Assembly: GCF_900103345.1 (NCBI RefSeq) | Contig: NZ_LT629702.1 | Span: forward strand, 5,557,501 to 5,621,500 | Length of the DNA: 64,000 bases | Origin: Pseudomonas azotoformans | GTDB taxonomy: Bacteria; Pseudomonadota; Gammaproteobacteria; Pseudomonadales; Pseudomonadaceae | Direction of reading: 5' to 3' | In this document: piece after piece, positions 1 through 64,000 of the stretch | How the letters are laid out: each line of letters begins with the position of its first letter | How positions within the stretch are numbered: position 1 is the stretch's first letter | The notes under the pieces: generated by a model | Seen by the model: the letters and a program-made list of their open reading frames with translations, nothing else | Database searches by the model: none | What the model was told of the DNA's origin: nothing | Translations under genes and position numbers: made by a program

Positions 1-541
<541 letters not shown>

Positions 542-694
542 TAACACCCAAGCAATTTGACTACTCTAACGAGCATCAGATTGCGGTGTGTGAAGACGAA
601 ATGAACCGAAAGTTCGACGTTCACAAAACACCGAAAGCTGTCACATACCCAATTTGCTGAAGCGAGGCCTAGGCCACGACTCAGTACCCGAATT

Positions 695-812
695 TCTTGA
701 CGACCATAGAGCATTGGAACCACCTGATCCCATCCCGAACTCAGTAGTGAAACGATGCATCGCCGATGGTAGTGTGGGGTTTCCCCATGTGAGAGTAGGT
801 CATCGTCAAGAT
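695..812 (+). rRNA. 5S ribosomal RNA
   Basis: The sequence is a typical Pseudomonas 5S rRNA of about 118 nt. Its terminal helix forms between CTTGACGA (from 696) and TCGTCAAG (ending 810). The conserved internal segment CCCATCCCGAACTCAG is present. It follows the 23S gene in the standard order and is followed at once by a terminator. The exact ends are set from the terminal helix and are good to 1-3 nt. Confidence 0.95.
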
Positions 813-822
813 TAAATTCCAG

Positions 823-860
823 AACCCCTGATTGCTTATGCAGTCAGGGGTTTTGTTTTG
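823..860 (+). terminator. Rho-independent terminator of the rRNA operon
   Basis: AACCCCTGA and TCAGGGGTT form a strong stem around a short loop. A T-rich tail (TTTTGTTTT) follows it, just after the 5S gene. This ends the rRNA transcript before the pqi operon. The roughly 110 bases from here to 971 hold no gene. Confidence 0.9.
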
Positions 861-970
861 GGCGGTCGAAAACTCAAGCGCTACTTATCCCCCGACAAAT
901 TTGCACAGTTATTTCTGAACCAGAGCACTAGAATAGGCACCTAACCATTTTTAGAGTCAGAGCCCTATCT

Positions 971-1630
971 ATGCCCGATCCGGCTGATGCCCTCGAGCTA
1001 TCGGATTTACCACTGGACGACCTGGTGGCATGCCATGAGTGCGACTTGCTGATGCGCAAACCGGTGCTCGCCCTCGGCGAAAAAGCCCAATGCCCGCGTT
1101 GCGGTTACGAGCTGTACGCTCACCGCCACAATGTCGTTGAGCGAAGTCTCGCCTTGGTGCTGGCAGCACTGCTGCTGTATGTCCCCGCGAACTTTCTACC
1201 CATCATGCAGCTCAATCTACTTGGGCAGTCTTCCGAAGACACCGTGTGGAGTGGCGTCGTTGGTTTGTTCGACACCGGCATGCAAGGTGTCGCCGTTGTC
1301 GTTTTTCTGTGCAGCATGGGCATCCCCTTGCTCAAGCTGCTTTGCCAATTGGCAGTGCTGCTCAGCATCCGCTGGAATGTCGGGCGTAGTTATGGGCTAC
1401 TGCTGTACCGCATTTACCATCACATGAAAGATTGGGGAATGCTGGAGGTCTATTTGATGGGCGTACTGGTGGCGATCGTAAAGCTCGCCGACATGGCCGC
1501 CATCACGGTCGGCCTGGGGCTGGTCTGCTTTGTCAGCCTATTGGTGGTTCAGGTGTTGCTTGAGGTGGTGATGTCGCCCCACCAGATCTGGCAAGCGCTA
1601 TCAGGAGAGGATGATCATGCGGGCGATTGA
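971..1630 (+). CDS. pqiA: PqiA/LetA-type membrane protein, first half-protein
   Basis: This is an inner-membrane protein of 219 aa from the paraquat-inducible protein A family, partner of MCE-domain lipid transporters. A rubredoxin-like zinc site is visible at the N-terminus (C21-x2-C24 and C41-x2-C44). It is followed by about four hydrophobic segments from residue 59 to about 205. E. coli PqiA and LetA (YebS) carry two such units in one chain of about 420 aa; here each unit is a separate protein, and this is the first. The next gene overlaps it by 14 nt, so the two are translated together. Identity is secure at family level; whether it is PqiA-like or LetA-like cannot be settled by eye. Confidence 0.9.
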   Translation: MPDPADALELSDLPLDDLVACHECDLLMRKPVLALGEKAQCPRCGYELYAHRHNVVERSLALVLAALLLYVPANFLPIMQLNLLGQSSEDTVWSGVVGLFDTGMQGVAVVVFLCSMGIPLLKLLCQLAVLLSIRWNVGRSYGLLLYRIYHHMKDWGMLEVYLMGVLVAIVKLADMAAITVGLGLVCFVSLLVVQVLLEVVMSPHQIWQALSGEDDHAGD

Positions 1631-2240
1631 TGCAGGCATTCTGATTTGTACCGAATGCCACGAGTTGAACAAGCAAGACGCTGATAGCGACGAGCAAACC
1701 TGTACCCGTTGTGGTGCGCTGATCCATGCCCGTCGCCCCAACAGCCTTACCCGTACCTGGGCGCTGCTGATCACCGCGGCGATCTTGTACATTCCCGCCA
1801 ACCTGTTACCTATCATGACCATCAATTCGCTTGGCCAGGGTGACCCCAGCACTATCATGGCTGGGGTGATTCAACTGGTGCAGCATGGCATGTACCCGAT
1901 CGCGGCTGTGGTGTTCATCGCCAGCATCCTGGTGCCAACCTTCAAGCTGGTCGGCATAGGTCTGCTACTGTTCTCGGTGCAGCGTCACCAACCGTTGTCC
2001 GCGCAACAACGCATTGTGATGTACCGCTTTATCGAATTCATTGGCCGCTGGTCCATGCTGGATATCTTCGTGATCGCCATCCTGGTGGCGGTTGTTAACT
2101 TTGGGCGACTTGCCAGTGTCGAGGCCAATCTCGGCGCTGCGGCGTTCGCCAGTGTGGTGATCTTGACGATGCTTGCCGCAGTAACTTTTGATCCCCGACT
2201 GATTTGGGACAACACGGAGTCGGACGACGACCATGAGTGA
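1617..2240 (+). CDS. pqiA: PqiA/LetA-type membrane protein, second half-protein
   Basis: This second single-unit PqiA-family protein has 207 aa. It has its own cysteine pairs (C11-x2-C14 and C29-x2-C32) and about four transmembrane segments. Both half-proteins share a similar segment (Y-x-PAN-x-LPIM) at the first membrane helix, which shows they arose from the same domain. The start at 1617 is preferred over 1611 because the strong AGGAGAGG ribosome site ends at 1610, leaving a normal 6-nt gap. The gene overlaps both neighbours, so the three genes form one operon. The two half-proteins probably assemble into the equivalent of one full-length PqiA/LetA. Confidence 0.9.
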   Translation: MRAIDAGILICTECHELNKQDADSDEQTCTRCGALIHARRPNSLTRTWALLITAAILYIPANLLPIMTINSLGQGDPSTIMAGVIQLVQHGMYPIAAVVFIASILVPTFKLVGIGLLLFSVQRHQPLSAQQRIVMYRFIEFIGRWSMLDIFVIAILVAVVNFGRLASVEANLGAAAFASVVILTMLAAVTFDPRLIWDNTESDDDHE

Positions 2241-4536
2241 TTTGCCAAAAGCTAAAACCCGCCCAGCCTCCAACTGGTCGGCCATTTGGGTGTTGCCTCT
2301 GATTGCCCTGATCATCGGTGGATGGCTGGGGTGGCGTGCCTATTCCCAGCAGGGCATCGACATCCAGGTGCGCTTTGAAAGCGGCGAAGGCATCCAGGTC
2401 AACAAGACCGAAGTGGTCTACAAAGGCATGCCGGTGGGCAAGGTCAAGGCCCTGGCGTTGGATGACGAGGGTAACAATCGCGGGGTGATTGCCACCATCG
2501 AGATGAACAAGGACGTCGAACAATACCTGAAGACCAATACCCGTTTCTGGCTGGTCAAGCCGAGTGTCAGCCTCGCTGGCATCACCGGCCTGGAAACCCT
2601 GGTGTCGGGTAACTACATCGCCGCCAGCCCGGGCGACGGTGAGCCCACACGCAAGTTCAAGGCGCTCTCCGAAGAGCCGCCCCTGTCCGACGCCAAGCCC
2701 GGTTTGCACCTGACCATCAAGGCTGACCGTCTCGGTTCGCTCAACCGTGGCAGCCCGGTGTTCTACAAGCAGATCCAGGTGGGCCAGGTCAAAAGCTATC
2801 TGCTCTCCGAAGACCAGAGTACCGTCGAGATCAAGGTCTATATCGAACCGACCTACGCCAGTCTCGTGCGCAAACACACACGTTTCTGGAACGCCAGCGG
2901 CATCAGCATCGATGCGAACCTCTCCGGCGTGAAAGTGCGCAGCGAATCCCTCTCCAGCATCGTTGCCGGCGGCATCGCCTTCGCCACGCCGGAGAACCGC
3001 AAGGACAGTCCGCCTACGGATCCGAGCCTGCCATTCCGGCTGTACGAAGATTTCGACGCCGCTGCGGCCGGCATCAAGGTCAAGGTCACACTCTCCGACT
3101 TCGAAGGCCTGCAGGCCGGCCGTACACCGGTGATGTACAAAGGTATTCAGGTCGGCAGCCTGAAAACGCTGAAGATCAACCCAGACCTTTCCAGTGCTAA
3201 CGCCGAACTGACCCTTGATCCCCTGGCTGAAGATTACCTGGTACAGGACACTCAGTTCTGGGTGGTCAAACCGTCTATTTCCCTGGCGGGTATCACTGGG
3301 CTTGAAGCCTTGGTCAAAGGTAACTACATCGCCATTCGCCCAGGTGACAAAGGGACGCCTCCACAGCGTGAGTACGTCGCACGGGCCAAGGCGCCACCAT
3401 TGGACCTGCGTTCCCCTGGCCTGCACATGGTGCTGTTTACCGACAACCTCGGCTCTCTGGATGTCGGCAGCCCGATTCTCTACAAGCAGGTCAAGGTCGG
3501 CTCGGTGCAGAGCTACCAGTTCTCGCGCAAGAACAAACAATTGGTGATCGGCGTCCACATCGAGAAGGAATACGAAAACCTGGTCAACGGTTCGACACGC
3601 TTCTGGAATGCCAGCGGCGTCACCCTGACCGGTGGCCTCACTGGCGGCATCCAAGTGAAGAGTGAATCCCTTGCCAGCTTGATGGCTGGCGGTATCGCCT
3701 TCGAAACACCCGAGCAGAACGTTCCGCTGAAAAAGCGCATCCCACGTTTCCGTCTGTTTGCCGACCGCGAGGCCGCCAACCAGCACGGTACCCTGGTGAC
3801 CATCAAGGTCGACCGCGCCGACGGCATGCGCCCTGGTACACCGGTACGTTTCAAAGGTCTGGACGTGGGCAAGATCGAAAGTGTCGACCTCAGTGCCGAC
3901 ATGCAGTCGGTGTTGCTCAGTGCACGTATCACCCAGGTGGCGGATCGGATCGCCCGCGTCGGCAGCCAGTTCTGGGTGGTCAAGCCTGAGTTGGGCCTGA
4001 TGAAAACCGCCAACCTGGAAACCCTGGTCACCGGGCAATACATCGAAGTACAACCGGCTGTGAAAAACGCCGGCCCGCAGAAGAGTTTCGTCGCGCTGGA
4101 CCAGCCCCCTGAAGCTGCCCATCAGGAAGCCGGCCTGAGCCTGACCCTTAGCGCCGCACGCCGCGGTTCGCTGAAGGAGGGCGTACCAGTCACCTACCGC
4201 GAAGTCACCGTGGGCAAAGTCACCGGCTACGAGCTGGGCCAAACCGCCGACCGCGTGTTGATCCACATTCTGATCGAGCCCAAATATGCCCCGTTGGTCC
4301 GCAGCGGTAGCCGATTCTGGAACACCAGCGGCTTTGGCCTCGACTTCGGCCTGTTCAAGGGCGCAACCGTACGCACGGAATCCTTGGAAACGCTGGTCGC
4401 TGGCGGTATCGCCTTCGCCACACCCGATGGCGAGCGCATGGGCAATGCCGCCCGGCCACAGCAAACCTTCCCGCTGTTCGACAAGTTTGAAGATGAGTGG
4501 CTGACCTGGGCACCTAAAATTCCGCTCGGCAAATAA
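2233..4536 (+). CDS. pqiB: MCE-domain lipid transport protein (PqiB/LetB type, six MCE domains)
   Basis: This 767-aa protein is anchored by one N-terminal membrane helix (about residues 16-34), with the rest in the periplasm. Six MCE (MlaD-like) domains can be counted from the recurring pattern P-V-x-(Y/F)-(K/R)-x-x-x-V-G, about 115-120 residues apart. MCE proteins of this kind stack as hexameric rings into a tube that carries phospholipid between the inner and outer membranes. E. coli PqiB has three domains and LetB (YebT) seven, so this is an intermediate form. No PqiC lipoprotein gene follows, which resembles the LetAB arrangement. The start overlaps the pqiA stop. Confidence 0.9.
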   Translation: MSDLPKAKTRPASNWSAIWVLPLIALIIGGWLGWRAYSQQGIDIQVRFESGEGIQVNKTEVVYKGMPVGKVKALALDDEGNNRGVIATIEMNKDVEQYLKTNTRFWLVKPSVSLAGITGLETLVSGNYIAASPGDGEPTRKFKALSEEPPLSDAKPGLHLTIKADRLGSLNRGSPVFYKQIQVGQVKSYLLSEDQSTVEIKVYIEPTYASLVRKHTRFWNASGISIDANLSGVKVRSESLSSIVAGGIAFATPENRKDSPPTDPSLPFRLYEDFDAAAAGIKVKVTLSDFEGLQAGRTPVMYKGIQVGSLKTLKINPDLSSANAELTLDPLAEDYLVQDTQFWVVKPSISLAGITGLEALVKGNYIAIRPGDKGTPPQREYVARAKAPPLDLRSPGLHMVLFTDNLGSLDVGSPILYKQVKVGSVQSYQFSRKNKQLVIGVHIEKEYENLVNGSTRFWNASGVTLTGGLTGGIQVKSESLASLMAGGIAFETPEQNVPLKKRIPRFRLFADREAANQHGTLVTIKVDRADGMRPGTPVRFKGLDVGKIESVDLSADMQSVLLSARITQVADRIARVGSQFWVVKPELGLMKTANLETLVTGQYIEVQPAVKNAGPQKSFVALDQPPEAAHQEAGLSLTLSAARRGSLKEGVPVTYREVTVGKVTGYELGQTADRVLIHILIEPKYAPLVRSGSRFWNTSGFGLDFGLFKGATVRTESLETLVAGGIAFATPDGERMGNAARPQQTFPLFDKFEDEWLTWAPKIPLGK

Positions 4537-4542
4537 GCGCCA

Positions 4543-4578
4543 CAAAAAAGGCCGCGATCCATAGATCGCGGCCTTTTT
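4543..4578. terminator. Bidirectional terminator between pqiB and mksB
   Basis: A 14-bp stem (AAAAAGGCCGCGAT / ATCGCGGCCTTTTT) with a short loop is flanked by A and T runs. It can therefore stop both the rightward pqi transcript and the leftward mks transcript, whose genes converge here. Confidence 0.92.
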
Positions 4579-4596
4579 GCATTTCAGCGCATGACG

Positions 4597-7437
4597 TCAG
4601 ACTTCATCCAGCTCCGGCTCATCCGCCTGCACATTCATCGTCGCCTTCACCACATCATGACGACGGATGTACTTCCAGTCCGCCTCATCGATGTAGATCC
4701 CATTCGGCCCGCTGCCGCCTTCCAGGTCGATCGCCACCTGGGCGGAGACCTGCGGCTTCACACTGGCCAGGATCGGTACGAAGCCCAGCTGCAAGCTGGT
4801 CTCCAACAGGGCAGCCTGGTTCTTCTCATCGATGTCCGCCGCTTCGTCAAGGTAGTACGGCAAACGCACACGCCCGGCCTGGTCACGGTCCATCAAGTGC
4901 AGCAACAAGTACATGTTGGTCAGCGCCTTGATGGTCATGGTGGTGCCGTTGGACGCGGCGCCATCGATGTCAGTGTGGATCACCGGCTGGCCATGCACCT
5001 TGGTGATCTCGAACGCCAGCTCGAACAAGTCCTTGAGACCCAGCTGGTTATGGTTGGCTGCCACCAGCCGCGCCAGGTACTCCTTGGCTTCTTCGTTCTT
5101 GTTGTCCTGCTCGGCGCTCTGGCTCAGGTCGAACACCGACAGGGTTTCGCCTTCTTCATACTGACCGGCACTGTGGATGATCTGGTCGATATGCTTGAGC
5201 GCTTCCTTGTTCGGCGCCAGCACGATGCGGAAGCTTTGCAGGTTGGAGACTTGGCGCTTGTTGATCTCACGGTTGAACAACGCCAGTTGATGCTCAAGGC
5301 TGTCGTAGTCGCTGCGGATGTTGCGCAGGGTCCGTGCGATATCGGTGACCGCCGCACGGCGGGCCTTGCCGAGTGTCAGCGCTTCATCCGTGCGGTGCGC
5401 ATAGGCATTGATCAGCAATTGCAGGCGGCGCTCGACATCATCCTCGCTGTCGAACTTGGCCACGCCCTTGAGGCGGACCTGGGCGTACAGCGCTTCGATC
5501 TGGCCATCGGCGCGCAACAAGCCTTGCCAGCTGTCCTGATAGTCATTGAGCAGCGGCAGCAGGTTGTCCATGGAGTCGTCGACCGGGTCCATGAACGGTG
5601 TGCCGAACGGCAAATCCGCCGGTAACAATTGACGGCGACGCAACGCGTCGTCCAGCGTGCGTTGCTTGGCTTCCATGTCGCCGATCTGGCGGCCCACCAG
5701 TTGCAGCTTCGCCGACAGTTGCTGAACACGCTCGGTGAACGCATCACTGGAACGCTTCAACTCGTCTTGTGCGGCTTCCATCTGCGCCAGGTTTTCCAGC
5801 TTTTCGCCTTCCTCCGCGCTCAGGGTTTGCGCACGGCGGAAGTCTTCCAGCGCCTTCTGCGCATCGAGCACCTGCTGGTACAGCGCTTCTGTCTGAGTCT
5901 TGCTCGCGGCACGGTCAGACGCGACAGCCTGCTGGGTTTTCAGTTGCTTGAGTTCTTTCTCCAGGCGCTCTTTCTGGTCGCGCAACGCCGCGCGATCCGC
6001 CAGGGCCTGCAAGGCCGGCGGTTCGATATGGGAGATGTCGATGGACAGCCCCGGTACTTCAAAGCGCTCACCCTTGAAGCCGTCGAGTATCTGCTCCAGG
6101 GATTTGACCCACTGGCCGTCCTCGTCCAGCGTGATGCCATGTTCGCCCAACGGCAGGCTGAACAACGAACTGTTGAACAGGCGCATCAGACGCTCGACGT
6201 CTTGCTGTGAGAATTCCTCCCGCAGTTTGGCGTAGCTGTTGTTGTCCGCGTGATCGAGCTGCTGCTTGACCGACTTCAGGCGCTTTTCCAGATCGCGCAA
6301 ACGCTCGTCCAGATCCTCGGCACTGAACTGCCGCGACTGCGCCAGGGCGCCCGCCAGTTCATCGTGGGCATCCTTGGCCGCCAGCAGTTGCTGCTCCAGC
6401 ACCTTCACGTCATCCACCAGGGCAAAGCGATGCTTGAGCACCGACAACTCGCCCAGCCAACGCTGGATACCGCTGATTTCCCGCTCCAGGCGCATCAGCT
6501 CCTGGGTGCCGCCACGTTGGTCGTTCTGCAACGCGTCCTGCTCGTTGCGGTAGTGTTCGGCCTGGATCGTCAGTTCTTCCTTGCGCGCGCTGGCGTAGTC
6601 CGACCAAGTGCCGAGCAACGAATCCAGCAGCGGCGATAGGCGATGCAATTTGCCGCGCAAAATGTCGCGCTGCTTCACGCCATTGGACAGCGCTTCAACC
6701 AACGGGCCAGCTGCAACCAGGGAGTTGTAGTCCTGCTCCATCCGTCGCACATCACGGAAGGCTTCTTCGCACGCCGCGATGTAGTCCACGCTACCCGAGC
6801 GCAGGCTGTGCTCAAACGCATCCAGGAACAATTGCTTGAGCTTGGCCGCGGTGATTTCACGCATGTGCAGCAGGTTGATAAACAGTGCGCGGAAGGTCTT
6901 CAGGCTCTGCTCGCTGGTGGAGCGCAGTGGAATCAACGTCAGGTCCAGCGGGATCGACGTATGCCCGCCCACCAGCAAGCGACGCAGTTCATCCGGCTTG
7001 AGTTCGTAGGCTTTCAGGCCTTCGCGCTCGAGGTTGGTGAACAGCTCTTTCTGACGCAGGCAGGTGTCATTCTTCTGGTAGTGCGCCAGGTCCAGCTTGC
7101 CGGCATAGGCGAAGAACTGGTGACCGAAACCACCGCCCGGGCCACGCCCGACCACGCCGATCACATGGGGGCCGTGGGGCAGCGAGACTTCCACGAGGAT
7201 GTAGCTGGTGTCGGTGGCGAAGTAGAAGCGCCGCGATTGTTCCAGGGTGTACTTGCCGAAACTCATGTCCGACATGCGCGCCAGGATCGGGAACTGCAAG
7301 GCGTTGATCGAGGCGGATTTACCCAGGTTGTTCGCGCCATACACGGACAGCGGCTCTTCCAGCGGGAACAGGCCCAGGCTGTAGCCGGCGGTGTTCAATA
7401 GGGCGAAGCGGCGGATGCCGTAGCGTTCCTTGCTCAT
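4597..7437 (-). CDS. mksB: Condensin subunit MksB (SMC-like ATPase)
   Basis: MksB is the SMC-like ATPase of the MksBEF condensin, a MukB-related complex that compacts and helps segregate the chromosome. The 946-aa chain has a Walker A site at residues 34-41 (GANNLGKS), long coiled-coil arms over roughly 270-720, and a C-terminal head with a signature-like segment (SNGTTMTIKAL) and Walker B (LPYYLDEA). It is shorter than MukB (about 1480 aa), as is usual for MksB. It is the last gene of the operon and its start overlaps the mksE stop by 4 nt. No MksG/JetD nuclease gene follows, so this is the chromosomal-maintenance form rather than the plasmid-defence form. Confidence 0.95.
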   Translation of the reverse strand: MSKERYGIRRFALLNTAGYSLGLFPLEEPLSVYGANNLGKSASINALQFPILARMSDMSFGKYTLEQSRRFYFATDTSYILVEVSLPHGPHVIGVVGRGPGGGFGHQFFAYAGKLDLAHYQKNDTCLRQKELFTNLEREGLKAYELKPDELRRLLVGGHTSIPLDLTLIPLRSTSEQSLKTFRALFINLLHMREITAAKLKQLFLDAFEHSLRSGSVDYIAACEEAFRDVRRMEQDYNSLVAAGPLVEALSNGVKQRDILRGKLHRLSPLLDSLLGTWSDYASARKEELTIQAEHYRNEQDALQNDQRGGTQELMRLEREISGIQRWLGELSVLKHRFALVDDVKVLEQQLLAAKDAHDELAGALAQSRQFSAEDLDERLRDLEKRLKSVKQQLDHADNNSYAKLREEFSQQDVERLMRLFNSSLFSLPLGEHGITLDEDGQWVKSLEQILDGFKGERFEVPGLSIDISHIEPPALQALADRAALRDQKERLEKELKQLKTQQAVASDRAASKTQTEALYQQVLDAQKALEDFRRAQTLSAEEGEKLENLAQMEAAQDELKRSSDAFTERVQQLSAKLQLVGRQIGDMEAKQRTLDDALRRRQLLPADLPFGTPFMDPVDDSMDNLLPLLNDYQDSWQGLLRADGQIEALYAQVRLKGVAKFDSEDDVERRLQLLINAYAHRTDEALTLGKARRAAVTDIARTLRNIRSDYDSLEHQLALFNREINKRQVSNLQSFRIVLAPNKEALKHIDQIIHSAGQYEEGETLSVFDLSQSAEQDNKNEEAKEYLARLVAANHNQLGLKDLFELAFEITKVHGQPVIHTDIDGAASNGTTMTIKALTNMYLLLHLMDRDQAGRVRLPYYLDEAADIDEKNQAALLETSLQLGFVPILASVKPQVSAQVAIDLEGGSGPNGIYIDEADWKYIRRHDVVKATMNVQADEPELDEV

Positions 7438-8141
7438 GCATCGGTCTCCTGTTCTTCGGCAATGGCGCGGGCCAGGGCGTCTTCTTCGCTTTCATCGGCG
7501 AAGTCGCTCAAGTCGAGTGGGTCATCGGTTTTCAGCAATTTCTCATCGCTGTCTTCGTCGATGATCACCGGTGCCGGCAGCGGCAACACGCTGTGCACGC
7601 TGGCTGCCAGGTCGCGGTCTTGCTGCACCGACAGGCACACATCGAGGAAGCGGTGCATCGGCGGCAGGAAGCGATAGATGCCGTTGTCTTCGCTGGCAAA
7701 ACCCAGCTGGGTCATGCGGCGCATGATTTTTTCTTCGAGTTCTTCCTGGGTCTGCACTTCGGCCTGGATAAACAGGTCACGGTATTTCTCCAGCAACGAC
7801 GGCAGCTCATCACGGCCGAGGCTGCCACCGTCAAGCACGGCGATCGGGTCGCGGCCCTGGTCGGCCAGGTGCTCGACGATGATGAAGGTGAACAGCGCCA
7901 GGCGCTGGGCGGTCTTGTTGACCTGCGCGGCGGCCACGGCAGTGTCCGGCACGAAGTAGTAGAAGCCCCGCGTGTCGCACACCAGTTCAAAGCCCAGGGC
8001 CTTGAACAGCGTGCGGTACTGGTCCTGGAAGTTCGACAGTTGTGCGTACAGCTCCGGGTCGCGGCGGCTGACGTGGTAACCCTTGAACAGCTCGCGAAAG
8101 ATTGGCGCCAGCTGGGACAGTTCGGATAGATCAAGATGCAT
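7434..8141 (-). CDS. mksE: Condensin subunit MksE
   Basis: This 235-aa protein has winged-helix character and a very acidic C-terminus rich in Asp and Glu. It corresponds to MukE, the KITE-type partner that binds the kleisin (MksF) and modulates the SMC heads. The call rests on its size, its position between the kleisin and SMC genes, and the stop/start overlaps with both neighbours (11 nt with mksF, 4 nt with mksB). Confidence 0.9.
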   Translation of the reverse strand: MHLDLSELSQLAPIFRELFKGYHVSRRDPELYAQLSNFQDQYRTLFKALGFELVCDTRGFYYFVPDTAVAAAQVNKTAQRLALFTFIIVEHLADQGRDPIAVLDGGSLGRDELPSLLEKYRDLFIQAEVQTQEELEEKIMRRMTQLGFASEDNGIYRFLPPMHRFLDVCLSVQQDRDLAASVHSVLPLPAPVIIDEDSDEKLLKTDDPLDLSDFADESEEDALARAIAEEQETDA

Positions 8142-9408
8142 GAGGTGTACTCGCAGGGTGCTCGGCGGCGTCGGATCCGGCCGGGAGCAGGGCGAATGAG
8201 CGCAGGCTGACCTGGTGCTCGTGTGTGTGGTAATCGCGGCGTTCCAGGCGTTCGCGCTTGAAGCGTTTTTCCCGCGAGAGGCGCGAGAACCAGTACAGCA
8301 ATTCGTCGGTGGCGCCGTCTGGTTCCTGCTCCAGCAGCCAGGTCATCAGGTCCGGCATCGGCAGGGCGTCTTCGCAGCGCTCGAGCATCTCCTTGACCGT
8401 GCGCGGTGCACGCTGGGCGTCGCCCTTGTGGGACTTGTGCGCCTTGGGAAAGCGCGCCGGTTTCGGCTCGAAATTCGCCAGCGCATACACATAGGCTTCG
8501 ACCTGGCTGGCGCTGCCGAGGAAGGTGCTCTGCGGCCGGGTGAACATCGGCATCGCCGCCTGTGGCACTGCGTCCAGGCCTTTACGGCGGATCGCCGACA
8601 AGGCCAGCGCCGCACCACGGGTCACGGCGTTGTGCCGACGCGCTTCTTCACGCAGCGGCAGCAGCAGTTCGCGGGCATGACGCAAGGTCAGTTGGGCGCT
8701 GGTCTGCATTTCCAGAATGCGCGCGTGGGTGCGCAGCAACATGTCGTCGTCCACCAGGTGGCCGAGGCGCTGCTGTTCGGTGAGCATGCGCAGCAACACA
8801 TTTTCCACCTTGCGCACGCCTTGTTCGAAGGCGCCGTCGGCGTTCACCAGCTGGATCATCGGTTCGACGTATTCGTCCCAGGTCGCCAGGACCTCGGCAT
8901 AACGCTGGCGCAACGGGATCTGCCGGTCGCTGGTCTTGGCGCGGTCTGCCACGGCGGCGAGGGCCTGTTCGTCGTTGGCGAGTTTTTTCAGCACATCGCG
9001 CACGCGCATGTCGAGCAGGCGCAGTTGACGGGCCAGGTCGTGGCCGTCACGGATGTCGAAGGCGTCCTGGATGTAGCCGGCCAGGCGCTCGAGGTGGCGC
9101 AGGTAGGCTTCGATTTCCAGGCACAGGCCAAGCCGGTGCTCCTTGCGAAGATAGGCCAGGAAATCGTGGATCTGTGCATTGAGCTCGAAACGGTTCGGGC
9201 TCTTGGCGACAGGCACCAGGATGTCCAGGCGAATCCACACGTCCAGCAGGCTGGTGATGTCCTGTGGCGTGCTGTCCAGTTGTTGGGCGGCCAGTTGTGC
9301 GCGCAGTTCACTCAGGCTCAGGGTGCCTTGGTCGAAGTGTTCGCACAGTGGCTCAAGCAGGGCCCAGTGTTCGGCGAGGGCGCGCAAGACGCGCTTGGGT
9401 TCGATCAT
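8131..9408 (-). CDS. mksF: Condensin kleisin subunit MksF
   Basis: MksF is the kleisin that bridges the MksB heads and binds MksE. The 425-aa chain is mostly helical, has an N-terminal winged-helix-like region and a Lys/Arg-rich C-terminal part, and matches the length of MukF/MksF proteins. It is the first gene of the mks operon. The promoter must lie in the 148-bp gap shared with the divergent holD gene, which contains two DnaA boxes. Confidence 0.9.
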   Translation of the reverse strand: MIEPKRVLRALAEHWALLEPLCEHFDQGTLSLSELRAQLAAQQLDSTPQDITSLLDVWIRLDILVPVAKSPNRFELNAQIHDFLAYLRKEHRLGLCLEIEAYLRHLERLAGYIQDAFDIRDGHDLARQLRLLDMRVRDVLKKLANDEQALAAVADRAKTSDRQIPLRQRYAEVLATWDEYVEPMIQLVNADGAFEQGVRKVENVLLRMLTEQQRLGHLVDDDMLLRTHARILEMQTSAQLTLRHARELLLPLREEARRHNAVTRGAALALSAIRRKGLDAVPQAAMPMFTRPQSTFLGSASQVEAYVYALANFEPKPARFPKAHKSHKGDAQRAPRTVKEMLERCEDALPMPDLMTWLLEQEPDGATDELLYWFSRLSREKRFKRERLERRDYHTHEHQVSLRSFALLPAGSDAAEHPASTPHAS

Positions 9409-9467
9409 TGGAATGGCCGGCTGGTTGGCGATTAAAAGTCGCGATTGTACTGCATCGGACGCGGGAT

Positions 9468-9544
9468 TTATCCACAGCCGGTCAGTACGCAGTGGGCGAT
9501 TGTTGCCGAACAGCGGTAGAATCGCCGCTCTTTAGTTATCCACA
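9468..9544 (+). promoter_or_regulatory. Two perfect DnaA boxes between mksF and holD
   Basis: The 9-mer TTATCCACA, the consensus high-affinity DnaA site, occurs at 9468-9476 and again at 9536-9544 in the same orientation. Both lie in the divergent promoter region of the mks condensin operon and the holD-rimI genes. By chance about one such 9-mer would be expected per 130 kb of double-stranded DNA, so two within 77 bp is notable. A regulatory role for DnaA here is inference. Confidence 0.6.
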
Positions 9545-9556
9545 AGTGGCCGAGCT

Positions 9557-10342
9557 GTGCTTATCGAGTCCCGACGTCGCGCTTACTTGACCGCCATGCA
9601 GGTGGTCAACTGGCTGCCCCGCACCGAACTGCCGTTTGCCGCGCCGTCGCGGCCCGAGCTGTTGCAGGCGCTTGAGCCCTATGAGGCGTTCGAGTCTTCG
9701 GGCGAGGAAGCGGCTGCGCCGGTGGCGGTGGTCAAGCCCACGCCGGAGACGCGACCGGTGGTCGAGCGCGCCAAGATCGAAGTGCCGCGTCCTGCGCCAA
9801 TCACCAAGGCCGCCAAGGTGGTCGAAGAGGCGGCCCCGGTGGTCAAGGCCCCGGTGGTGCCGCCACCGCGCTTTGCCCTGCAATTGCTGCGCGCCGGGCG
9901 CTGCCTGCTGCTGGTGGAGTTACCCACCGGCGAACGTTTCCAGACCCGCGACCCCGCCTACATGCTGCTCAAGGACATGCTGCGCGCCGCCGGCCTGCCC
10001 GACAGCCCGCAAATCGTCGGCGACCCGGTGCGTTGGCCGCTGCTGGTGCGCGGCAACATGGACCAGGGCCCCGAGGCCGCGCGGGATTTTGTGCAAGGTT
10101 TTGTGTCTGCGCGCCTGGAGGACGAACCCTGCGTGTGCCTGTGGCTGATCGGCCTGCCCGCCGTGCGTTTTGCGGGCGAGGCCAATGCCGAAGCCTGGTA
10201 CCGCGAACTGCAGGTCGAAAGCCTGGGTTCGGTGTGGGCCCTGCCGGGTCTGGAATTATTAATGGAAGAGCCACAGCGTAAGGCTGATGTCTGGCAAGCC
10301 ATGCGCCGGCTGATGGCGCGCTGGAAAACAACCGATGAGTGA
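9557..10342 (+). CDS. holD: DNA polymerase III psi subunit (HolD-like)
   Basis: This is the likely psi subunit of the clamp-loader complex, which links chi to the tau/gamma ring. The N-terminus (RRRAYLTAMQVVNWLPR) fits the HolD pattern of basic residues, a short helix, then W-x-x-R. A Pro/Ala/Val-rich linker runs over residues 50-100, and the C-terminal 160 residues form a folded domain. E. coli HolD is only 137 aa; pseudomonad psi is longer and was recognised late because similarity is so low. Overlap with rimI (8 nt) mirrors the E. coli holD-rimI order. The start is GTG at 9557 with a weak ribosome site, so a shorter start is possible. Confidence 0.78.
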   Translation: MLIESRRRAYLTAMQVVNWLPRTELPFAAPSRPELLQALEPYEAFESSGEEAAAPVAVVKPTPETRPVVERAKIEVPRPAPITKAAKVVEEAAPVVKAPVVPPPRFALQLLRAGRCLLLVELPTGERFQTRDPAYMLLKDMLRAAGLPDSPQIVGDPVRWPLLVRGNMDQGPEAARDFVQGFVSARLEDEPCVCLWLIGLPAVRFAGEANAEAWYRELQVESLGSVWALPGLELLMEEPQRKADVWQAMRRLMARWKTTDE

Positions 10343-10787
10343 GGCTTTATCCTTCCGCCCGATGACCGAGGCCGACCTCGACGCTGTGCTGAAAATCGAA
10401 TATGCGGCGTTCAGCCACCCCTGGACCCGTGGGATCTTTCTCGATGGGCTGGGCAAATACCAGATCTGGCTGATGTTTGAAGGTGAACAGCAGGTGGGGC
10501 ACGGCGTGGTGCAGATCATCCTCGACGAGGCGCATCTGCTGAACATCACCGTCAAACCGGAAAACCAGGGACGCGGCCTTGGCCTGGCGCTGCTGGAACA
10601 CCTGATGTCCCGCGCCTATGCCGCCAGTGCACGGGAATGCTTCCTGGAAGTGCGCGACAGCAATACCGGCGCGTTTCGCCTGTATGAGCGCTATGGCTTC
10701 AACGAGATTGGCCGTCGCCGGGACTACTACCCGGCTGTCGGTGGCCGCGAAGATGCGGTCGTCATGGCCTGCACCCTGGTCGACTAA
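10335..10787 (+). CDS. rimI: Ribosomal protein S18 alanine N-acetyltransferase RimI
   Basis: RimI is a GNAT-fold acetyltransferase that acetylates the N-terminal alanine of ribosomal protein S18. The 150-aa chain has the acetyl-CoA loop (NQGRGLGLALLEHL, about residues 76-89) and the C-terminal YERYGF motif typical of the family. It overlaps holD by 8 nt and is translationally coupled to it. A REPIN element follows its stop codon. Confidence 0.94.
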   Translation: MSEALSFRPMTEADLDAVLKIEYAAFSHPWTRGIFLDGLGKYQIWLMFEGEQQVGHGVVQIILDEAHLLNITVKPENQGRGLGLALLEHLMSRAYAASARECFLEVRDSNTGAFRLYERYGFNEIGRRRDYYPAVGGREDAVVMACTLVD

Positions 10788-10802
10788 ATACATCGCCCCA
10801 TT

Positions 10803-10887
10803 GTGGGAGGGGGCTTGCCCCCGATGGCGGTGTACCAGACACCTTATCAGTCTGACATGCCGCTATCGGGGGCAAGCCCCCTCCCAC
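10803..10887. repeat. REPIN (inverted pair of REP sequences)
   Basis: A 23-nt REP sequence (10803-10825, beginning GTGGGAGGGGGCTTGC) is repeated perfectly in inverted orientation at 10865-10887, with 39 nt between. It is the abundant extragenic palindrome of P. fluorescens-group genomes, moved by a distant RAYT transposase. It lies between the ends of rimI and the convergent acidic ORF, the usual location. Confidence 0.93.
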
Positions 10888-10905
10888 CTGTAGGGCCACG
10901 TTTTG

Positions 10906-11271
10906 TCAGCGGTTACCGTCTACTGGATCAATATCCGCCAATTCGGCCTCATCCAGGCCATTGCCCCCACCGATCTCATCCTCATCGACGATACTCAGGT
11001 CCCAGTCCGCCGGTTCGCCTTCGCCCGCTTCCTGAGCATCCCGTGCTCCATCTTCATGGATCAGCGTTTCAGGGCTCATGTCATCGTCCGTCGCTTCATG
11101 GTCTTCGGTCGAAGCCCCGGTCAGCCCGGCCTCGCGCACCCGTTCGTCGCCGATATGCGTGGTGGGCGCGTCTTCGTCAAAATCCAGCTCACGCATCGAG
11201 CCCATGCGATCTTCATTGTCATCAATCGGTTCGGGCTGTGTAGCGCCGTAGGGACGTCGTGATTCAGTCAT
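10906..11271 (-). CDS. Acidic conserved hypothetical protein
   Basis: This 121-aa protein is strongly acidic (rich in Asp, Glu and Gly). It has no membrane segment, no signal peptide and few hydrophobic residues, so it is probably largely disordered. The ATG at 11271 is chosen because GAGGA lies 6-7 nt upstream. It is divergent from carbonic anhydrase. As I recall, a similar small ORF sits between rimI and the carbonic anhydrase gene in other pseudomonads, which argues it is real. No function can be assigned. Confidence 0.72.
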   Translation of the reverse strand: MTESRRPYGATQPEPIDDNEDRMGSMRELDFDEDAPTTHIGDERVREAGLTGASTEDHEATDDDMSPETLIHEDGARDAQEAGEGEPADWDLSIVDEDEIGGGNGLDEAELADIDPVDGNR

Positions 11272-11410
11272 GGCCAATCCTCATACTGTGGGGCTTATAG
11301 TGTGTGGACAGGCACGGAAGGCTAAAGATTCAAGCTGATTCGTGCTGAGCGTGACCTGGACGCGGGGTTGTCAGTCACAAAACTGCGCATCATTCCTGAG
11401 GCTTTCCCTG

Positions 11411-12055
11411 ATGAACGAACTACAAGACCTGCTTGATAACAATGAACGCTGGGCGGACGCGATCAAACAGGAAGATCCCGAATTCTTCGCCAAGCTCGCC
11501 CGCCAGCAAACCCCGGAATACCTGTGGATCGGCTGTTCCGATGCCCGCGTACCGGCCAACGAGATCGTCGGCATGCTGCCGGGGGATCTGTTCGTGCACC
11601 GTAATGTGGCCAACGTGGTGCTGCACACCGACCTCAATTGCCTGTCGGTGATCCAGTACGCGGTGGACGTGCTCAAGGTCAAACACATCCTCGTGACTGG
11701 CCACTATGGTTGCGGCGGCGTGCGCGCCTCGATGCAGGACCGCCAGTTCGGCCTGATCGACGGCTGGCTGCGCACGATTCGCGACCTCTACTACGAGAAC
11801 CGCGACCTGCTGGCCCAATTACCGACTGAAGAAGAACGCGTCGACCGCCTTTGCGAGTTGAACGTGATCCAGCAAGTGGCCAACGTCGGTCACACCAGCA
11901 TCGTGCAGAACGCCTGGCACCGTGGGCAGAGCCTGTCGATCCACGGCTGCATCTACGGCATCAAGGATGGGCGCTGGAAGAGCTTGAATACCACTATCAG
12001 TGGTTTCGAGCAGTTGCCACCGCAGTATCGCTTGCGTCCATTGGGTGAGGCCTAA
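11411..12055 (+). CDS. can: Beta-class carbonic anhydrase
   Basis: This cytoplasmic zinc enzyme interconverts CO2 and bicarbonate. All beta-class residues are present in the 214-aa chain: zinc ligands C42, H98 and C101, and the catalytic D44-R46 pair in CSDAR. The ATG at 11411 gives the family N-terminus (MNELQDLL); an upstream in-frame start at 11342 would add an unlikely Cys-rich leader. Its stop codon overlaps the stop codon of the convergent SET-domain gene. Confidence 0.95.
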   Translation: MNELQDLLDNNERWADAIKQEDPEFFAKLARQQTPEYLWIGCSDARVPANEIVGMLPGDLFVHRNVANVVLHTDLNCLSVIQYAVDVLKVKHILVTGHYGCGGVRASMQDRQFGLIDGWLRTIRDLYYENRDLLAQLPTEEERVDRLCELNVIQQVANVGHTSIVQNAWHRGQSLSIHGCIYGIKDGRWKSLNTTISGFEQLPPQYRLRPLGEA

Positions 12056-12576
12056 GGGACGCCCAGGCTGCGCTTCTCTTCGAGGAAGCGCAGCCCCTCT
12101 GCATTGATCTGTTCATTCCAGCCTTTGATCCACTCCTTGCAGCAGGGCGCGCCGCAGGTGCAAGCGAATTGAACGTCCAGGATGTCGCAGGTGCTGGCGT
12201 AGTCGAGCGTGATCCAGGTTCCTGCGCAGATCGGAGCCACTGCCCAAAGCTCCAAGTATTGAGTATCGAGAAAGGTGTTTGGGCTGCAGGAGTGGCGCAA
12301 TTGGCCGCAGAACCATCGGTCATACAGGTAAATGCGCGAAGAAATCTGAAAGGTATGCTTGCACCTTTCGCTCAACGCATAGCCTGATACCTTGGCGATG
12401 CATGTCCGGCTGCCAAAATTGATACGAGCCTTTATTCCCGTGGGTTCCCCCTCTGGGTCGTGGACCACCTGAAATTCACGGCTCGAAGGGTAGCCACGCG
12501 TAAAAGACGTGCTCGCGAAGGGATAAAGGCAGTCACTCGCAGCGGTTTTAGCCTTATCCATGGCCTGAGTTTTCAT
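12052..12576 (-). CDS. SET-domain protein with post-SET cysteine cluster
   Basis: This 174-aa protein has the C-terminal signature of SET-domain lysine methyltransferases. It carries RHSCSPN at 94-100 (S-adenosylmethionine-binding pseudoknot motif), LDY at 124-126 (catalytic tyrosine region), and a post-SET zinc motif C-x-C-x4-C at 139, 141 and 146. The first GxG strand of the fold is not obvious, so the N-terminal half is divergent. The start has an excellent AGGAG site. SET proteins are common in eukaryotes and scattered in bacteria. The substrate is unknown, and nothing nearby is an obvious target. Confidence 0.75.
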   Translation of the reverse strand: MKTQAMDKAKTAASDCLYPFASTSFTRGYPSSREFQVVHDPEGEPTGIKARINFGSRTCIAKVSGYALSERCKHTFQISSRIYLYDRWFCGQLRHSCSPNTFLDTQYLELWAVAPICAGTWITLDYASTCDILDVQFACTCGAPCCKEWIKGWNEQINAEGLRFLEEKRSLGVP

Positions 12577-12669
12577 AACTCTCCTGGTTTAGGCTGCATC
12601 GACCTGCGGGTGGTGGCTGACTACCAGTCTTGCAGCGGATGGGCGCGGCTCAAGACTCGCTGAACATGG

Positions 12670-12716
12670 AGCCGATTTCTACTGTCAATGTTGACAGTAG
12701 AAATCGGCTTTTTTTT
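12670..12716 (+). terminator. Strong orphan terminator-like hairpin
   Basis: A perfect 19-bp inverted repeat (12670-12688 with 12691-12709) has a 2-nt loop and is followed by a run of eight Ts on the plus strand. It therefore works as an intrinsic terminator only for rightward transcription. Both flanking genes are on the minus strand, so it has no obvious gene to serve. Confidence 0.75.
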
Positions 12717-12723
12717 GTGTAAT

Positions 12724-13893
12724 TTACAGCGCCGGCGCACTGACCGTCGGGGCTGGGGCCGCATTGCGCAGCTGTTTTAACTGGGTCTTGATGGTGGGCG
12801 TAGCGCACTTGGCATTCGCGTCTTGCGGGGAAAGATTGCGCACCGAGGTGTAGAACAGCTCGCACGTCTGCTCCTTGCGCGTGACTTGCCAGGTATTCAT
12901 GCAGGCCTTGAGCAATACATTCGGATCGCTCGCGGGTTTCTGGCCCATCCCGGCCTGCCAGCAGGCGGCGCTCAGGTCCTGGCCCATGACCTTCAAGCCG
13001 GCCTCGTCGGCTTTCTGCTCGTTGCCGTCGTAGGTGTCGGGGCTCGCGGCATACCAGATGTAACTGGGGTGGTTCGAACCCAGCACCGAAACGGTTTGGC
13101 CGGCGGCTGGGCTGATCTGCGCCAGGCCCAGCACGCCTACCGTCTGCCCGTATTGTTGCTTGATCCAGCTGCGCACCGGTGCGCCGAACGCCACCATGGG
13201 CAATGCCCCTTTGGCCGGCAGGCTCAACTCCCGGACCATGCGCGTCTGGTAATCGGTGAAGTAGCTGTAGAGGCCTTCCAGGTCCTTGCCCGCATTGGAC
13301 GGCGCGGCGATGGGCGCGATATCGATGATGGTCTGGTAGGCCGGGGTTTCGGTGGCCGGGATGCCATTGTCGGTCAGCAGAGTGGCCCAGCGGTCGGTGG
13401 TGGCCGATTCCAGGTAGTCCTGGGCCTGGGTCAGCGAGTAGTCCGGCGGGAAGTGCAGTAGCTCGATGCTTTTGCGATTTTCCAGGGCCATGCCCAGCGG
13501 CAGGAACAGGTACCAGTTGTAGGCCCACTTGCCATCGCTGTTGAGCTTGCTGGCGCCTTGATAAGCCAGGTCGGCGGTATTGAGCAGGGTGGTCAGCGGT
13601 TGGCCATAACTGTCCGGCACACCGCTGAAAGTCGCCGAAACCTGACCGTCATGGGTCTTGACGCTGACTTTCGCCCGGCTGTACCCATCCCGTTGCAGGC
13701 TCTGGTTCAAGTAATGTTCGGCAGTCTGTTCCAGCGTCCAGGGCCGAAAGCAGATCACGTTGCAGTTGTTGGGGAAAGCGAATAGTTGAGTCACACGTTG
13801 CGTGCTCCCCAGCGGCACCTCGATGTCGGCCTGTACTGCCGCACTCGCCATCAGTGCGGCCAGGGTGAAGGACAGCCTGGTTGGTTTGAACAT
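12724..13893 (-). CDS. Secreted hypothetical protein
   Basis: This 389-aa protein has a clear Sec signal peptide (MFKPTRLSFTLAALMASAAVQA), so it acts in the periplasm or outside the cell. Four to six scattered cysteines suggest disulfides. I do not recognise the family. The ATG at 13893 is preferred because AAGGAAAC precedes it and because it begins the signal peptide; an upstream in-frame start adds an implausible basic leader. It lies directly downstream of the AcpA-type phosphatase on the same strand (122-bp gap), so the two may be functionally linked. Confidence 0.75.
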   Translation of the reverse strand: MFKPTRLSFTLAALMASAAVQADIEVPLGSTQRVTQLFAFPNNCNVICFRPWTLEQTAEHYLNQSLQRDGYSRAKVSVKTHDGQVSATFSGVPDSYGQPLTTLLNTADLAYQGASKLNSDGKWAYNWYLFLPLGMALENRKSIELLHFPPDYSLTQAQDYLESATTDRWATLLTDNGIPATETPAYQTIIDIAPIAAPSNAGKDLEGLYSYFTDYQTRMVRELSLPAKGALPMVAFGAPVRSWIKQQYGQTVGVLGLAQISPAAGQTVSVLGSNHPSYIWYAASPDTYDGNEQKADEAGLKVMGQDLSAACWQAGMGQKPASDPNVLLKACMNTWQVTRKEQTCELFYTSVRNLSPQDANAKCATPTIKTQLKQLRNAAPAPTVSAPAL

Positions 13894-14015
13894 GGTTGTT
13901 TCCTTGTCAGCGAAAGCCCGTCTGCGCGGGGTGAAAGCCCACCCCAACACAGTAGCGGCTGACCAGGAAAACCGCGTGCTAAATCACCGGGCGTGTCGCT
14001 ATTGGATAAGAAAAC

Positions 14016-15716
14016 CTACACGCTGAACTGCAACGCGTTGCTCAAGTCGCCCATGGGTTTCTGGCCGCGGGCGATCATCGCGTCATCGCGCTGCTTGAGG
14101 CCGTCCAGGGTTTCCAGCTGGAACACCCGGGTGATCAGGCGCAGGATCGATGCGGTGTCGTACACCGTATGGTCCACCGTGCCTTTGCGGGCGAACGGCG
14201 ACACCACCAGCGCCGGAATCCGCGTGCCAGGGCCCCAGCGGTCGCCCTTGGGCGGTGCCACGTGGTCCCACCAACCGCCGTTTTCGTCGACCGTCACCAC
14301 CACCACCATGTTTTTCCACTGCGGGCTCTCTTGCAGTACCTTCAAGGCACGGGCGATATGGCGGTCGCCCGAGGCCACGTCGGCATAGCCCGCGTGCATG
14401 TTCAGGTTGCCCTGGGGTTTGTAGAAGGTGACAGCGGGCAGCTTGCCGGCCTGGGCGTCGGCAAAGAACTTGTTGGTGCTCGACTCGTCTCCCAAACCGC
14501 CATCACGCAGGCGCTTGTCGCGCTCGGTGCGGTTCTCGGGACCCTGCTGCTTGAAGTAGTTGAACGGCTGGTGGTGATACTGGAAGTTCGGGATTTTCGG
14601 AATACCGCCCGAATCCTTGAACTGGTCCAGCGTCGCTTGCCACGCGCCGGCGTACCACGCCCAGTCGACGTTCTTCTTCGACAGCTTGTCGCCGATGTGT
14701 TCGTGGGTTTGCGGCACCAGCACGTTGGGCAGGTCAGGCTTGGAGTAATCCGGGTTTTCCGGGTCGCGGATCCAGGTCGGCCAGTAGGGCGGGGCCAGGG
14801 TGTTCACGCCGTAGCCATCCGGGGTCAGCGCGCTGGGGCCGAACTGCGGCGGGCCGCTCATGGCGCTGGCGGGGGACTTGTCCAGGGGCTTGAGGCGCGG
14901 GTCGGTCGGGTCATCGCTTTGCAGCGTGGCGATCTGCGCCTTGGCCACCGATTGCGCGGCATTCGGGTAAAACGGCGCGGTGGCGCTGATCAGGTATTGG
15001 TGGTTGAGGAACGAGCCGCCAAACGCACCCTGGAAGAAGTTATCGCAGAGCACAAACTCCTTGGCCACGTCCCACAGGCGCAGGGCATAACGGCTCTGGG
15101 CGTAATGCCCCATCACCAGGCCGCCAGAGTCGGCCCAGGCGACGAAGTTGTCATTCTTGCCGCCGTTGATCTGCATCTGGTTCTGGTAGAACACGTGCCA
15201 CAGGTCACGGGTGACCAGGTTCAGGGGCAGGTCTTCGGCGTTCGGGCCCTTGAGGGCGAAGGGCGCGTTGGGCAGGTTTTCCTGAAATTGCACTTCGCTG
15301 GGGTAGGTCACCCCGTCCACCGTTTGCGGGCCGACTTGCAGCACGCCGCCCCACGCCGGAGGCAGGCTGGTCAACAAGCTGCCATCGCGGTCACGCTGCT
15401 GCGTGTCGGCAGCGGATAGCGCCGACAGCGGTTTCTCAACGCCGGGGAAATCCGCAAACAGGTTGTTGAAACTGCGGTTCTCGGCGTAGATCACCACCAC
15501 GGTTTTCACCTGCTCGTGCAAGGCTTTGTCCAGCTCTTGCGGCGTGAGCGGCCGTGCCACCGGTTTGCCCGGTGCTTCGCTGGTATTGCCGCAGGCACTC
15601 AGGGTCGCACCGACCCCCAACACCGCCGCGCCCCCCAGGAAACGCCGGCGGCTGGTGTCGACGGGCGGTTGGGCTGTGGAATCGGGGGAAGGGCGGTCTT
15701 CGTGCTCGTCGCTCAT
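14016..15716 (-). CDS. AcpA-type acid phosphatase / phospholipase C family phosphoesterase
   Basis: This 566-aa exported phosphoesterase hydrolyses phosphate esters. The N-terminus carries a twin-arginine signal (SRRRFLGGA, residues 22-30), and the hydrophobic stretch ends in LSAC, which could also make it a lipoprotein. The metal-binding and catalytic segment IYAENRSFNNLF (about residue 82 onward) is typical of the family. The C-terminal half has the conserved VVVVTVDENGGWWDHV metal-site segment. The ATG at 15716 has AAGGA upstream. Family assignment is firm; whether the preferred substrate is a phosphomonoester or a phospholipid is not decidable here. Confidence 0.88.
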   Translation of the reverse strand: MSDEHEDRPSPDSTAQPPVDTSRRRFLGGAAVLGVGATLSACGNTSEAPGKPVARPLTPQELDKALHEQVKTVVVIYAENRSFNNLFADFPGVEKPLSALSAADTQQRDRDGSLLTSLPPAWGGVLQVGPQTVDGVTYPSEVQFQENLPNAPFALKGPNAEDLPLNLVTRDLWHVFYQNQMQINGGKNDNFVAWADSGGLVMGHYAQSRYALRLWDVAKEFVLCDNFFQGAFGGSFLNHQYLISATAPFYPNAAQSVAKAQIATLQSDDPTDPRLKPLDKSPASAMSGPPQFGPSALTPDGYGVNTLAPPYWPTWIRDPENPDYSKPDLPNVLVPQTHEHIGDKLSKKNVDWAWYAGAWQATLDQFKDSGGIPKIPNFQYHHQPFNYFKQQGPENRTERDKRLRDGGLGDESSTNKFFADAQAGKLPAVTFYKPQGNLNMHAGYADVASGDRHIARALKVLQESPQWKNMVVVVTVDENGGWWDHVAPPKGDRWGPGTRIPALVVSPFARKGTVDHTVYDTASILRLITRVFQLETLDGLKQRDDAMIARGQKPMGDLSNALQFSV

Positions 15717-15810
15717 TGCGGGGGAGTCCTTGGCGAGATGTTGCAAGATATTTCGCAGGACGGTAGCAATGCAATGTGACGGAACGAAGACAGTGATTTG
15801 AATCAGAGGA

Positions 15811-16131
15811 TCACAGCAGACGCAGTGCCAACTCGCTGCCGGCGCGCAAGTACTCGACCTGGGCCGTCACCGCGTCCTTGACGATGGCCTCGCCCGTGTC
15901 GGTCAGCCTGGCTTTCTTTGCATCGATGACACTGGTCTGCAACAACTGCATGGCCACGTCGATCGATTTCTGGAAGGCGGTCACGTTGTTGTGCAGGCCG
16001 AATTCCTTGATCACCGCGGCCATGCGGCGATCTGCGTCGTCGCGCAAGGTCCTGTATTCAGTGACTGAAACGTTGCCGTCCTGGTAGATATCAGTGATCA
16101 ACTCTTCCAGTGATTTGGATAGGGGCGTCAT
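15811..16131 (-). CDS. Small hypothetical protein
   Basis: This is a 106-aa, mostly helical cytoplasmic protein without membrane segments or cysteines. The start at 16131 has a good AAGGAAAC ribosome site. I do not recognise the family. The 256-bp region to its right (16132-16387) shows no coding signal and is less GC-rich than its surroundings. Confidence 0.6.
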   Translation of the reverse strand: MTPLSKSLEELITDIYQDGNVSVTEYRTLRDDADRRMAAVIKEFGLHNNVTAFQKSIDVAMQLLQTSVIDAKKARLTDTGEAIVKDAVTAQVEYLRAGSELALRLL

Positions 16132-16387
16132 CGGAGTTTCCTTGGTGCTAGGTGAGTAGGAGTCCGAGTCAGGTTAATCAAAGGTATTGGTGGGTGGAGC
16201 CAGAGGTTGCCATTCATCCGCGTGAGATATGCCCACGCGTTCGATCAGACATGTGCCGTATTTATAAGGATCAGATGTTTGGGCTGTATCGAATCTCTTG
16301 GTAACACCGCCACGGGCCGTATGCATGTGTCTACAGACGGTCAGCGCTGCTAGACTGGATCAGTAATGGATACCACTGAGGTGAACC

Positions 16388-16678
16388 GTGAAACCTTCAA
16401 CCGCCCTTGACCTACAGCGTGCAGCCGTAAGAGAAGTGGTAGGCCGTTTTCGCATCTCAAATCCGAGAGTATTTGGGTCTGTATTACTGGGTACCGACCA
16501 AGAGGGCAGCGATCTGGATTTGCTGGTCGATGCTCCGCCGGGAACCACTCTCTTTGATCTGGGTGGGCTGCAGGTAGAACTTGAGGATCTGCTGGGTGTC
16601 AATGTGGACTTGCTGACGCCGGCCGATTTGCCTTTGACGTTTCGCGCAAAAGTCTTGGCTGAGGCGCGGCCGGTATGA
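16388..16678 (+). CDS. mntA: MntA-type nucleotidyltransferase antitoxin
   Basis: This 96-aa minimal nucleotidyltransferase has the family motif GS-x10-DxD complete (G30, S31, D42, D44). In MNT/HEPN toxin-antitoxin pairs the MNT protein neutralises its HEPN partner by adding AMP to a tyrosine of the toxin. The GTG start at 16388 has GAGGTG upstream. The stop overlaps the start of the HEPN gene (ATGA), so the two are co-translated. Confidence 0.85.
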   Translation: MKPSTALDLQRAAVREVVGRFRISNPRVFGSVLLGTDQEGSDLDLLVDAPPGTTLFDLGGLQVELEDLLGVNVDLLTPADLPLTFRAKVLAEARPV

Positions 16679-17019
16679 CAATGAACCGTCTTGAAGATTA
16701 TCTGAGTCACATCCGCAGAGCTGCCACTGATGCGATCACCTTTGTTGACGGCTTGGGTAAAGAAGGTTTTTTGGAAGATCGGCGTACTCAGCAAGCGGTG
16801 ATCATGAGCCTGATCATCATTGGTGAAGCTTCTACGAAAATCATGGACCAGCATCCGGATTTTGCGTCACGTCACCCGCAAGTCCCATGGCGTAGCATGT
16901 GCGGAATGCGCAACCGAATCGCCCACGGTTATTTCGATATCAACCTTGATGTGGTTTGGGACACGATCCAGAGCGCCCTGCCTGATCTATTGGAATGTCT
17001 TCCTGTTGCGCCTGAATGA
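16675..17019 (+). CDS. hepT: HepT-type HEPN ribonuclease toxin
   Basis: This 114-aa helical HEPN protein carries the full R-x4-H-x-Y motif (R79, H84, Y86), the RNase active site. Y86 is the expected AMPylation target of the MNT antitoxin. No active-site residue is missing, so the module looks intact. A 15-bp palindrome immediately after the stop forms a terminator shared with the convergent atoE gene. Confidence 0.87.
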   Translation: MTMNRLEDYLSHIRRAATDAITFVDGLGKEGFLEDRRTQQAVIMSLIIIGEASTKIMDQHPDFASRHPQVPWRSMCGMRNRIAHGYFDINLDVVWDTIQSALPDLLECLPVAPE

Positions 17020-17048
17020 AGCACCTGTTGCAGCAACAGGTGCTTCAT
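17016..17048. terminator. Hairpin between hepT and atoE
   Basis: ATGAAGCACCTGTTG and its perfect inverted copy enclose a 3-nt loop. It overlaps the hepT stop codon and lies just past the atoE stop. There is no long T tract, so termination may be partial. Confidence 0.65.
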
Positions 17049-17055
17049 CCATTGA

Positions 17056-18474
17056 TTAGGGCATTACCGGCGGCAAATACTTCAACGTCGTCCCCAGCGC
17101 CCACAGCAGGAACAACACCAGCGGCGTATGTACCAGCAACTGCACGAACGAGAATCCGATCAAGTCCCGTGCCTTCAGCCCCAATACCCCCAGCAACGGC
17201 AGCATATAGAACGGATTGATCAGGTTCGGCAGCGCCTCGGCGGCGTTGTAGATCTGCACGGCCCAGCCCAGGTGGTATTGCAGGTCATTGGCCACTTGCA
17301 TCACGTACGGCGCTTCGATGATCCACTTGCCACCGCCCGACGGGATGAAGAAACCCAGCACCGCCGAGTACACACCCATCAACAACGCGTAGGTGTCGTG
17401 GGACGCGATGGAGGTGAAGAAGGTCGAGATATGGTGCGCCAGGGTCTGGCCGTCACCGCCCTTGACCACAGTCATCAGCGCTGCGATCGAGCCATACAGC
17501 GGGAACTGGATCAGCACGCCAGTGGTGGTCGGCACCGCCCGCGCCACCGCGTCAAGGAAGCTGCGCGGGCGCCAGTGCAGCAGGGCACCGGTCATGATGA
17601 ACAGGAAGTTATAGGTGTTCAGCCCCGAGATCGCGCTGATCGCCGGCTTTGTCGAGAACTCATGGAACAGCCAACCGGCCGCCAGCAGCGCCAGCAAAAT
17701 AGTCAGCAATGGACTGTGTTCCAGCCACTCGCCCGGCCGGGTCGGGGCTTGCAGCTTGGGCAGGTTGAACGCCGGGTCGACCCCACAGGCCTTGGCATCG
17801 CGGGCGCTGTTCGGGCCGGGTGCGGTGGCGTAGGCGATAATCAGCGACACCACGATCAACGCCAGCAACAGCACGCCGGATTGCCACAGGAAGATGGTGT
17901 CGGTGAACGGGATCACCCCCGTGATCGACAGAATCGACGGCGGCAGGCTCGCCGGGTTTGCCTGCAGCTGTGCCGCCGATGACGACAGCCCCAACGCCCA
18001 CACGGCGCCAAGCCCCAGATACGCGGCGGCACCGGCAGCACGGTAATCCATGCGCAGATCCGTGCGTCGCGCCAGCGCCCGCACCAGCAAACCGCCAAAC
18101 ACCAAGGATAAGCCCCAGTTCAGCAACGAGGCGACCATCGAGATCAGCGCCACCCAGGCCACCGCTGAGCGGCCGTTCTTCGGAATACGCGCCAGGCGGT
18201 CGATCAGTCTCACCGCGGGCGGCGAGCTGGCCACCACATACCCGCCGATCACCACGAAGGCCATCTGCATGGTGAACGGGATCAGGCTCCAGAACCCATC
18301 GCCAAAGGCCTTGGCGGCTTCGGTCGGTGCGGCGCCCATACCCAGGGTCGCCACGGCGACGATGATCACGGCGAGGGCGGCGAATACCCAGGAGTCTGGA
18401 AACCAACGCTCGGCGAAATTGGAACAGCGCAGGGCAAATCGAGCATAGCGGCTTTCTTCGATAGCATCGGCCAC
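17056..18474 (-). CDS. atoE: Short-chain fatty acid transporter (AtoE family)
   Basis: This 472-aa inner-membrane protein has about 12 hydrophobic segments and high similarity in character to AtoE, the short-chain fatty acid (acetoacetate/butyrate) permease. The segment GFFIPSGGGKWIIEAP is typical of the family. Start is GTG at 18474 with GAGGA 7-8 nt upstream. No atoDAB genes are adjacent, so it stands alone. The true substrate is inferred from family only. Confidence 0.87.
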   Translation of the reverse strand: MADAIEESRYARFALRCSNFAERWFPDSWVFAALAVIIVAVATLGMGAAPTEAAKAFGDGFWSLIPFTMQMAFVVIGGYVVASSPPAVRLIDRLARIPKNGRSAVAWVALISMVASLLNWGLSLVFGGLLVRALARRTDLRMDYRAAGAAAYLGLGAVWALGLSSSAAQLQANPASLPPSILSITGVIPFTDTIFLWQSGVLLLALIVVSLIIAYATAPGPNSARDAKACGVDPAFNLPKLQAPTRPGEWLEHSPLLTILLALLAAGWLFHEFSTKPAISAISGLNTYNFLFIMTGALLHWRPRSFLDAVARAVPTTTGVLIQFPLYGSIAALMTVVKGGDGQTLAHHISTFFTSIASHDTYALLMGVYSAVLGFFIPSGGGKWIIEAPYVMQVANDLQYHLGWAVQIYNAAEALPNLINPFYMLPLLGVLGLKARDLIGFSFVQLLVHTPLVLFLLWALGTTLKYLPPVMP

Positions 18475-18659
18475 GAGTCTTTCCTCTTATAGTTATTAGG
18501 GTGCAGGCAATTTTCCGGCATGTTCCGCTACGGCCATTGATATGGGAATGCAGTTATCTTCATCGATCCATGAGGAAAACAAATATATCTGCCGCGATTG
18601 CCATCATTGGGCGCAGCTCATAACCTGCACGCCATTTTGTTTGTCTGCCGAGCCTTCAC

Positions 18660-19949
18660 ATGACTGCCACCTTTCCTACACAGGCGCAGCGTTTTTCCCG
18701 CTCCGACTACAAAACCCTGGGCCTGGCCGCCCTGGGCGGTGCCCTGGAAATCTACGACTTCATCATCTTCGTGTTTTTTGCACTGACCTTGAGCCAACTG
18801 TTCTTCCCGCCGGAAATGCCCGAGTGGCTGCGCCTGCTGCAAAGTTTCGGGATCTTCGTCACCGGCTACCTGGCGCGCCCGCTGGGCGGCATCCTGATGG
18901 CGCACTTCGCCGATCACCTGGGACGCAAGCGCGTGTTCAGCCTGAGCATCCTGATGATGGCCTTGCCTTGCCTGCTGATCGGGATCATGCCCACCTATGC
19001 GCAAATCGGTTACTTCGCCCCATTGATCCTGCTGGCGCTGCGCGTGCTGCAAGGTGCGGCGGTCGGGGGTGAAGTGCCCAGCGCCTGGACCTTCGTCGCC
19101 GAACACGCGCCGCCCCATCATCGCGGCTACGCCCTGGGCTTCCTGCAAGCCGGCCTGACCTTCGGCTACCTGCTCGGCGCCCTCACCGCCACGCTGCTGG
19201 CGCAGGTCTTCACCCCCGCAGAAATCCTCGACTACGCCTGGCGCTTCCCATTCCTGCTCGGCGGTGTGTTCGGCGTGATCGGCGTGTGGCTGCGCCGCTG
19301 GCTCAGCGAAACCCCGGTGTTCCTCGAAATGCAGGCCCGCCGCCAGGCCGCCGCCGAACTGCCCTTGCGCACCGTGCTGCGCGACCACCGCGCCGTGCTG
19401 CTACCGGCGATGATCCTCACCTGCGTGCTCACTTCCGCCGTGGTCGTACTGGTAGTCATCACCCCGACCATGATGCAGAAAACCTTCGGCATGAGCCCCA
19501 GCCACACCTTCGCCTTGAGCGCCTTGGGCATCGTGTTCCTGAACATCGGTTGCGTACTGGCCGGCCTGCTGGTGGACCGCATCGGCGCCTGGCGCGCGGT
19601 GCTGGTCTACAGCCTGTTGCTGCCGCTGGGGATTGCGGTGCTGTACGCCAGCCTGATCAACGGCGGGATATGGCTGGGCGCGGCGTATGCCGTGGCGGGC
19701 CTCAGTTGCGGCGTGGTCGGCGCGGTGCCGTCGGTGATGGTCGGCCTGTTTCCGGCGCAGGTGCGGGTGTCGGGGATTTCCTTCACCTACAACATTGCCT
19801 ACGCGCTGTGGGCGAGTACCACGCCGCTGCTGCTGATTGCGTTGATGCCGACCAGCCCGTGGATCTGCGTGGGGTATTGCGTGGTGATGGGGGCGGTGGG
19901 GGTGGGGAGTGTGGCGTTGTTTGGCAATCGCCACACCTTGGCTGCGTAG
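18660..19949 (+). CDS. MFS transporter, metabolite:H+ symporter type
   Basis: This 429-aa protein has 12 predicted membrane helices and the MFS signature between helices 2 and 3 (FADHLGRKRVFSLS). The N-terminal segment GALEIYDFIIFVFFA resembles the MHS subgroup (ProP, ShiA, KgtP), which imports organic acids, proline/betaine or shikimate with protons. The substrate cannot be read from the sequence. It is divergent from atoE and converges with the gntP-type gene, 3 bp away. Confidence 0.85.
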   Translation: MTATFPTQAQRFSRSDYKTLGLAALGGALEIYDFIIFVFFALTLSQLFFPPEMPEWLRLLQSFGIFVTGYLARPLGGILMAHFADHLGRKRVFSLSILMMALPCLLIGIMPTYAQIGYFAPLILLALRVLQGAAVGGEVPSAWTFVAEHAPPHHRGYALGFLQAGLTFGYLLGALTATLLAQVFTPAEILDYAWRFPFLLGGVFGVIGVWLRRWLSETPVFLEMQARRQAAAELPLRTVLRDHRAVLLPAMILTCVLTSAVVVLVVITPTMMQKTFGMSPSHTFALSALGIVFLNIGCVLAGLLVDRIGAWRAVLVYSLLLPLGIAVLYASLINGGIWLGAAYAVAGLSCGVVGAVPSVMVGLFPAQVRVSGISFTYNIAYALWASTTPLLLIALMPTSPWICVGYCVVMGAVGVGSVALFGNRHTLAA

Positions 19950-19952
19950 GGG

Positions 19953-21323
19953 TTAGGTCAAGAAGTGCCAAAGCACCAGCGTACCCACCAAGCCGACGAC
20001 TGAAACAATCGTCTGCAACACCGACCACACCCAGATCGTCTGCTTCAACTGCAAGCCAAAGTACTCACGCACCATCCAGAACCCGGCGTCGTTGACGTGG
20101 CAGAAGAACACCGAGCCGGCGCCGATTGCCAGCGCGACCAACGAGCTTTGCGTCACCGCCAGCCCGGCCATCATCGGCGCGAGAATGCCCGCCGTCGTGG
20201 TGGTGGCGACTGTCGCCGAACCCGTTGCCTGGCGCAGCGCAACTGCGATCAGCCACGCCAGCAGCAGGTAGGGCATGTGCGCGCCTTCGGCGACCTTGCT
20301 GATGGTCTGGCTCACACCGGCATCCAGCAGGGTTTGCTTGAGGCCGCCGCCGGCGCCGATGGTGAGCAGCAAGACGGCGATGGGGGCGAGGGCTTTGCGC
20401 AGGGTGTTGCCCACGTCGGCTCTTGGCATGCCTGCGGCCCAGCCCAGGCAGATCACGGCGGCGATCACGGCCAGGCCGAGGGCGATCAGCGGCTCGCCGA
20501 GGAATTTCAATGTCAGGCCGACGCTGCTGTCCGCTGGTAACGCAACCTTGGCCAGCGTGCTGCCGAGCATCAGGATCACCGGCAATAGAATGATCAGCAA
20601 CGACACGCCGAAGCTCGGTTGGCGCGGCGCCTTGGGCGGTGCGCTGAACAGTGCGCCGATGTCCGCCGGTGCATCCACCTGCAGGCGTTTGGACAGCCAG
20701 TTGCCGTAGATCGGGCCGGCCAGGATCACCGCCGGCACCGCCAGGCAGAAACCCAGCAACATGGTCAGGCCGAGGTCGGCGTGCAACGCGCCCACCGCAA
20801 TCAGCGGCCCCGGATGCGGTGGCATCAGGGCGTGCAGGGTGGTCATGCCGGCCAGTGCCGGGATGGCGATTTTCAGCAGCGGCTGGTTCGACCGCTTGGC
20901 CATTACAAAGATGATCGGCACCATCATCACCAGGCCCACTTCGAAGAACAGCGGCAGGCCGATCACCATCGCCACCAGCGCCATCACCCACGGCAATGAC
21001 TTGCCCTTGCCCAGCCCGAGCAGGGTGGTGGCAATGCGGTCGGCCGCGCCGGATTCGGCCATCAATGCGCCGAGCATCGAGCCCAGGGCAATGATGATCC
21101 CGGCTTCACCAAGGATCGCCCCGGCGCCTTTGCTGAAGGCCTTGGCCACTTCTTCCGGCGGCAGGCCGGCGCCGACACCGGCGATGAAGGTGCCGATCAG
21201 GATCGACAGGAATGGCGGCAATTTGGTCGCGCTGATCAACACGATGATGCTGGCGATGGCCAGCAGTACACAGAACATAAGGCGAGTGTCGTGAACCATC
21301 CACGCGGCAGTCGATAACTCCAA
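19953..21323 (-). CDS. gntP: Gluconate permease family transporter (GntP)
   Basis: This 456-aa membrane protein of the GntP gluconate:H+ symporter family has the conserved MPPHPGPL segment between early helices and about 12 hydrophobic stretches. The open frame reaches 21500, but the likely start is TTG at 21323, giving LELSTAAWM, because AAGGAG lies exactly 7 nt upstream and the extra N-terminal 59 residues are not membrane-like. Gluconate or a related sugar acid is the expected substrate; no gluconate kinase gene is adjacent. Confidence 0.87.
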   Translation of the reverse strand: MELSTAAWMVHDTRLMFCVLLAIASIIVLISATKLPPFLSILIGTFIAGVGAGLPPEEVAKAFSKGAGAILGEAGIIIALGSMLGALMAESGAADRIATTLLGLGKGKSLPWVMALVAMVIGLPLFFEVGLVMMVPIIFVMAKRSNQPLLKIAIPALAGMTTLHALMPPHPGPLIAVGALHADLGLTMLLGFCLAVPAVILAGPIYGNWLSKRLQVDAPADIGALFSAPPKAPRQPSFGVSLLIILLPVILMLGSTLAKVALPADSSVGLTLKFLGEPLIALGLAVIAAVICLGWAAGMPRADVGNTLRKALAPIAVLLLTIGAGGGLKQTLLDAGVSQTISKVAEGAHMPYLLLAWLIAVALRQATGSATVATTTTAGILAPMMAGLAVTQSSLVALAIGAGSVFFCHVNDAGFWMVREYFGLQLKQTIWVWSVLQTIVSVVGLVGTLVLWHFLT

Positions 21324-21473
21324 GGCGGGACTCCTTATCGAACAGGTTGGGAGAATTGTTTCTTTTTGTTTCCTGCCCGAAAAGCATACCTGATACCGCG
21401 ATAGCCAAGTGCTTATGTATCGTTTTGGTGCGATCAGCGGCAGGCCGCCGAAATGCCCGCCGCAGAGCCATTG

Positions 21474-21512
21474 CTGTCGGATTTGTAATCTTTGCTCCAC
21501 CGCCCTGATAAG
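21474..21512 (+). promoter_or_regulatory. Candidate CzcR-type operator and promoter of czcCBA
   Basis: A 17-nt site CTGTCGGATTTGTAATC (21474-21490) is followed 17 nt after its TGTAAT by a -10-like GATAAG (21507-21512), 54 bp before czcC. Two closely similar sites with identical spacing occur upstream of czcR and of the OprD-family gene. An operator overlapping the -35 region is the usual place for an OmpR-family activator. Binding by CzcR is inference. Confidence 0.6.
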
Positions 21513-21565
21513 TCGCGCTCGCTACATTGCCTGCGCTTGTACTTCATGGGCGTGGAACTCTCGTT

Positions 21566-22786
21566 ATGGCAATTTCCGTTAGAAAACTTCTGGGGACGGG
21601 GGCGTTGTTGCTGGTTGCCGGCGCTGCCCAGGCACAGGCCCTGACCCTCGATTCGGCCCTGCAAACCGCCTTCGCCAACAACCCTGACCTGGCGGCTGCA
21701 CAATGGGAAATCGACATCGCCCAGGGCGGCCGCCAGCAGGCTGGGTTGCTCCCCAACCCGGTGCTCTCCTGGGATGCCGAAGACACCCGTCGCAACTCTC
21801 GAACCACCTCGATCAAGCTCAGCCAGGCCCTGGAACTGGGCGGCAAGCGTGGTGCGCGCATTGACGTGGCCAGCCGTGCCCAGGACGCCGCCGCCCTGGC
21901 CTTGCAACAGCGCCGCAACACACTGCGTGCCGACGTCATCGACAACTACTACGGCGCGTTGCGTGCCCAGGAACGCCTCGACCTGGCGCAGCGTTCCATG
22001 GCTGTGGCCGAGCGCGGCCTGCGCGTTGCCAATGGTCGCGTCACGGCGGGCAAAGCGTCGCCGGTGGAGGCAACCCGTGCGCAGGTACAGCTGTCGGAAA
22101 TGCGCCTGGAATTGAACCGTGCACAGGTCGGCCTCACCGACGCCTATCGCCGCCTGGCCGCGAGTACTGGCAGTGGCGGCGCGGATTTCCAGGCCGTCGC
22201 CACACCGCCCCAATCCACACCGCCCCTGCCGCCGGTTGCGCAGTTGTTGACGCGCCTTGAGCAGACCACGGAACTGCGCCTGGCCGAATTGAACATCCTG
22301 CAAACCGAAGCCAGCGTCGGCCTGGAAAAAGCCCAGCGCATTCCCGACCTCGATGTGTCCATCGGCAGCCAGTACGACGCCAGCGTGCGCGAGCGCGTGA
22401 ACCTGGTGGGCGTGTCGATGCCGATCCCCTTGTTCAACCGCAACCAAGGCAACGTGCTCGCCGCCACCCGCCGCGCCGACCAGGCCCGCGACCTGCGCAA
22501 CGCCACCGAGCTGCGCTTGCGCACCGAAACCCGCCAGGCGCTGGACCTGTGGCAAACCGCCAATACCGAAGTGCGCGCGTTCAACCAGCAGATCCTGCCC
22601 GCCGCGCAAAGTGCGGTGGACAGTGCCACCCGTGGTTTCGAAATGGGCAAGTTCAGCTTCCTCGACGTGCTCGACGCCCAGCGCACCCTGATCGCTGCGC
22701 GCACCCAGTACCTCACCGCCACCGCCCAGGCCACTGACGCCTGGGTGCGTATCGAACGGATCTACGGCGACCTCGCCCGGTTTTGA
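21566..22786 (+). CDS. czcC: Outer-membrane factor of heavy-metal efflux (CzcC family, TolC-like)
   Basis: This 406-aa TolC-like outer-membrane channel has a signal peptide (MAISVRKLLGTGALLLVAGAAQAQA) and two outer-membrane-efflux repeats with long helices. It is the exit duct for the CzcBA pump that follows. The ATG at 21566 starts the signal peptide; the upstream in-frame TTG at 21527 would put 13 residues before it. Gene order C-B-A with short gaps (18 bp each) marks one operon. Confidence 0.9.
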   Translation: MAISVRKLLGTGALLLVAGAAQAQALTLDSALQTAFANNPDLAAAQWEIDIAQGGRQQAGLLPNPVLSWDAEDTRRNSRTTSIKLSQALELGGKRGARIDVASRAQDAAALALQQRRNTLRADVIDNYYGALRAQERLDLAQRSMAVAERGLRVANGRVTAGKASPVEATRAQVQLSEMRLELNRAQVGLTDAYRRLAASTGSGGADFQAVATPPQSTPPLPPVAQLLTRLEQTTELRLAELNILQTEASVGLEKAQRIPDLDVSIGSQYDASVRERVNLVGVSMPIPLFNRNQGNVLAATRRADQARDLRNATELRLRTETRQALDLWQTANTEVRAFNQQILPAAQSAVDSATRGFEMGKFSFLDVLDAQRTLIAARTQYLTATAQATDAWVRIERIYGDLARF

Positions 22787-22804
22787 TTGTCTTTGGAGTC
22801 CTTT

Positions 22805-23911
22805 ATGAACAACCGACACGGTGTGGCACTCGCCGTCGCCCTCGGCCTGATGCTGTCCGGCCTTGCCAGGGCCGACGAAGACGAAGGCGCACTTGAACTC
22901 ACCGAACAGCAGATCCAGGCCGCCGGCATTCAACTGGCCCTGGCCGAGCCCCGCACCCTCAGCACGATGCTGGTACTGCCCGGCGAAGTGCGTTTCGACG
23001 AAGACCGCACCTCCCACATTATTCCGCGTGTGGCGGGTGTGGTGGAGTCAGTCAAGGCCAACCTCGGCCAGGCGGTGAAGAAGGGCGAGCTGTTGGCGGT
23101 GATTGCCAGCCAGCAGATCTCTGACCAACGCAGTGAGCTGGCCGCCAGCGAGCGCCGGGTTGAGTTGGCGCGCACCACCTTCCAGCGCGAACGGCAGTTG
23201 TGGCAGGACAAGATCTCCGCCGAACAGGATTACCTGCTGGCGCGCCAGGCTATGCAGGAAGCCGAGATTGCCCTCAACAATGCTCGCCAAAAAATGACTG
23301 CGTTGAGCGGCAGCGCTGTGCTGGTCGGCGGTAATCGCTACGAACTGCGCGCCCCGTTCGCTGGCGTGGTGGTGGAAAAACACCTGGGCGTTGGTGAAGT
23401 CGTGAGCGAGACCAGCAACGCTTTCACCCTCTCCGATTTGTCCCAAGTGTGGGTGACCTTCGGTGTGTTTCCCAAGGACTTGAACAAGGTCCGGGTCGGC
23501 AAACCGGTCACCGTCAGCTCCAGCGAAATGGGCACCGAAGTGCAGGGCACTGTGGCGTATGTCGGCAACCTGCTCGGTGAACAGACGCGCACGGCCACCG
23601 TGCGCATCAGTGTGCCCAACCCCGACGACGCCTGGCGCCCTGGGCTGTTTGTCAGCGTGCAATTGGCGACGGATTCCTACCAGGCCAAGGTCACCGTCCC
23701 GCAGACCGCGATCCAGACCGTCGAGGACAAACCCTCGGTGTTCGTCCGCACCGCAGAGGGTTTTATCACCCGCCACCTGGAGCTCGGCGCCAGTGAAAAC
23801 GGCTACGTCGAAGTGCGCCAGGGCCTCGACGCCGGGGCGCAGGTGGCCACGGTCGGCAGCTTCACCCTCAAGTCCGAACTGGGCAAAGGCTCGGCCGAGC
23901 ACGCCCATTGA
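22805..23911 (+). CDS. czcB: Periplasmic adaptor of heavy-metal efflux (CzcB family)
   Basis: This 368-aa membrane-fusion protein has a signal peptide (MNNRHGVALAVALGLMLSG then LARA), a split lipoyl/barrel-sandwich domain, a helical hairpin at about 115-175, and a C-terminal beta-barrel. It joins the inner-membrane pump to CzcC. The ATG at 22805 has GGAG upstream and begins the signal peptide. The long His-rich metal-binding N-terminus seen in some CzcB proteins is absent; only the last residues (HAH) are histidine-rich. Confidence 0.9.
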   Translation: MNNRHGVALAVALGLMLSGLARADEDEGALELTEQQIQAAGIQLALAEPRTLSTMLVLPGEVRFDEDRTSHIIPRVAGVVESVKANLGQAVKKGELLAVIASQQISDQRSELAASERRVELARTTFQRERQLWQDKISAEQDYLLARQAMQEAEIALNNARQKMTALSGSAVLVGGNRYELRAPFAGVVVEKHLGVGEVVSETSNAFTLSDLSQVWVTFGVFPKDLNKVRVGKPVTVSSSEMGTEVQGTVAYVGNLLGEQTRTATVRISVPNPDDAWRPGLFVSVQLATDSYQAKVTVPQTAIQTVEDKPSVFVRTAEGFITRHLELGASENGYVEVRQGLDAGAQVATVGSFTLKSELGKGSAEHAH

Positions 23912-23929
23912 TCCTGCGAGTGATTTCCC

Positions 23930-26900
23930 ATGTTTGAGCGCCTTATCCAATTTGCCATCGAGCAGCGCATCATCGTGCTGTTGGCGGTGCTGTTGATGGC
24001 CGGTGTCGGCATCGCCAGCTACCAGAAGTTGCCCATCGACGCGGTGCCCGATATCACCAACGTGCAGGTGCAGATCAACTCGGCGGCGGCCGGTTATTCG
24101 CCGCTGGAAACCGAACAGCGCATCACCTTTCCCATCGAAACCGCCATGGCCGGTTTGCCTGGCTTGCAGCAGACCCGCTCATTGTCGCGTTCCGGTTTGT
24201 CCCAGGTGACGGTGATCTTCAAGGACGGCACCGACCTGTTCTTCGCCCGCCAACTGGTCAACGAACGCCTGCAAGTGGCTCGCGAACAATTACCTTCCGG
24301 CATCGAAACTGTCATGGGGCCTATCTCCACCGGCCTCGGGGAAATTTTCCTATGGACCGTCGAGGCCGAGGACGGCGCCCGCAAAGAGGACGGCACGCCG
24401 TACACGCCGACCGACCTGCGGGTCATCCAGGACTGGATCATCAAGCCGCAACTGCGCAACGTGCCGGGCGTGGCCGAGATCAACACCATTGGAGGCTTCG
24501 CCAAGGAGTACCAGATTGCCCCCGATCCCAAGCGCCTGGCCGCCTACAACCTGACCCTGAATGACCTGGTCACGGCGTTGGAGCGCAACAACGCCAACGT
24601 CGGCGCCGGCTACATCGAGCGCAGCGGCGAGCAATTGCTGATCCGTGCGCCGGGACAGTTGGCGTCCATCGATGACATTGCCAATATCGTCATCAGCAGC
24701 TCGGACGGCACGCCGATTCGCGTGCGCAATGTGGCTCAGGTCGAGATCGGCCGCGAACTGCGCACCGGCGCCGCCACGGAAAACGGCCGTGAAGTCGTAC
24801 TGGGCACGGTGTTCATGTTGATTGGCGAAAACAGCCGCAGCGTTTCCCAGGCCGTGGCGAAAAAACTCGAAGAGATCAACCGCTCGCTGCCTAAGGGCGT
24901 AGTGGCGGTCACGGTCTACGACCGCACCAACCTGGTCGAAAAAGCCATCGCCACCGTGAAGAAAAACCTCTTCGAAGGTGCGCTGCTGGTGGTGGCGGTG
25001 CTGTTCCTGTTCCTCGGCAACATCCGCGCTGCGCTGATCACCGCGATGGTGATTCCCCTGGCGATGCTGTTCACCTTTACCGGGATGTTCACCAACAAGG
25101 TCAGCGCCAACTTGATGAGCCTCGGCGCGCTGGACTTCGGCATTATCGTTGACGGCGCGGTGGTGATCGTCGAGACCGCCATCCGCCGCCTGGCCCATGC
25201 GCAACAGCGTCATGGTCGCCTGCTGACCCGCAGTGAACGCCTGCATGAAGTCTTCGCCGCAGCCAAGGAAGCGCGGCGGGCGCTGATCTTCGGGCAACTG
25301 ATCATCATGGTGGTGTACCTGCCGATCTTCGCCCTAACCGGGGTGGCCGGGAAGATGTTCCACCCGATGGCGTTTACCGTGGTGATTGCCCTGCTGGGCG
25401 CGATGATCCTGTCGGTGACCTTCGTGCCGGCGGCGATTGCGTTGTTCGTCACCGGCAAGGTCAAGGAAGAAGAAAATATCGTCATGCGCAGCGCGCGCCG
25501 GGTCTATGCACCGGTGCTGGATTGGGTGATGTCGCACCGACCACTGGTGTTCAGCCTGGCCGTGCTGACCATCGTCGCCTCTGGCGTTGTCGCCAGTCGC
25601 ATGGGCAGTGAGTTTATTCCTAGCCTTAGCGAAGGTGATTTTGCCCAGCAAGCCTTGCGTGTGCCCGGCACCAGCCTGACGCAATCGGTGCAGATGCAGC
25701 AGCAGTTGGAAAAAACCTTGATGGCCCAGGTGCCGGAAATCGAGCGCGTATTCGCGCGTACCGGTACGGCGGAAATTGCTTCGGATCCGATGCCACCGAA
25801 CATTTCCGACAGCTACGTGATGCTTAAACCCAAGGACCAATGGCCGGATCCCAAGAAGTCCCGGGAAACCCTGATCGCCGATATCCAACGTGCCAGTGCG
25901 ATTGTGCCGGGCAGTGCGTACGAGTTGTCGCAGCCGATCCAACTGCGCTTCAACGAACTGATTTCCGGCGTGCGCAGTGATGTGGCGGTGAAGGTGTTCG
26001 GCGATGACATGGACGTGCTCAACAAGACCGCCGGGGAAATCGCCGAGACGCTGAAAAAGCTCAATGGCGCCTCGGAAGTCAAGGTTGAACAAACCTCCGG
26101 CCTGCCGGTGCTGACCATCAATATCGACCGTGACAAGGCAGCGCGATTTGGCCTGAATGTGGGTGATGTGCAGGACACCATTGCCGTCGCCGTGGGCGGG
26201 CGCCAGGCCGGTACGTTGTACGAAGGTGACCGGCGTTTCGACATGGTCGTGCGTTTGTCCGACGCGCTGCGCACCGATATCGACGGGCTGTCACGCCTGT
26301 TGATTCCGGTGCCGGGTAGCGCGTCTGGCCAGTTGGGGTTTATCGCCTTGTCCCAGGTCGCCAGCCTGGACCTGGTGCTCGGCCCGAACCAGATCAGCCG
26401 CGAGAATGGCAAGCGCCTGGTGATCGTCAGCGCCAACGTGCGGGGGCGGGATATCGGTTCGTTTGTCGAGGAGGCCGAGGCTGCCTTGATCGCCCAGGTG
26501 AAAGTGCCGGCGGGCTACTGGACCACCTGGGGCGGCCAGTTCGAACAGTTGAAGGAAGCCTCCGAGCGCCTGCGCATCGTGGTGCCAGTGGCGTTGCTGC
26601 TGGTGTTCGGCCTGTTGTTCATGATGTTCAACAATCTGAAGGACGGCCTGCTGGTGTTCACCGGGATTCCGTTCGCCTTGACCGGTGGGATCATGGCGCT
26701 GTGGCTGCGGGATATTCCGCTGTCGATCTCGGCGGGCGTGGGCTTTATCGCCTTGTCCGGCGTGGCGGTGCTGAACGGCCTGGTGATGATCGCCTTTATC
26801 CGCAACCTGCGTGAGGAAGGGCGCTCGTTGTCGATGGCGATCAACGAAGGCGCGCTGACCCGACTGCGCCCGGTGTTGATGACAGCATTGGTGGCGTCCC

Positions 26901-27070
26901 TCGGGTTTATCCCCATGGCGCTCGCCACCGGCACGGGCGCCGAAGTGCAGCGGCCGCTGGCGACGGTGGTGATCGGCGGGATCATTTCCTCGACGTTACT
27001 GACCCTGCTGGTGCTACCGGCGCTGTATCAGTGGGCGCATCGCAAGGAAGAGCAAATACCTGAGGTGTGA
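23930..27070 (+). CDS. czcA: Heavy-metal RND efflux pump (CzcA family)
   Basis: This is a 1046-aa inner-membrane RND transporter of the heavy-metal (HME) class, driven by protons. In helix 4 it carries DFGIIVDGAVVIVE, with the two Asp and one Glu needed for proton relay. This is the pattern of the divalent-cation (Co/Zn/Cd/Ni) subclass, not of the Cu/Ag CusA subclass. The usual Asn after the Glu is replaced by Thr. Co/Zn/Cd export from periplasm or cytoplasm is the likely role. A REP pair follows the stop. Confidence 0.92.
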   Translation: MFERLIQFAIEQRIIVLLAVLLMAGVGIASYQKLPIDAVPDITNVQVQINSAAAGYSPLETEQRITFPIETAMAGLPGLQQTRSLSRSGLSQVTVIFKDGTDLFFARQLVNERLQVAREQLPSGIETVMGPISTGLGEIFLWTVEAEDGARKEDGTPYTPTDLRVIQDWIIKPQLRNVPGVAEINTIGGFAKEYQIAPDPKRLAAYNLTLNDLVTALERNNANVGAGYIERSGEQLLIRAPGQLASIDDIANIVISSSDGTPIRVRNVAQVEIGRELRTGAATENGREVVLGTVFMLIGENSRSVSQAVAKKLEEINRSLPKGVVAVTVYDRTNLVEKAIATVKKNLFEGALLVVAVLFLFLGNIRAALITAMVIPLAMLFTFTGMFTNKVSANLMSLGALDFGIIVDGAVVIVETAIRRLAHAQQRHGRLLTRSERLHEVFAAAKEARRALIFGQLIIMVVYLPIFALTGVAGKMFHPMAFTVVIALLGAMILSVTFVPAAIALFVTGKVKEEENIVMRSARRVYAPVLDWVMSHRPLVFSLAVLTIVASGVVASRMGSEFIPSLSEGDFAQQALRVPGTSLTQSVQMQQQLEKTLMAQVPEIERVFARTGTAEIASDPMPPNISDSYVMLKPKDQWPDPKKSRETLIADIQRASAIVPGSAYELSQPIQLRFNELISGVRSDVAVKVFGDDMDVLNKTAGEIAETLKKLNGASEVKVEQTSGLPVLTINIDRDKAARFGLNVGDVQDTIAVAVGGRQAGTLYEGDRRFDMVVRLSDALRTDIDGLSRLLIPVPGSASGQLGFIALSQVASLDLVLGPNQISRENGKRLVIVSANVRGRDIGSFVEEAEAALIAQVKVPAGYWTTWGGQFEQLKEASERLRIVVPVALLLVFGLLFMMFNNLKDGLLVFTGIPFALTGGIMALWLRDIPLSISAGVGFIALSGVAVLNGLVMIAFIRNLREEGRSLSMAINEGALTRLRPVLMTALVASLGFIPMALATGTGAEVQRPLATVVIGGIISSTLLTLLVLPALYQWAHRKEEQIPEV

Positions 27071-27075
27071 TCGTT

Positions 27076-27208
27076 GTGGTGAGCAGGCTTGTCCTGCGTT
27101 GGGTGGCGAAGCCGCCCCAAAACCAGGCACCGCATTTTTATTTGAGGAGACATGGAGCTGGTGATGGGGCTGCTGCGCAGCCCGGCGCGGGGCAAGCCCG
27201 CTCACCAC
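27076..27208. repeat. Inverted pair of REP sequences (second family)
   Basis: A degenerate REP copy at 27076-27118 (starting GTGGTGAGCAGGCTTG) faces a better-conserved copy at 27166-27208 on the other strand (GTGGTGAGCGGGCTTG). Each copy also contains its own small hairpin. The pair fills the gap between the convergent czcA and czcS genes and may block read-through in both directions. Confidence 0.8.
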
Positions 27209-27238
27209 ATCAAGCCGGCTTACTGAAACACGGCGTGT

Positions 27239-28624
27239 TCAAGGAAGAGGAAACACCAGGCTGAACCGTGTGAACCGGCCCGGCTGGCTGCTGACGTCGG
27301 CGTGCCCCTGATGCAGGTGCATGATCGACTGCACAATCGCCAGCCCCAGGCCGGTGCCGCCTTCGGCACGGGTACGGCTGCTGTCGGCACGGTAGAAACG
27401 TTCGAACAGGTGGGGCAAGTGATGGGCTTCGATTCCACGCCCCGGGTTGCCGACCGACAGCGACACGTTCAGGTCGTAGCTCTCTACCAGCAATAACACG
27501 CTGGAGTCGCAGGGGGTGTGGCGAATGGCATTGGACAGCAGGTTGGAAATGGCGCGCTGGATCATCAAGCGGTCCCCGGTCACCCAGGCATCACCGCGCA
27601 GGCTCAGGGTCACGTGCTTGTCTTCGGCGCTGAGGGCGAACAGTTCCATCACCCGTTGCGCTTCCTCGGCCAGCGACACCGGGGCAAACCCGGCCCGTGC
27701 CGCCGGGTGACTGACCTGAGCCAGGAACAACATGTCGGACACGATGCGCGACAGACGCTCCATTTCTTCGGTGCAGGATTCCAGGCCGGCCTTGTACTCC
27801 GCCGAGGGCCGCTCGCGGGACAGGGTCACCTGGGCCTTGCCCATCAGGTTGGTCAGCGGTGCGCGCAGTTCGTGGGCCAGGTCGTCGGAGAACTGCGACA
27901 ACTGCTGCACCCCGGCGTCCAGGCGATGCAGCATGAAATTGATGCCCTGGGCCAACTCGCCGAGTTCCTTGGGCAGGTTGTCCAGGGCCAGGCGATGGGT
28001 CAGGTCCTGGGTGCTGACCTTGGCCGCCACCCGGCTGAACTGCTGCAAGGGTGCAAGCCCGCGTTGCACCAGCCACCAGGCACCCATGCCGATCAGGATC
28101 AACAGCATCGGCAGGGCGATCACCGTGGAGCGCAGGTAGGCACTGAGCAGCGCTTCATCATCGGAGCGGTCCAGCGACAGCAGCACGCGTACGTACTCGC
28201 CCCCTTGCAAGGGCATCAGGCGCGTAGCGCTGAGAATACGGTTGCCCTGGCCATCGACCCAGTTCAAATAGGCCAGGTTCTTGCCGGTGGGCACGTCGAG
28301 CAGCAGCGGTTGCTGGGGCTTGGCGCCGACGCTGAGGAGTACCGGTGCATCGGGCCGTGCGCCGATGATGGTCAGGTAGATGTTGTCGTGGCCCATCACC
28401 AGGTCCAGCAGTGAATGGGGGCGGTTGGTGATGCGGTGTTCGTCGAGGCCCTGGCCGAGGGTATGGGCCAGTTGCTCCATTTTGTTTTCCAGACCCTTGC
28501 GGGCGAGCTTGTCCAACTCGTGCGTCAGGGCCAGGTACGCCAGGGTCGCCAGCAGCACAACCAACCCGGCGCCCATCAGGCTGACGGTCAACCCCAGGCG
28601 CATCGACAGGCTGCTGGTCTTCAT
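27239..28624 (-). CDS. czcS: Heavy-metal sensor histidine kinase (CzcS/CopS family)
   Basis: This 461-aa membrane sensor has two membrane helices (about 12-32 and 165-185) flanking a periplasmic sensing region, then a HAMP segment, an H box (DLAHELRAPLTNL), an N box (NLLSNAIRHTP) and a G box (GGTGLGLAIVQS). It matches the heavy-metal sensor kinase class that pairs with CzcR/CopR. Its start overlaps the czcR stop (ATGA). Zinc/cadmium versus copper as signal cannot be read directly; the neighbouring CzcA-type pump favours Zn/Cd/Co. Confidence 0.9.
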   Translation of the reverse strand: MKTSSLSMRLGLTVSLMGAGLVVLLATLAYLALTHELDKLARKGLENKMEQLAHTLGQGLDEHRITNRPHSLLDLVMGHDNIYLTIIGARPDAPVLLSVGAKPQQPLLLDVPTGKNLAYLNWVDGQGNRILSATRLMPLQGGEYVRVLLSLDRSDDEALLSAYLRSTVIALPMLLILIGMGAWWLVQRGLAPLQQFSRVAAKVSTQDLTHRLALDNLPKELGELAQGINFMLHRLDAGVQQLSQFSDDLAHELRAPLTNLMGKAQVTLSRERPSAEYKAGLESCTEEMERLSRIVSDMLFLAQVSHPAARAGFAPVSLAEEAQRVMELFALSAEDKHVTLSLRGDAWVTGDRLMIQRAISNLLSNAIRHTPCDSSVLLLVESYDLNVSLSVGNPGRGIEAHHLPHLFERFYRADSSRTRAEGGTGLGLAIVQSIMHLHQGHADVSSQPGRFTRFSLVFPLP

Positions 28625-29295
28625 GGCCGCGCCTCCAGCACATAACCCACGCCGCGAATGGTGTGGATCAACTTCACCTCGCTCTGGTCATCGACCTTGG
28701 CCCGCAGGCGGCTGATGGAGACCTCCACCACATTGGTGTCGCAGTCGAAGTTCATGTCCCACACCAGCGAGATGATTTGCGTGCGGGTCATCACCTCACC
28801 GGCCTGGCGCATCAGCACGTGCAACAGGGCGAACTCCTTGGTGGTCAGGTCAATCCGGCGGTTGCCGCGATAGGCGCGATGCCGGCGTGGGTCCAGTTCC
28901 AGGTCCGAGACGCGCAGCACGTCCGGCACCGGAATGTGTTCGCTGCGCCGTAGCAACGTACGCACGCGAGCGAGCAGTTCGGGAAACTCGAAGGGTTTGA
29001 CCAGGTAATCATCGGCGCCCATGTCCAGGCCCTTGATCTTGTCGGCCAGCCGGCCGCGTGCGGTCAGCATCATCACGCGTTGGTTGCCGTCGCGGCGCAG
29101 TTGCTCCAGCACTTCCCAGCCGTCGGTGTTGGGCAGGTTTACATCAAGGATCACCAATTCGTAGCTGTGCTGTCGGGCCAGGTGCAGGCCATCGATGCCG
29201 CTGGCGGCGCAGTCGACGACATAACCGCTTTCGGTCAGGCCTTGCTGCAGGTAGTCGGCGGTTTTTTGCTCGTCCTCAACCACAAGGATACGCAT
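28621..29295 (-). CDS. czcR: Heavy-metal response regulator (CzcR/CopR family)
   Basis: This 224-aa OmpR-family regulator has the acidic pocket (EDE at 7-9), the phospho-accepting Asp in VILDVNLPNTDGW (about D51), the conserved Lys in YLVKPFEF, and a C-terminal winged helix. It is paired with the overlapping czcS. The expected targets carry a shared 16-17-nt motif found upstream of czcC, upstream of this gene and upstream of the OprD-family gene. Confidence 0.92.
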   Translation of the reverse strand: MRILVVEDEQKTADYLQQGLTESGYVVDCAASGIDGLHLARQHSYELVILDVNLPNTDGWEVLEQLRRDGNQRVMMLTARGRLADKIKGLDMGADDYLVKPFEFPELLARVRTLLRRSEHIPVPDVLRVSDLELDPRRHRAYRGNRRIDLTTKEFALLHVLMRQAGEVMTRTQIISLVWDMNFDCDTNVVEVSISRLRAKVDDQSEVKLIHTIRGVGYVLEARP

Positions 29296-29404
29296 GGGGA
29301 GTTACCTTCAAAGAAAACGAAAAGGGCATGGCCTCATGGCGAGGCGGGGGAGGCTGTAGGAAAACTCTGAACCGTGAAGTAGCTTTAGGGTCAAGCCATG
29401 TCAG

Positions 29405-29434
29405 GCAGGTGCGACGATTCGTCACTGCACCTGC
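29405..29434 (-). other. Hairpin in the czcR leader
   Basis: GCAGGTGC (29405-29412) pairs with GCACCTGC (29427-29434), with a further inner GACGA/TCGTC helix, about 110 nt before the czcR start. It is the third hairpin in the stretch between the oprD gene and czcR. No function can be named. Confidence 0.5.
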
Positions 29435-29438
29435 ACAC

Positions 29439-29538
29439 AAAAAAAACGCCCCGAGCGGGGCGCAAAAATTCATCTCTGTTCCAAAGGAGCTACACAAAAG
29501 CCGCAGAGATGAGATGTGTTCGGTGTGCAGTGTAGAAA
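29439..29538 (-). ncRNA. Candidate small RNA or attenuated leader upstream of czcR
   Basis: A promoter-like site (29545-29583) points leftward into a 100-nt stretch that ends in an intrinsic terminator (29439-29462: CGCCCC/GGGGCG stem, then eight Us). Within it a second helix forms between CATCTCTG and CAGAGATG (29471-29478 with 29504-29511). The terminator lies between this promoter and czcR. The product is therefore either a free RNA of about 100 nt or a czcRS leader that is mostly terminated. The terminator alone could instead simply end the oprD transcript, 180 nt after its stop. The 343-bp gap 29296-29638 holds no convincing protein gene. Confidence 0.4.
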
Positions 29539-29544
29539 GTGCAA

Positions 29545-29583
29545 CTTAACAAGAAGGTGAGACCCATATTACAGTTCTGACAG
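29545..29583 (-). promoter_or_regulatory. Candidate CzcR-type operator and promoter, upstream of czcR
   Basis: Read on the minus strand the site is CTGTCAGAACTGTAATA, with GTTAAG 17 nt after TGTAAT, the same layout as at czcC and oprD. Transcription would start near 29538 and meet an intrinsic terminator about 100 nt later. Confidence 0.55.
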
Positions 29584-29638
29584 ACTTCAACCTGTGAAGA
29601 GATGTAGTGCATCGGCAAGTGAATGTAATTGGCCTACC

Positions 29639-30958
29639 TTAAAGCACCGCAATTGGATACTCGATAATCAGCCGAACTTCTTCCAAGTCTGACTCAAATG
29701 CACTTGAGCGCACGGTTGCCTGGCGCAGTCGCAGTGATAAGTCCTTCAAGTTTCCACTTTGCACCACGTATTTGGCCTCGATATCCCGCTCCCAGCGGCG
29801 TTGATCGGTCAGTGGGTTGCCGGCTGCATCGCGACGCATGTACACCGCGTTGGCGTTGCTGTAGTCGGCGCCGGTGCCTTTGCCGTAGCGAGTCATGAAC
29901 GACAGGCCGGGGATGCCGAATGCCTGCATGTCCAGGTCGTAGCGCACCATCCACGAGCGCTCCTTGGGCGAGTTGAAGTCGCTGTACTGGATCGAGTTGT
30001 TGAGGAAGATCGAGTCTGACTGGCGCAGGTAGTCGAAGTCGTCATCGCCGTTGTTGCGCTGGTGGGACAGGGCCAGGCTGTGGGCGCCGACCTTCACCCC
30101 GAGCCTGGCGCTCCAGATGTTGTTATCGAATTCACCGAGCTTTTTCTGGCCTTCGTCCACCGCCTTGTAATAGTTGACGTCGCCGAACAGCGAGACTTCT
30201 TCAGCCAGCGGATAGCTGGCGGCGCTGCCGAGGTAGTACTGGTCCCAGGCGTCTTTCAAGCGGCTGCTGTAGAGGCTGACGCTGAGGTGTTGGTTGACGG
30301 TGTAATCACCGCCGAAATAGCCGATCCAAGGTGAGTCGACGGGCCCGGCGTAGAAGGTCGCGAAGCCTTTGTTCATGCCGCTTTCGCTCGGCTGGCTCAT
30401 GCCGCTCAAACGGCCGCCTTGCAGGGTCAGGCCCTCGAGGCTGGTGTTTTGTGCGGTCACGCCACGAAAGCTTTCCGGCAACACGCGTGAATCGCCGTAG
30501 GCCACGACCGGGGTCAGCGGGAATACGTCGCCGGCCTTGATGACGGTATCCAGCACGCGCAGTTTCGCGGCACCGCCGACTTTACTGTAGGTGTCCTCGG
30601 GGTGGTTTTCGCTGTCCACCGGCAGCACGCCGAACGAGCCTTTGCCGCCGCTGCGACCGGTGCCCGAGTCCAGCTTTATGCCGACCATGGCGAACGCATC
30701 CACGCCAAAGCCCACGGTGCCCTGGGTGAAGCCGGACTCAAAGCGGCCGGTCAAACCCTGCGCCCACGCCTCTGAATAGCCATTGCCGGTGGGGCTGGAC
30801 TGGCCTTTGCGATCATCGCGGTTGAAGTAGAAATTACGCGCCAGCACATTTAGCCGGCTGCCTTCGATAAAACCCTCGGGCGGGTCCTCCACGGCCACGG
30901 CAGCCAGCGGGAAAGCGGCGCACAGTGAAAGGGGAAGGCTGTAAAGACGGATACGCAT
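29639..30958 (-). CDS. OprD-family outer-membrane porin
   Basis: This 439-aa outer-membrane beta-barrel of the OprD family (substrate-specific channels for amino acids, peptides or aromatic acids) has a signal peptide of about 22 residues (MRIRLYSLPLSLCAAFPLAAVA), many alternating beta-strands and a C-terminal strand ending in IEYPIAVL. The start has AGGAG upstream. Its substrate subgroup cannot be told by eye. The promoter carries the same motif as czcC, so it is likely part of the metal response. This is of interest because P. aeruginosa CzcR is known to lower OprD. Confidence 0.85.
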   Translation of the reverse strand: MRIRLYSLPLSLCAAFPLAAVAVEDPPEGFIEGSRLNVLARNFYFNRDDRKGQSSPTGNGYSEAWAQGLTGRFESGFTQGTVGFGVDAFAMVGIKLDSGTGRSGGKGSFGVLPVDSENHPEDTYSKVGGAAKLRVLDTVIKAGDVFPLTPVVAYGDSRVLPESFRGVTAQNTSLEGLTLQGGRLSGMSQPSESGMNKGFATFYAGPVDSPWIGYFGGDYTVNQHLSVSLYSSRLKDAWDQYYLGSAASYPLAEEVSLFGDVNYYKAVDEGQKKLGEFDNNIWSARLGVKVGAHSLALSHQRNNGDDDFDYLRQSDSIFLNNSIQYSDFNSPKERSWMVRYDLDMQAFGIPGLSFMTRYGKGTGADYSNANAVYMRRDAAGNPLTDQRRWERDIEAKYVVQSGNLKDLSLRLRQATVRSSAFESDLEEVRLIIEYPIAVL

Positions 30959-31046
30959 GGTTCGCTCCTGGTTCTTGGCAGTTTCAGCTTCTTATGAGAG
31001 TGGGCGTTCTTATTGATCTGGCCCGGGCTGATAGTTGCAAACCACA

Positions 31047-31085
31047 GATAACGAAGAAGTGGCGCGAAGATTACAATTCTGGAAG
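31047..31085 (-). promoter_or_regulatory. Candidate CzcR-type operator and promoter of the OprD-family gene
   Basis: On the minus strand the site is CTTCCAGAATTGTAATC, with GTTATC 17 nt after TGTAAT. This matches the czcC site at 14 of 17 positions. It lies 89 bp before the porin start. The divergent DUF2790 gene starts 98 bp to the right and could share it. Confidence 0.55.
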
Positions 31086-31183
31086 CTCACACTTATCTAA
31101 CAAATAAGTAATGTTCTGGTGAAGATTGCGTCAGGGTCAGTTGGTTAGTCTGCGCACTGAATCTTTCAGTCGAGGAACTAATC

Positions 31184-31516
31184 ATGAAACTTTATAAAGT
31201 CGCGCTGGGTGTTTTAACTGCAGTCTTGTCGTTCGGTGCGCTGGCTGAAGGTGGGGGGGACCGTACGTTCGCACTGATGATGGAGCGCAACGAAAAAGCC
31301 ATGGCCGACTACGCCGCCAAAAAGGGCAAGCCGGCGCCCGAGGTGCAGGCCTATCGCTACGGCATGAAGCTGGACATCGCCACGGTGGTCAACGTCACGC
31401 CGCCGATCCGCTCGTGCAACCCGGTGCCGTCGCGCATGACCTATGAAGACTCCAACGGCAAGCTCAATACCCTTGAGTATCAAGTGATGGGCGTGTGCCG
31501 AAATAACGGTGGCTGA
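31184..31516 (+). CDS. DUF2790-type small periplasmic protein
   Basis: This 110-aa protein has a signal peptide ([21 protein letters not shown]). The mature part contains a conserved-looking block ([18 protein letters not shown]) and two cysteines ([10 protein letters not shown] and GVCRN), fitting the DUF2790 family found almost only in Pseudomonas and often near metal-responsive genes. The start has GAGGAAC upstream. A role in periplasmic metal tolerance is suggested only by location, divergent from the porin and next to czcRS. Confidence 0.72.
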
Positions 31517-31622
31517 TGGATCCAAAAAAATAGTTGGGCCAGGGCCGGAAGACCGCTTAAGAAAATGCCAGCAGCGCCGATGCAGGTCAGATTCCTCTCC
31601 CTCATTTGACCATCGGTGCCCC

Positions 31623-32939
31623 ATGTTCAACACCCGTTTGAAGCAGGAGCTGTCGGCTCTTCGCGAAGAATTGTCCAGCTTGAATCAGGTCAAGGAGAGC
31701 CTGGAAAGTGAAATGCTGTGCCTGACGCTGGACGCCGAAGGCCGGGTGGAATGGGCTAACGCCAACTTCCTACAAGAGTTGGCTTACCAGAGTGGCCAAC
31801 TGCTGGGGCGCGCGATCGAAGACCTGGAGCCGGCCCACGTGCGCAGGGATGAGTTCCAGCAACGCTTCAAGAACGCCCTGGTGCGCGGCGAGCATTTCGC
31901 CGGCACCGTGCGCCTGATGCGGGGCAATGGCCAGGAAGCCTGGCTGCGCTCGATTGTGCAGCCGGTGCGCAGTTCCGATGGGCGCATCAAGCATTTTTCG
32001 ATCTATTCCAGCGACCTTACCCGCACCATCGAAGCCTCCCGCGAGCATGAAAACCTCATGAACGCCCTGGTGCGCTCTACCGCAGTAATCGAGTTCGACC
32101 TCGGCGGGCACGTGCTGACCGCCAATGACCGTTTCCTTGGAGGCATGGGTTACAGCCTGGCGCAGATTCAGGGCAAACATCACCGGATATTCTGCGAGCC
32201 GGAGGAATACAACAGCACCGAGTACCAAGACTTCTGGAAGCGCTTGAACGCCGGTGAGTTCGTTGCGGCCCGCTTCAAACGGGTCGACAGCCATGGCCGT
32301 GTGGTGTGGCTGGAAGCCACCTATAACCCGGTGCTGGACGCCAATGACCGGTTGTACAAAGTGGTCAAGTTCGCCACGGTCATCACCGATCAGGTCAACC
32401 AGGAGCAGGCGGTCGCGGAAGCGGCGAACATTGCCTACAGCACCTCGCTGCAAACCGACAACAGCGCCCAGCGTGGCACCACCGTGGTCACTCAGGCGGT
32501 GGATGTGATGCGCGACCTGGCCAAGCATATGCAGCAAGCCGGTGACGGCATCGAGGCGCTGAACGCCCAGTCCCAGGTGATCGGCACCATCGTCAAGACC
32601 ATCAGCGGCATTGCCGAACAGACTAACCTGCTGGCGCTCAACGCCGCCATCGAAGCGGCGCGTGCCGGTGAACAGGGACGAGGTTTTGCGGTGGTTGCCG
32701 ATGAAGTACGGCAGTTGGCCTCGCGCACCAGCAAGGCCACCGAAGAGATTGTCGGCGTGGTGCGTCAGAACCAGGACATGGCCCGCGACGCGGTTGCCCT
32801 GATGACCGACGGACGCCTGCAAGCCGAACAAGGCCTGGCGCTGGCGGCCGAAGCGGGCACGGTGATCGTGGAAATCCAGGACGGTGCGCAGAAGGTGGTC
32901 AGCGCGGTGGGGCAGTTCGCCAACCAACTGTCGAGTTGA
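31623..32939 (+). CDS. Soluble chemoreceptor with two PAS domains (BdlA-like)
   Basis: This 438-aa cytoplasmic protein has no membrane helices. A short N-terminal coiled coil is followed by PAS domains at about 30-135 and 150-255 and then a short methyl-accepting signalling domain with the invariant hairpin ([20 protein letters not shown]). The layout is that of BdlA, the P. aeruginosa protein needed for biofilm dispersal, or of related energy/redox taxis transducers. The ATG at 31623 is preferred over the frame start at 31509, which adds a Cys/Arg-rich unlikely leader. Signal sensed is unknown. Confidence 0.85.
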
Positions 32940-32992
32940 GCGTAGGGCTTCAGGTATCGTAGGGGCTTTCTTGCATGAAGAGCCGATCGTCC

Positions 32993-33568
32993 ATGAGCCC
33001 TACCCACCGTCGCCCCGTCCCACTGCCCAAGGCCTACCGCTTGCTCAACCACGGCCCTACGGTGCTGGTGAGCGCTGCCCACAACGGCCAGCGCAATATC
33101 ATGGCCGCGGCCTGGGCCATGCCGCTGGATTTCGAACCGCCGAAAGTGGCGGTGGTGCTGGACAAGGCCACCTGGACCCGCCAACTGCTGGAAGGCGCCG
33201 GCACTTTTGTGTTGCAGGTGCCTTGCGTGGCGCAGGCCGATCTGGTGCAAACCGTCGGTAACGTCACCGGTGCCGACACCGACAAGTTTGCCGCTTACGG
33301 CCTGCAAACATTCAATGGCGAATACACTCAGGCGCCGCTGCTGGAAGGCTGCGTGGCCTGGCTGGAATGCCGACTGTTGCCCGAGCCGCATAATCAGCAG
33401 ACCTACGACCTGTTCCTCGGCGAAGTGATCGCGGCCTATGCCGACGAGCGCGTGTTCAGCGAAGGGCACTGGCATTTCGAGGGGCATGATGAATTGCGTA
33501 CTTTGCACCATGTGGCGGGCGGGCATTTTCTCAGCATCGGCCAGCCGATTGATGGGCACGCGCTCTAA
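32993..33568 (+). CDS. Flavin reductase-like FMN-binding protein
   Basis: This 191-aa protein of the flavin reductase / flavoredoxin family (split-barrel FMN fold) contains TVLVSAAHNGQRNIMAAAWA near the N-terminus and VVLDKATWTRQLL, typical of flavin-binding members. It could reduce flavin with NAD(P)H or use bound FMN directly. The start is uncertain between 32975 and 32993; neither has a strong ribosome site, and the second gives the more usual N-terminus. It converges with the araC-type gene, whose stop is 6 bp away. Confidence 0.82.
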   Translation: MSPTHRRPVPLPKAYRLLNHGPTVLVSAAHNGQRNIMAAAWAMPLDFEPPKVAVVLDKATWTRQLLEGAGTFVLQVPCVAQADLVQTVGNVTGADTDKFAAYGLQTFNGEYTQAPLLEGCVAWLECRLLPEPHNQQTYDLFLGEVIAAYADERVFSEGHWHFEGHDELRTLHHVAGGHFLSIGQPIDGHAL

Positions 33569-33574
33569 GCTTTG

Positions 33575-34384
33575 TCAGCGCCCGAGCATCTTCACCCAGC
33601 GCGACGGCGGCATACCGTAGGTGCTGCGAAATTGCCGGGTCATGTGGCTCTGGTCGGTGAAGCCGGCCGTCATCGCCGCGTCCACCAGCGATTGGCCCTG
33701 GGCCAGCAGGCTGCGCACCAGGTCCAGGCGGCGCATGGTCAGGTAGCGATAGGGGCTGGTGCCGAACAGCAGGCGAAAATCCCGCGACAAGGCCCAGCGA
33801 TCGCGACCGGCGTGGTCGGCCATTTCATCCAGGGTGATGCTACGGCCCAGGGCACTGTGGATGAATTCGCGGGCGCGCTCGGCGGCCACGTAGTCGAAGG
33901 TCTTGCGGCTGATGATCCCGCCCGAGACGTTGTTCAGTGCGTGGGCCAGGTCGAACAGGGCGTCCTGTTCCTGCAATGGGTCGATGGGGTTGTCGAGGTT
34001 CTGCAGCAGCACTTCGCTGGCGCGGAACAGCCTGGGATCGGTGGACAGGCCGCCCGGGATAAACGGCAACGGCTTGCCGCCGAGGATCTGCTGGATCAGC
34101 GAGGGCTCGACGTAAATCATCCGGTATTTGAAGCCCTCGTCGCTGCCGGCGTGACCGTCGTGGGTTTCATCGGGGTGAAGCACCATGGTCGTGCCCGGCA
34201 CGCTGTGGATCATCTCGCCGCGATAGTGAAAGCTCTGCACGCCGGTCAACGTACGCCCGATGGCGTAAGTGTCATGGCGATGCGGGTCGAAGGCGAAACC
34301 GGCAAAGTACGCTTCGATACGGTCCAGGCCACTGGCATGGGGCGCGCGGTGCAGCCAGTCGAGGGTGGCGGTGGGTTTGCCCAT
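33575..34384 (-). CDS. AraC-family transcriptional regulator
   Basis: This 269-aa regulator has an N-terminal cupin-like sensing domain (HRHDTYAIG near residue 35) and a C-terminal double helix-turn-helix of the AraC/XylS type (about 165-265, ending in DQSHMTRQFRSTYGMPPSRW). It is divergent from the LysE-family exporter with a 140-bp gap, the standard arrangement for an amino-acid exporter and its activator. Control of that neighbour is therefore likely but inferred. Confidence 0.88.
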   Translation of the reverse strand: MGKPTATLDWLHRAPHASGLDRIEAYFAGFAFDPHRHDTYAIGRTLTGVQSFHYRGEMIHSVPGTTMVLHPDETHDGHAGSDEGFKYRMIYVEPSLIQQILGGKPLPFIPGGLSTDPRLFRASEVLLQNLDNPIDPLQEQDALFDLAHALNNVSGGIISRKTFDYVAAERAREFIHSALGRSITLDEMADHAGRDRWALSRDFRLLFGTSPYRYLTMRRLDLVRSLLAQGQSLVDAAMTAGFTDQSHMTRQFRSTYGMPPSRWVKMLGR

Positions 34385-34524
34385 GGTGAGGGGTCACAAA
34401 AAAGAGAGGGAAATACGTTAACCCAGTCTGCATCCCTTGTCTGCCGGGGTCTTGTACGATTGTGCAGGGCTGGGCAGCGGCCTATGATCGTCGCTCGTGC
34501 CTCGCGCTGATGGAGCTGCCTACC

Positions 34525-35163
34525 ATGGTTTTTCTCAACCCTGCCTATGTGATGCCCCTGGTTTCGCTGGCCTTGCTGTGGACGGTCGCGGTGGTCACGC
34601 CCGGCCCCAACTTCTTCAACACGGCGCAATTGGCCGCCAGTTGTTCGCGCCGCCATGGTGTGGTGGCATCCGCCGGAGTGGCCACGGGTACGATCATGTG
34701 GGGCCTGGCGGGTGGCCTGGGCATCAAGTCGCTGTTTACGGCGGCACCGATGCTGTACCTGGCGTTCAAGATCATCGGCGGCTGCTACCTGATCTACCTC
34801 GGGTTGAAACTGTTCAAGCGCTCTTCACCGAGCATGAGTCAGAACGTGTTGCCGGACGAAGCCCGGCGCTCGTTGTTTTCCGCATGGCGCTTGGGGTTGC
34901 TGGGTAATTTGTCCAACCCCAAGGCCGCCTTGTTTGTTGCCACCATCTTCGCGTCAACCATGCCGCCTTCGCCGTCGCCGATGCTGCTGACCCTGGCGGT
35001 GATCACCATGGCCACCTTGTCGTTCAGTTGGTATTCCAGCGTAGCCCTGGTGTTTTCCAGTGAGCGCATGGCCAGCCTCTACAGTCGTTCGCGCAAGTGG
35101 CTCGACCGCTTTGCCGGTGGCTGCTATGTGTTGTTCGGAGCACATCTGGTAGCGAATCGCTGA
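34525..35163 (+). CDS. LysE/RhtB-family amino acid exporter
   Basis: This 212-aa inner-membrane protein has six hydrophobic segments. The N-terminal VVTPGPNF motif is the hallmark of the LysE/RhtB superfamily of amino-acid exporters. The start at 34525 is favoured because GGAG sits about 9 nt upstream; earlier in-frame starts at 34462 and 34510 lack a ribosome site. It is divergent from an AraC-type regulator that probably controls it. Substrate not determined. Confidence 0.87.
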   Translation: MVFLNPAYVMPLVSLALLWTVAVVTPGPNFFNTAQLAASCSRRHGVVASAGVATGTIMWGLAGGLGIKSLFTAAPMLYLAFKIIGGCYLIYLGLKLFKRSSPSMSQNVLPDEARRSLFSAWRLGLLGNLSNPKAALFVATIFASTMPPSPSPMLLTLAVITMATLSFSWYSSVALVFSSERMASLYSRSRKWLDRFAGGCYVLFGAHLVANR

Positions 35164-35207
35164 CGGCCCGTGGTAAGAAGCCTTACGTTCAACAGTGAGG
35201 TCGGGTC

Positions 35208-36302
35208 ATGGGCAAGTTGCGGGTAGGCATTATTTTTGGTGGCCGTTCGGCTGAGCACGAAGTGTCGTTGCAATCGGCGCGCAATATCGTCGATGCGCTC
35301 GACCGCTCGCGCTTCGAACCGGTGTTGATCGGTATCGACAAGGCCGGGCACTGGCACCTCAACGACACTTCGAACTTCCTGCTCAACCAGGAAAACCCAG
35401 CCTTGATCGCCCTCAACCAGTCCAACCGTGAGCTGGCGGTGGTGCCCGGCAAGGCCAGCCAGCAACTGGTGGAGACTTCCGGCAGTGGCCTGCTGGAACA
35501 TGTCGACGTGATCTTCCCTATCGTGCACGGCACCCTCGGTGAGGACGGCTGCCTGCAAGGCCTGCTGCGCATGGCCGACCTGCCTTTCGTGGGTTCCGAC
35601 GTACTCGGCTCGGCAGTGTGCATGGACAAGGACATCAGCAAGCGCTTGCTGCGCGATGCCGGGATTGCCGTCACCCCATTCATCACCCTGACCCGCAGCA
35701 ATGCGGCGCGTACCGCCTTTGATATGGCAGTGAGCAAGCTCGGCCTGCCGATGTTCGTCAAACCGGCCAACCAAGGCTCATCGGTGGGCGTGAGCAAAGT
35801 CGGCGACGAAGCCGAGTACCACGCAGCCGTCGAACTTGCGCTGGGCTTTGATCAAAAAGTGTTGGTCGAGTCGGCGGTAAAAGGCCGTGAAATCGAATGT
35901 GCGGTGCTGGGCAATGAACACCCCATCGCCAGTGGTTGCGGCGAGATTGTGGTGAGCAGCGGTTTCTATTCCTACGACAGCAAGTACATCGACGACCAGG
36001 CCGCCCAGGTGGTGGTGCCGGCCGATATCAGCCATGAAGCCAGCGAGCGTATTCGTCGGTTGGCCATCGAGGCCTTCGAGGTGCTGGGCTGTTCCGGCCT
36101 GGCACGGGTCGATGTGTTCCTGACCGACGATGGCGAAGTGCTGATCAACGAAATCAACTCACTGCCCGGTTTTACTCGCATCAGCATGTACCCCAAGCTG
36201 TGGCAGGCGGCGGGCATGAGCTACAGCGAACTGGTGAGCCGGCTGATCGAGCTGGCGCTGGAGCGGCATGCGGGGCGCAAGGGGTTGAAGATCAGTCGGT
36301 GA
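35208..36302 (+). CDS. ddlA: D-alanine--D-alanine ligase (DdlA type)
   Basis: This ATP-grasp enzyme joins two D-alanines for peptidoglycan precursors. The 364-aa length and N-terminus ([20 protein letters not shown]) fit the longer DdlA branch rather than DdlB of the cell-division cluster. Conserved blocks include [27 protein letters not shown] and [17 protein letters not shown] (metal and ATP binding). A GAGGT ribosome site precedes ATG at 35208. Its end overlaps the convergent pgeF gene by 11 nt. Pseudomonads normally keep ddlB elsewhere, so this is probably a second ligase. Confidence 0.93.
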
Positions 36303-37017
36303 TGCGAGCAATCCACGAATAAATCAGTGTCTTCACTTCCTCTGGGTGATGCGTCCTGCGGCGGTAGCTGGCAAAGGTGGGGGAGGTGCAGTAAGTGCAC
36401 ACCTCACTCACCTCGATTTGTTCACGCCGGATGCCGGCCGCTTGCAGCAACATCACGCCATACCCGCTCAAGTCAAACCACGCGCTTCCTGCTTGCCTGG
36501 CGTGGGGCGGTGCAATTTGCGGGGGCAATAATGGTGCGGGTTGCGCTGCGCTCCACGGCGCCCGCCCGGTTGACCACAGGTGTCCCTGGTCAGCCTGGAA
36601 CTGCGCAACAAAGCCCTCGCTCACCTCATAGCAGCACTGTTTGATCGACGGTCCGATCGCCACGCGCAACTGGTCGACTGCAATCCCTGCGTCGGTAAAA
36701 CGCTTGATTGCATTGGCGATGATCCCGCTTTGCAGCCCCTTCCATCCTCCATGCACCGCAGCGACCTTTTCGCCGTTCTGCGCGGCAATAAGAAGGGGCA
36801 GGCAGTCAGCGGTGATCACAGCGATGGGCTGATGCTCACCTGTGCACACCCCGTCCGCCTCAACGGTGTTGGGCACCTGGTCGGCCTGCCACTCGATCAC
36901 CGAAGCGCTGTGCACCTGCTTGCAGATGAACACCTCATCCGGGCGCAGCGGATCATTGATCGAACAAAAACCGTGGTCGACGCCTGGGATGGCGCCGAGA
37001 TTGTCTGCCTGTTGCAC
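36292..37017 (-). CDS. pgeF: PgeF/YfiH-family laccase-domain protein
   Basis: This 241-aa protein of the YfiH/PgeF family has zinc-site residues in KQVHSA, TADCLPL and VHGGWKGL. Members act as purine nucleoside phosphorylases/adenosine deaminases; E. coli PgeF also clears misplaced residues from peptidoglycan precursors. That fits its place between a D-Ala-D-Ala ligase and gamma-glutamyltransferase. The GTG start has GGAGA upstream. The copy usually found next to rluD in pseudomonads is not in this window, so this may be a paralogue. Confidence 0.88.
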
Positions 37018-37044
37018 GAGCGCTTTCTCCGTTGATTGAAGTGT

Positions 37045-38862
37045 TCAGTCGCCGACCGCTTCGCCTTCACGCCGAGGGTCGGCGCCGCCGCTGAGCGACA
37101 CCTTGCCCTTAGCATCCCGCGTGCGAACGATGGCCTGGATGCCGCTGGTCATGTCGATCTCGCTCAGGGCATGCCCTTTGTCTTTGAGTGCCTGTTTCAG
37201 CTCGGGGCTGAACAAGCCGGCCTCCAGCTCGGTGGCGCCATTGCGACTGCCGAAGTTCGGCAGACTGATGGCCGCTTGCGGGCCAAGTTGCCAGTCAAGC
37301 ATCGCCACCAGGGACTTGCTCACGTACTCGATGATTTGCGAGCCGCCGGGCGAGCCGAGCGTGGCCAGCAGCTCGCCGCTCTTGCGGTCGAACACCAGGG
37401 TTGGCGCCATGGCCGAACGTGGGCGCTTGCCGGGCTCGACGCGGTTGGCCACCGGCTGGCCATTTTCTTCAGGGATAAACGAGAAGTCGGTCATCTGGTT
37501 GTTGAGCAAGAAACCCTGGACCATCAGATGGGAGCCAAATGCCGCCTCAATCGTGGTGGTCATCGACACGGCGCCACCCAGGTCATCCACCGCCACCACT
37601 TGTGAGGTGGAGATGCGCAACGGCGAGCGGTCCGGCGCATAGGCCACCTGGATACCTGCCGGTACGCCCGGCTTGGCGATGCCCATGCTGCGCTCGCCGA
37701 TCAACGCCGCGCGCTTGGCCAGGTATTGCGGTGCGACCAGACCCGCGACCGGCACGGGCACGAAGTCCGTATCGGCGACGTAGAGCCCGCGATCAGCAAA
37801 GGCCAGGCGACCGGCTTCGGCCAGCAGGTGCACGGCTTCGGGCGTTGGTTCAAGGCCGGCAGGCGATGCGCTTTTCAGCGGTGGCATTGCTGCGATGTCC
37901 CGGGCTTGCAGCGCCTGCAAGGTGCCCAGGATTTGCGCGACGGCGATCCCGCCCGACGACGGCGGTGGCATGCCGCAGACTTTCCACTGCTTGTAATCGG
38001 TGCACAGCGGCGTGCGCTCCTTGGCGGTGTAGTCCTTCAGGTCCACCTGGGACAGGCTGCCCGCGTTGCCATGGCCCTGCACCTTGCGTGCAATCTCATC
38101 GGCAATCGGCCCTTGATACAGCGCGTCCGGCCCTTCCTTGGCGATGCGTTTGAACACATTGGCCAGCGCCGGGTTTTTCAACACGGTGCCGGTGGCTTTC
38201 GGCGTGCCATCCGCGTTCAGGAAATACGCCGCCATGTCGGGTGACTGCACAATGTACCGGTCAGCCGCGATCAGGCTGTGCAGGCGCAGAGAAATCGCAA
38301 AGCCCTGTTCTGCCAGGCGGATCGCCGGCTCGAACAGCGTGGCCCAGTGCAACCGGCCGGTCTTCTTGTGCGCCATTTCGAGCGCACGTAATACCCCTGG
38401 AGTACCGACTGAGCGTCCTCCAATCTGCGCCTCTGGAAATGCCATCGGCGTACCGTCGCTGCGCAGGAACAAACGCTCGGTAGCCCCGGCCGGCGCGGTT
38501 TCACGGCCGTCATAGGCGTGTACGTTTTTCCCGTCCCACACCATGATGAACGCACCACCACCGATGCCGGAAGACTGCGGCTCCACCAGGGTCAATACCG
38601 CCTGCATCGCGATCGCCGCATCGATCGCCGAACCGCCCATGCGCAACATCTCGCGCCCGGCCTGCGCCGCCAGCGGGTTGGCCGCCGCGGCCATATGGCG
38701 CTCGGCGTGTTGAGTGGTGAGGTCGGTGCGATAACCGGAGCCCAGCTCCGGTGCCGGTGGCTGTTCGTTGACAGGGGTATGGCAGGCAGCCAGGGCAAAG
38801 GCTGCGGCAATCACCGACAGTTGACGGCGGGAAATCGAAAGCACGCGCTGAACTCCGTTCAT
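37045..38862 (-). CDS. ggt: Gamma-glutamyltransferase
   Basis: This 605-aa proenzyme cleaves the gamma-glutamyl bond of glutathione and related compounds in the periplasm. A lipoprotein-type signal ends in LAAC (C27). The chain should self-cleave before T419 (TSQVVAVDD), leaving a small subunit of 187 residues, the normal size. The active-site GGAVSMTTTIE follows. The start at 38862 lacks a strong ribosome site, but the signal peptide supports it. Confidence 0.92.
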   Translation of the reverse strand: MNGVQRVLSISRRQLSVIAAAFALAACHTPVNEQPPAPELGSGYRTDLTTQHAERHMAAAANPLAAQAGREMLRMGGSAIDAAIAMQAVLTLVEPQSSGIGGGAFIMVWDGKNVHAYDGRETAPAGATERLFLRSDGTPMAFPEAQIGGRSVGTPGVLRALEMAHKKTGRLHWATLFEPAIRLAEQGFAISLRLHSLIAADRYIVQSPDMAAYFLNADGTPKATGTVLKNPALANVFKRIAKEGPDALYQGPIADEIARKVQGHGNAGSLSQVDLKDYTAKERTPLCTDYKQWKVCGMPPPSSGGIAVAQILGTLQALQARDIAAMPPLKSASPAGLEPTPEAVHLLAEAGRLAFADRGLYVADTDFVPVPVAGLVAPQYLAKRAALIGERSMGIAKPGVPAGIQVAYAPDRSPLRISTSQVVAVDDLGGAVSMTTTIEAAFGSHLMVQGFLLNNQMTDFSFIPEENGQPVANRVEPGKRPRSAMAPTLVFDRKSGELLATLGSPGGSQIIEYVSKSLVAMLDWQLGPQAAISLPNFGSRNGATELEAGLFSPELKQALKDKGHALSEIDMTSGIQAIVRTRDAKGKVSLSGGADPRREGEAVGD

Positions 38863-38898
38863 TTTGAGAATGATCTGTTGTCCTTGAGGTACTGCTGT

Positions 38899-39678
38899 TT
38901 ACAGGTAAATGGTGCCTTTCAGGTAAAGCGCCGCGTGGCCGGAAATGATCACGCGATCACCCTTGAACTCGCAGCGCAGTTGACCACGGCGCTTGCCGCC
39001 CTGTTCGGCGGTCAACAGGTTCTTGCCCAAGCGCTCAGCCCAGAATGGCGCCAACGACGTGTGGGCCGAACCGGTCACCGGGTCCTCATTCACACCCACA
39101 TTCGGCCCGAACCAACGGGAGATGAAATCAAACCGCGCGCCTTTGGCCGTGACGGCAATGCCGCGTTTGGGCAGGCCCTTGAGGCGGGCGAAGTCCGGTG
39201 TCAGTGCGGCGACTTGCGCTTCGTCGTCCAGCAGTACGATGTAGTCATCGGTGCTGAACACGTCAGCCTGTTCAATGCCGAGCGCGCTCAACATGCCATC
39301 AGGCGGCTCGCAGGGTTGCGGTTGCTTGGCGGGGAAGTCCATCGCCAGCTCATCGCCATTGCGTGTCACCCGAAGTTCGCCGCTGCGCGTGGCAAAGCGC
39401 AACACCTCTGGCGCATCTGCCAGTTGGTGAATCAACACCCACGCCGCTGCAAGCGTGGCATGGCCGCACAGGTCCACTTCGACTTCGGGGGTAAACCAGC
39501 GCAGTTCGTAGAAGCCGTCGCGAGGTACAAAATAGGCGGTTTCGGAAAGGTTGTTTTCGGCGGCGACGGCTTGCAGTTGCTCATCGCTGAGCCACTTGGT
39601 GAGCGGGCAGACCGCTGCCGGGTTGCCGCCGAAGGGGGACTGGCTGAAAGCGTCGACTTGGTAGATGTCCAGTTTCAC
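38899..39678 (-). CDS. PhzF-family isomerase-like protein
   Basis: This 259-aa protein of the PhzF family (diaminopimelate-epimerase fold) has GNPAAVC near residue 20, the catalytic Glu in NNLSETAYF, VDLCGHATLAAAW and NEDPVTGSAH. PhzF itself acts in phenazine synthesis, but no other phenazine genes are present, so this is a generic family member of unknown substrate. It lies 36 bp upstream of ggt on the same strand. Confidence 0.88.
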   Translation of the reverse strand: MKLDIYQVDAFSQSPFGGNPAAVCPLTKWLSDEQLQAVAAENNLSETAYFVPRDGFYELRWFTPEVEVDLCGHATLAAAWVLIHQLADAPEVLRFATRSGELRVTRNGDELAMDFPAKQPQPCEPPDGMLSALGIEQADVFSTDDYIVLLDDEAQVAALTPDFARLKGLPKRGIAVTAKGARFDFISRWFGPNVGVNEDPVTGSAHTSLAPFWAERLGKNLLTAEQGGKRRGQLRCEFKGDRVIISGHAALYLKGTIYL

Positions 39679-39822
39679 CGTGGAGCACTCCGCGCGTAGA
39701 AGGGAGGCTGGACACTAACAGCGGGTCAAGAGGGCGTCAAAATACAGATGGCGCCTTTTTTCGGACGCAAGTGCGCCGCTTGTAACCGCAATACCATCGC
39801 CCCAGCACTTTTTGCCAGGCAT

Positions 39823-39855
39823 AAAAAACGGCCTACCTTTCGGTAAGCCGTTTTT
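39823..39855. terminator. Terminator downstream of tRNA-Met
   Basis: AAAAACGGC-C-TACC pairs with GGTAAGCCGTTTTT around a small loop, with A and T runs on either side. It sits 7 nt past the tRNA 3' end and would end the tRNA transcript; it could also act rightward. Confidence 0.88.
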
Positions 39856-39861
39856 AGTACT

Positions 39862-39938
39862 TGGTGGCTACACAGGGACTTGAACCCCGGACCCCAGCAT
39901 TATGAATGCTATGCTCTAACCAACTGAGCTATGTAGCC
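39862..39938 (-). tRNA. tRNA-Met (CAU), elongator
   Basis: A 77-nt cloverleaf starts GGCTACA and ends TGTAGCC-A-CCA, with CCA encoded. The anticodon loop TTCATAA gives CAU. The sequence closely follows E. coli elongator tRNA-Met, including the first acceptor pair G-C that initiators lack. It marks the left edge of the type III secretion region. Confidence 0.95.
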
Positions 39939-40129
39939 AAGTGGCGCGCATTATTCGCGCAGAACGGCAATGCGTCAAGTATTTATTTTGAATTTTTATC
40001 TGCGCTTTCAACTGTTTAAGCGAAATCACCGGATCGGGCGACGAGTGGTTCGCGATTCACCCGTCTGCACCGCCAGAAAGGCCTGATCACGTTGGGCAGA
40101 TATCCCTGCCGCCCAACGTGGGTCTGGCT

Positions 40130-40681
40130 TTAGGGATACTTCGAGTTGTGGGTGGCACGTTTAAGCTGTTCGCGCGCCCGTGATAGGCGTGATCGAACCG
40201 TCCCGATCGGAATGTCTAGTGCGTCGGCGGTGTCCTGGTAGCTGCCGTCAGTTTCCAGTGAGGCGTACAGCGTCTTGCGCATTTCTATCGGTAGGTGGTC
40301 TATGGCGCTCAAGGTTTTCTCCAGGCGCCGATTGATTTCAAATTCCCAGTCCAGGTTTTGCGTGTCTTCCTGGCCATGCCACAGCGATTCATCGAATTCG
40401 CAATGCACGGGTTTGGCATACAGGCGTCTGAAGTGGTTGCGTATGAGGTTTTGCGCGATACCGCACATCCAAGTGCTGAGCGTGGCATTCCCGCTGAAAC
40501 GTTCACGGTTGCGCCAGGCTTCCAGGTAGGTCAATTGCAGAAGGTCGTCTGCATCTTCGGGGTTGAGTACGCGCTTGTGAATGAAGCGCCGAAGTTTTTT
40601 TTGCTGGTCGTCTGTCAGGTGAAGCATGAATTGAGGCGAGCTGCCAACCAGGTGCGCTAAAGCTTCAATAGGGATATTCAT
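40130..40681 (-). CDS. rspL: ECF sigma factor RspL (HrpL family), activator of type III secretion
   Basis: This 183-aa extracytoplasmic-function sigma factor recognises hrp boxes and switches on the secretion operons. Sigma-2 (LQLTYLEAWRN, TWMCGIAQNLIRNHFRR) and sigma-4 (YQDTADALDIPIGTVRSRLSRAREQL) segments closely resemble P. syringae HrpL. The open frame runs back to 40849, but ATG at 40681 is the start: AAGGA lies upstream and a sigma-54 promoter at 40733-40749 is inside the longer frame. Transcribed alone, divergent from the rspJ operon. A GC-rich hairpin (40090-40118) follows without a U tract. Confidence 0.92.
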   Translation of the reverse strand: MNIPIEALAHLVGSSPQFMLHLTDDQQKKLRRFIHKRVLNPEDADDLLQLTYLEAWRNRERFSGNATLSTWMCGIAQNLIRNHFRRLYAKPVHCEFDESLWHGQEDTQNLDWEFEINRRLEKTLSAIDHLPIEMRKTLYASLETDGSYQDTADALDIPIGTVRSRLSRAREQLKRATHNSKYP

Positions 40682-40732
40682 GGATTTTTCCTTGGAGTAG
40701 ACGCAGTCGAAAGGTGTCGACGAGAACCCCGG

Positions 40733-40749
40733 TTGCACTGGCTGTGCCA
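40733..40749 (-). promoter_or_regulatory. Sigma-54 promoter of rspL
   Basis: On the minus strand TGGCACAGCCAGTGCAA has GG and GC exactly 10 nt apart, the -24/-12 spacing of sigma-54 promoters. Transcription would begin near 40724, about 43 nt before the rspL start. HrpR/S-type activators drive hrpL this way in P. syringae, so RspR is the expected activator. Confidence 0.82.
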
Positions 40750-40883
40750 GGCGGAAAAAACTCATAAGATATTGATTTATATACATAAATATCTTGTATT
40801 GATGCGATTTTGTGCAAGGGTTTGCATAGAGCGTTGCAAGCGCGTGCAAGTCTTTTCAAATGTGCAGTCGGCCGTTTGTTGAT

Positions 40884-40912
40884 GGAACTGTTTGGGCAGG
40901 TCTTGCCACACA
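40884..40912 (+). promoter_or_regulatory. hrp box promoter of the rspJ-rscU operon
   Basis: GGAACT, 16 nt, then CCACACA match the HrpL-type promoter consensus (GGAACC-N16-CCACNNA). It ends 30 bp before the rspJ start, which supports the ATG at 40943. Confidence 0.88.
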
Positions 40913-40942
40913 GGGAAACATTCCTCCTGTTCAGGTCCAGTC

Positions 40943-42001
40943 ATGGTTGATTTCCCTTCCGAACTGCAAAAGATCCACCCCGGGGATCGGACAAGCATCA
41001 GCCAACCCTCAACACCTGCTACTGCTGTTGCTGGCCCGGTTACCGATGACCTGGCTCTTCTGTTCAACGAGGAAGTGGTAGCCAACAGCCGGGCGCTGAA
41101 TCAGCGGCCGCTCATCCTGCCTGTGGCATCGGTTCAGATACTCAGGCAGCTTTATAACCAATTGGGTCATCCCGCCAAGAAGACCTTGGCAATGGCCACA
41201 TTGCAGTTCAAGCAGCATCTGCAAATACGTGCCGATGTTGGTGAGTTGCTTGAGGTTTGCGCAGGCGACCCCACGCTCACCTGTCTTGTGCTCAAGAATG
41301 TGGAGGCCCAGGCGGGCGCGGAAGCAGCGTTGGCACGCGATGCACGCATCAAGCTGGAGGCTAGGTTCGCAGGACAGATCCAGGCCGGTCTGAATACTGC
41401 GGTTGCACTTGAGGAGGGCTGTCCCGACCTGCAAGAGCGTCTGGCGGTGCGAATGCGCTATTACACCTGTGTGGTTTTGCACCAATCCCTGGCGAAGATG
41501 TTGCAGGAGCTGCTGGATCTATTCGGTGTCGATCGGTTTTCAAAAGGGCTCAAGGTGATGCAAAAAGCCTTGGCGGACGATATCGCGGCGAAGGTGCCAT
41601 CATTGCCCCCGGCGCATTTGCGTACCTTGCTCCTGGGCCTGCAAAGCTGTTGGCAGTTGAGTGGAGTATTTGCCCTGTGCCAGGCATTGATCGAGCGTCT
41701 GAGGATAGAGCGCGTTACGTCGAAGCTGATGCAGCGCTTGTTGGGTTACACCACTACAGGCATGGACTCCCATGAGTTTCAACAACTCTTGGAGGAACTG
41801 GACGCGGGCAGCCAACTTAGCCGCACCCTGATAGCCCTCAATGCCATTTACTCGGTATTCAAGAAGTTCCCTCTGGCGTTGTGGTTTGACCACCGGACAC
41901 GTGAGGAGCTTCTGCACAACCTGTTGGTAAGAGCGGGGGAACTCACGCAAATGGAGCGTGAGTACCTGCAAGCCACAGCAACGCCGGAGACTTTTGCGTG
42001 A
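40943..42001 (+). CDS. sctW: Type III secretion gatekeeper RspJ (HrpJ/SctW)
   Basis: This 352-aa HrpJ/YopN-like gatekeeper governs the order in which translocators and effectors are secreted. Mostly helical with an N-terminal Ser/Thr/Pro-rich leader that may be a secretion signal. First gene of the long rightward operon, right after a hrp box. ATG at 40943 is chosen since the frame's earlier start at 40892 would lie inside the promoter box. Its stop overlaps the GTG start of sctV. Confidence 0.88.
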   Translation: MVDFPSELQKIHPGDRTSISQPSTPATAVAGPVTDDLALLFNEEVVANSRALNQRPLILPVASVQILRQLYNQLGHPAKKTLAMATLQFKQHLQIRADVGELLEVCAGDPTLTCLVLKNVEAQAGAEAALARDARIKLEARFAGQIQAGLNTAVALEEGCPDLQERLAVRMRYYTCVVLHQSLAKMLQELLDLFGVDRFSKGLKVMQKALADDIAAKVPSLPPAHLRTLLLGLQSCWQLSGVFALCQALIERLRIERVTSKLMQRLLGYTTTGMDSHEFQQLLEELDAGSQLSRTLIALNAIYSVFKKFPLALWFDHRTREELLHNLLVRAGELTQMEREYLQATATPETFA

Positions 42002-44091
42002 CTGCGCTTTCGGCCATCAACCGTTTTTTGCTGAAAGTCGCGCAGCGCGCCGAAGTGCTGGGCGCCGTGGTGGTGATGGCCATCGTGTTCATTTTCATCG
42101 TGCCGCTGCCCACCTGGTTGGTGGATATTCTGATCGCGCTGAACATCTGCATCTCGTGCCTGTTGATCGTATTGGCGCTGTACCTGCCAGGGCCACTGGC
42201 GTTCTCATCGTTCCCATCGATTCTGCTGTTGACCACCATGTTTCGCCTGGCACTGTCGATTGCGACCACGCGTCTGATCCTGCTGGAGCAAGACGCTGGT
42301 GACATCGTCGAGGCCTTCGGTAATTTCGTGGTCGGCGGAAACCTGGCCGTGGGCATGGTGATCTTCCTGATCCTGACCCTGGTCAACTTTCTGGTCATCA
42401 CCAAAGGCTCGGAGCGAGTGGCTGAGGTGGCGGCGCGTTTCAGCCTGGACGCGATGCCCGGCAAGCAAATGTCCATCGACAGCGACTTGCGCGCCGGCCT
42501 TATCGACGGCATGCAAGCAAGGGACAAACGGGATCAGTTGTCCCGTGAGAGTCAACTGTTCGGGGCCATGGACGGTGCGATGAAATTCGTCAAGGGCGAC
42601 GCTATCGCAGGCCTGATCATTGTCGTGGTCAACCTGTTGGGCGGCTTCGCCACAGGCATGTTCCAGCATGGCTTGAGCGCTTCCGACTCTATCAGCCTGT
42701 ACTCGGTGCTGACCATCGGCGACGGCCTGATCGCGCAGATCCCGGCGCTGCTGATTTCTCTCACGGCCGGCATGATCATCACCCGCGTAGCGCCGGATGG
42801 CCGCAAGGGCATCACGAACATGGGCGCCGAAATTGCCCGGCAGATGACCAGCGAACCCAAGAGCTGGATGATCGCTTCGGTAGGGATGCTGGCCTTTGCG
42901 GCTGTGCCTGGCATGCCCACCGTGGTATTTATCCTCATAGCGTTGGTCACTGGCAGCCTGGGGTATTACTTGGTGCGACAGCGCCAGCGGCTGGAACAAC
43001 CCAGCGCTGAAGCTGCAGAAGCGGTGCGCCCGGAAGAGAACGGTCGTGAGGACTTGCGTGGGTTTGATCCTTCAAGGCCGTACCTGTTGCAGTTCTCTCC
43101 AGTGCTGCGTGGGACGCCTGAGGTGACCGATCTTATTCACGCGATTCGCCAGGCGCGAAATGCGCTGGTCGCCAATATCGGCCTGACATTGCCACCGTTC
43201 GAGGTGGAACTCGATGACACGCTGGCCGACGATGAAATGCGCTTTTGTGTGCACGAAGTGCCAATGGTCAAGGCCTCGGTCGTCAGCCTGGTTGCGGTTG
43301 AGCGCAAGGCGCTCACGGTTGAGCCGGCTCACGCCATACCGGGGCAGGCGGAGCGCGATGAACAGGAGTGGCTCTGGTTGGCGCCGGATGATCCGCTGCT
43401 CGATGATCCGCTATTGGAGCGCTTCACCGCGGCGAGCCTGATCGTAGAGCGCATGAAACAGGCGATGATGTTCAGCGGGCCACAGTTCCTGGGGATCCAG
43501 GAGAGCAAATCGATCCTCAGCTGGCTGGAGCAAAACCAACCGGAATTGGTCCAGGAACTGCAGCGGATCATGCCGCTGTCGCGGTTTTCGGCGGTGTTGC
43601 AACGCTTGGCCAGTGAAGGTGTTCCGTTGCGGGCGGTGCGGCTGATTGTCGAATCACTGATCGAGTACGGCCAGCATGAGCGTGAACCGGACGCACTGGC
43701 TGACTACGCGCGCATTGCGCTCAAGGCGCAGATCTACCATCAGTACCGCGAAGCCGACGGCCTGCAGGCATGGCTACTGTCGCCGCAGACCGAAAACATC
43801 CTGCGTGAGGCATTGCGCCAGACCCAGACCGGCGTGTTCTTCGCACTCGACGAAGAGCATAGCGCGGCGTTGATCAACCTGCTCAATCAAGCCTTTTCCG
43901 CGCGCCCCAAATTCAAGAGCGTGATGCTGGTCGCGCAGGATTTGCGCAGCCCTCTGCGCACGTTACTGGTGGAAGAGTTCAATCATGTGCCGGTGCTGTC
44001 TTTCGCCGAGCTGGGTAGTACTTCCAAGGTGAAGGTGTTGGGCCGCTTTGACCTGGGCCAGGACGAATTGATGCGCGGTGCGGTGGCATGA
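41998..44091 (+). CDS. sctV: Type III secretion export gate RscV (HrcV/SctV)
   Basis: This 697-aa major export-gate protein has about eight membrane helices in the first 320 residues. The FHIPEP-type segment around residues 110-190 includes RVAEVAARFSLDAMPGKQMS. A large cytoplasmic domain follows, which forms a nonameric ring that docks substrates. One of the most conserved parts of the apparatus. GTG start overlaps the previous stop (GTGA). Confidence 0.95.
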   Translation: MTALSAINRFLLKVAQRAEVLGAVVVMAIVFIFIVPLPTWLVDILIALNICISCLLIVLALYLPGPLAFSSFPSILLLTTMFRLALSIATTRLILLEQDAGDIVEAFGNFVVGGNLAVGMVIFLILTLVNFLVITKGSERVAEVAARFSLDAMPGKQMSIDSDLRAGLIDGMQARDKRDQLSRESQLFGAMDGAMKFVKGDAIAGLIIVVVNLLGGFATGMFQHGLSASDSISLYSVLTIGDGLIAQIPALLISLTAGMIITRVAPDGRKGITNMGAEIARQMTSEPKSWMIASVGMLAFAAVPGMPTVVFILIALVTGSLGYYLVRQRQRLEQPSAEAAEAVRPEENGREDLRGFDPSRPYLLQFSPVLRGTPEVTDLIHAIRQARNALVANIGLTLPPFEVELDDTLADDEMRFCVHEVPMVKASVVSLVAVERKALTVEPAHAIPGQAERDEQEWLWLAPDDPLLDDPLLERFTAASLIVERMKQAMMFSGPQFLGIQESKSILSWLEQNQPELVQELQRIMPLSRFSAVLQRLASEGVPLRAVRLIVESLIEYGQHEREPDALADYARIALKAQIYHQYREADGLQAWLLSPQTENILREALRQTQTGVFFALDEEHSAALINLLNQAFSARPKFKSVMLVAQDLRSPLRTLLVEEFNHVPVLSFAELGSTSKVKVLGRFDLGQDELMRGAVA

Positions 44092-44101
44092 GGGCTTGAT
44101 G

Positions 44102-45001
44102 ATGTTCGAGTTACGCGTGCTTGATGGACTGCACCAGGGGGCTGCACTGCCTTTGTTTGGGGAGCAGTGGAGCATCGGTGCCCAGGGCGATGCAGACTTG
44201 GTGCTCAACGATGCAGGCATCGCCGAGCAGCATGCAAGGCTGAGGCTCATAGACGCGAACTGGTCGGTGCAGGCCGAAGCCGGGTTGTTACGTGGCGCTG
44301 ATGGTCAGGTGCTGGCCCAGATCGCCTGCCTGGCGCTCAATGGCGTCTTTTGGGTGGGGGGCGTGCGGCTGTGTGTCAGCTTGGCCGACGAGCCCTGGCC
44401 TCAATCACCCGCCCCTGCACCGGTAGCGCCGCCCGCGCTCAATGAGCCGGCGCGGGAACTCACGTTGTCGGCTATCTCCCATTCCCAGCAAAAGCGCCTG
44501 ATCAGCCTGGTGCTGGCGATAACGGTCATTTTCATCGTGGTGGGCATGGCGTCCACCGGGGACCCGGAGGCCAAGGCGTCCTTGAGGCCGCCAGTGGTGC
44601 AGAAGCAGGCGTTGGCCTCACCGTTCGAAGTGCGCCAACAGCTGTTGAAGATGCTCAACGAACGCGAGTTGGGCCAGCGAGTCAACTTGCAGGTGATCAA
44701 TGGCCAGGTCGCGCTCGATGGCGACGTATCCCAGGATGATGTAGCGATGGTGGCGCGCATGCTCAACCGTTTTGGCGAGCAATATGACAGCGCGGTACCG
44801 GTGATCAGCCGTGTGCGCGTGCGCGATGCAACCTTGCCGTTCAAGATTGTGCAGATTGTGGGCGGGCCCAATGGTCATGTGGTCCTGGAGGAGGGCAGCC
44901 GGCTGTTTATCGGCGATGAAGTGGATGGCCTGCGCCTGGTGCTGATCGATAACAGCAAAGTCGTGTTCGATGGGGCGCAGCGTTATGAGGTGCGCTGGTG
45001 A
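44102..45001 (+). CDS. sctD: Type III secretion inner-ring protein RspQ (HrpQ/SctD)
   Basis: This 299-aa single-pass protein has an N-terminal cytoplasmic FHA-like domain (about 1-95), one membrane helix near residues 140-160, and a periplasmic ring-building part. It forms the outer of the two inner-membrane rings. Two ATGs in tandem occur at 44099 and 44102; the second gives the normal gap to AGGG and the family-like start MFELRVLDGLHQG. Confidence 0.86.
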   Translation: MFELRVLDGLHQGAALPLFGEQWSIGAQGDADLVLNDAGIAEQHARLRLIDANWSVQAEAGLLRGADGQVLAQIACLALNGVFWVGGVRLCVSLADEPWPQSPAPAPVAPPALNEPARELTLSAISHSQQKRLISLVLAITVIFIVVGMASTGDPEAKASLRPPVVQKQALASPFEVRQQLLKMLNERELGQRVNLQVINGQVALDGDVSQDDVAMVARMLNRFGEQYDSAVPVISRVRVRDATLPFKIVQIVGGPNGHVVLEEGSRLFIGDEVDGLRLVLIDNSKVVFDGAQRYEVRW

Positions 45002-46356
45002 GTACGCAAATGCAAGCGCGTCTCGACGCCTGGCAACAGCGTCAGGCGCAGTCGTTGGCGACTTTCGCGCCCGTGACAATGCGTGGGCGCATCCAGCGCG
45101 TCAATGGCATGTTACTGCAGTGCCGACTGCCCCAGGCGCGTATCGGTGATTTATGCCAAGTGGAGAAAAAGCCTGGCGACTACATGCTCGCCGAGATCAT
45201 CGGTTTTGATCAGCAGGATGCTGTGCTCAGTGCCCTGGGTAACCTGGAAGGCGTGCGGGTGGGCGCCGGCGTCGAGCGTCTTGGGGTGTCACATCGGGTA
45301 CAGGTCAGCGAAGCATTGCTGGGTCAGGTGTTGGATGGTTTCGGACGACCGATCGCGGGAGACGGTCCCAGCGCCTTTGTTGAGGCCGATTTGCCGGATA
45401 CCAGCGCAGTATTGTGTGAGGCACCGTTGCCCACCGAACGGCCACGGATCAACCGTGCGCTTGCCACCGGGGTACGCTCGATCGATGGCCTGCTGACGCT
45501 GGGCGAAGGCCAGCGTGTGGGCCTATTCGCCGGTGCGGGTTGCGGCAAGACTACCCTGTTGGCCGAGATCGCCCGAAACGTGGAGTGCGATGTCATCGTG
45601 TTCGGCTTGATCGGTGAGCGGGGCCGTGAGCTGCGTGAGTTTCTCGATCACGAGTTGGATGAACAGCTGCGCTCCAAGGCGGTACTGGTGTGTGCCACGT
45701 CCGATCGCTCCAGCATGGAGCGAGCCCGTGCGGCATTTACGGCAACCGCTCTGGCTGAAGGTTTTCGCCGCAAGGGGCAACGTGTGTTGCTGCTGATCGA
45801 CTCCCTGACGCGTTTCGCCAGGGCGCAGCGTGAAATCGGCCTGGCCGCTGGCGAACCCCTTGGCCGCGGCGGCTTGCCTCCGTCGGTCTACAGCCTTCTA
45901 CCGCGGCTGGTAGAGCGCGCCGGGTTGACCAATGAGGGCGTGATCACGGCGATCTATACGGTGCTGATCGAGCAGGACTCCATGAATGACCCGGTGGCCG
46001 ATGAAGTTCGCTCGCTGCTCGACGGCCATATCGTGTTGTCCCGCAAGCTGGCTGAGCGCGGGCACTACCCGGCGGTGGATGTGCTGGCGAGCTTGTCGCG
46101 GATACTGAGCAATGTCGCCGAGCCTGCGGATATCCAGGCGGGTACCGCGTTGCGACGGTTGTTGTCGGCCTATCAGCAGATCGAACTGATGCTCAAGCTG
46201 GGGGAATACCAGCCAGGCAGTGATGCCTTGACCGACCTGGCAGTGGACAGCCGCCAGGCCGTCGATGGTTTCCTGCGTCAGGACTTGCGTGAGCCTTCTC
46301 CGATGGCAATGACGCTGGAGCAACTCAAGGAGCTGACCGCTTATGTCCCATTCTGA
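44998..46356 (+). CDS. sctN: Type III secretion ATPase RscN (HrcN/SctN)
   Basis: This 452-aa hexameric ATPase unfolds substrates and strips chaperones at the base of the machine. Walker A (AGAGCGKTT) lies near residue 178, Walker B (VLLLIDSLTRFARAQRE) near 262, and the F1-beta-like signature GGLPPSVYSLLPRLVERAG near 290. GTG start overlaps the sctD stop. Intact. Confidence 0.96.
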   Translation: MSTQMQARLDAWQQRQAQSLATFAPVTMRGRIQRVNGMLLQCRLPQARIGDLCQVEKKPGDYMLAEIIGFDQQDAVLSALGNLEGVRVGAGVERLGVSHRVQVSEALLGQVLDGFGRPIAGDGPSAFVEADLPDTSAVLCEAPLPTERPRINRALATGVRSIDGLLTLGEGQRVGLFAGAGCGKTTLLAEIARNVECDVIVFGLIGERGRELREFLDHELDEQLRSKAVLVCATSDRSSMERARAAFTATALAEGFRRKGQRVLLLIDSLTRFARAQREIGLAAGEPLGRGGLPPSVYSLLPRLVERAGLTNEGVITAIYTVLIEQDSMNDPVADEVRSLLDGHIVLSRKLAERGHYPAVDVLASLSRILSNVAEPADIQAGTALRRLLSAYQQIELMLKLGEYQPGSDALTDLAVDSRQAVDGFLRQDLREPSPMAMTLEQLKELTAYVPF

Positions 46357-46771
46357 CGAGCTGCTAGGTGAAGTCGAAACGCTGCGGCGCCTGCGCCGCC
46401 ATCGGGCAGACCGCGCCGAGCGCGCCCTGCGTGAAGCGAAGCGGGCCCAGCAGGCCCTGCTTGCACATATCCAACAGGCCCAGGACACCCTTGAGCAAAC
46501 CCGGCAGGAAGAGGCCCGGCAGAGTGCTCGTTTGCTCAGCCAGCATCAGGGCCAGGTACTGAGCCTGCAGGCCCTGAAATCCTGGGGCGCGCAGGAGCGC
46601 GGTTTGTCTGCCAATACCCAGCGGAATATCGGGCAGTTGGAGGTTTTGCGGGGCCAGCAAGAAGAGAAGCAAGCCTGTGTCGGCAGTGCCCAGAAACAGG
46701 CCACTGAATGCCTGCGACAAGTGGAAAAACTTCAGGAGTTATCCTTTTTACTGGTGCAGGAGTCGGTATGA
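46343..46771 (+). CDS. sctO: Type III secretion stalk protein RspO (HrpO/SctO)
   Basis: This 142-aa protein is almost entirely a charged two-stranded coiled coil, rich in Arg, Glu, Gln and Ala. It is the FliJ-like stalk that couples the ATPase to the export gate. The family is poorly conserved in sequence, so the call rests on coiled-coil character, length and position between sctN and sctP. Overlaps sctN by 14 nt. Confidence 0.84.
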   Translation: MSHSDELLGEVETLRRLRRHRADRAERALREAKRAQQALLAHIQQAQDTLEQTRQEEARQSARLLSQHQGQVLSLQALKSWGAQERGLSANTQRNIGQLEVLRGQQEEKQACVGSAQKQATECLRQVEKLQELSFLLVQESV

Positions 46772-47229
46772 CCCAGGTTTCAGATAAACCCGCTGAACGT
46801 CCACGGGGGCTTGAACAACGAGAAGAGCGTGAGCCCGGAGCAGGAGGCGTCGTGCCTGTGGAGTTGACGCGGTTGTTCAACCAGATGTGGGCTGAGGACG
46901 GTGAGGGCTCAGGCGGGGGCGCTTACCTATCGAGATCAAAGTCACTGGGCGGTGCCGCGATGATCGAGGCGCTTGCCGAACAGCTGGCGACGCGTCTGCA
47001 GGGCGCCTCGCAGTGGCCGCTTCAGGCGGTGTTCCACTTGCCTCGTCTGGGGCGAATCAATGCCAGTGTGCACCGCGAGCAGAGCAGTTGGAGTATCGAT
47101 TTGGAGGCGCAAGAGGAAGCGACGGCGCGATGGCTCAGCGGTATGCGGCAACAATGTGAGGATCGCTTCGCACGCATGCTGGGACAGCCGGTCAGCGTGT
47201 TTTTACCCGATGCCGGCTGCGCATGCTAG
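46768..47229 (+). CDS. sctP: Type III secretion substrate-switch protein RspP (HrpP/SctP)
   Basis: This 153-aa short member of the needle-length/substrate-specificity class has a polar, Glu/Pro/Gly-rich first third and a compact C-terminal domain. ATG at 46768 overlaps the sctO stop (ATGA); the longer frame from 46708 lies inside sctO and is rejected. Short HrpP proteins of this sort are normal in the Hrp1 group. Confidence 0.82.
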   Translation: MTQVSDKPAERPRGLEQREEREPGAGGVVPVELTRLFNQMWAEDGEGSGGGAYLSRSKSLGGAAMIEALAEQLATRLQGASQWPLQAVFHLPRLGRINASVHREQSSWSIDLEAQEEATARWLSGMRQQCEDRFARMLGQPVSVFLPDAGCAC

Positions 47230-48236
47230 TGCCGTTGCTGACATTACCTACGGTCAATGGCAACACAGTTGCTGCCCGACGCAGGCTGGGGCGTGGCCTG
47301 TGCATGCCGTTTCAGGTAGCCGGGCAGCGAGGTCAGCTGAGGCTCGAACCTGGGCGTGCCCCGGCACGTGGTGAGGTGGCGTGCTTCGATACGGTGTATG
47401 GCGTACTGGCGCTGGCCGACGCGGGGCCGCTGCTCAGCCTGCTGGGTGAGTGTCCTGTGACGCTGGCTCCGTCGGGCAACGATCCGGACTCCTGGTTTTG
47501 GACGTTGTTCCAGTATCACCTGAGTCCTCAGGTAAAAGCCCTGCTGGGTAATATTCGCTTGCTGGAGACCAAACCCTCCAAGGCGTTTGGCTGCCGACTT
47601 AGTGTGACCCTCGGGCAATCCCGGGTCGAGGGGTATATGTGGATGAGCGCCGAGAGCTTCCTGGCATTTTGCGACGCTGGGCTATGGCGTGCCACGGCCG
47701 GGCCGTTGCCCGCGTCGTTTCGGTTGGCGATTGCGGTGCCCCTTGGGCACTTGCAATTACCGATCGCCCAAGCACGCAGTCTGCGCACTGGGGATGTGTT
47801 GGTGCTTGAGCAGACCTTTTTCCACCCCCAGGGCAGTGGCCATGTCCAGGTTGGCAAACAGCGACTGCATGGGTGCATTGGCGATGACAGCGGGCCGTTG
47901 TGCCTGATCCTAACTTCAATCGAGGAGACGTCTGTGGACGAAGAATTTATAGCCCCCCACTACGCCGGGGATGAGGGCGATGAGCCTGTGATGGACGTAT
48001 TCGGCCACGAGCCGTTCGATGAGTTGAGCATGGCGCTGAACGTACGCTGCGGCACGTTGAACCTGACCCTGGGCGAGTTGCGCAACCTCGCGCCAGGCGC
48101 GGTGCTGGGCATTACCGGTTACGCGCCAGGCACGGCTGGGCTCTATTACGGTGACCGACCGCTTGGTCAGGGGCAGTTGGTGGAAGTCGATGGGCGCCTG
48201 GGGTTGCAACTCTCCCGCGTGATGTTCGACCGATGA
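47223..48236 (+). CDS. sctQ: Type III secretion cytoplasmic sorting-platform protein RscQ (fused HrcQ/SctQ)
   Basis: This 337-aa C-ring/sorting-platform protein has two SPOA (FliN-like) domains, about 165-230 and 265-335. In P. syringae the same product is split into HrcQa and HrcQb; here it is one chain. At the place of that split an in-frame GTG (residue 238, position 47934) follows a strong GAGGAG with a 6-nt gap, so a short C-terminal form is probably also made. ATG at 47223 overlaps the sctP stop. Confidence 0.9.
   Translation: MLVPLLTLPTVNGNTVAARRRLGRGLCMPFQVAGQRGQLRLEPGRAPARGEVACFDTVYGVLALADAGPLLSLLGECPVTLAPSGNDPDSWFWTLFQYHLSPQVKALLGNIRLLETKPSKAFGCRLSVTLGQSRVEGYMWMSAESFLAFCDAGLWRATAGPLPASFRLAIAVPLGHLQLPIAQARSLRTGDVLVLEQTFFHPQGSGHVQVGKQRLHGCIGDDSGPLCLILTSIEETSVDEEFIAPHYAGDEGDEPVMDVFGHEPFDELSMALNVRCGTLNLTLGELRNLAPGAVLGITGYAPGTAGLYYGDRPLGQGQLVEVDGRLGLQLSRVMFDR
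47934..48236 (+). CDS. Probable internally started C-terminal form of RscQ (SctQ-C)
   Basis: Translation from GTG at 47934 would yield 100 aa containing an acidic linker (DEEF...) and the second SPOA domain. GAGGAG at 47922-47927 is an ideal ribosome site for it. Short SctQ-C products from internal starts are established in Salmonella and Yersinia and are needed for the sorting platform, and HrcQb of P. syringae is the separate-gene equivalent. Production here is inferred from the site. Confidence 0.62.
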   Translation: MDEEFIAPHYAGDEGDEPVMDVFGHEPFDELSMALNVRCGTLNLTLGELRNLAPGAVLGITGYAPGTAGLYYGDRPLGQGQLVEVDGRLGLQLSRVMFDR

Positions 48237-48886
48237 CGTTTCAGGGGGTGGACCCCTTAATCCTGGCCTTACTACTGGCAACGTTGTCGTTGATGCCCAT
48301 GCTGTTGATCGTCTGCACGGCGTTCCTGAAGATCGTGATTGTGCTGATGATCACCCGCAACGCCATTGGTGTGCAGCAGGTGCCGCCGAGCATGGCCATC
48401 AATGGCATCGCGCTTGCGGCCACGCTGTTTATCATGGCGCCTGTGGGGTATGAAGTCGCCGAGAACGTCAAAGCGTCGCCGCTTGACCTGAGCAGCGTGC
48501 AAACGTTCTTGCAGACCGGAAATGAAGCCATCAAACCGTTGCGTGCCTTCATGTTGCGCAACATCGATCCGGATGTGCTGACACACCTGCTTGAAAACAC
48601 CGCACGCCTGTGGCCGGCGCAGATGGCCCAAGAGGTGCAGCGCGAGGACTTTATCCTGTTGATCCCGGCGTTCGTGTTGTCGCAACTGCAGGCGGGGTTC
48701 GAGATCGGCTTCCTGATCTATATCCCCTTCATCGTCATCGACTTGATTGTCTCCAACCTGCTGTTGGCGCTGGGCATGCAAATGGTCTCGCCGATGACCA
48801 TTTCCCTGCCGCTCAAATTACTGTTGTTCGTGCTGGTGTCCGGTTGGTCACGGTTGTTCGATAGTCTGTCCCTCTCTTATCTCTGA
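48233..48886 (+). CDS. sctR: Type III secretion export apparatus RscR (HrcR/SctR)
   Basis: This 217-aa FliP-family core export protein has four hydrophobic segments and the conserved FLKIVIVLMITRNAIGVQQVP block near residue 25. Five copies form the heart of the export gate. ATG overlaps the sctQ stop. Confidence 0.95.
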   Translation: MTFQGVDPLILALLLATLSLMPMLLIVCTAFLKIVIVLMITRNAIGVQQVPPSMAINGIALAATLFIMAPVGYEVAENVKASPLDLSSVQTFLQTGNEAIKPLRAFMLRNIDPDVLTHLLENTARLWPAQMAQEVQREDFILLIPAFVLSQLQAGFEIGFLIYIPFIVIDLIVSNLLLALGMQMVSPMTISLPLKLLLFVLVSGWSRLFDSLSLSYL

Positions 48887-48893
48887 GTGGTTT

Positions 48894-49157
48894 ATGGAAC
48901 CCATCGTGCTGTTCAAGCAAGGCATGTTGCTGGTGGTTGTGCTGTCGGCACCGCCGTTGATCATAGCAGTGGTGGTGGGCGTGATGACGTCCCTGGTGCA
49001 GGCGTTGATGCAGGTGCAGGACCAGACATTGCCCTTCGGCATCAAGCTGGTGGCGGTGGGGATCACACTCATCATGACCGGCCGTTGGATTGGCGTGGAG
49101 TTGATCCAGCTGATGAACCTGACCTTTGACATGATCGGCCGGTCGGCCTTGAACTGA
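48894..49157 (+). CDS. sctS: Type III secretion export apparatus RscS (HrcS/SctS)
   Basis: This 87-aa FliQ-family protein has two membrane helices (about 10-35 and 48-72) and the conserved linker TSLVQALMQVQDQTLPFG. Four copies pack around SctR/SctT. Starts 7 bp after sctR. Confidence 0.94.
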   Translation: MEPIVLFKQGMLLVVVLSAPPLIIAVVVGVMTSLVQALMQVQDQTLPFGIKLVAVGITLIMTGRWIGVELIQLMNLTFDMIGRSALN

Positions 49158-49167
49158 GACCCTGCCC

Positions 49168-49956
49168 ATGCAGCTCTATCTCGAGTATTTGCCCAGCCTG
49201 GTGATCGGCATGGCGCGCATCTACCCTTGTGGCATTTTGGTCGCGGCGTTCTGTTTTCAGCATATAAAGGGCATGCCGCGCCATACCATCGTGATGGTGT
49301 TGGCCTTGATGCCTGCACCGGGTATCCATGCGGCGCTGGCGGGACAGGATTACTCCTCGATGCTGCTGATTGCGCTGGTGCTCAAGGAAGTGGCTCTGGG
49401 CGTTTTACTGGGCGTGCTGCTATCGATGCCGTTCTGGATGTTTGAGTCCGTGGGTGCGCTGCTGGATAACCAGCGCGGCGCCTTGGCCGGTGGTCAGCTC
49501 AACCCGTCGCTGGGACCGGACGCGACGCCGATCGGGCACTTGTTCAAGCAACTGGCGATTTTCCTGCTGATGGCGAGCTTGGGGTTGGGCGCGTTGACCC
49601 AAGTCATCTGGGACAGTTACCTGATCTGGCCACCCACTGTGTGGTTCCCGTTGCCGGCGGCGAATGGCATGAGTGTGTTCATTGGTCTGTTGGGTGACAC
49701 CTTTACGCACATGATGCTCTACGCTGCGCCGTTTATTGCGGTGCTGTTGTTGCTGGAGTTCGGCATCGCTCTGCTGGGGGTCTACAGCCAACAGTTACAA
49801 GTGAGTACGCTGGCGCCACCGGTAAAGAGCCTGGCGGGGATTGGTATTCTCTTGCTCTACTACGCGCTGTTGCAGGACCTGATCGTCGGGCGCATGGGGC
49901 TGTTGGGCGATCTTAAGCATTCAGTGGGGCTGTTGATCAAGGTCGCTATCCCATGA
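49168..49956 (+). CDS. sctT: Type III secretion export apparatus RscT (HrcT/SctT)
   Basis: This 262-aa FliR-family membrane protein has six to seven hydrophobic segments and the conserved RGALAGGQLNPSLGPDATP region near residue 105. It completes the SctRST export channel. Stop overlaps the sctU start (ATGA). Confidence 0.93.
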   Translation: MQLYLEYLPSLVIGMARIYPCGILVAAFCFQHIKGMPRHTIVMVLALMPAPGIHAALAGQDYSSMLLIALVLKEVALGVLLGVLLSMPFWMFESVGALLDNQRGALAGGQLNPSLGPDATPIGHLFKQLAIFLLMASLGLGALTQVIWDSYLIWPPTVWFPLPAANGMSVFIGLLGDTFTHMMLYAAPFIAVLLLLEFGIALLGVYSQQLQVSTLAPPVKSLAGIGILLLYYALLQDLIVGRMGLLGDLKHSVGLLIKVAIP

Positions 49957-51050
49957 GTGACTCCGGCGAAAAAAAGCACCCGGCGTCTGCCAAGAAGCTG
50001 CGTGACCAGCGCAAGAAGGGCCAGGTTGCCCAAAGCCAGGATGTGGCAAAGCTGGTGGCGTTGACGGCCATCAGCGAAATTGCCTTGTTCACCGCCGAGA
50101 GCAGCCTGCAACGCTTCCAACAATTGATGCTGCTGCCGATGTCACGCCTGGCTCAGCCCTTTGCGCGAGCGTTGGAGGAGGTGTTGTTTGAAGGGATGGT
50201 GGTTTTTTTCTCATTTGCCCTGTTGATGGCCGGGGTGGCGATCGCCGCCAAGCTGATCAGCAGTTGGATGCAGTTCGGATTGCTGTTTGCACCGGAGACC
50301 CTGAAGCTGGATTTCAATCGCCTCAACCCGATCAGCCAAATCAAGCAAATGTTCTCGGCCCAGCAGTTGATGAACTTGTTGATGAGCGTCGCAAAAGCCT
50401 GCCTGATCGCGTTGATTCTGTATGTGGTGATCTGGCCCTCATTGGGCACGCTGATCAATTTGGCCACCAGTGATCTGCAGAGTTACATCCTGGCGTTGAT
50501 CGCGTTGTTCCGTCACCTGTTGCATGTCTGCCTCGGCATGCTGCTGGTGCTGGCGCTCATCGACCTGATCATGGCGAAGCACTTTTTTGCCAAGCGCATG
50601 CGCATGACCCAGGTGGAGGTGGTCAAAGAGTACAAGGACATGGAAGGCGACCCCCATGTAAAAGGCCAGCGGCGCGCACTGGCGCAACAATTGGCCCAGG
50701 AGGAGCCGAAGGTCAAGCTGCCCAAGCTGGAAGAGGCCGATATGCTGGTGGTCAACCCGACGCACTTTGCTGTCGCCTTGTATTACCGTCCCGGTAAAAC
50801 CCCGCTGCCCTTGCTGGTCAGCAAAGGTACGGATGCAGAAGCCCGTAAACTGATCCATCGCGCCAAGGTTGCCGACGTACCGGTGATCCAGTGCGTGTGG
50901 CTGGCCCGTACGCTCTACACGAGAAAGCTGGGTGCCAGTATCCCCCGCGAAACCCTGCAGGCGGTTGCAGTGATTTACCGCACCTTGCGTGAGCTCGATG
51001 ATGAAGCCAAGCGCGAAACCCTGGAGTTGCCGGAGCTTGAGCAACGTTGA
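49953..51050 (+). CDS. sctU: Type III secretion autoprotease RscU (HrcU/SctU)
   Basis: This 365-aa FlhB-family switch protein has four membrane helices up to about residue 210 and a cytoplasmic domain with the self-cleavage motif NPTH at 268-271. Cleavage between N and P changes export specificity. The N-terminus is Lys/Arg-rich as usual. Last gene of the rightward operon; its stop codon directly abuts the stop codon of convergent rspV with no base between. Confidence 0.95.
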   Translation: MSDSGEKKHPASAKKLRDQRKKGQVAQSQDVAKLVALTAISEIALFTAESSLQRFQQLMLLPMSRLAQPFARALEEVLFEGMVVFFSFALLMAGVAIAAKLISSWMQFGLLFAPETLKLDFNRLNPISQIKQMFSAQQLMNLLMSVAKACLIALILYVVIWPSLGTLINLATSDLQSYILALIALFRHLLHVCLGMLLVLALIDLIMAKHFFAKRMRMTQVEVVKEYKDMEGDPHVKGQRRALAQQLAQEEPKVKLPKLEEADMLVVNPTHFAVALYYRPGKTPLPLLVSKGTDAEARKLIHRAKVADVPVIQCVWLARTLYTRKLGASIPRETLQAVAVIYRTLRELDDEAKRETLELPELEQR

Positions 51051-51416
51051 TCAGCGGATTCTATCTGCGTCCAAGGTTTGCAGATTGGCCAGCGACAGCA
51101 GCCGGCTGAGGACTCTGTCCACAGTACTGTGGGTTGTGGGCAGGGCGTGCCAGATCACCAGAGCGTCTTGGTCGTCGACGTAGATAAAACAACCATCGAA
51201 CGCCAGCGCCTGCTCAAATCGCCTTTCCAACACCCGCTGCAATTGCCCGGCCTGCACTGCTTCGCGAGCGATCTTCAGTGCCAGTCCCGGGCGGTTTCCA
51301 GCCTGCAGTGCGCAAGCGCTGATACCGGGTGCCAGGGACAGGTGAGCGGCAGTGCCGCTCACCAGGTTATCCAGAAATACCTGGCGTTGATCGTCAGGCA
51401 TTCGCTGGCGATTCAT
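51051..51416 (-). CDS. rspV: Type III secretion regulator RspV (HrpV-like)
   Basis: This 121-aa cytoplasmic protein is the last gene of the rspF operon, at the position of hrpV. In P. syringae HrpV binds the HrpS activator and damps hrpL expression, and HrpG relieves this. Sequence conservation is low and the call relies on size and place. ATG at 51416 overlaps the rspT stop (ATGA); the longer frame lies within rspT. Confidence 0.72.
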   Translation of the reverse strand: MNRQRMPDDQRQVFLDNLVSGTAAHLSLAPGISACALQAGNRPGLALKIAREAVQAGQLQRVLERRFEQALAFDGCFIYVDDQDALVIWHALPTTHSTVDRVLSRLLSLANLQTLDADRIR

Positions 51417-51616
51417 CGTTCCAGTGACACGGTCTGGTAGTCCGCACGCTCGCCGGCGGGGCCGGGTTCGACGCGCATCGATGAGGGCCACCAGATCACC
51501 ATCTTGTCTTTGGTCGATTGTGGGCGTGAGCACGAATCACCTTTGCAGGTGGGCGTACAGCCGCTGACGAGCAATGCTGCACCGATCAAGATGATGGGTA
51601 ACGGTCTGTATTTCAT
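51413..51616 (-). CDS. rspT: Type III secretion lipoprotein RspT (HrpT-like)
   Basis: This 67-aa protein has a lipoprotein signal peptide ending in the lipobox VSGC (C20) and a short Cys-containing mature part. It fits HrpT, the small outer-membrane lipoprotein that helps pilot or stabilise the secretin. Overlaps the sctC stop by 4 nt and the rspV start by 4 nt. Confidence 0.82.
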   Translation of the reverse strand: MKYRPLPIILIGAALLVSGCTPTCKGDSCSRPQSTKDKMVIWWPSSMRVEPGPAGERADYQTVSLER

Positions 51617-53748
51617 GGCATGGCCTTCTGAGCGGGTGTGATCAAGGAGGGGCGGGGCACACTGAGGTGTTCATCCTTCACTACGGGGCGCATGGCGACA
51701 AATACCTCGGCCTCTTCGCCCGGCTTGAGCCAGGCGCGCGGCCACACGGTGACTGCCAGTGTCTGCGAGTTGCTGCACTCTTTCTCGTCGATACGGACGT
51801 TACGGTTGAACTGGTTGCGCAATACCACGACCGCCACGTTGTATTCCGGGCCTGCGTACCACTGGCTGCGCTCTGTGTTCAGTGACAGCAGGTCGCGGGT
51901 GCTGCATAGGGTGTTCAGCCCCAGAGGCATCGGTGCCGCCTTGAAAGCCTTGGGGACTTCCCCGCTGACCAGATGCGCCAGGGTGGCGGTGATGTCACTG
52001 CGTTTTATGACGGGCTGATGGGGGGCGTAGCGTCTGGCCAGCGGTGCCAGGGCCGCTTGCAACTCGGCTTGATCGGCTTGCGGCAAGTAGCGCGACGAGT
52101 CGTCCTGGTCGCCGATGACGCGTGGGGTGAGGATGAACAGGCGTTCACGGCGATTGTTCTGGCGTTCGCTCGAGGAAAACAATGCCTTGCCCAACAGCGG
52201 AATATCGCCCAATAGAGGGACCTTTCTTTGCCTGTCGGCACTTTCAGTGACATGGAAGCCGCCAACCACCAGCGAGCGCTTTTCCGCCATCACGGCCTGG
52301 GTGCTGACCTTGCCCCGGCGTACATCAAGGTGGTTGGGATCAGGGTTGCTCTCGTCGAAATTGCCATCTTCAATGTCCACGGCCAAATGGATCTGGTGAC
52401 TGCCGCGACTGGTGGTAACCCTGGGGATCACCTGGAAACTGGTGCCCACGGTGACCGGCAAAATGGTTGCGTATTCACTGCCGCGAGTGAGGTACTGGGT
52501 GCGGTTGAAGTCGATTACCGCTGGTTGGTTTTCCAGGGTGAGCACCGAAGGGTTCGAGACCATGGTTGCCAGTCCCTTTTCTTCGAGCGCGCGTATGTCG
52601 GCGTAGAAGCGATCGCGGTGTTCAATCGACAGCTGCGACGAGGTCCCGGGTGCCATGTTGACGCCACCCCGGAAGCGGCTGTTCTGGAAACTCCAGTTCA
52701 CCCCGAATTCGCGCAGCTGCGTACGCTCGATATCGAGAATGATCGCATCGATTTCGATCAGCTTGCGCGCGACATCGAGTTGGTTGATCAGCTCGCGGTA
52801 CATGGCCTGGCGTTCAGGCAGGTCATAAATAAGCACCGCGTTGTTGCGCACATCGGCTTCGACGCGTATTCGACCGCCGGACACCGGTGCTCGCGGGGTC
52901 AGTGCCGGCGCTGCGTCCACGTGTCCTGTGTGGCCGTTGGCACCGAGTATCTGGCCCAGCAGCGGGTTTCCCAACCGCGGCACATTTGGCGTGAGAGGGG
53001 CTGGCTGGGATGTTGGGCGTTGGAGCTGTCCTGTGAGCGTCGAAGCGGAACGCGGTTCCAGCAGCCCGCGTAAAATGCTGGCGACCCCAGGCACATTGAG
53101 CTTTTCGCCACGGTAATCCACCTGGCGGTCCCCCGCATTGGCGAACTTCAGTGGGTAACTGAGCACGCTCTGTTTCTCATCTGGTGAGCGGCGTTGGCTG
53201 CTGAAGTGCTTGATCTGTTCGATGTAACGCTTGGGACCGGAGACGAGTACCACACCGTCTTCCGGTAACTCGCCCCAACCGAAACGGCTGTCGAGCAGGC
53301 CAATATCGCTGAGCGCCTGCTTGAGGTCCGCTATCGTCTCTGAAGAGACCTCCAGGCGCGCGGACTCCTGCTGGTCCAGCGTGCTGACGAATAGGGTGTT
53401 GTTGTACAGATACCACTGAAAACGATGCTCGACGGCCAGCCTGTCCAGCATGGACTGCGGGGTATTCGCGCGGATCTTGCCGTTGACGTTGCCTTCCAGC
53501 AGGCCTTCGATTTGCAACTGTGTGCCGAAGGTCTGAGCGAAGTCTTCAAGCACGTCCCTTAGCGGTTTGTGCTCTGCCTCATAAGCATAGGCGGTGTTCT
53601 TCCACTCGGCGGGAATGGCAGCAAAACTGTTGTGCGCCGGAGCGAGCACACAGGCCAGTGCGATCAGGCATCGCCAACCTGCACGTCGAAGTGAAATTTC
53701 AGGCGGGTTTACGCGCAAGCTGCTGCGCTTGTGGTGTTTGTTATACAT
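51613..53748 (-). CDS. sctC: Type III secretion secretin RscC (HrcC/SctC)
   Basis: This 711-aa outer-membrane secretin forms the exit ring. The signal peptide follows an unusually long basic N-terminus (about 24 residues before the hydrophobic stretch). N0/N1 domains lie in the first 200 residues, a Pro/Thr-rich linker near 240-290, and the secretin core near 330-560 including VPLLGDIPLLGKALF. Intact and of normal length. Confidence 0.94.
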   Translation of the reverse strand: MYNKHHKRSSLRVNPPEISLRRAGWRCLIALACVLAPAHNSFAAIPAEWKNTAYAYEAEHKPLRDVLEDFAQTFGTQLQIEGLLEGNVNGKIRANTPQSMLDRLAVEHRFQWYLYNNTLFVSTLDQQESARLEVSSETIADLKQALSDIGLLDSRFGWGELPEDGVVLVSGPKRYIEQIKHFSSQRRSPDEKQSVLSYPLKFANAGDRQVDYRGEKLNVPGVASILRGLLEPRSASTLTGQLQRPTSQPAPLTPNVPRLGNPLLGQILGANGHTGHVDAAPALTPRAPVSGGRIRVEADVRNNAVLIYDLPERQAMYRELINQLDVARKLIEIDAIILDIERTQLREFGVNWSFQNSRFRGGVNMAPGTSSQLSIEHRDRFYADIRALEEKGLATMVSNPSVLTLENQPAVIDFNRTQYLTRGSEYATILPVTVGTSFQVIPRVTTSRGSHQIHLAVDIEDGNFDESNPDPNHLDVRRGKVSTQAVMAEKRSLVVGGFHVTESADRQRKVPLLGDIPLLGKALFSSSERQNNRRERLFILTPRVIGDQDDSSRYLPQADQAELQAALAPLARRYAPHQPVIKRSDITATLAHLVSGEVPKAFKAAPMPLGLNTLCSTRDLLSLNTERSQWYAGPEYNVAVVVLRNQFNRNVRIDEKECSNSQTLAVTVWPRAWLKPGEEAEVFVAMRPVVKDEHLSVPRPSLITPAQKAMP

Positions 53749-53763
53749 GATAGGTTCTCTATT

Positions 53764-54183
53764 TCAGTGCAGCGGCTTACGTAACGCAGTGGCGTGGCTC
53801 TTGCGCGCAGGTTTCGCTTGGCGAGCAACGACTCTGCGCCAGGTATCGCGCTGGTTCAGGAGTGCCTCAAGAGCGTTCAACAGTTGGTCCAGGCTGCAAC
53901 CCCGTGACAGGCCTTGCATCAGCCAGAGGTGGCCGGTACTGGGACATAGGGCCAGTGTGCCCTTGAAATGCGCCAGGCTGGGTCCTCCGAGACGCAGCCA
54001 GGCCTGCAATGGGTAGCTTGTGAGACCAGGGCGAGTCAGTTGAATACGCAGCAGCAGATGATTTTCATGGCAATTCAGGCTCAGCTCGTCGTCGTTTTCA
54101 TACAGCCTCGCGTTCGATTGATGGCCATTCAAACAATCAAGCAAGGCTGAGCGCCAATCATCAGGAGCTGTTTGCGAGAACAT
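53764..54183 (-). CDS. rspG: Chaperone-like protein RspG (HrpG-like)
   Basis: This 139-aa protein, in the place of hrpG, resembles type III chaperones in size and in its alternating strands, with a basic C-terminal tail. In P. syringae HrpG relieves HrpV repression and so couples assembly to gene expression. Overlaps rspF by 23 nt. The call is by position and general character. Confidence 0.75.
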   Translation of the reverse strand: MFSQTAPDDWRSALLDCLNGHQSNARLYENDDELSLNCHENHLLLRIQLTRPGLTSYPLQAWLRLGGPSLAHFKGTLALCPSTGHLWLMQGLSRGCSLDQLLNALEALLNQRDTWRRVVARQAKPARKSHATALRKPLH

Positions 54184-54397
54184 AGTTGATCGTCTCGTTC
54201 TTGAGGCTGTGCAAGGCTGACGCCATCGACATTTTCTTGGCCATGCCGAGTGATTGCTCGGTCATCTGGGTGAACAGCGTTTTCAGCTCTTCTATGTCTT
54301 GCATTTCATGAATGCCATTTGTGAATTGACTGAAGTTTCTTTCGTCCTGGGCCAGCTCTCGGTATAGCTTCGGAAGCCTGCGGTCGTCACCAATCAT
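54161..54397 (-). CDS. rspF: Small type III secretion protein RspF (HrpF-like)
   Basis: This 78-aa mainly helical protein is the first gene of the rspF-rspG-rscC-rspT-rspV operon. It sits where hrpF lies in P. syringae. The ATG at 54397 is chosen because a hrp box ends 28 bp upstream; the longer frame to 54481 would run through that promoter. Confidence 0.8.
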   Translation of the reverse strand: MIGDDRRLPKLYRELAQDERNFSQFTNGIHEMQDIEELKTLFTQMTEQSLGMAKKMSMASALHSLKNETINYVLANSS

Positions 54398-54424
54398 GGG
54401 TTGTCTCCGGTGGTTGCTAGCTGA

Positions 54425-54453
54425 TGTGTGGCCGCAGATGTGTAACAGGTTCC
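54425..54453 (-). promoter_or_regulatory. hrp box promoter of the rspF operon
   Basis: On the minus strand GGAACC, 16 nt, then CCACACA: a perfect HrpL-type promoter. It ends 28 bp before rspF and lies just past the stop of sctL. Confidence 0.92.
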
Positions 54454-54484
54454 ATCTGTCTGGAAATTTGTTAAAAAACATCGC

Positions 54485-55078
54485 TCACCGACACCGTGAG
54501 TCACTTGAGGGGGGGGGTATCAGATGGTCCAGAGCATCGACCCAATTGATATGAAGGCCGCCGTCTTCTGTTTCGAGCAGCAGTGACTGGGCGCTGACTT
54601 CGTTGTCGACTCGAGGTGTCCAAGGCACATCCCCCCGGCGAGCGAGCCACTGCTCGACGGCTTCTCGGTCTTGTGGATGGCACAGCAGGGTTGCGCTGAC
54701 GGGCGGCAGTTGAGCCGCCAGCAGTTGGTTGAGTAGGGCGCTGATGCGTTGAGGGGGCACGGTCTCATCCAGGAAACCCCGAATGGCGGTGTTGATCACT
54801 GAGGTCGCGACCTGTTCCAGGCCCTCATGCATCGCCTGACGTTCCGACTCCCAGCGTTGCAGAATGGGGTTGGCGCGTTGCCAGAAGTGTTCGCGTGCAT
54901 CTTCCACCACACGCTCACACTGGGCTTGAGTCTGTTCTATGAGTGAACGTGCCTGAGCTTGGGCGTGCTCGATCAACTTGCTGGCCTGAGTGAAGTCGAC
55001 AAGCATTTCCCGAGGAATCAGAGCCGACGGCAACGGTGTGTTAACGGTGTGCACCTCGATTTTTTTGCCGCAGAACAT
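54485..55078 (-). CDS. sctL: Type III secretion stator RspE (HrpE/SctL)
   Basis: This 197-aa FliH/YscL-type peripheral stator binds the ATPase. An Ala/Gln/Glu-rich helical stretch runs over about 30-100, with a globular C-terminal domain. ATG at 55078 is taken because the longer frame begins within sctK. A run of nine Cs near the 3' end (54509-54517) encodes PPP; one-base slippage there would alter the last nine residues. Confidence 0.86.
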   Translation of the reverse strand: MFCGKKIEVHTVNTPLPSALIPREMLVDFTQASKLIEHAQAQARSLIEQTQAQCERVVEDAREHFWQRANPILQRWESERQAMHEGLEQVATSVINTAIRGFLDETVPPQRISALLNQLLAAQLPPVSATLLCHPQDREAVEQWLARRGDVPWTPRVDNEVSAQSLLLETEDGGLHINWVDALDHLIPPPSSDSRCR

Positions 55079-55089
55079 ACTGGGGGTTC

Positions 55090-55644
55090 TCACGAAGGCA
55101 GGTGTTGGGTTTCGTTGAGGGGGGTTGAAGTTGCCCGCCAGAGCGCGGCTTGCCACATGGTGTCCAAGCGGCCGTGGGTGCTGAGCAACCTGGGGTGGGA
55201 TTCCAGTTCAAGTACTCGCTCGCGGGCAAAGCTCAGACGCAAACGCTGCCAGATGGCCGGTGATACCCAGGCGCGCAGGTAATGCAGCGGGTCGTCAACG
55301 TTCACCGGCAACAGCACCTCGGGTGTCATTGCCTTGGTCAGGCGCTGGCACCAGAGGTGATGTGCCTGGTTCAAGCGGCTGTCGTGGCTGGGGTTGTCTA
55401 TTTCTCTGACCAATAAAAGAGCAAGGTCTTGTTGTGACGGACTACAGGTCAGTACCAGTTGAAATACAGGCTCAGAAGGGCGGGGAGGAAGTTCAGGCTC
55501 GATCTCGAACAGAAGGCTCACCCGTTGATGATAAGCGCGTGAAAGCGCCTCTGTTTCCACAAAGCGGTTCTGCATGCGCCAGTCGCGGTGCGCGTTTTCC
55601 CATGGGGAAACCCACCATCGAACCCACATGAGGTTCTTATTCAT
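55090..55644 (-). CDS. sctK: Type III secretion adaptor RspD (HrpD/SctK)
   Basis: This 184-aa SctK-type component of the sorting platform links SctD to SctQ. Trp-rich N-terminus (MWVRWWVSPWENAHRDW) and otherwise helical. The start is uncertain between 55644 and 55629; the first overlaps the sctJ stop by 8 nt. Identification is by position and size. Confidence 0.78.
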   Translation of the reverse strand: MNKNLMWVRWWVSPWENAHRDWRMQNRFVETEALSRAYHQRVSLLFEIEPELPPRPSEPVFQLVLTCSPSQQDLALLLVREIDNPSHDSRLNQAHHLWCQRLTKAMTPEVLLPVNVDDPLHYLRAWVSPAIWQRLRLSFARERVLELESHPRLLSTHGRLDTMWQAALWRATSTPLNETQHLPS

Positions 55645-56422
55645 AAGAAGGTACGGTCGCAGACTCTTTCGGCGGGTTGTCCTTGGTCCGTCGGCGCCAG
55701 AATAACCATGCAGCACCTCCCAGCAGTAAGGCGATCAAGGAGGCCATGATACTGGTGCGCCAGAACACGAGGTCTTGCTCCGGTACCAGGAAGGGCCCGA
55801 GGTAGTTGAGTTGCTGCGTCTCCTGATAAGCGGTAGCCGGCACGAAAACGACGGTCAGTTTTTGCGTATTTTCTATCGCTGAGGCCATACCGGGGATGCT
55901 GCTGGCAACCATTCTGCGCACGCGCGGTTGAATGTTGTCGGGGTCTAGTCGCGGATCATGCTTGATAAACACCGAGGCGGACGCCGGTTGTACCGGTTCT
56001 CCAGGCGCCACCCGCTCCGGCAGCACAACATGGACACGCGCAACGATCACACCATCGATGTTCGACAGCGTGGCTTCCAATTCTTGTGACAGTGCATAGA
56101 TATAGCGCGCCCGCTCTTCCAGCGGGGTGGAAATTACCCCCTCTTTGCGAAAGATATCTCCTAACGTGGAGCGGCCCACTTTGGGTAGACCGGCGGCCTC
56201 CAGCGTGCGAACAGCACGGCTGATGTCGTTGGCCCGGACGCGAACGACCACGCCGTCTTTGGCCGGAATCTTCTGGGCGCGGATCTGCTTGTCCGCCAGC
56301 TCGGCAACGACTTCGTTGGCTTCCTGCTCGGACAACTGGCGATGGAGTTCAACACTCTCACCGCAGCCGGCGAGCATCAATGTCGATAAACAAAAGAGTG
56401 TGATGGATAGATAGCGATGCAT
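55637..56422 (-). CDS. sctJ: Type III secretion inner-ring lipoprotein RscJ (HrcJ/SctJ)
   Basis: This 261-aa lipoprotein has a lipobox LAGC (C20), two periplasmic ring-building domains joined by a linker, and a C-terminal membrane helix (about 222-243) followed by a basic tail. It forms the inner of the two inner-membrane rings. Conserved segments EVVAELADKQIRAQKIPAKD and VVLPERV are present. Confidence 0.95.
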   Translation of the reverse strand: MHRYLSITLFCLSTLMLAGCGESVELHRQLSEQEANEVVAELADKQIRAQKIPAKDGVVVRVRANDISRAVRTLEAAGLPKVGRSTLGDIFRKEGVISTPLEERARYIYALSQELEATLSNIDGVIVARVHVVLPERVAPGEPVQPASASVFIKHDPRLDPDNIQPRVRRMVASSIPGMASAIENTQKLTVVFVPATAYQETQQLNYLGPFLVPEQDLVFWRTSIMASLIALLLGGAAWLFWRRRTKDNPPKESATVPSYE

Positions 56423-56426
56423 GCGT

Positions 56427-56786
56427 CTAAGCCAGGTTGGAGATTTTATCGACGCCTTTCACCAGCATGCCGAGCACCTTGACTCGACTGACCACTTCAA
56501 AATTCGCGAGGGCGAGTGATTGTGGCAGTGCATAGGATTCTTTGGTCTGCTTGTTCCGCAGGGTGTCATCCATCCCTTTTTTCACGCGCTTGAACGACGA
56601 CTCAGAAGCGCTCAGGTTGAATAAGCTAACGGGAATAACAGGGGGGGTACTTTTGAAGAGCTCTGCGGAATGATCAAGTTGCGCGTTGAAGAAATTCATA
56701 TCAGCGATCTCATCAAATGCGGCGGGCGATTCAGCCAGAACCCCCCTGGACCCTATTTTCACGCGCTCGGCGTCGTCGATGTACAT
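56427..56786 (-). CDS. sctI: Type III secretion inner-rod protein RspB (HrpB/SctI)
   Basis: This 119-aa protein has a C-terminal helical part (FEVVSRVKVLGMLVKGVDKI) typical of inner-rod subunits that anchor the pilus to the export gate. AAGGAG lies 7 nt before the ATG. A run of seven Cs (56641-56647) lies within the gene. It follows the small pilin-candidate gene. Confidence 0.83.
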   Translation of the reverse strand: MYIDDAERVKIGSRGVLAESPAAFDEIADMNFFNAQLDHSAELFKSTPPVIPVSLFNLSASESSFKRVKKGMDDTLRNKQTKESYALPQSLALANFEVVSRVKVLGMLVKGVDKISNLA

Positions 56787-56836
56787 ATGAAACTCCTTGA
56801 AATCTGTCTATTACAGTGCTGGCGATGACAGGGGTA

Positions 56837-56869
56837 CTGGCACTCCCCAGCGCCAGCAGGGGAGGCCAG
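56837..56869 (-). other. Hairpin between the pilin candidate and rspB
   Basis: CTGGC-CTCCCC and GGGGAG-T-GCCAG form an 11-bp stem with one bulge, beginning 7 nt past the stop of the 57-aa ORF. No U tract follows, so it is more likely a 3' mRNA stabiliser or partial attenuator than a full terminator. This would let the small upstream gene be expressed far above rspB. Confidence 0.6.
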
Positions 56870-56875
56870 GATTAC

Positions 56876-57049
56876 TTAGCGTGGATATTGGACCTTGCCA
56901 GCGATCGTCATTTTCGAGTTGGCGCTATCAACCGCCTTGCTTGTCTTCGTGTCTTGGACGCCTTCTATGAGTCTCTCAACGGCAGTTTGCTGATTTTGTA
57001 GCCTGGCCCACGCTGCTGTACTATCTACCGGACTAATTGGAGTAGTCAT
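56876..57049 (-). CDS. 57-aa candidate type III pilin (HrpA-like, RspA)
   Basis: This small ORF starts MTTPISPVDSTAAWARLQNQ and ends VQYPR. It is polar, rich in Thr, Ser, Ala, Gln and Lys, free of cysteine and predicted helical, like Hrp pilins and needle subunits. AGAGGTAAC precedes the ATG, and a hrp box lies 87 bp upstream. It is the first gene before rspB, exactly where hrpA sits in P. syringae, and a hairpin follows. At 57 aa it is shorter than Erwinia HrpA (about 65 aa) and P. syringae HrpA (about 113 aa), but no other pilin candidate exists in the cluster. Confidence 0.68.
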   Translation of the reverse strand: MTTPISPVDSTAAWARLQNQQTAVERLIEGVQDTKTSKAVDSANSKMTIAGKVQYPR

Positions 57050-57135
57050 TCAAGTTACCTCTTTACTGAATATGAGAGTGTGCAGCGGTGGTTCTGCGTC
57101 TGCACAGTTTTTGAGCGATTGTGCTGCTCATATCC

Positions 57136-57164
57136 TGAGTGACTGATGCCGTGAGATTCGTTCC
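57136..57164 (-). promoter_or_regulatory. hrp box promoter of the rspA-rspE operon
   Basis: On the minus strand GGAACG, 16 nt, then TCACTCA. It matches the hrp box with the same 16-nt spacing as the other two boxes here and with single-base changes in each half. It lies 86 bp before the 57-aa ORF and is the only such site upstream of the rspB-rscJ-rspD-rspE genes. Confidence 0.82.
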
Positions 57165-57252
57165 TGATTTTAACAAGGTGTATGTTTGTAAATATTTCAA
57201 GCTTGTTTAAAGTGAGTGAGCTTGAAATCAGCTCGGCTAACTCTGCTTGGCT

Positions 57253-58170
57253 TCAAGGGGTGAATACTTTTAGTTGTTTCATTCGATAGTAAAGCGTGCG
57301 AAGCGCGACCCCCAACTCTGTGGCTGCACTGTCGACGCTGTGTTCATGCCGCTGCAGCGACTCTTCAATCAATACTTTTTCGATCTGTTGCAGGCGTGCC
57401 TTCAAATTCATCTCTGTCTGGGGGGTAACGCTCGTAGGGAGCGGGGTTAGGCCCAACACGAAGCGTTTAGCGGCTGAACGAAGTTCGCGAACGTTGCCGA
57501 GCCAGGGGTGGCAGAGTAATTGCTGTAGTAGCGCGCCTGCTGGCGCTTGCACGGGGCACTTAAAGGCCTCTGCTTCTTGTTTGATCATATTAAGAAACAA
57601 CGGAATAATGAGCTCCCGTCGCTCCCGCAAAGGGGGAAGATGGATATTGACGATATTGAGACGGAAATACAGATCCCGTCGAAAGGCGCCTCGTTCCACC
57701 ATCTCATGCAGGGACTGCTGGGCAGAAGCGATGACACGCATATCCACTTGGATGAATCGGGTCGAGCCCAGGCGTTCGACCCCTCGACATTCCAGTACCC
57801 GCAGCAGCTTGGCTTGGAGCGACAACGGCATGCTATCGATTTCGTCGAGGTACAAGGTGCCCAAATGGGCGGCTTCTACAAAGCCGGCCCGCGATTGCAT
57901 CGCGCCGGTATAGGCACCGCTGTTGACACCGAACAATTGGCTCTCGGCAAGGGTTTCCGGTATGGCGGCACAGTTGACCGCAACAAAGTTTCCTTTGCGT
58001 CCGGATAAACAATGTATGCGTTGCGCCAGAGTGTCTTTTCCTGTGCCTGTTTCTCCGAGTAACAGAACATCAATGTTGAGTGGGGCGGTATTGCTGATAG
58101 CGTATTCAATGTCAGGGCAGTCGATGAAAGGTATGTCATTCAACAAGTTGTTTTGGTCAGGGATCAGCAT
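57253..58170 (-). CDS. rspR: Sigma-54 enhancer-binding protein RspR (HrpR/HrpS type)
   Basis: This 305-aa activator has only an AAA+ domain and a C-terminal helix-turn-helix, without a receiver domain, like HrpR and HrpS. Walker A is GETGTGKD (residues 38-45), the sigma-54 contact loop GAYTGA is intact near 86, and the DNA-binding helix lies near 280 (ATELGVALRTLYYRMKQL). P. syringae uses a HrpR-HrpS pair; only one gene is present here, so it should act as a homohexamer. Expected target is the sigma-54 promoter of rspL. Confidence 0.92.
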   Translation of the reverse strand: MLIPDQNNLLNDIPFIDCPDIEYAISNTAPLNIDVLLLGETGTGKDTLAQRIHCLSGRKGNFVAVNCAAIPETLAESQLFGVNSGAYTGAMQSRAGFVEAAHLGTLYLDEIDSMPLSLQAKLLRVLECRGVERLGSTRFIQVDMRVIASAQQSLHEMVERGAFRRDLYFRLNIVNIHLPPLRERRELIIPLFLNMIKQEAEAFKCPVQAPAGALLQQLLCHPWLGNVRELRSAAKRFVLGLTPLPTSVTPQTEMNLKARLQQIEKVLIEESLQRHEHSVDSAATELGVALRTLYYRMKQLKVFTP

Positions 58171-58455
58171 AATGCTCCACTACTTTCGCAACTTTGTGGG
58201 GGGCGTCGGTTTCAGTAAACCGTAAACCAACAAGGTTGTCATCGTGTTTGCATGGAAGGGCGGTTGCTGACAAGTCTGAATGGGAAAGTTCTTGGAAAAT
58301 GCAAGAGGCTGTTCGGCTTATATGTTCTTACGGGTGTAGGGGGAGTCTTTAATTTTGATGGAGTAGTTTGATGGGAGACTGATTTGTGTTGGGCCGGTCT
58401 CGTTTTAGGTGCTTCAAATAGTGTGTATAAGTGTGTAAAAGTTTAAAGGGGGTAC
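58171..58455. other. Intergenic region upstream of rspR
   Basis: No gene is visible between rspR and the ychF terminator. The stretch is richer in A and T than the core genes. It contains a perfect 6-bp inverted repeat around 4 nt (58207-58222, CGGTTTCAGTAAACCG) 37 bp before the rspR start, which might be an operator or a 5' UTR hairpin, and an imperfect direct repeat (GTGTGTA) near 58420-58440. Confidence 0.5.
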
Positions 58456-58484
58456 AAAAAAGCCGATGCAGGGCATCGGCTTTT
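58456..58484. terminator. Terminator downstream of ychF
   Basis: GCCGATGC and GCATCGGC form an 8-bp stem around a 3-nt loop. Read leftward it is followed by six Us, so it ends the ychF transcript; a shorter T run makes it weakly active rightward. Confidence 0.9.
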
Positions 58485-58502
58485 GATTCACAGCAGCGAC
58501 GT

Positions 58503-59603
58503 TTACACGTTGAAACGGAAGTGCATCACATCGCCATCTTTCACGATGTACTCCTTACCTTCCAAACGCCACTTGCCCGCTTCCTTGGCACCGGCCTCAC
58601 CCTTGAACTGGATGAAGTCGTTGTAGGCAATCACTTCGGCGCGGATAAAGCCTTTTTCGAAGTCGGTGTGGATCACGCCGGCAGCCTGTGGTGCGGTGGC
58701 ACCGACCTTGACGGTCCAGGCGCGCACTTCTTCGACGCCGGCAGTGAAGTAGGTCTGCAGGTTGAGCATTTCATAACCGGCGCGGATCACACGGTTCAGG
58801 CCAGGTTCTTCCAGGCCCAGGGCCTCGAGGAACATGTCTTTTTCTTCACCGTCATCCAGCTCGGCGATTTCCGCTTCGATCTTGTTGCACACCGGCACCA
58901 CGATGGCGCCTTCTTCGTCGGCGATGGCCTTGACCACGTCCAGCAGTGGGTTGTTCTCGAAACCGTCTTCAGCGACGTTGGCGATGTACATCACCGGCTT
59001 GGTGGTCAACAGGTGGAAACCCTTGATCACGGCCTTCTCGTCGGCACCCATGTTCTTCATCAGGCTGCGTGCCGGCTTGCCTTCGGTGAAGTGCGCGATC
59101 AACTGCTCCAGCAGGCCTTTCTGGACAACCGCGTCCTTGTCGCCACCCTTGGCGTTACGCGCGACTTTCTGCAGTTGCTTCTCGCAGCTGTCGAGGTCGG
59201 CGAAGATCAGTTCCAGGTCGATGATCTCGATATCGCGTTTCGGGTCGACACTGTTGGAGACGTGAATCACGTTCTCGTCTTCAAAGCAGCGGACCACGTG
59301 GGCGATGGCATCGGTCTCGCGGATGTTGGCCAGGAACTTGTTGCCCAGGCCTTCACCTTTCGACGCACCGGCAACCAGGCCGGCGATGTCGACGAATTCC
59401 ATGGTGGTCGGCAGGATGCGCTTGGGATTGACGATGGCCGCCAGGGCGTCCAGGCGTGGATCCGGCATCGGCACGATACCGCTGTTGGGCTCGATGGTGC
59501 AGAAGGGGAAGTTCTCCGCCGCAATACCGGACTTGGTCAGGGCGTTGAACAGGGTGGATTTGCCGACGTTGGGCAGGCCGACGATGCCGCAATTGAATCC
59601 CAT
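58503..59603 (-). CDS. ychF: Redox-regulated ATPase YchF (Obg family)
   Basis: This 366-aa Obg-like nucleotide-binding protein is associated with ribosomes and stress response. The P-loop LPNVGKST lies at 10-17. The usual NKxD specificity motif is replaced by NKIE, which is why YchF prefers ATP to GTP. A helical insertion is present in the middle and a TGS domain at the C-terminus. It follows pth by 21 bp on the same strand. Confidence 0.96.
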
Positions 59604-59624
59604 GGTGTTTCCCCTCGATAAGAG

Positions 59625-60209
59625 TCAGGCCTTCTGGCTGTGCAGGTTTTTCATCGCGCGGTTCCATTCACCGGCGAAGATATCCGGCAGCACGCCGAGG
59701 GCAAAGTCGATGCTGGCATCGAGTTTTTCCTGTTCGGCGCGTGGCGCACGACCCAGGACGAAATTTGAAACCATACTGGCAACGCCTGGGTGGCCAATGC
59801 CAAGCCGCAGGCGGTAGAAATTATTCTGATTACCCAACTGCGCGATGATGTCGCGCAGGCCATTGTGCCCGCCATGTCCGCCGCCCAGCTTGAGCTTGGC
59901 AACGCCGGGTGGCAGATCCAGTTCGTCATGGGCCACCAGGATTTCTTCGGGTTTGATCCGGAAGAAGCCCGCTAGCGCCGCGACAGCCTGGCCGCTGCGG
60001 TTCATGTAGGTGGTGGGAATCAGCAGACGAACATCCTGACCCTGGTGCGAGAAGCGCCCGGTCAGGCCGAAATATTTGCGATCGGCCACCAGGTTCACAC
60101 CTTGGGCGTGGGCGATGCGCTCAACAAAAAGGGCCCCCGCGTTATGCCGGGTCTGTTCGTATTCGGCGCCTGGATTTCCCAGGCCAACGATCAGTTTAAT
60201 GGCAGTCAC
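59625..60209 (-). CDS. pth: Peptidyl-tRNA hydrolase
   Basis: This 194-aa enzyme recycles tRNA from peptidyl-tRNA released by stalled ribosomes. Conserved VGLGNPG and the catalytic His in QTRHNAG are near the N-terminus; [12 protein letters not shown] lies near residue 110. The start is taken as GTG at 60209, giving the family N-terminus, with AAGGAAGG upstream; the frame runs on to 60278 without support. Confidence 0.95.
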
Positions 60210-60232
60210 GACAGGGGCCCTTCCTTTGGAGT

Positions 60233-60241
60233 TGTGGATAA
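60233..60241 (-). promoter_or_regulatory. Perfect DnaA box upstream of pth
   Basis: TTATCCACA on the minus strand, 24 bp before the pth start in the gap to rplY. A single copy could be chance. Confidence 0.4.
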
Positions 60242-60376
60242 CATCGCCAGACCTGAGTGCGGCGAAAGTGGACGACACTACATCATTTACTCAAGAGTAA
60301 ACGCCGCGTTATCGCCCGCTTTCTCGCTACGTTTCGGTCCGCGATGTTTCCTCAAGCTCCGGCAATACAGAGTGAA

Positions 60377-60973
60377 TTACTCTGCAGCGCCTTCTTCAGC
60401 TTCTGGAGCAACGCGTGGAGCGTGAACGTTGGCAACAGCTTTGTCATCGTTGTGAGCCAGTGCAACGAACTCAACGCCTTTAGGAGCTTTGAGGTCGGAC
60501 AGGTGAACGATGGTGCCGATTTCAGCAGCCGACAGGTCGACTTCGATGAACTCAGGCAGGTCTTTCGGCAGGCAAGTCACTTCGACTTCGTTCAGAACGT
60601 GCGAAATTTCGCCGCCTTTCTTGACCGGCGCTTCTTCACCGATGAAGTGAACAGGCACGATAGCGGTCAGTTTCTGGCCAGCTACAACGCGAACGAAGTC
60701 GGCGTGCATGATGAACTGCTTGGACGGGTGACGCTGCATCGCTTTAACGATGACGTTCTGCTTGGCGCCGTCGACGTTCAGCTCGATAACATGGCTGTAG
60801 GCAGCTTCGTTTTCGAACAGCTTGGCGATTTCCTTGGCCAGGATGGTCACGGATTCAGCAGGCTTGTTACCACCGTATACAACGGCTGGGATGTTGGCGG
60901 CGTGACGCAGGCGGCGGCTCGCACCTTTCCCCAGGTCAGTACGCGCTTGGGCGTTCAGAGTAAAGTCAGTCAT
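60377..60973 (-). CDS. rplY: 50S ribosomal protein L25 / general stress protein Ctc
   Basis: This 198-aa two-domain L25 (TL5/Ctc type) binds 5S rRNA. The N-terminal L25 domain ([18 protein letters not shown]) is followed by a beta-barrel C-terminal domain and an Ala/Glu-rich tail. E. coli L25 has only the first domain, so the longer form here is the usual pseudomonad one. Gene order rplY-pth-ychF is standard. Confidence 0.95.
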
Positions 60974-61037
60974 TTTGTATCTCCAAAATAGCCATCATCG
61001 AGCGGCGTTTGCGACCAGCGCCGGCCTCGACATGGGC

Positions 61038-61074
61038 AAAAAAGCCCCGCCCCAACAGAATGTCGGGGCGGGGC
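61038..61074 (-). terminator. Terminator downstream of prs
   Basis: GCCCCGCCCC pairs with GGGGCGGGGC over an 11-nt loop, followed leftward by six Us, between prs and rplY. Confidence 0.9.
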
Positions 61075-61110
61075 GCTTTTCGTCAGTGGAATGTACCGAA
61101 GGTTTGACCC

Positions 61111-62052
61111 TTAGCGGAACATCGCGCTGATCGATTCTTCATTGCTGATGCGGCGAACCGCCTCGGCAACAACCGGTGCGATATCCAGTTGACGGATACG
61201 CGAACAGGCTTGAGCAGCTGCGGACAACGGGATGGTGTTGGTCACCACCAGTTCGTCCAGCATGGAATTTTCGATGTTCTCGATCGCTCGGCCCGACAGC
61301 ACAGGGTGTGTGCAGTAGGCGAAGACTTTAGCCGCACCGTGCTCTTTCAAGGCTTTCGCCGCGTGGCACAGGGTGCCGGCGGTGTCGACCATGTCATCAA
61401 CCAGAATACAGGTACGCCCTTCGACATCACCGATGATATGCATCACTTCAGAGTGATTGGCTTTCTCGCGGCGTTTGTCGATGATCCCGAGGTCCACGCC
61501 CAGGGATTTGGCAACGGCCCGTGCACGCACGACGCCACCAATGTCCGGGGACACGATCATCAGGTTTTCAAAGCGCTGGTCTTCGATGTCATCCACCAAT
61601 ACGGGGGAGCCGTAGATGTTATCTACCGGAATATCGAAGAACCCCTGGATTTGGTCAGCGTGCAGGTCAACCGTGAGAACACGGTCGATACCTACCACGG
61701 TCAGCATGTCAGCAACGACTTTCGCGCTGATGGCCACACGTGCGGAACGCGGACGGCGATCCTGACGGGCATAACCAAAGTAAGGGATTACAGCTGTGAT
61801 TCGAGTCGCTGAGGAGCGGCGGAAGGCATCAGCCATCACGACGAGTTCCATCAGGTTATCGTTGGTCGGAGCGCAGGTCGGCTGAATAATGAAGACGTCT
61901 TTACCGCGGACGTTTTCATTGATCTCGGCTGTAATTTCGCCGTCGGAGAATTTACCGACAGAGATGTCACCGAGAGGGATATGCAGCTGACGTACGACAC
62001 GTCGAGCCAGATCGGGGTTGGCGTTCCCCGTAAAGACCATCATCTTGGACAC
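61111..62052 (-). CDS. prs: Ribose-phosphate pyrophosphokinase
   Basis: This 313-aa PRPP synthase makes 5-phosphoribosyl 1-diphosphate for nucleotide, His and Trp synthesis. The catalytic flexible loop region ([11 protein letters not shown] near 97) and the PRPP-binding [10 protein letters not shown] near 218 are intact. GTG start at 62052 gives the conserved [16 protein letters not shown]. Confidence 0.97.
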
Positions 62053-62098
62053 GCGCAGTACCTAGAGGCTGAGGGTAACCTGGATGAGTATAGGAAAA

Positions 62099-62173
62099 TG
62101 GCAGGGGCGGCTGGATTCGAACCAACGCATGGCAGGATCAAAACCTGCTGCCTTACCGCTTGGCGACGCCCCT
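62099..62173 (-). tRNA. tRNA-Gln (UUG)
   Basis: A 75-nt cloverleaf runs from AGGGGCG to CGCCCCT-G-CCA with CCA encoded. The anticodon loop TTTTGAT gives UUG. It lies between ispE and prs, its usual place in Pseudomonas. Confidence 0.95.
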
Positions 62174-62209
62174 GTATCTGTTGCAACGAGTGCCTAACAC
62201 TCGGTTCCT

Positions 62210-63061
62210 TTAGAGCAGACTTTGCAGCTTGCGATGCAACATCGAAACGTTGCTTCCCTTTGCTACAAACCCTGTAAGGGTCTCTGTAAGAAGGGCCGAG
62301 ACTTTATCAGCTTCAGCTTTGCTTGGGAAGCCCCCAAACACACAACTTCCAGTTCCGGTTAATTTTGCTTCGGTAAATTTACCTAACAAATTCAAAGCGT
62401 TACGTACCTCTGGATAACGCCTTGCTACAACCGGTAAGCAGTCATTTCGACTGTTTCCCTTGGGAACGGGGCGCACTTTAATGGGAGAAGAGTTACGTGT
62501 CAACAACGGATCTGAAAAAATTTCTGCTGTACTTACAGATACTTGCGGCACAAGCACGACATACCACGGCTCTTCGGGGTATTCCGGGGTGAGTTTCTCC
62601 CCCACGCCCTCGGCGAAAGCCGCGTGCCCACGCACGAAAACCGGGACGTCGGCGCCCAGTTTCAGGCCCAGTGCGGCCAGGCGATCATGGTCCCAGCCCA
62701 GTTGCCACAAGTGATTCAGACCCAGCAGAGTCGTCGCGGCATTCGAGCTGCCACCGCCGATGCCACCGCCCATGGGCAGGATTTTATCGATCCAGATATC
62801 GATGCCGAGCGGGCAACCGGATTGCTCCTGAAGTTTTTTTGCGGCCTTCACGATCAGGTTGCTGTCGTGAGGCACGCCTTCGAATTCGGTATGCAGCTTG
62901 ATCACGCCATCGTCGCGTACGGCGAAGGTCAGCTCGTCGCCGTAGTCGAGGAATTGAAACAACGTCTGCAATTCGTGGTAGCCGTCTTCACGGCGACCCA
63001 GGATGTGCAGCATCAGGTTGAGCTTGGCCGGGGAGGGCAGGGTCAATGTTTGTACGGACAC
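62210..63061 (-). CDS. ispE: 4-diphosphocytidyl-2-C-methyl-D-erythritol kinase
   Basis: This 283-aa GHMP-family kinase carries out the fourth step of the MEP isoprenoid pathway. The N-terminal [19 protein letters not shown] and the glycine-rich ATP loop [17 protein letters not shown] are clear. GTG start at 63061; one base separates it from the lolB stop, so the two are translated together. Confidence 0.96.
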
Positions 63062-63062
63062 G

Positions 63063-63680
63063 TTATTGCCCCAGTTTGCGTGGTTGCCAGTCCTTGATCA
63101 CCAGTGTGACGTCAAGGTCGGGGCCGTGCAGCTTGATGCGCTCGGGCAGCGAATAGCCGCTTTGCTCTACGTAGCTCAAATACTCGACCTGCCAGCCATC
63201 CTGTTCCAGGGTGGCCAGGCGGCTGTCGCCGTTGAGGCTCAGGCGACTCTTGCTGTCAGGCGCGGGCAGGCCACGGACCCACCACACCAGGTGAGACACC
63301 GGCAGTTTCCAGCCGATCTGTTGTTCCAGCAATTCTTCCGGAGAAGTCGCTTCGTAGCGGCCTTGGTTGGCCACTTCAAGGCTGACTTGCCCCGGCCGGC
63401 CGGTCAGGCGTGCGGCACCACGGCCCAGCGGACCCGACAGGCGAATATCGTAGTAGTCCTGGCGTTGCAGCCAGAACAGCGTTCCGCTGCCGGAATCTTT
63501 CGGCGCGCGAACCCCCACTTTGCCTTCGATCTGCCAGCCATCGATGCTGCTGAGTTGGTCTTTGTGCTGCTTCCATTGCGCCGGGTTGCCCTGGCCTTCA
63601 ACGGATTCACGGCTGCCGATGCCCGCGCAACCGGCGAGCAGGGCGATGAAGCTGAACATAACAACGTGGCGCAAAAACAT
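63063..63680 (-). CDS. lolB: Outer-membrane lipoprotein receptor LolB
   Basis: This 205-aa lipoprotein receives other lipoproteins from LolA and places them in the outer membrane. The signal peptide ends in the lipobox LAGC (C18). The core has the family's [12 protein letters not shown] and [25 protein letters not shown] strands. It lies between ispE and the TPR gene, the usual order. Confidence 0.94.
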
Positions 63681-63684
63681 AAGC

Positions 63685-64000
63685 TTAAAGGGTCTCGGAT
63701 CCGGTCAGGCGCTTGATGGTGCTGCGCAGGATGGGGCTTTCGGGTTGTTCCTTGAGGAATTTTTCCCAGATTTGGCGTGCTTCGCGCTGTTTGCCATTGG
63801 CCCACAGCACTTCGCCCAGGTGCGCGGCGACTTCCTGGTCGGGGAAGCGTTCCAGTGCCAGGCGCAACAAGCGTTCGGCTTCGTCCAGGTTGCCCAGGCG
63901 GTAATTCACCCAGCCCAGGCTGTCGAGCACGGCCGGGTCCTCCGGGTTGAGCTTGTGGGCTTGCTCGATCAGCACCTTGGCTTCGTCGTAGCGCGTGGTG
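63685..64000 (-). CDS. TPR-repeat protein, C-terminal part (partial)
   Basis: The reading frame runs off the right edge, so only the last 105 residues are seen. They contain tetratricopeptide repeats ([20 protein letters not shown], then [19 protein letters not shown]). It ends 4 bp before lolB. In pseudomonads the gene upstream of lolB encodes a long exported TPR protein of uncertain role. Confidence 0.88.

What the first reader, a model, noticed from the sequence alone, without database searches (positions are those of the whole stretch)
56837..57164. Unannotated 57-aa ORF as the type III pilin gene
The cluster has every apparatus gene except an obvious pilin. Between a hrp box (57136-57164) and rspB there is a 57-codon ORF with a good ribosome site, pilin-like composition and the exact hrpA position. 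It is below common gene-calling cut-offs, so it is easily missed. At 57 aa it would be among the smallest pilin/needle subunits known to me.
Basis: partly seen in the sequence, partly recalled or inferred. Interest (0 to 1): 0.75.

Follow-up and report, generated by a model that had tools for sequence, protein, structure and literature searches.

The report
Minimal 57-residue type III pilin gene
A tiny, easily missed gene in a Pseudomonas type III secretion cluster sits where related bacteria keep equally small, fast-changing genes that are under selection as proteins, and it likely encodes the subunit of the secretion filament, which would make it one of the smallest such subunits known.

Summary
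In detail: a 57-codon ORF (56876-57049, minus strand) with ATG and ribosome site lies between an rspR-like activator gene and rspB, its ATG 115 bases from the start of an imperfect hrp box (9 of 11 positions). Pfam, NCBIfam and a protein-catalogue search did not recognise it, and such an ORF arises in 3.7% of shuffles, so alone it is weak evidence. The relatives make the case. Of 77 readable related loci, 70 carry a small ORF at the same place. All 71 usable pairs show purifying selection. 60 of 69 follow a near-perfect hrp box, and 58 of 69 are followed at once by a stable RNA hairpin. Three of 56 members match Pfam HrpA_pilin; a 50-51-aa subgroup matches HrpA by profile comparison (85%), but the window's own group links to that subgroup only weakly (22%), so the last step is positional. 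Best reading: RspA, the type III pilin, a short and hypervariable member of a known kind (63-69 aa in other strains). The gene, the 50-57-aa size class and the hairpin are the additions. Function is inferred, not shown.

The parts
56876..57049 (-). 57-aa ORF, candidate pilin gene rspA (stop codon included)
   Evidence: frame kept in relatives; pS above pN against the 3 nearest relatives
57058..57061 (-). ribosome site GAGG, 8 bases ahead of the ATG
   Evidence: sequence
57136..57164 (-). imperfect hrp box GGAACG-N16-TCACTCA, candidate RspL promoter
   Evidence: lines up with the boxes of L008, L010 and L087; 60 of 69 sequences of the set have 10-11 of 11 matches here
56837..56869 (-). RNA hairpin just after the rspA stop codon, predicted mRNA stabiliser or attenuator
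   Evidence: -24.6 kcal/mol, z -3.9, 0 of 200 shuffles as stable; family: 58 of 69 with z below -2; over 70 bases the window's own z is -1.8
56427..56786 (-). rspB, inner-rod candidate (named by place)
   Evidence: no Pfam or NCBIfam match
55637..56422 (-). rscJ (SctJ)
   Evidence: TIGR02544 206.1 bits, over cut-off
57253..58170 (-). rspR-like sigma-54 activator gene
   Evidence: PF00158 and HTH_8
54161..54397 (-). rspF candidate, 78 aa from the ATG after the hrp box 54425-54453
   Evidence: no Pfam match
40130..40849 (-). ECF sigma factor gene, probably rspL (by place)
   Evidence: TIGR02937 over cut-off

Best explanation
The ORF is a short gene whose fast-changing counterparts in related rsp-type clusters are under selection as proteins, and it likely encodes RspA, the pilin whose copies would stack into the secretion filament. 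Shown: place, open frame, selection on the protein in relatives, hrp-box position, hairpin. Inferred: the RspL sigma factor would start transcription at the hrp box; the hairpin right after the stop codon would protect the upstream piece of mRNA or thin out read-through, so that pilin is made in excess over rspB and the ring genes; the 57-aa protein, predicted to be almost wholly one helix, would be exported through the RscC/RscJ base and polymerise on the RspB rod into the conduit; its fast change would reflect exposure at the cell surface.
For: Same place filled by a small ORF in 70 of 77 readable related loci. dN/dS below 1 in 71 of 71 usable pairs, median 0.195; the window against its 3 nearest relatives has pS 0.71, 0.79, 0.55 and pN 0.32, 0.30, 0.37. 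Box of 10-11 of 11 in 60 of 69 against 1 of 1380 shuffles. Hairpin in 58 of 69 against 19 of 300 random windows. Longer positional counterparts match HrpA_pilin: 3 of 56, and G272, whose RscJ is 71% identical. HrpA versus the 50-51-aa group 84.7%, reversed controls 0.2% or less. RspA and RspB change much faster than RscJ and RspR. Predicted helix 7-53. Published RspA of 63-69 aa (PMC4700148 passages). No other pilin or needle found by profile in the genome.
Against: The window protein itself matches neither HrpA nor SctF: HrpA profile E 14 in a database of 8156 ORFs, profile-profile 0.41%, Pfam none. Its link to the 50-51-aa group is only 22.4% (reversed controls 2.6 and 1.3%). The bridging group links to the 50-51-aa group at only 10.5%, and four of the other groups show nothing above 1.2% with HrpA. 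The box has 9 of 11, reached by 43 of 1380 shuffles. An HrpA rank test did not discriminate from reversed or shuffled profiles. No expression, secretion or filament data exist here.
Confidence: 0.87

Rival explanations
1. The ORF is a small secreted or regulatory protein of rsp clusters, and the filament is built from RspF (54161-54397) or from the needle of the second T3SS of this genome.
For: The window protein has no direct HrpA match. RspF is small and also has an hrp box, without mismatch. PMC2997014 (passages) says HrpF and HrpA are homologous. A second T3SS near 2.17-2.18 Mb has a 77-aa ORF beside a rod-like ORF.
Against: Longer counterparts at the rspA place, not at the rspF place, match HrpA_pilin. 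RspF sits after rspE, the HrpF place (recalled order of P. syringae). The second cluster is a separate set with its own export genes.
Confidence: 0.09
2. The frame is real and conserved but in this strain the gene is decaying, for example through its weaker hrp box, so no filament is made.
For: Box 9 of 11 where 60 of 69 have 10 or more.
Against: The frame is open, pS exceeds pN, and hairpin and ribosome site are intact. The export genes checked are open.
Confidence: 0.02
3. A chance open frame in an intergenic region.
For: 3.7% of shuffles give such an ORF. No catalogue match.
Against: Same frame in L008, L010 and L087 with pS above pN. In-frame alignment scores are the best of all frame pairs for L008 (131) and L010 (154); for L087 the frame (92) is tied by an antisense frame.
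Confidence: 0.02

Closest known systems
RspA / RspA1 of P. fluorescens-group rsp clusters (SBW25, 2P24, Q8r1-96, WH6, WCS374, P. synxantha BG33R)
   Same: Same place ahead of rspB (with rspZ between in 2P24), small, named as pilus component by place and weak similarity. PMC4700148 passages: 69 aa in 2P24, 63 aa in SBW25, 113 aa in DC3000. PMC2997014 passages: no homology found between rspA of WH6 and hrpA; the figure legend marks genes inferred by location. P0011 is named RspA.
   Different: 57 aa; 44-47% identical to the ORFs of L008 and L010 and about 40% to L087, 27% or less to the other family members aligned; not found in the protein catalogue.
HrpA pilin of P. syringae (PF09589)
   Same: Order activator gene - pilin - rod - SctJ, hrp box ahead, rapid change; for the 50-51-aa group a profile match over the C-terminal 41 columns.
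   Different: About half the length; PF09589 does not match the window protein; no harpin gene between pilin and rod genes in the window.
SctF needle subunits (PF09392) and NopA of rhizobia
   Same: Small, mostly helical T3SS filament subunits; PMC3973906 passages give 63-71 aa for NopA and describe the pilins as helical except at the N-terminus.
   Different: No PF09392 match in this genome at E up to 10; 57 aa is shorter than either range in that review.

Membership tests
RspA (rsp-cluster pilin) | small ORF between the activator gene and rspB-rscJ | tested here: met
RspA (rsp-cluster pilin) | hrp box ahead of the gene | tested here: inconclusive
   9 of 11 at the right distance; 43 of 1380 shuffles reach 9
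RspA (rsp-cluster pilin) | sequence relation to other RspA proteins | tested here: met
   44, 47 and about 40% identity to L008, L010, L087 in frame; to other groups only weak profile links
RspA (rsp-cluster pilin) | protein is secreted and forms the filament | not testable with these tools
   needs an experiment
HrpA_pilin PF09589 | match to the curated profile | tested here: not met
   none for the window protein; 3 of 56 family members match
HrpA_pilin PF09589 | relation to HrpA through intermediate groups | tested here: inconclusive
   HrpA to 50-51-aa group 84.7%, that group to the window's group 22.4%
SctF needle PF09392 | match to the curated profile | tested here: not met
   no match in the whole genome at E up to 10

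The most novel reading that the evidence does not exclude
Rsp-type secretion systems build their filament from the smallest T3SS subunits known, 50-57 residues: HrpA stripped of its long N-terminus and, in the 50-51-aa group, of about 18 residues of the helical core, so that a single helix is the whole building block; and a hairpin after the gene, kept in shape while its letters turn over, sets the excess of pilin over the other parts.
Probability: 0.5. Interest if true: 0.6.

Novelty: new member of a known kind. Interest (0 to 1): 0.42.

Why it matters
It supplies the missing filament part of a secretion machine whose other conserved export genes are present. It also points to a way of finding rsp pilins that gene callers and homology searches miss: by place, hrp box and 3' hairpin instead of sequence. 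The family offers natural candidate pilins of 50 to 95 residues for asking what the least filament subunit is, a question that a structure could settle, and it cautions against calling a cluster pilin-less from BLAST alone.

Tried and rejected
Direct homology of the window protein to HrpA or SctF: none. Stepwise profile search from HrpA: took in L064, L081, L070, L065 and L057, stopped with L014 at E 0.021, never reached the window. Rank test with an HrpA profile: the ORF ranks first in 42 of 67 loci, but a reversed profile gives 38 of 67 and five shuffled ones 19 to 39 of 67, so it reflects composition only and is not used. PDB sequence search with the family profile and with one HrpA: nothing relevant. 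Models are single helices (window 7-53, mean pLDDT 70.9, pTM 0.32; HrpA-type L075 6-67, 64.2, 0.31), so no fold search was run. Rfam: no match. No T-run terminator called at the hairpin. No column-by-column covariation count was made, because the stems do not stay in register in alignment A2.

Rows dropped. Of the 79 loci: L067 and L083 too short; in L075, L078 and L080 the ORF picked by rule lies in a long frame between pilin and rod genes; L061, L062 and L084 were read only and are not in the 69-sequence set (65 loci, L015, L027, L087, the window). In one search L084 was mis-sliced and still among the rows; 13 of 84 pairs had dS undefined or at most 0.1, among them L043/L073 with ratio 1.66 at dS 0.05. 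In one search the bin RscJ 0.95-1.01 comes from a wrongly extracted L045 and is not used. The HrpA profile used 14 of the 25 loci and the bridging group 4 more; the tails were read for 22 of those 25.

Full report
What is there. On the minus strand, 56876-57049 is an ATG-started 57-codon ORF with GAGG eight bases ahead. It lies in the 466-base gap between a sigma-54 activator gene (57253-58170; PF00158 and HTH_8) and rspB (56427-56786), followed by rscJ (TIGR02544 over cut-off). Other T3SS parts are present: SctW, V, D, N, Q, R, T, U (W, N and Q below their curated cut-offs), C, J, L and a SctS-like frame at 48887-49167 (named from its look and place). An ECF sigma gene, probably rspL, is at 40130-40849. 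hrp boxes without mismatch stand at 40884-40912 and 54425-54453; the one ahead of the ORF, 57136-57164, has two mismatches.

Is it more than chance? Taken alone, hardly. Shuffles of the gap give such an ORF in 3.7% of cases, and boxes at two mismatches are as common as chance in the window (26 found, 30.8 expected). No Pfam or NCBIfam model matched, and the catalogue search found no candidate.

Relatives. A scan with RscJ gave 79 loci, nearly all Pseudomonas. Two are too short. Of the other 77, 70 have a small ORF at the same place: 65 with ATG and ribosome site, 4 with ATG only (L015, L027, L061, L084), and L062 with a TTG start. Of the remaining 7, six (L074-L078, L080) have an ORF further upstream that an HrpA profile finds at E 6e-15 or better; five of these have a frame of 298-352 aa in between (hrpZ-like by place only). 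L085 (Paracoccus) shows none. The working set for measurement has 69 sequences: 65 loci plus L015, L027, L087 and the window.

Coding. Of 84 pairs of 55-99.5% identity, 71 had usable dS above 0.1; all 71 have dN/dS below 1, median 0.195 (one mis-sliced sequence, L084, was still in this set). For the window against L008, L010 and L087 (44, 47 and 40% identical) pS is 0.71, 0.79, 0.55 and pN 0.32, 0.30, 0.37. Lengths run from 50 to 95 aa, median 62; 17 of 69 are 57 aa or shorter.

Promoter. In the band 160-60 bases ahead of the ATG, 60 of 69 sequences have a box with 10 or 11 of 11 matches, against 1 of 1380 shuffles. The window has 9, reached by 43 of 1380 shuffles. Its box lines up with those of L008, L010 and L087 in the DNA alignment.

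Hairpin. Directly after the stop codon lies a stem-loop. In the 45 bases after the stop codon mean z is -4.28 and 58 of 69 fall below -2. The 45 bases before give 3 of 69, the next 45 after give 9 of 69, random windows 19 of 300. The stems differ in sequence from group to group yet stay paired (listing). The window's stem, 56837-56869, has -24.6 kcal/mol, z -3.9, and none of 200 shuffles folds as well; over 70 bases its z is -1.8. Of 22 HrpA-type tails read (of the 25 loci), 20 show a GC-rich stem-loop by eye, but only 6 have z below -2. No run of T follows the stem in the window. I read it as a stabiliser or partial terminator favouring pilin over downstream subunits; this is inference.

HrpA or not? 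PF09589 does not see the window protein. It matches 3 of 56 members of the family alignment, and in whole genomes it finds G272, whose RscJ is 71% identical to the window's, over the cut-off about 0.5 kb ahead of rscJ. Profile-profile comparison gives HrpA to bridging members 97.4% and HrpA to the 50-51-aa group 84.7%, over 41 columns that end at the shared C-terminus. The 50-51-aa group gives 82.7 and 89.3% with two further groups. Reversed controls for these four are 1.5% or less. The weaker side: that group to the window's group 22.4% (controls 2.6 and 1.3%), bridging group to 50-51-aa group 10.5%, HrpA to the window's group 0.41%, and HrpA to the four remaining groups 0.06-1.15%. In alignment with the long members, the 50-51-aa proteins lack about 18 residues of the core. 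So the tie to HrpA is a chain with a weak last link, and the place carries that step.

Hypervariability. At RscJ identity 0.80-0.85 (120 pairs) median identity is 0.79 for RspR, 0.44 for RspB and 0.30 for RspA; shuffled RspA pairs average 0.15. This fits a surface filament and its rod.

Another pilin elsewhere? A profile of the family, which includes this ORF, finds it (E 3e-7) and one chance-level place (E 0.16) in the genome. HrpA_pilin has nothing better than E 7.3, SctF nothing. The genome does have a second T3SS near 2.17-2.18 Mb with a split SctC. Beside a rod-like ORF it has a 77-aa ORF without Pfam match, its own needle candidate by place.

What is known. PMC4700148 (passages, 12 of 22 places) lists a pilus protein of 69 aa in 2P24 and 63 aa in SBW25. 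PMC2997014 (passages, 12 of 16 places) reports no homology between rspA of WH6 and hrpA and calls HrpA and HrpF the most polymorphic proteins of the cluster. PMC3973906 (passages, all 9 places found) gives 66-113 and 63-71 aa as pilin sizes. In one search, 30 catalogued proteins match the family profile: one is named RspA, five 'type III secretion protein', and two of the 51-aa ones 'hypothetical protein'. So the kind is known; this gene and the 50-57-aa size class are additions. For a hairpin after hrpA I searched (20 of 113 papers listed, none with the phrase 'hrpA mRNA'; 11 listed of 12) and five terms in PMC8228185 (none found); I read none of the papers listed for it in full, so its absence from print is not established. 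From memory, long-lived hrpA mRNA has been reported in P. syringae; no call shows it.

Verdict. A real gene, very probably the pilin RspA; function untested. Ordinary in kind, unusual in size, and a guide to other missed pilins.

Noticed in passing
L050:4323-4523 (P. simiae CCUG 50988): A 66-aa ORF with ribosome site, hrp box (10 of 11) and following hairpin sits at the rspA place, although PMC6647874 (passages) reports that P. simiae WCS417, another strain, lacks rspA. WCS417 itself was not examined.
   Followed up: partly
G000:C1 about 2.170-2.184 Mb (L143): Second non-flagellar T3SS with SctU, T, R, Q, N, L, J and a SctC split over two ORFs, with a 77-aa needle candidate at L143:15180-15413. 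The split SctC recalls rhizobial-type systems (recalled).
   Followed up: partly
G000:C1:3065990-3067174: SctC-type secretin match (300 bits, over cut-off) away from both T3SS clusters; no SctV match lies near it.
   Followed up: no
54161-54481, minus strand: The longest ORF reading of rspF contains the hrp box 54425-54453, so the real start is more likely the ATG at 54397 (78 aa).
   Followed up: yes
40884-40912, plus strand: A hrp box without mismatch overlaps the GTG start (40892) of the SctW-type ORF, so that start is probably further in.
   Followed up: no
56427-56786 and 54161-54397: RspB and RspF also change fast between relatives with well conserved RscJ, as if the filament parts and their helpers evolve together.
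   Followed up: partly
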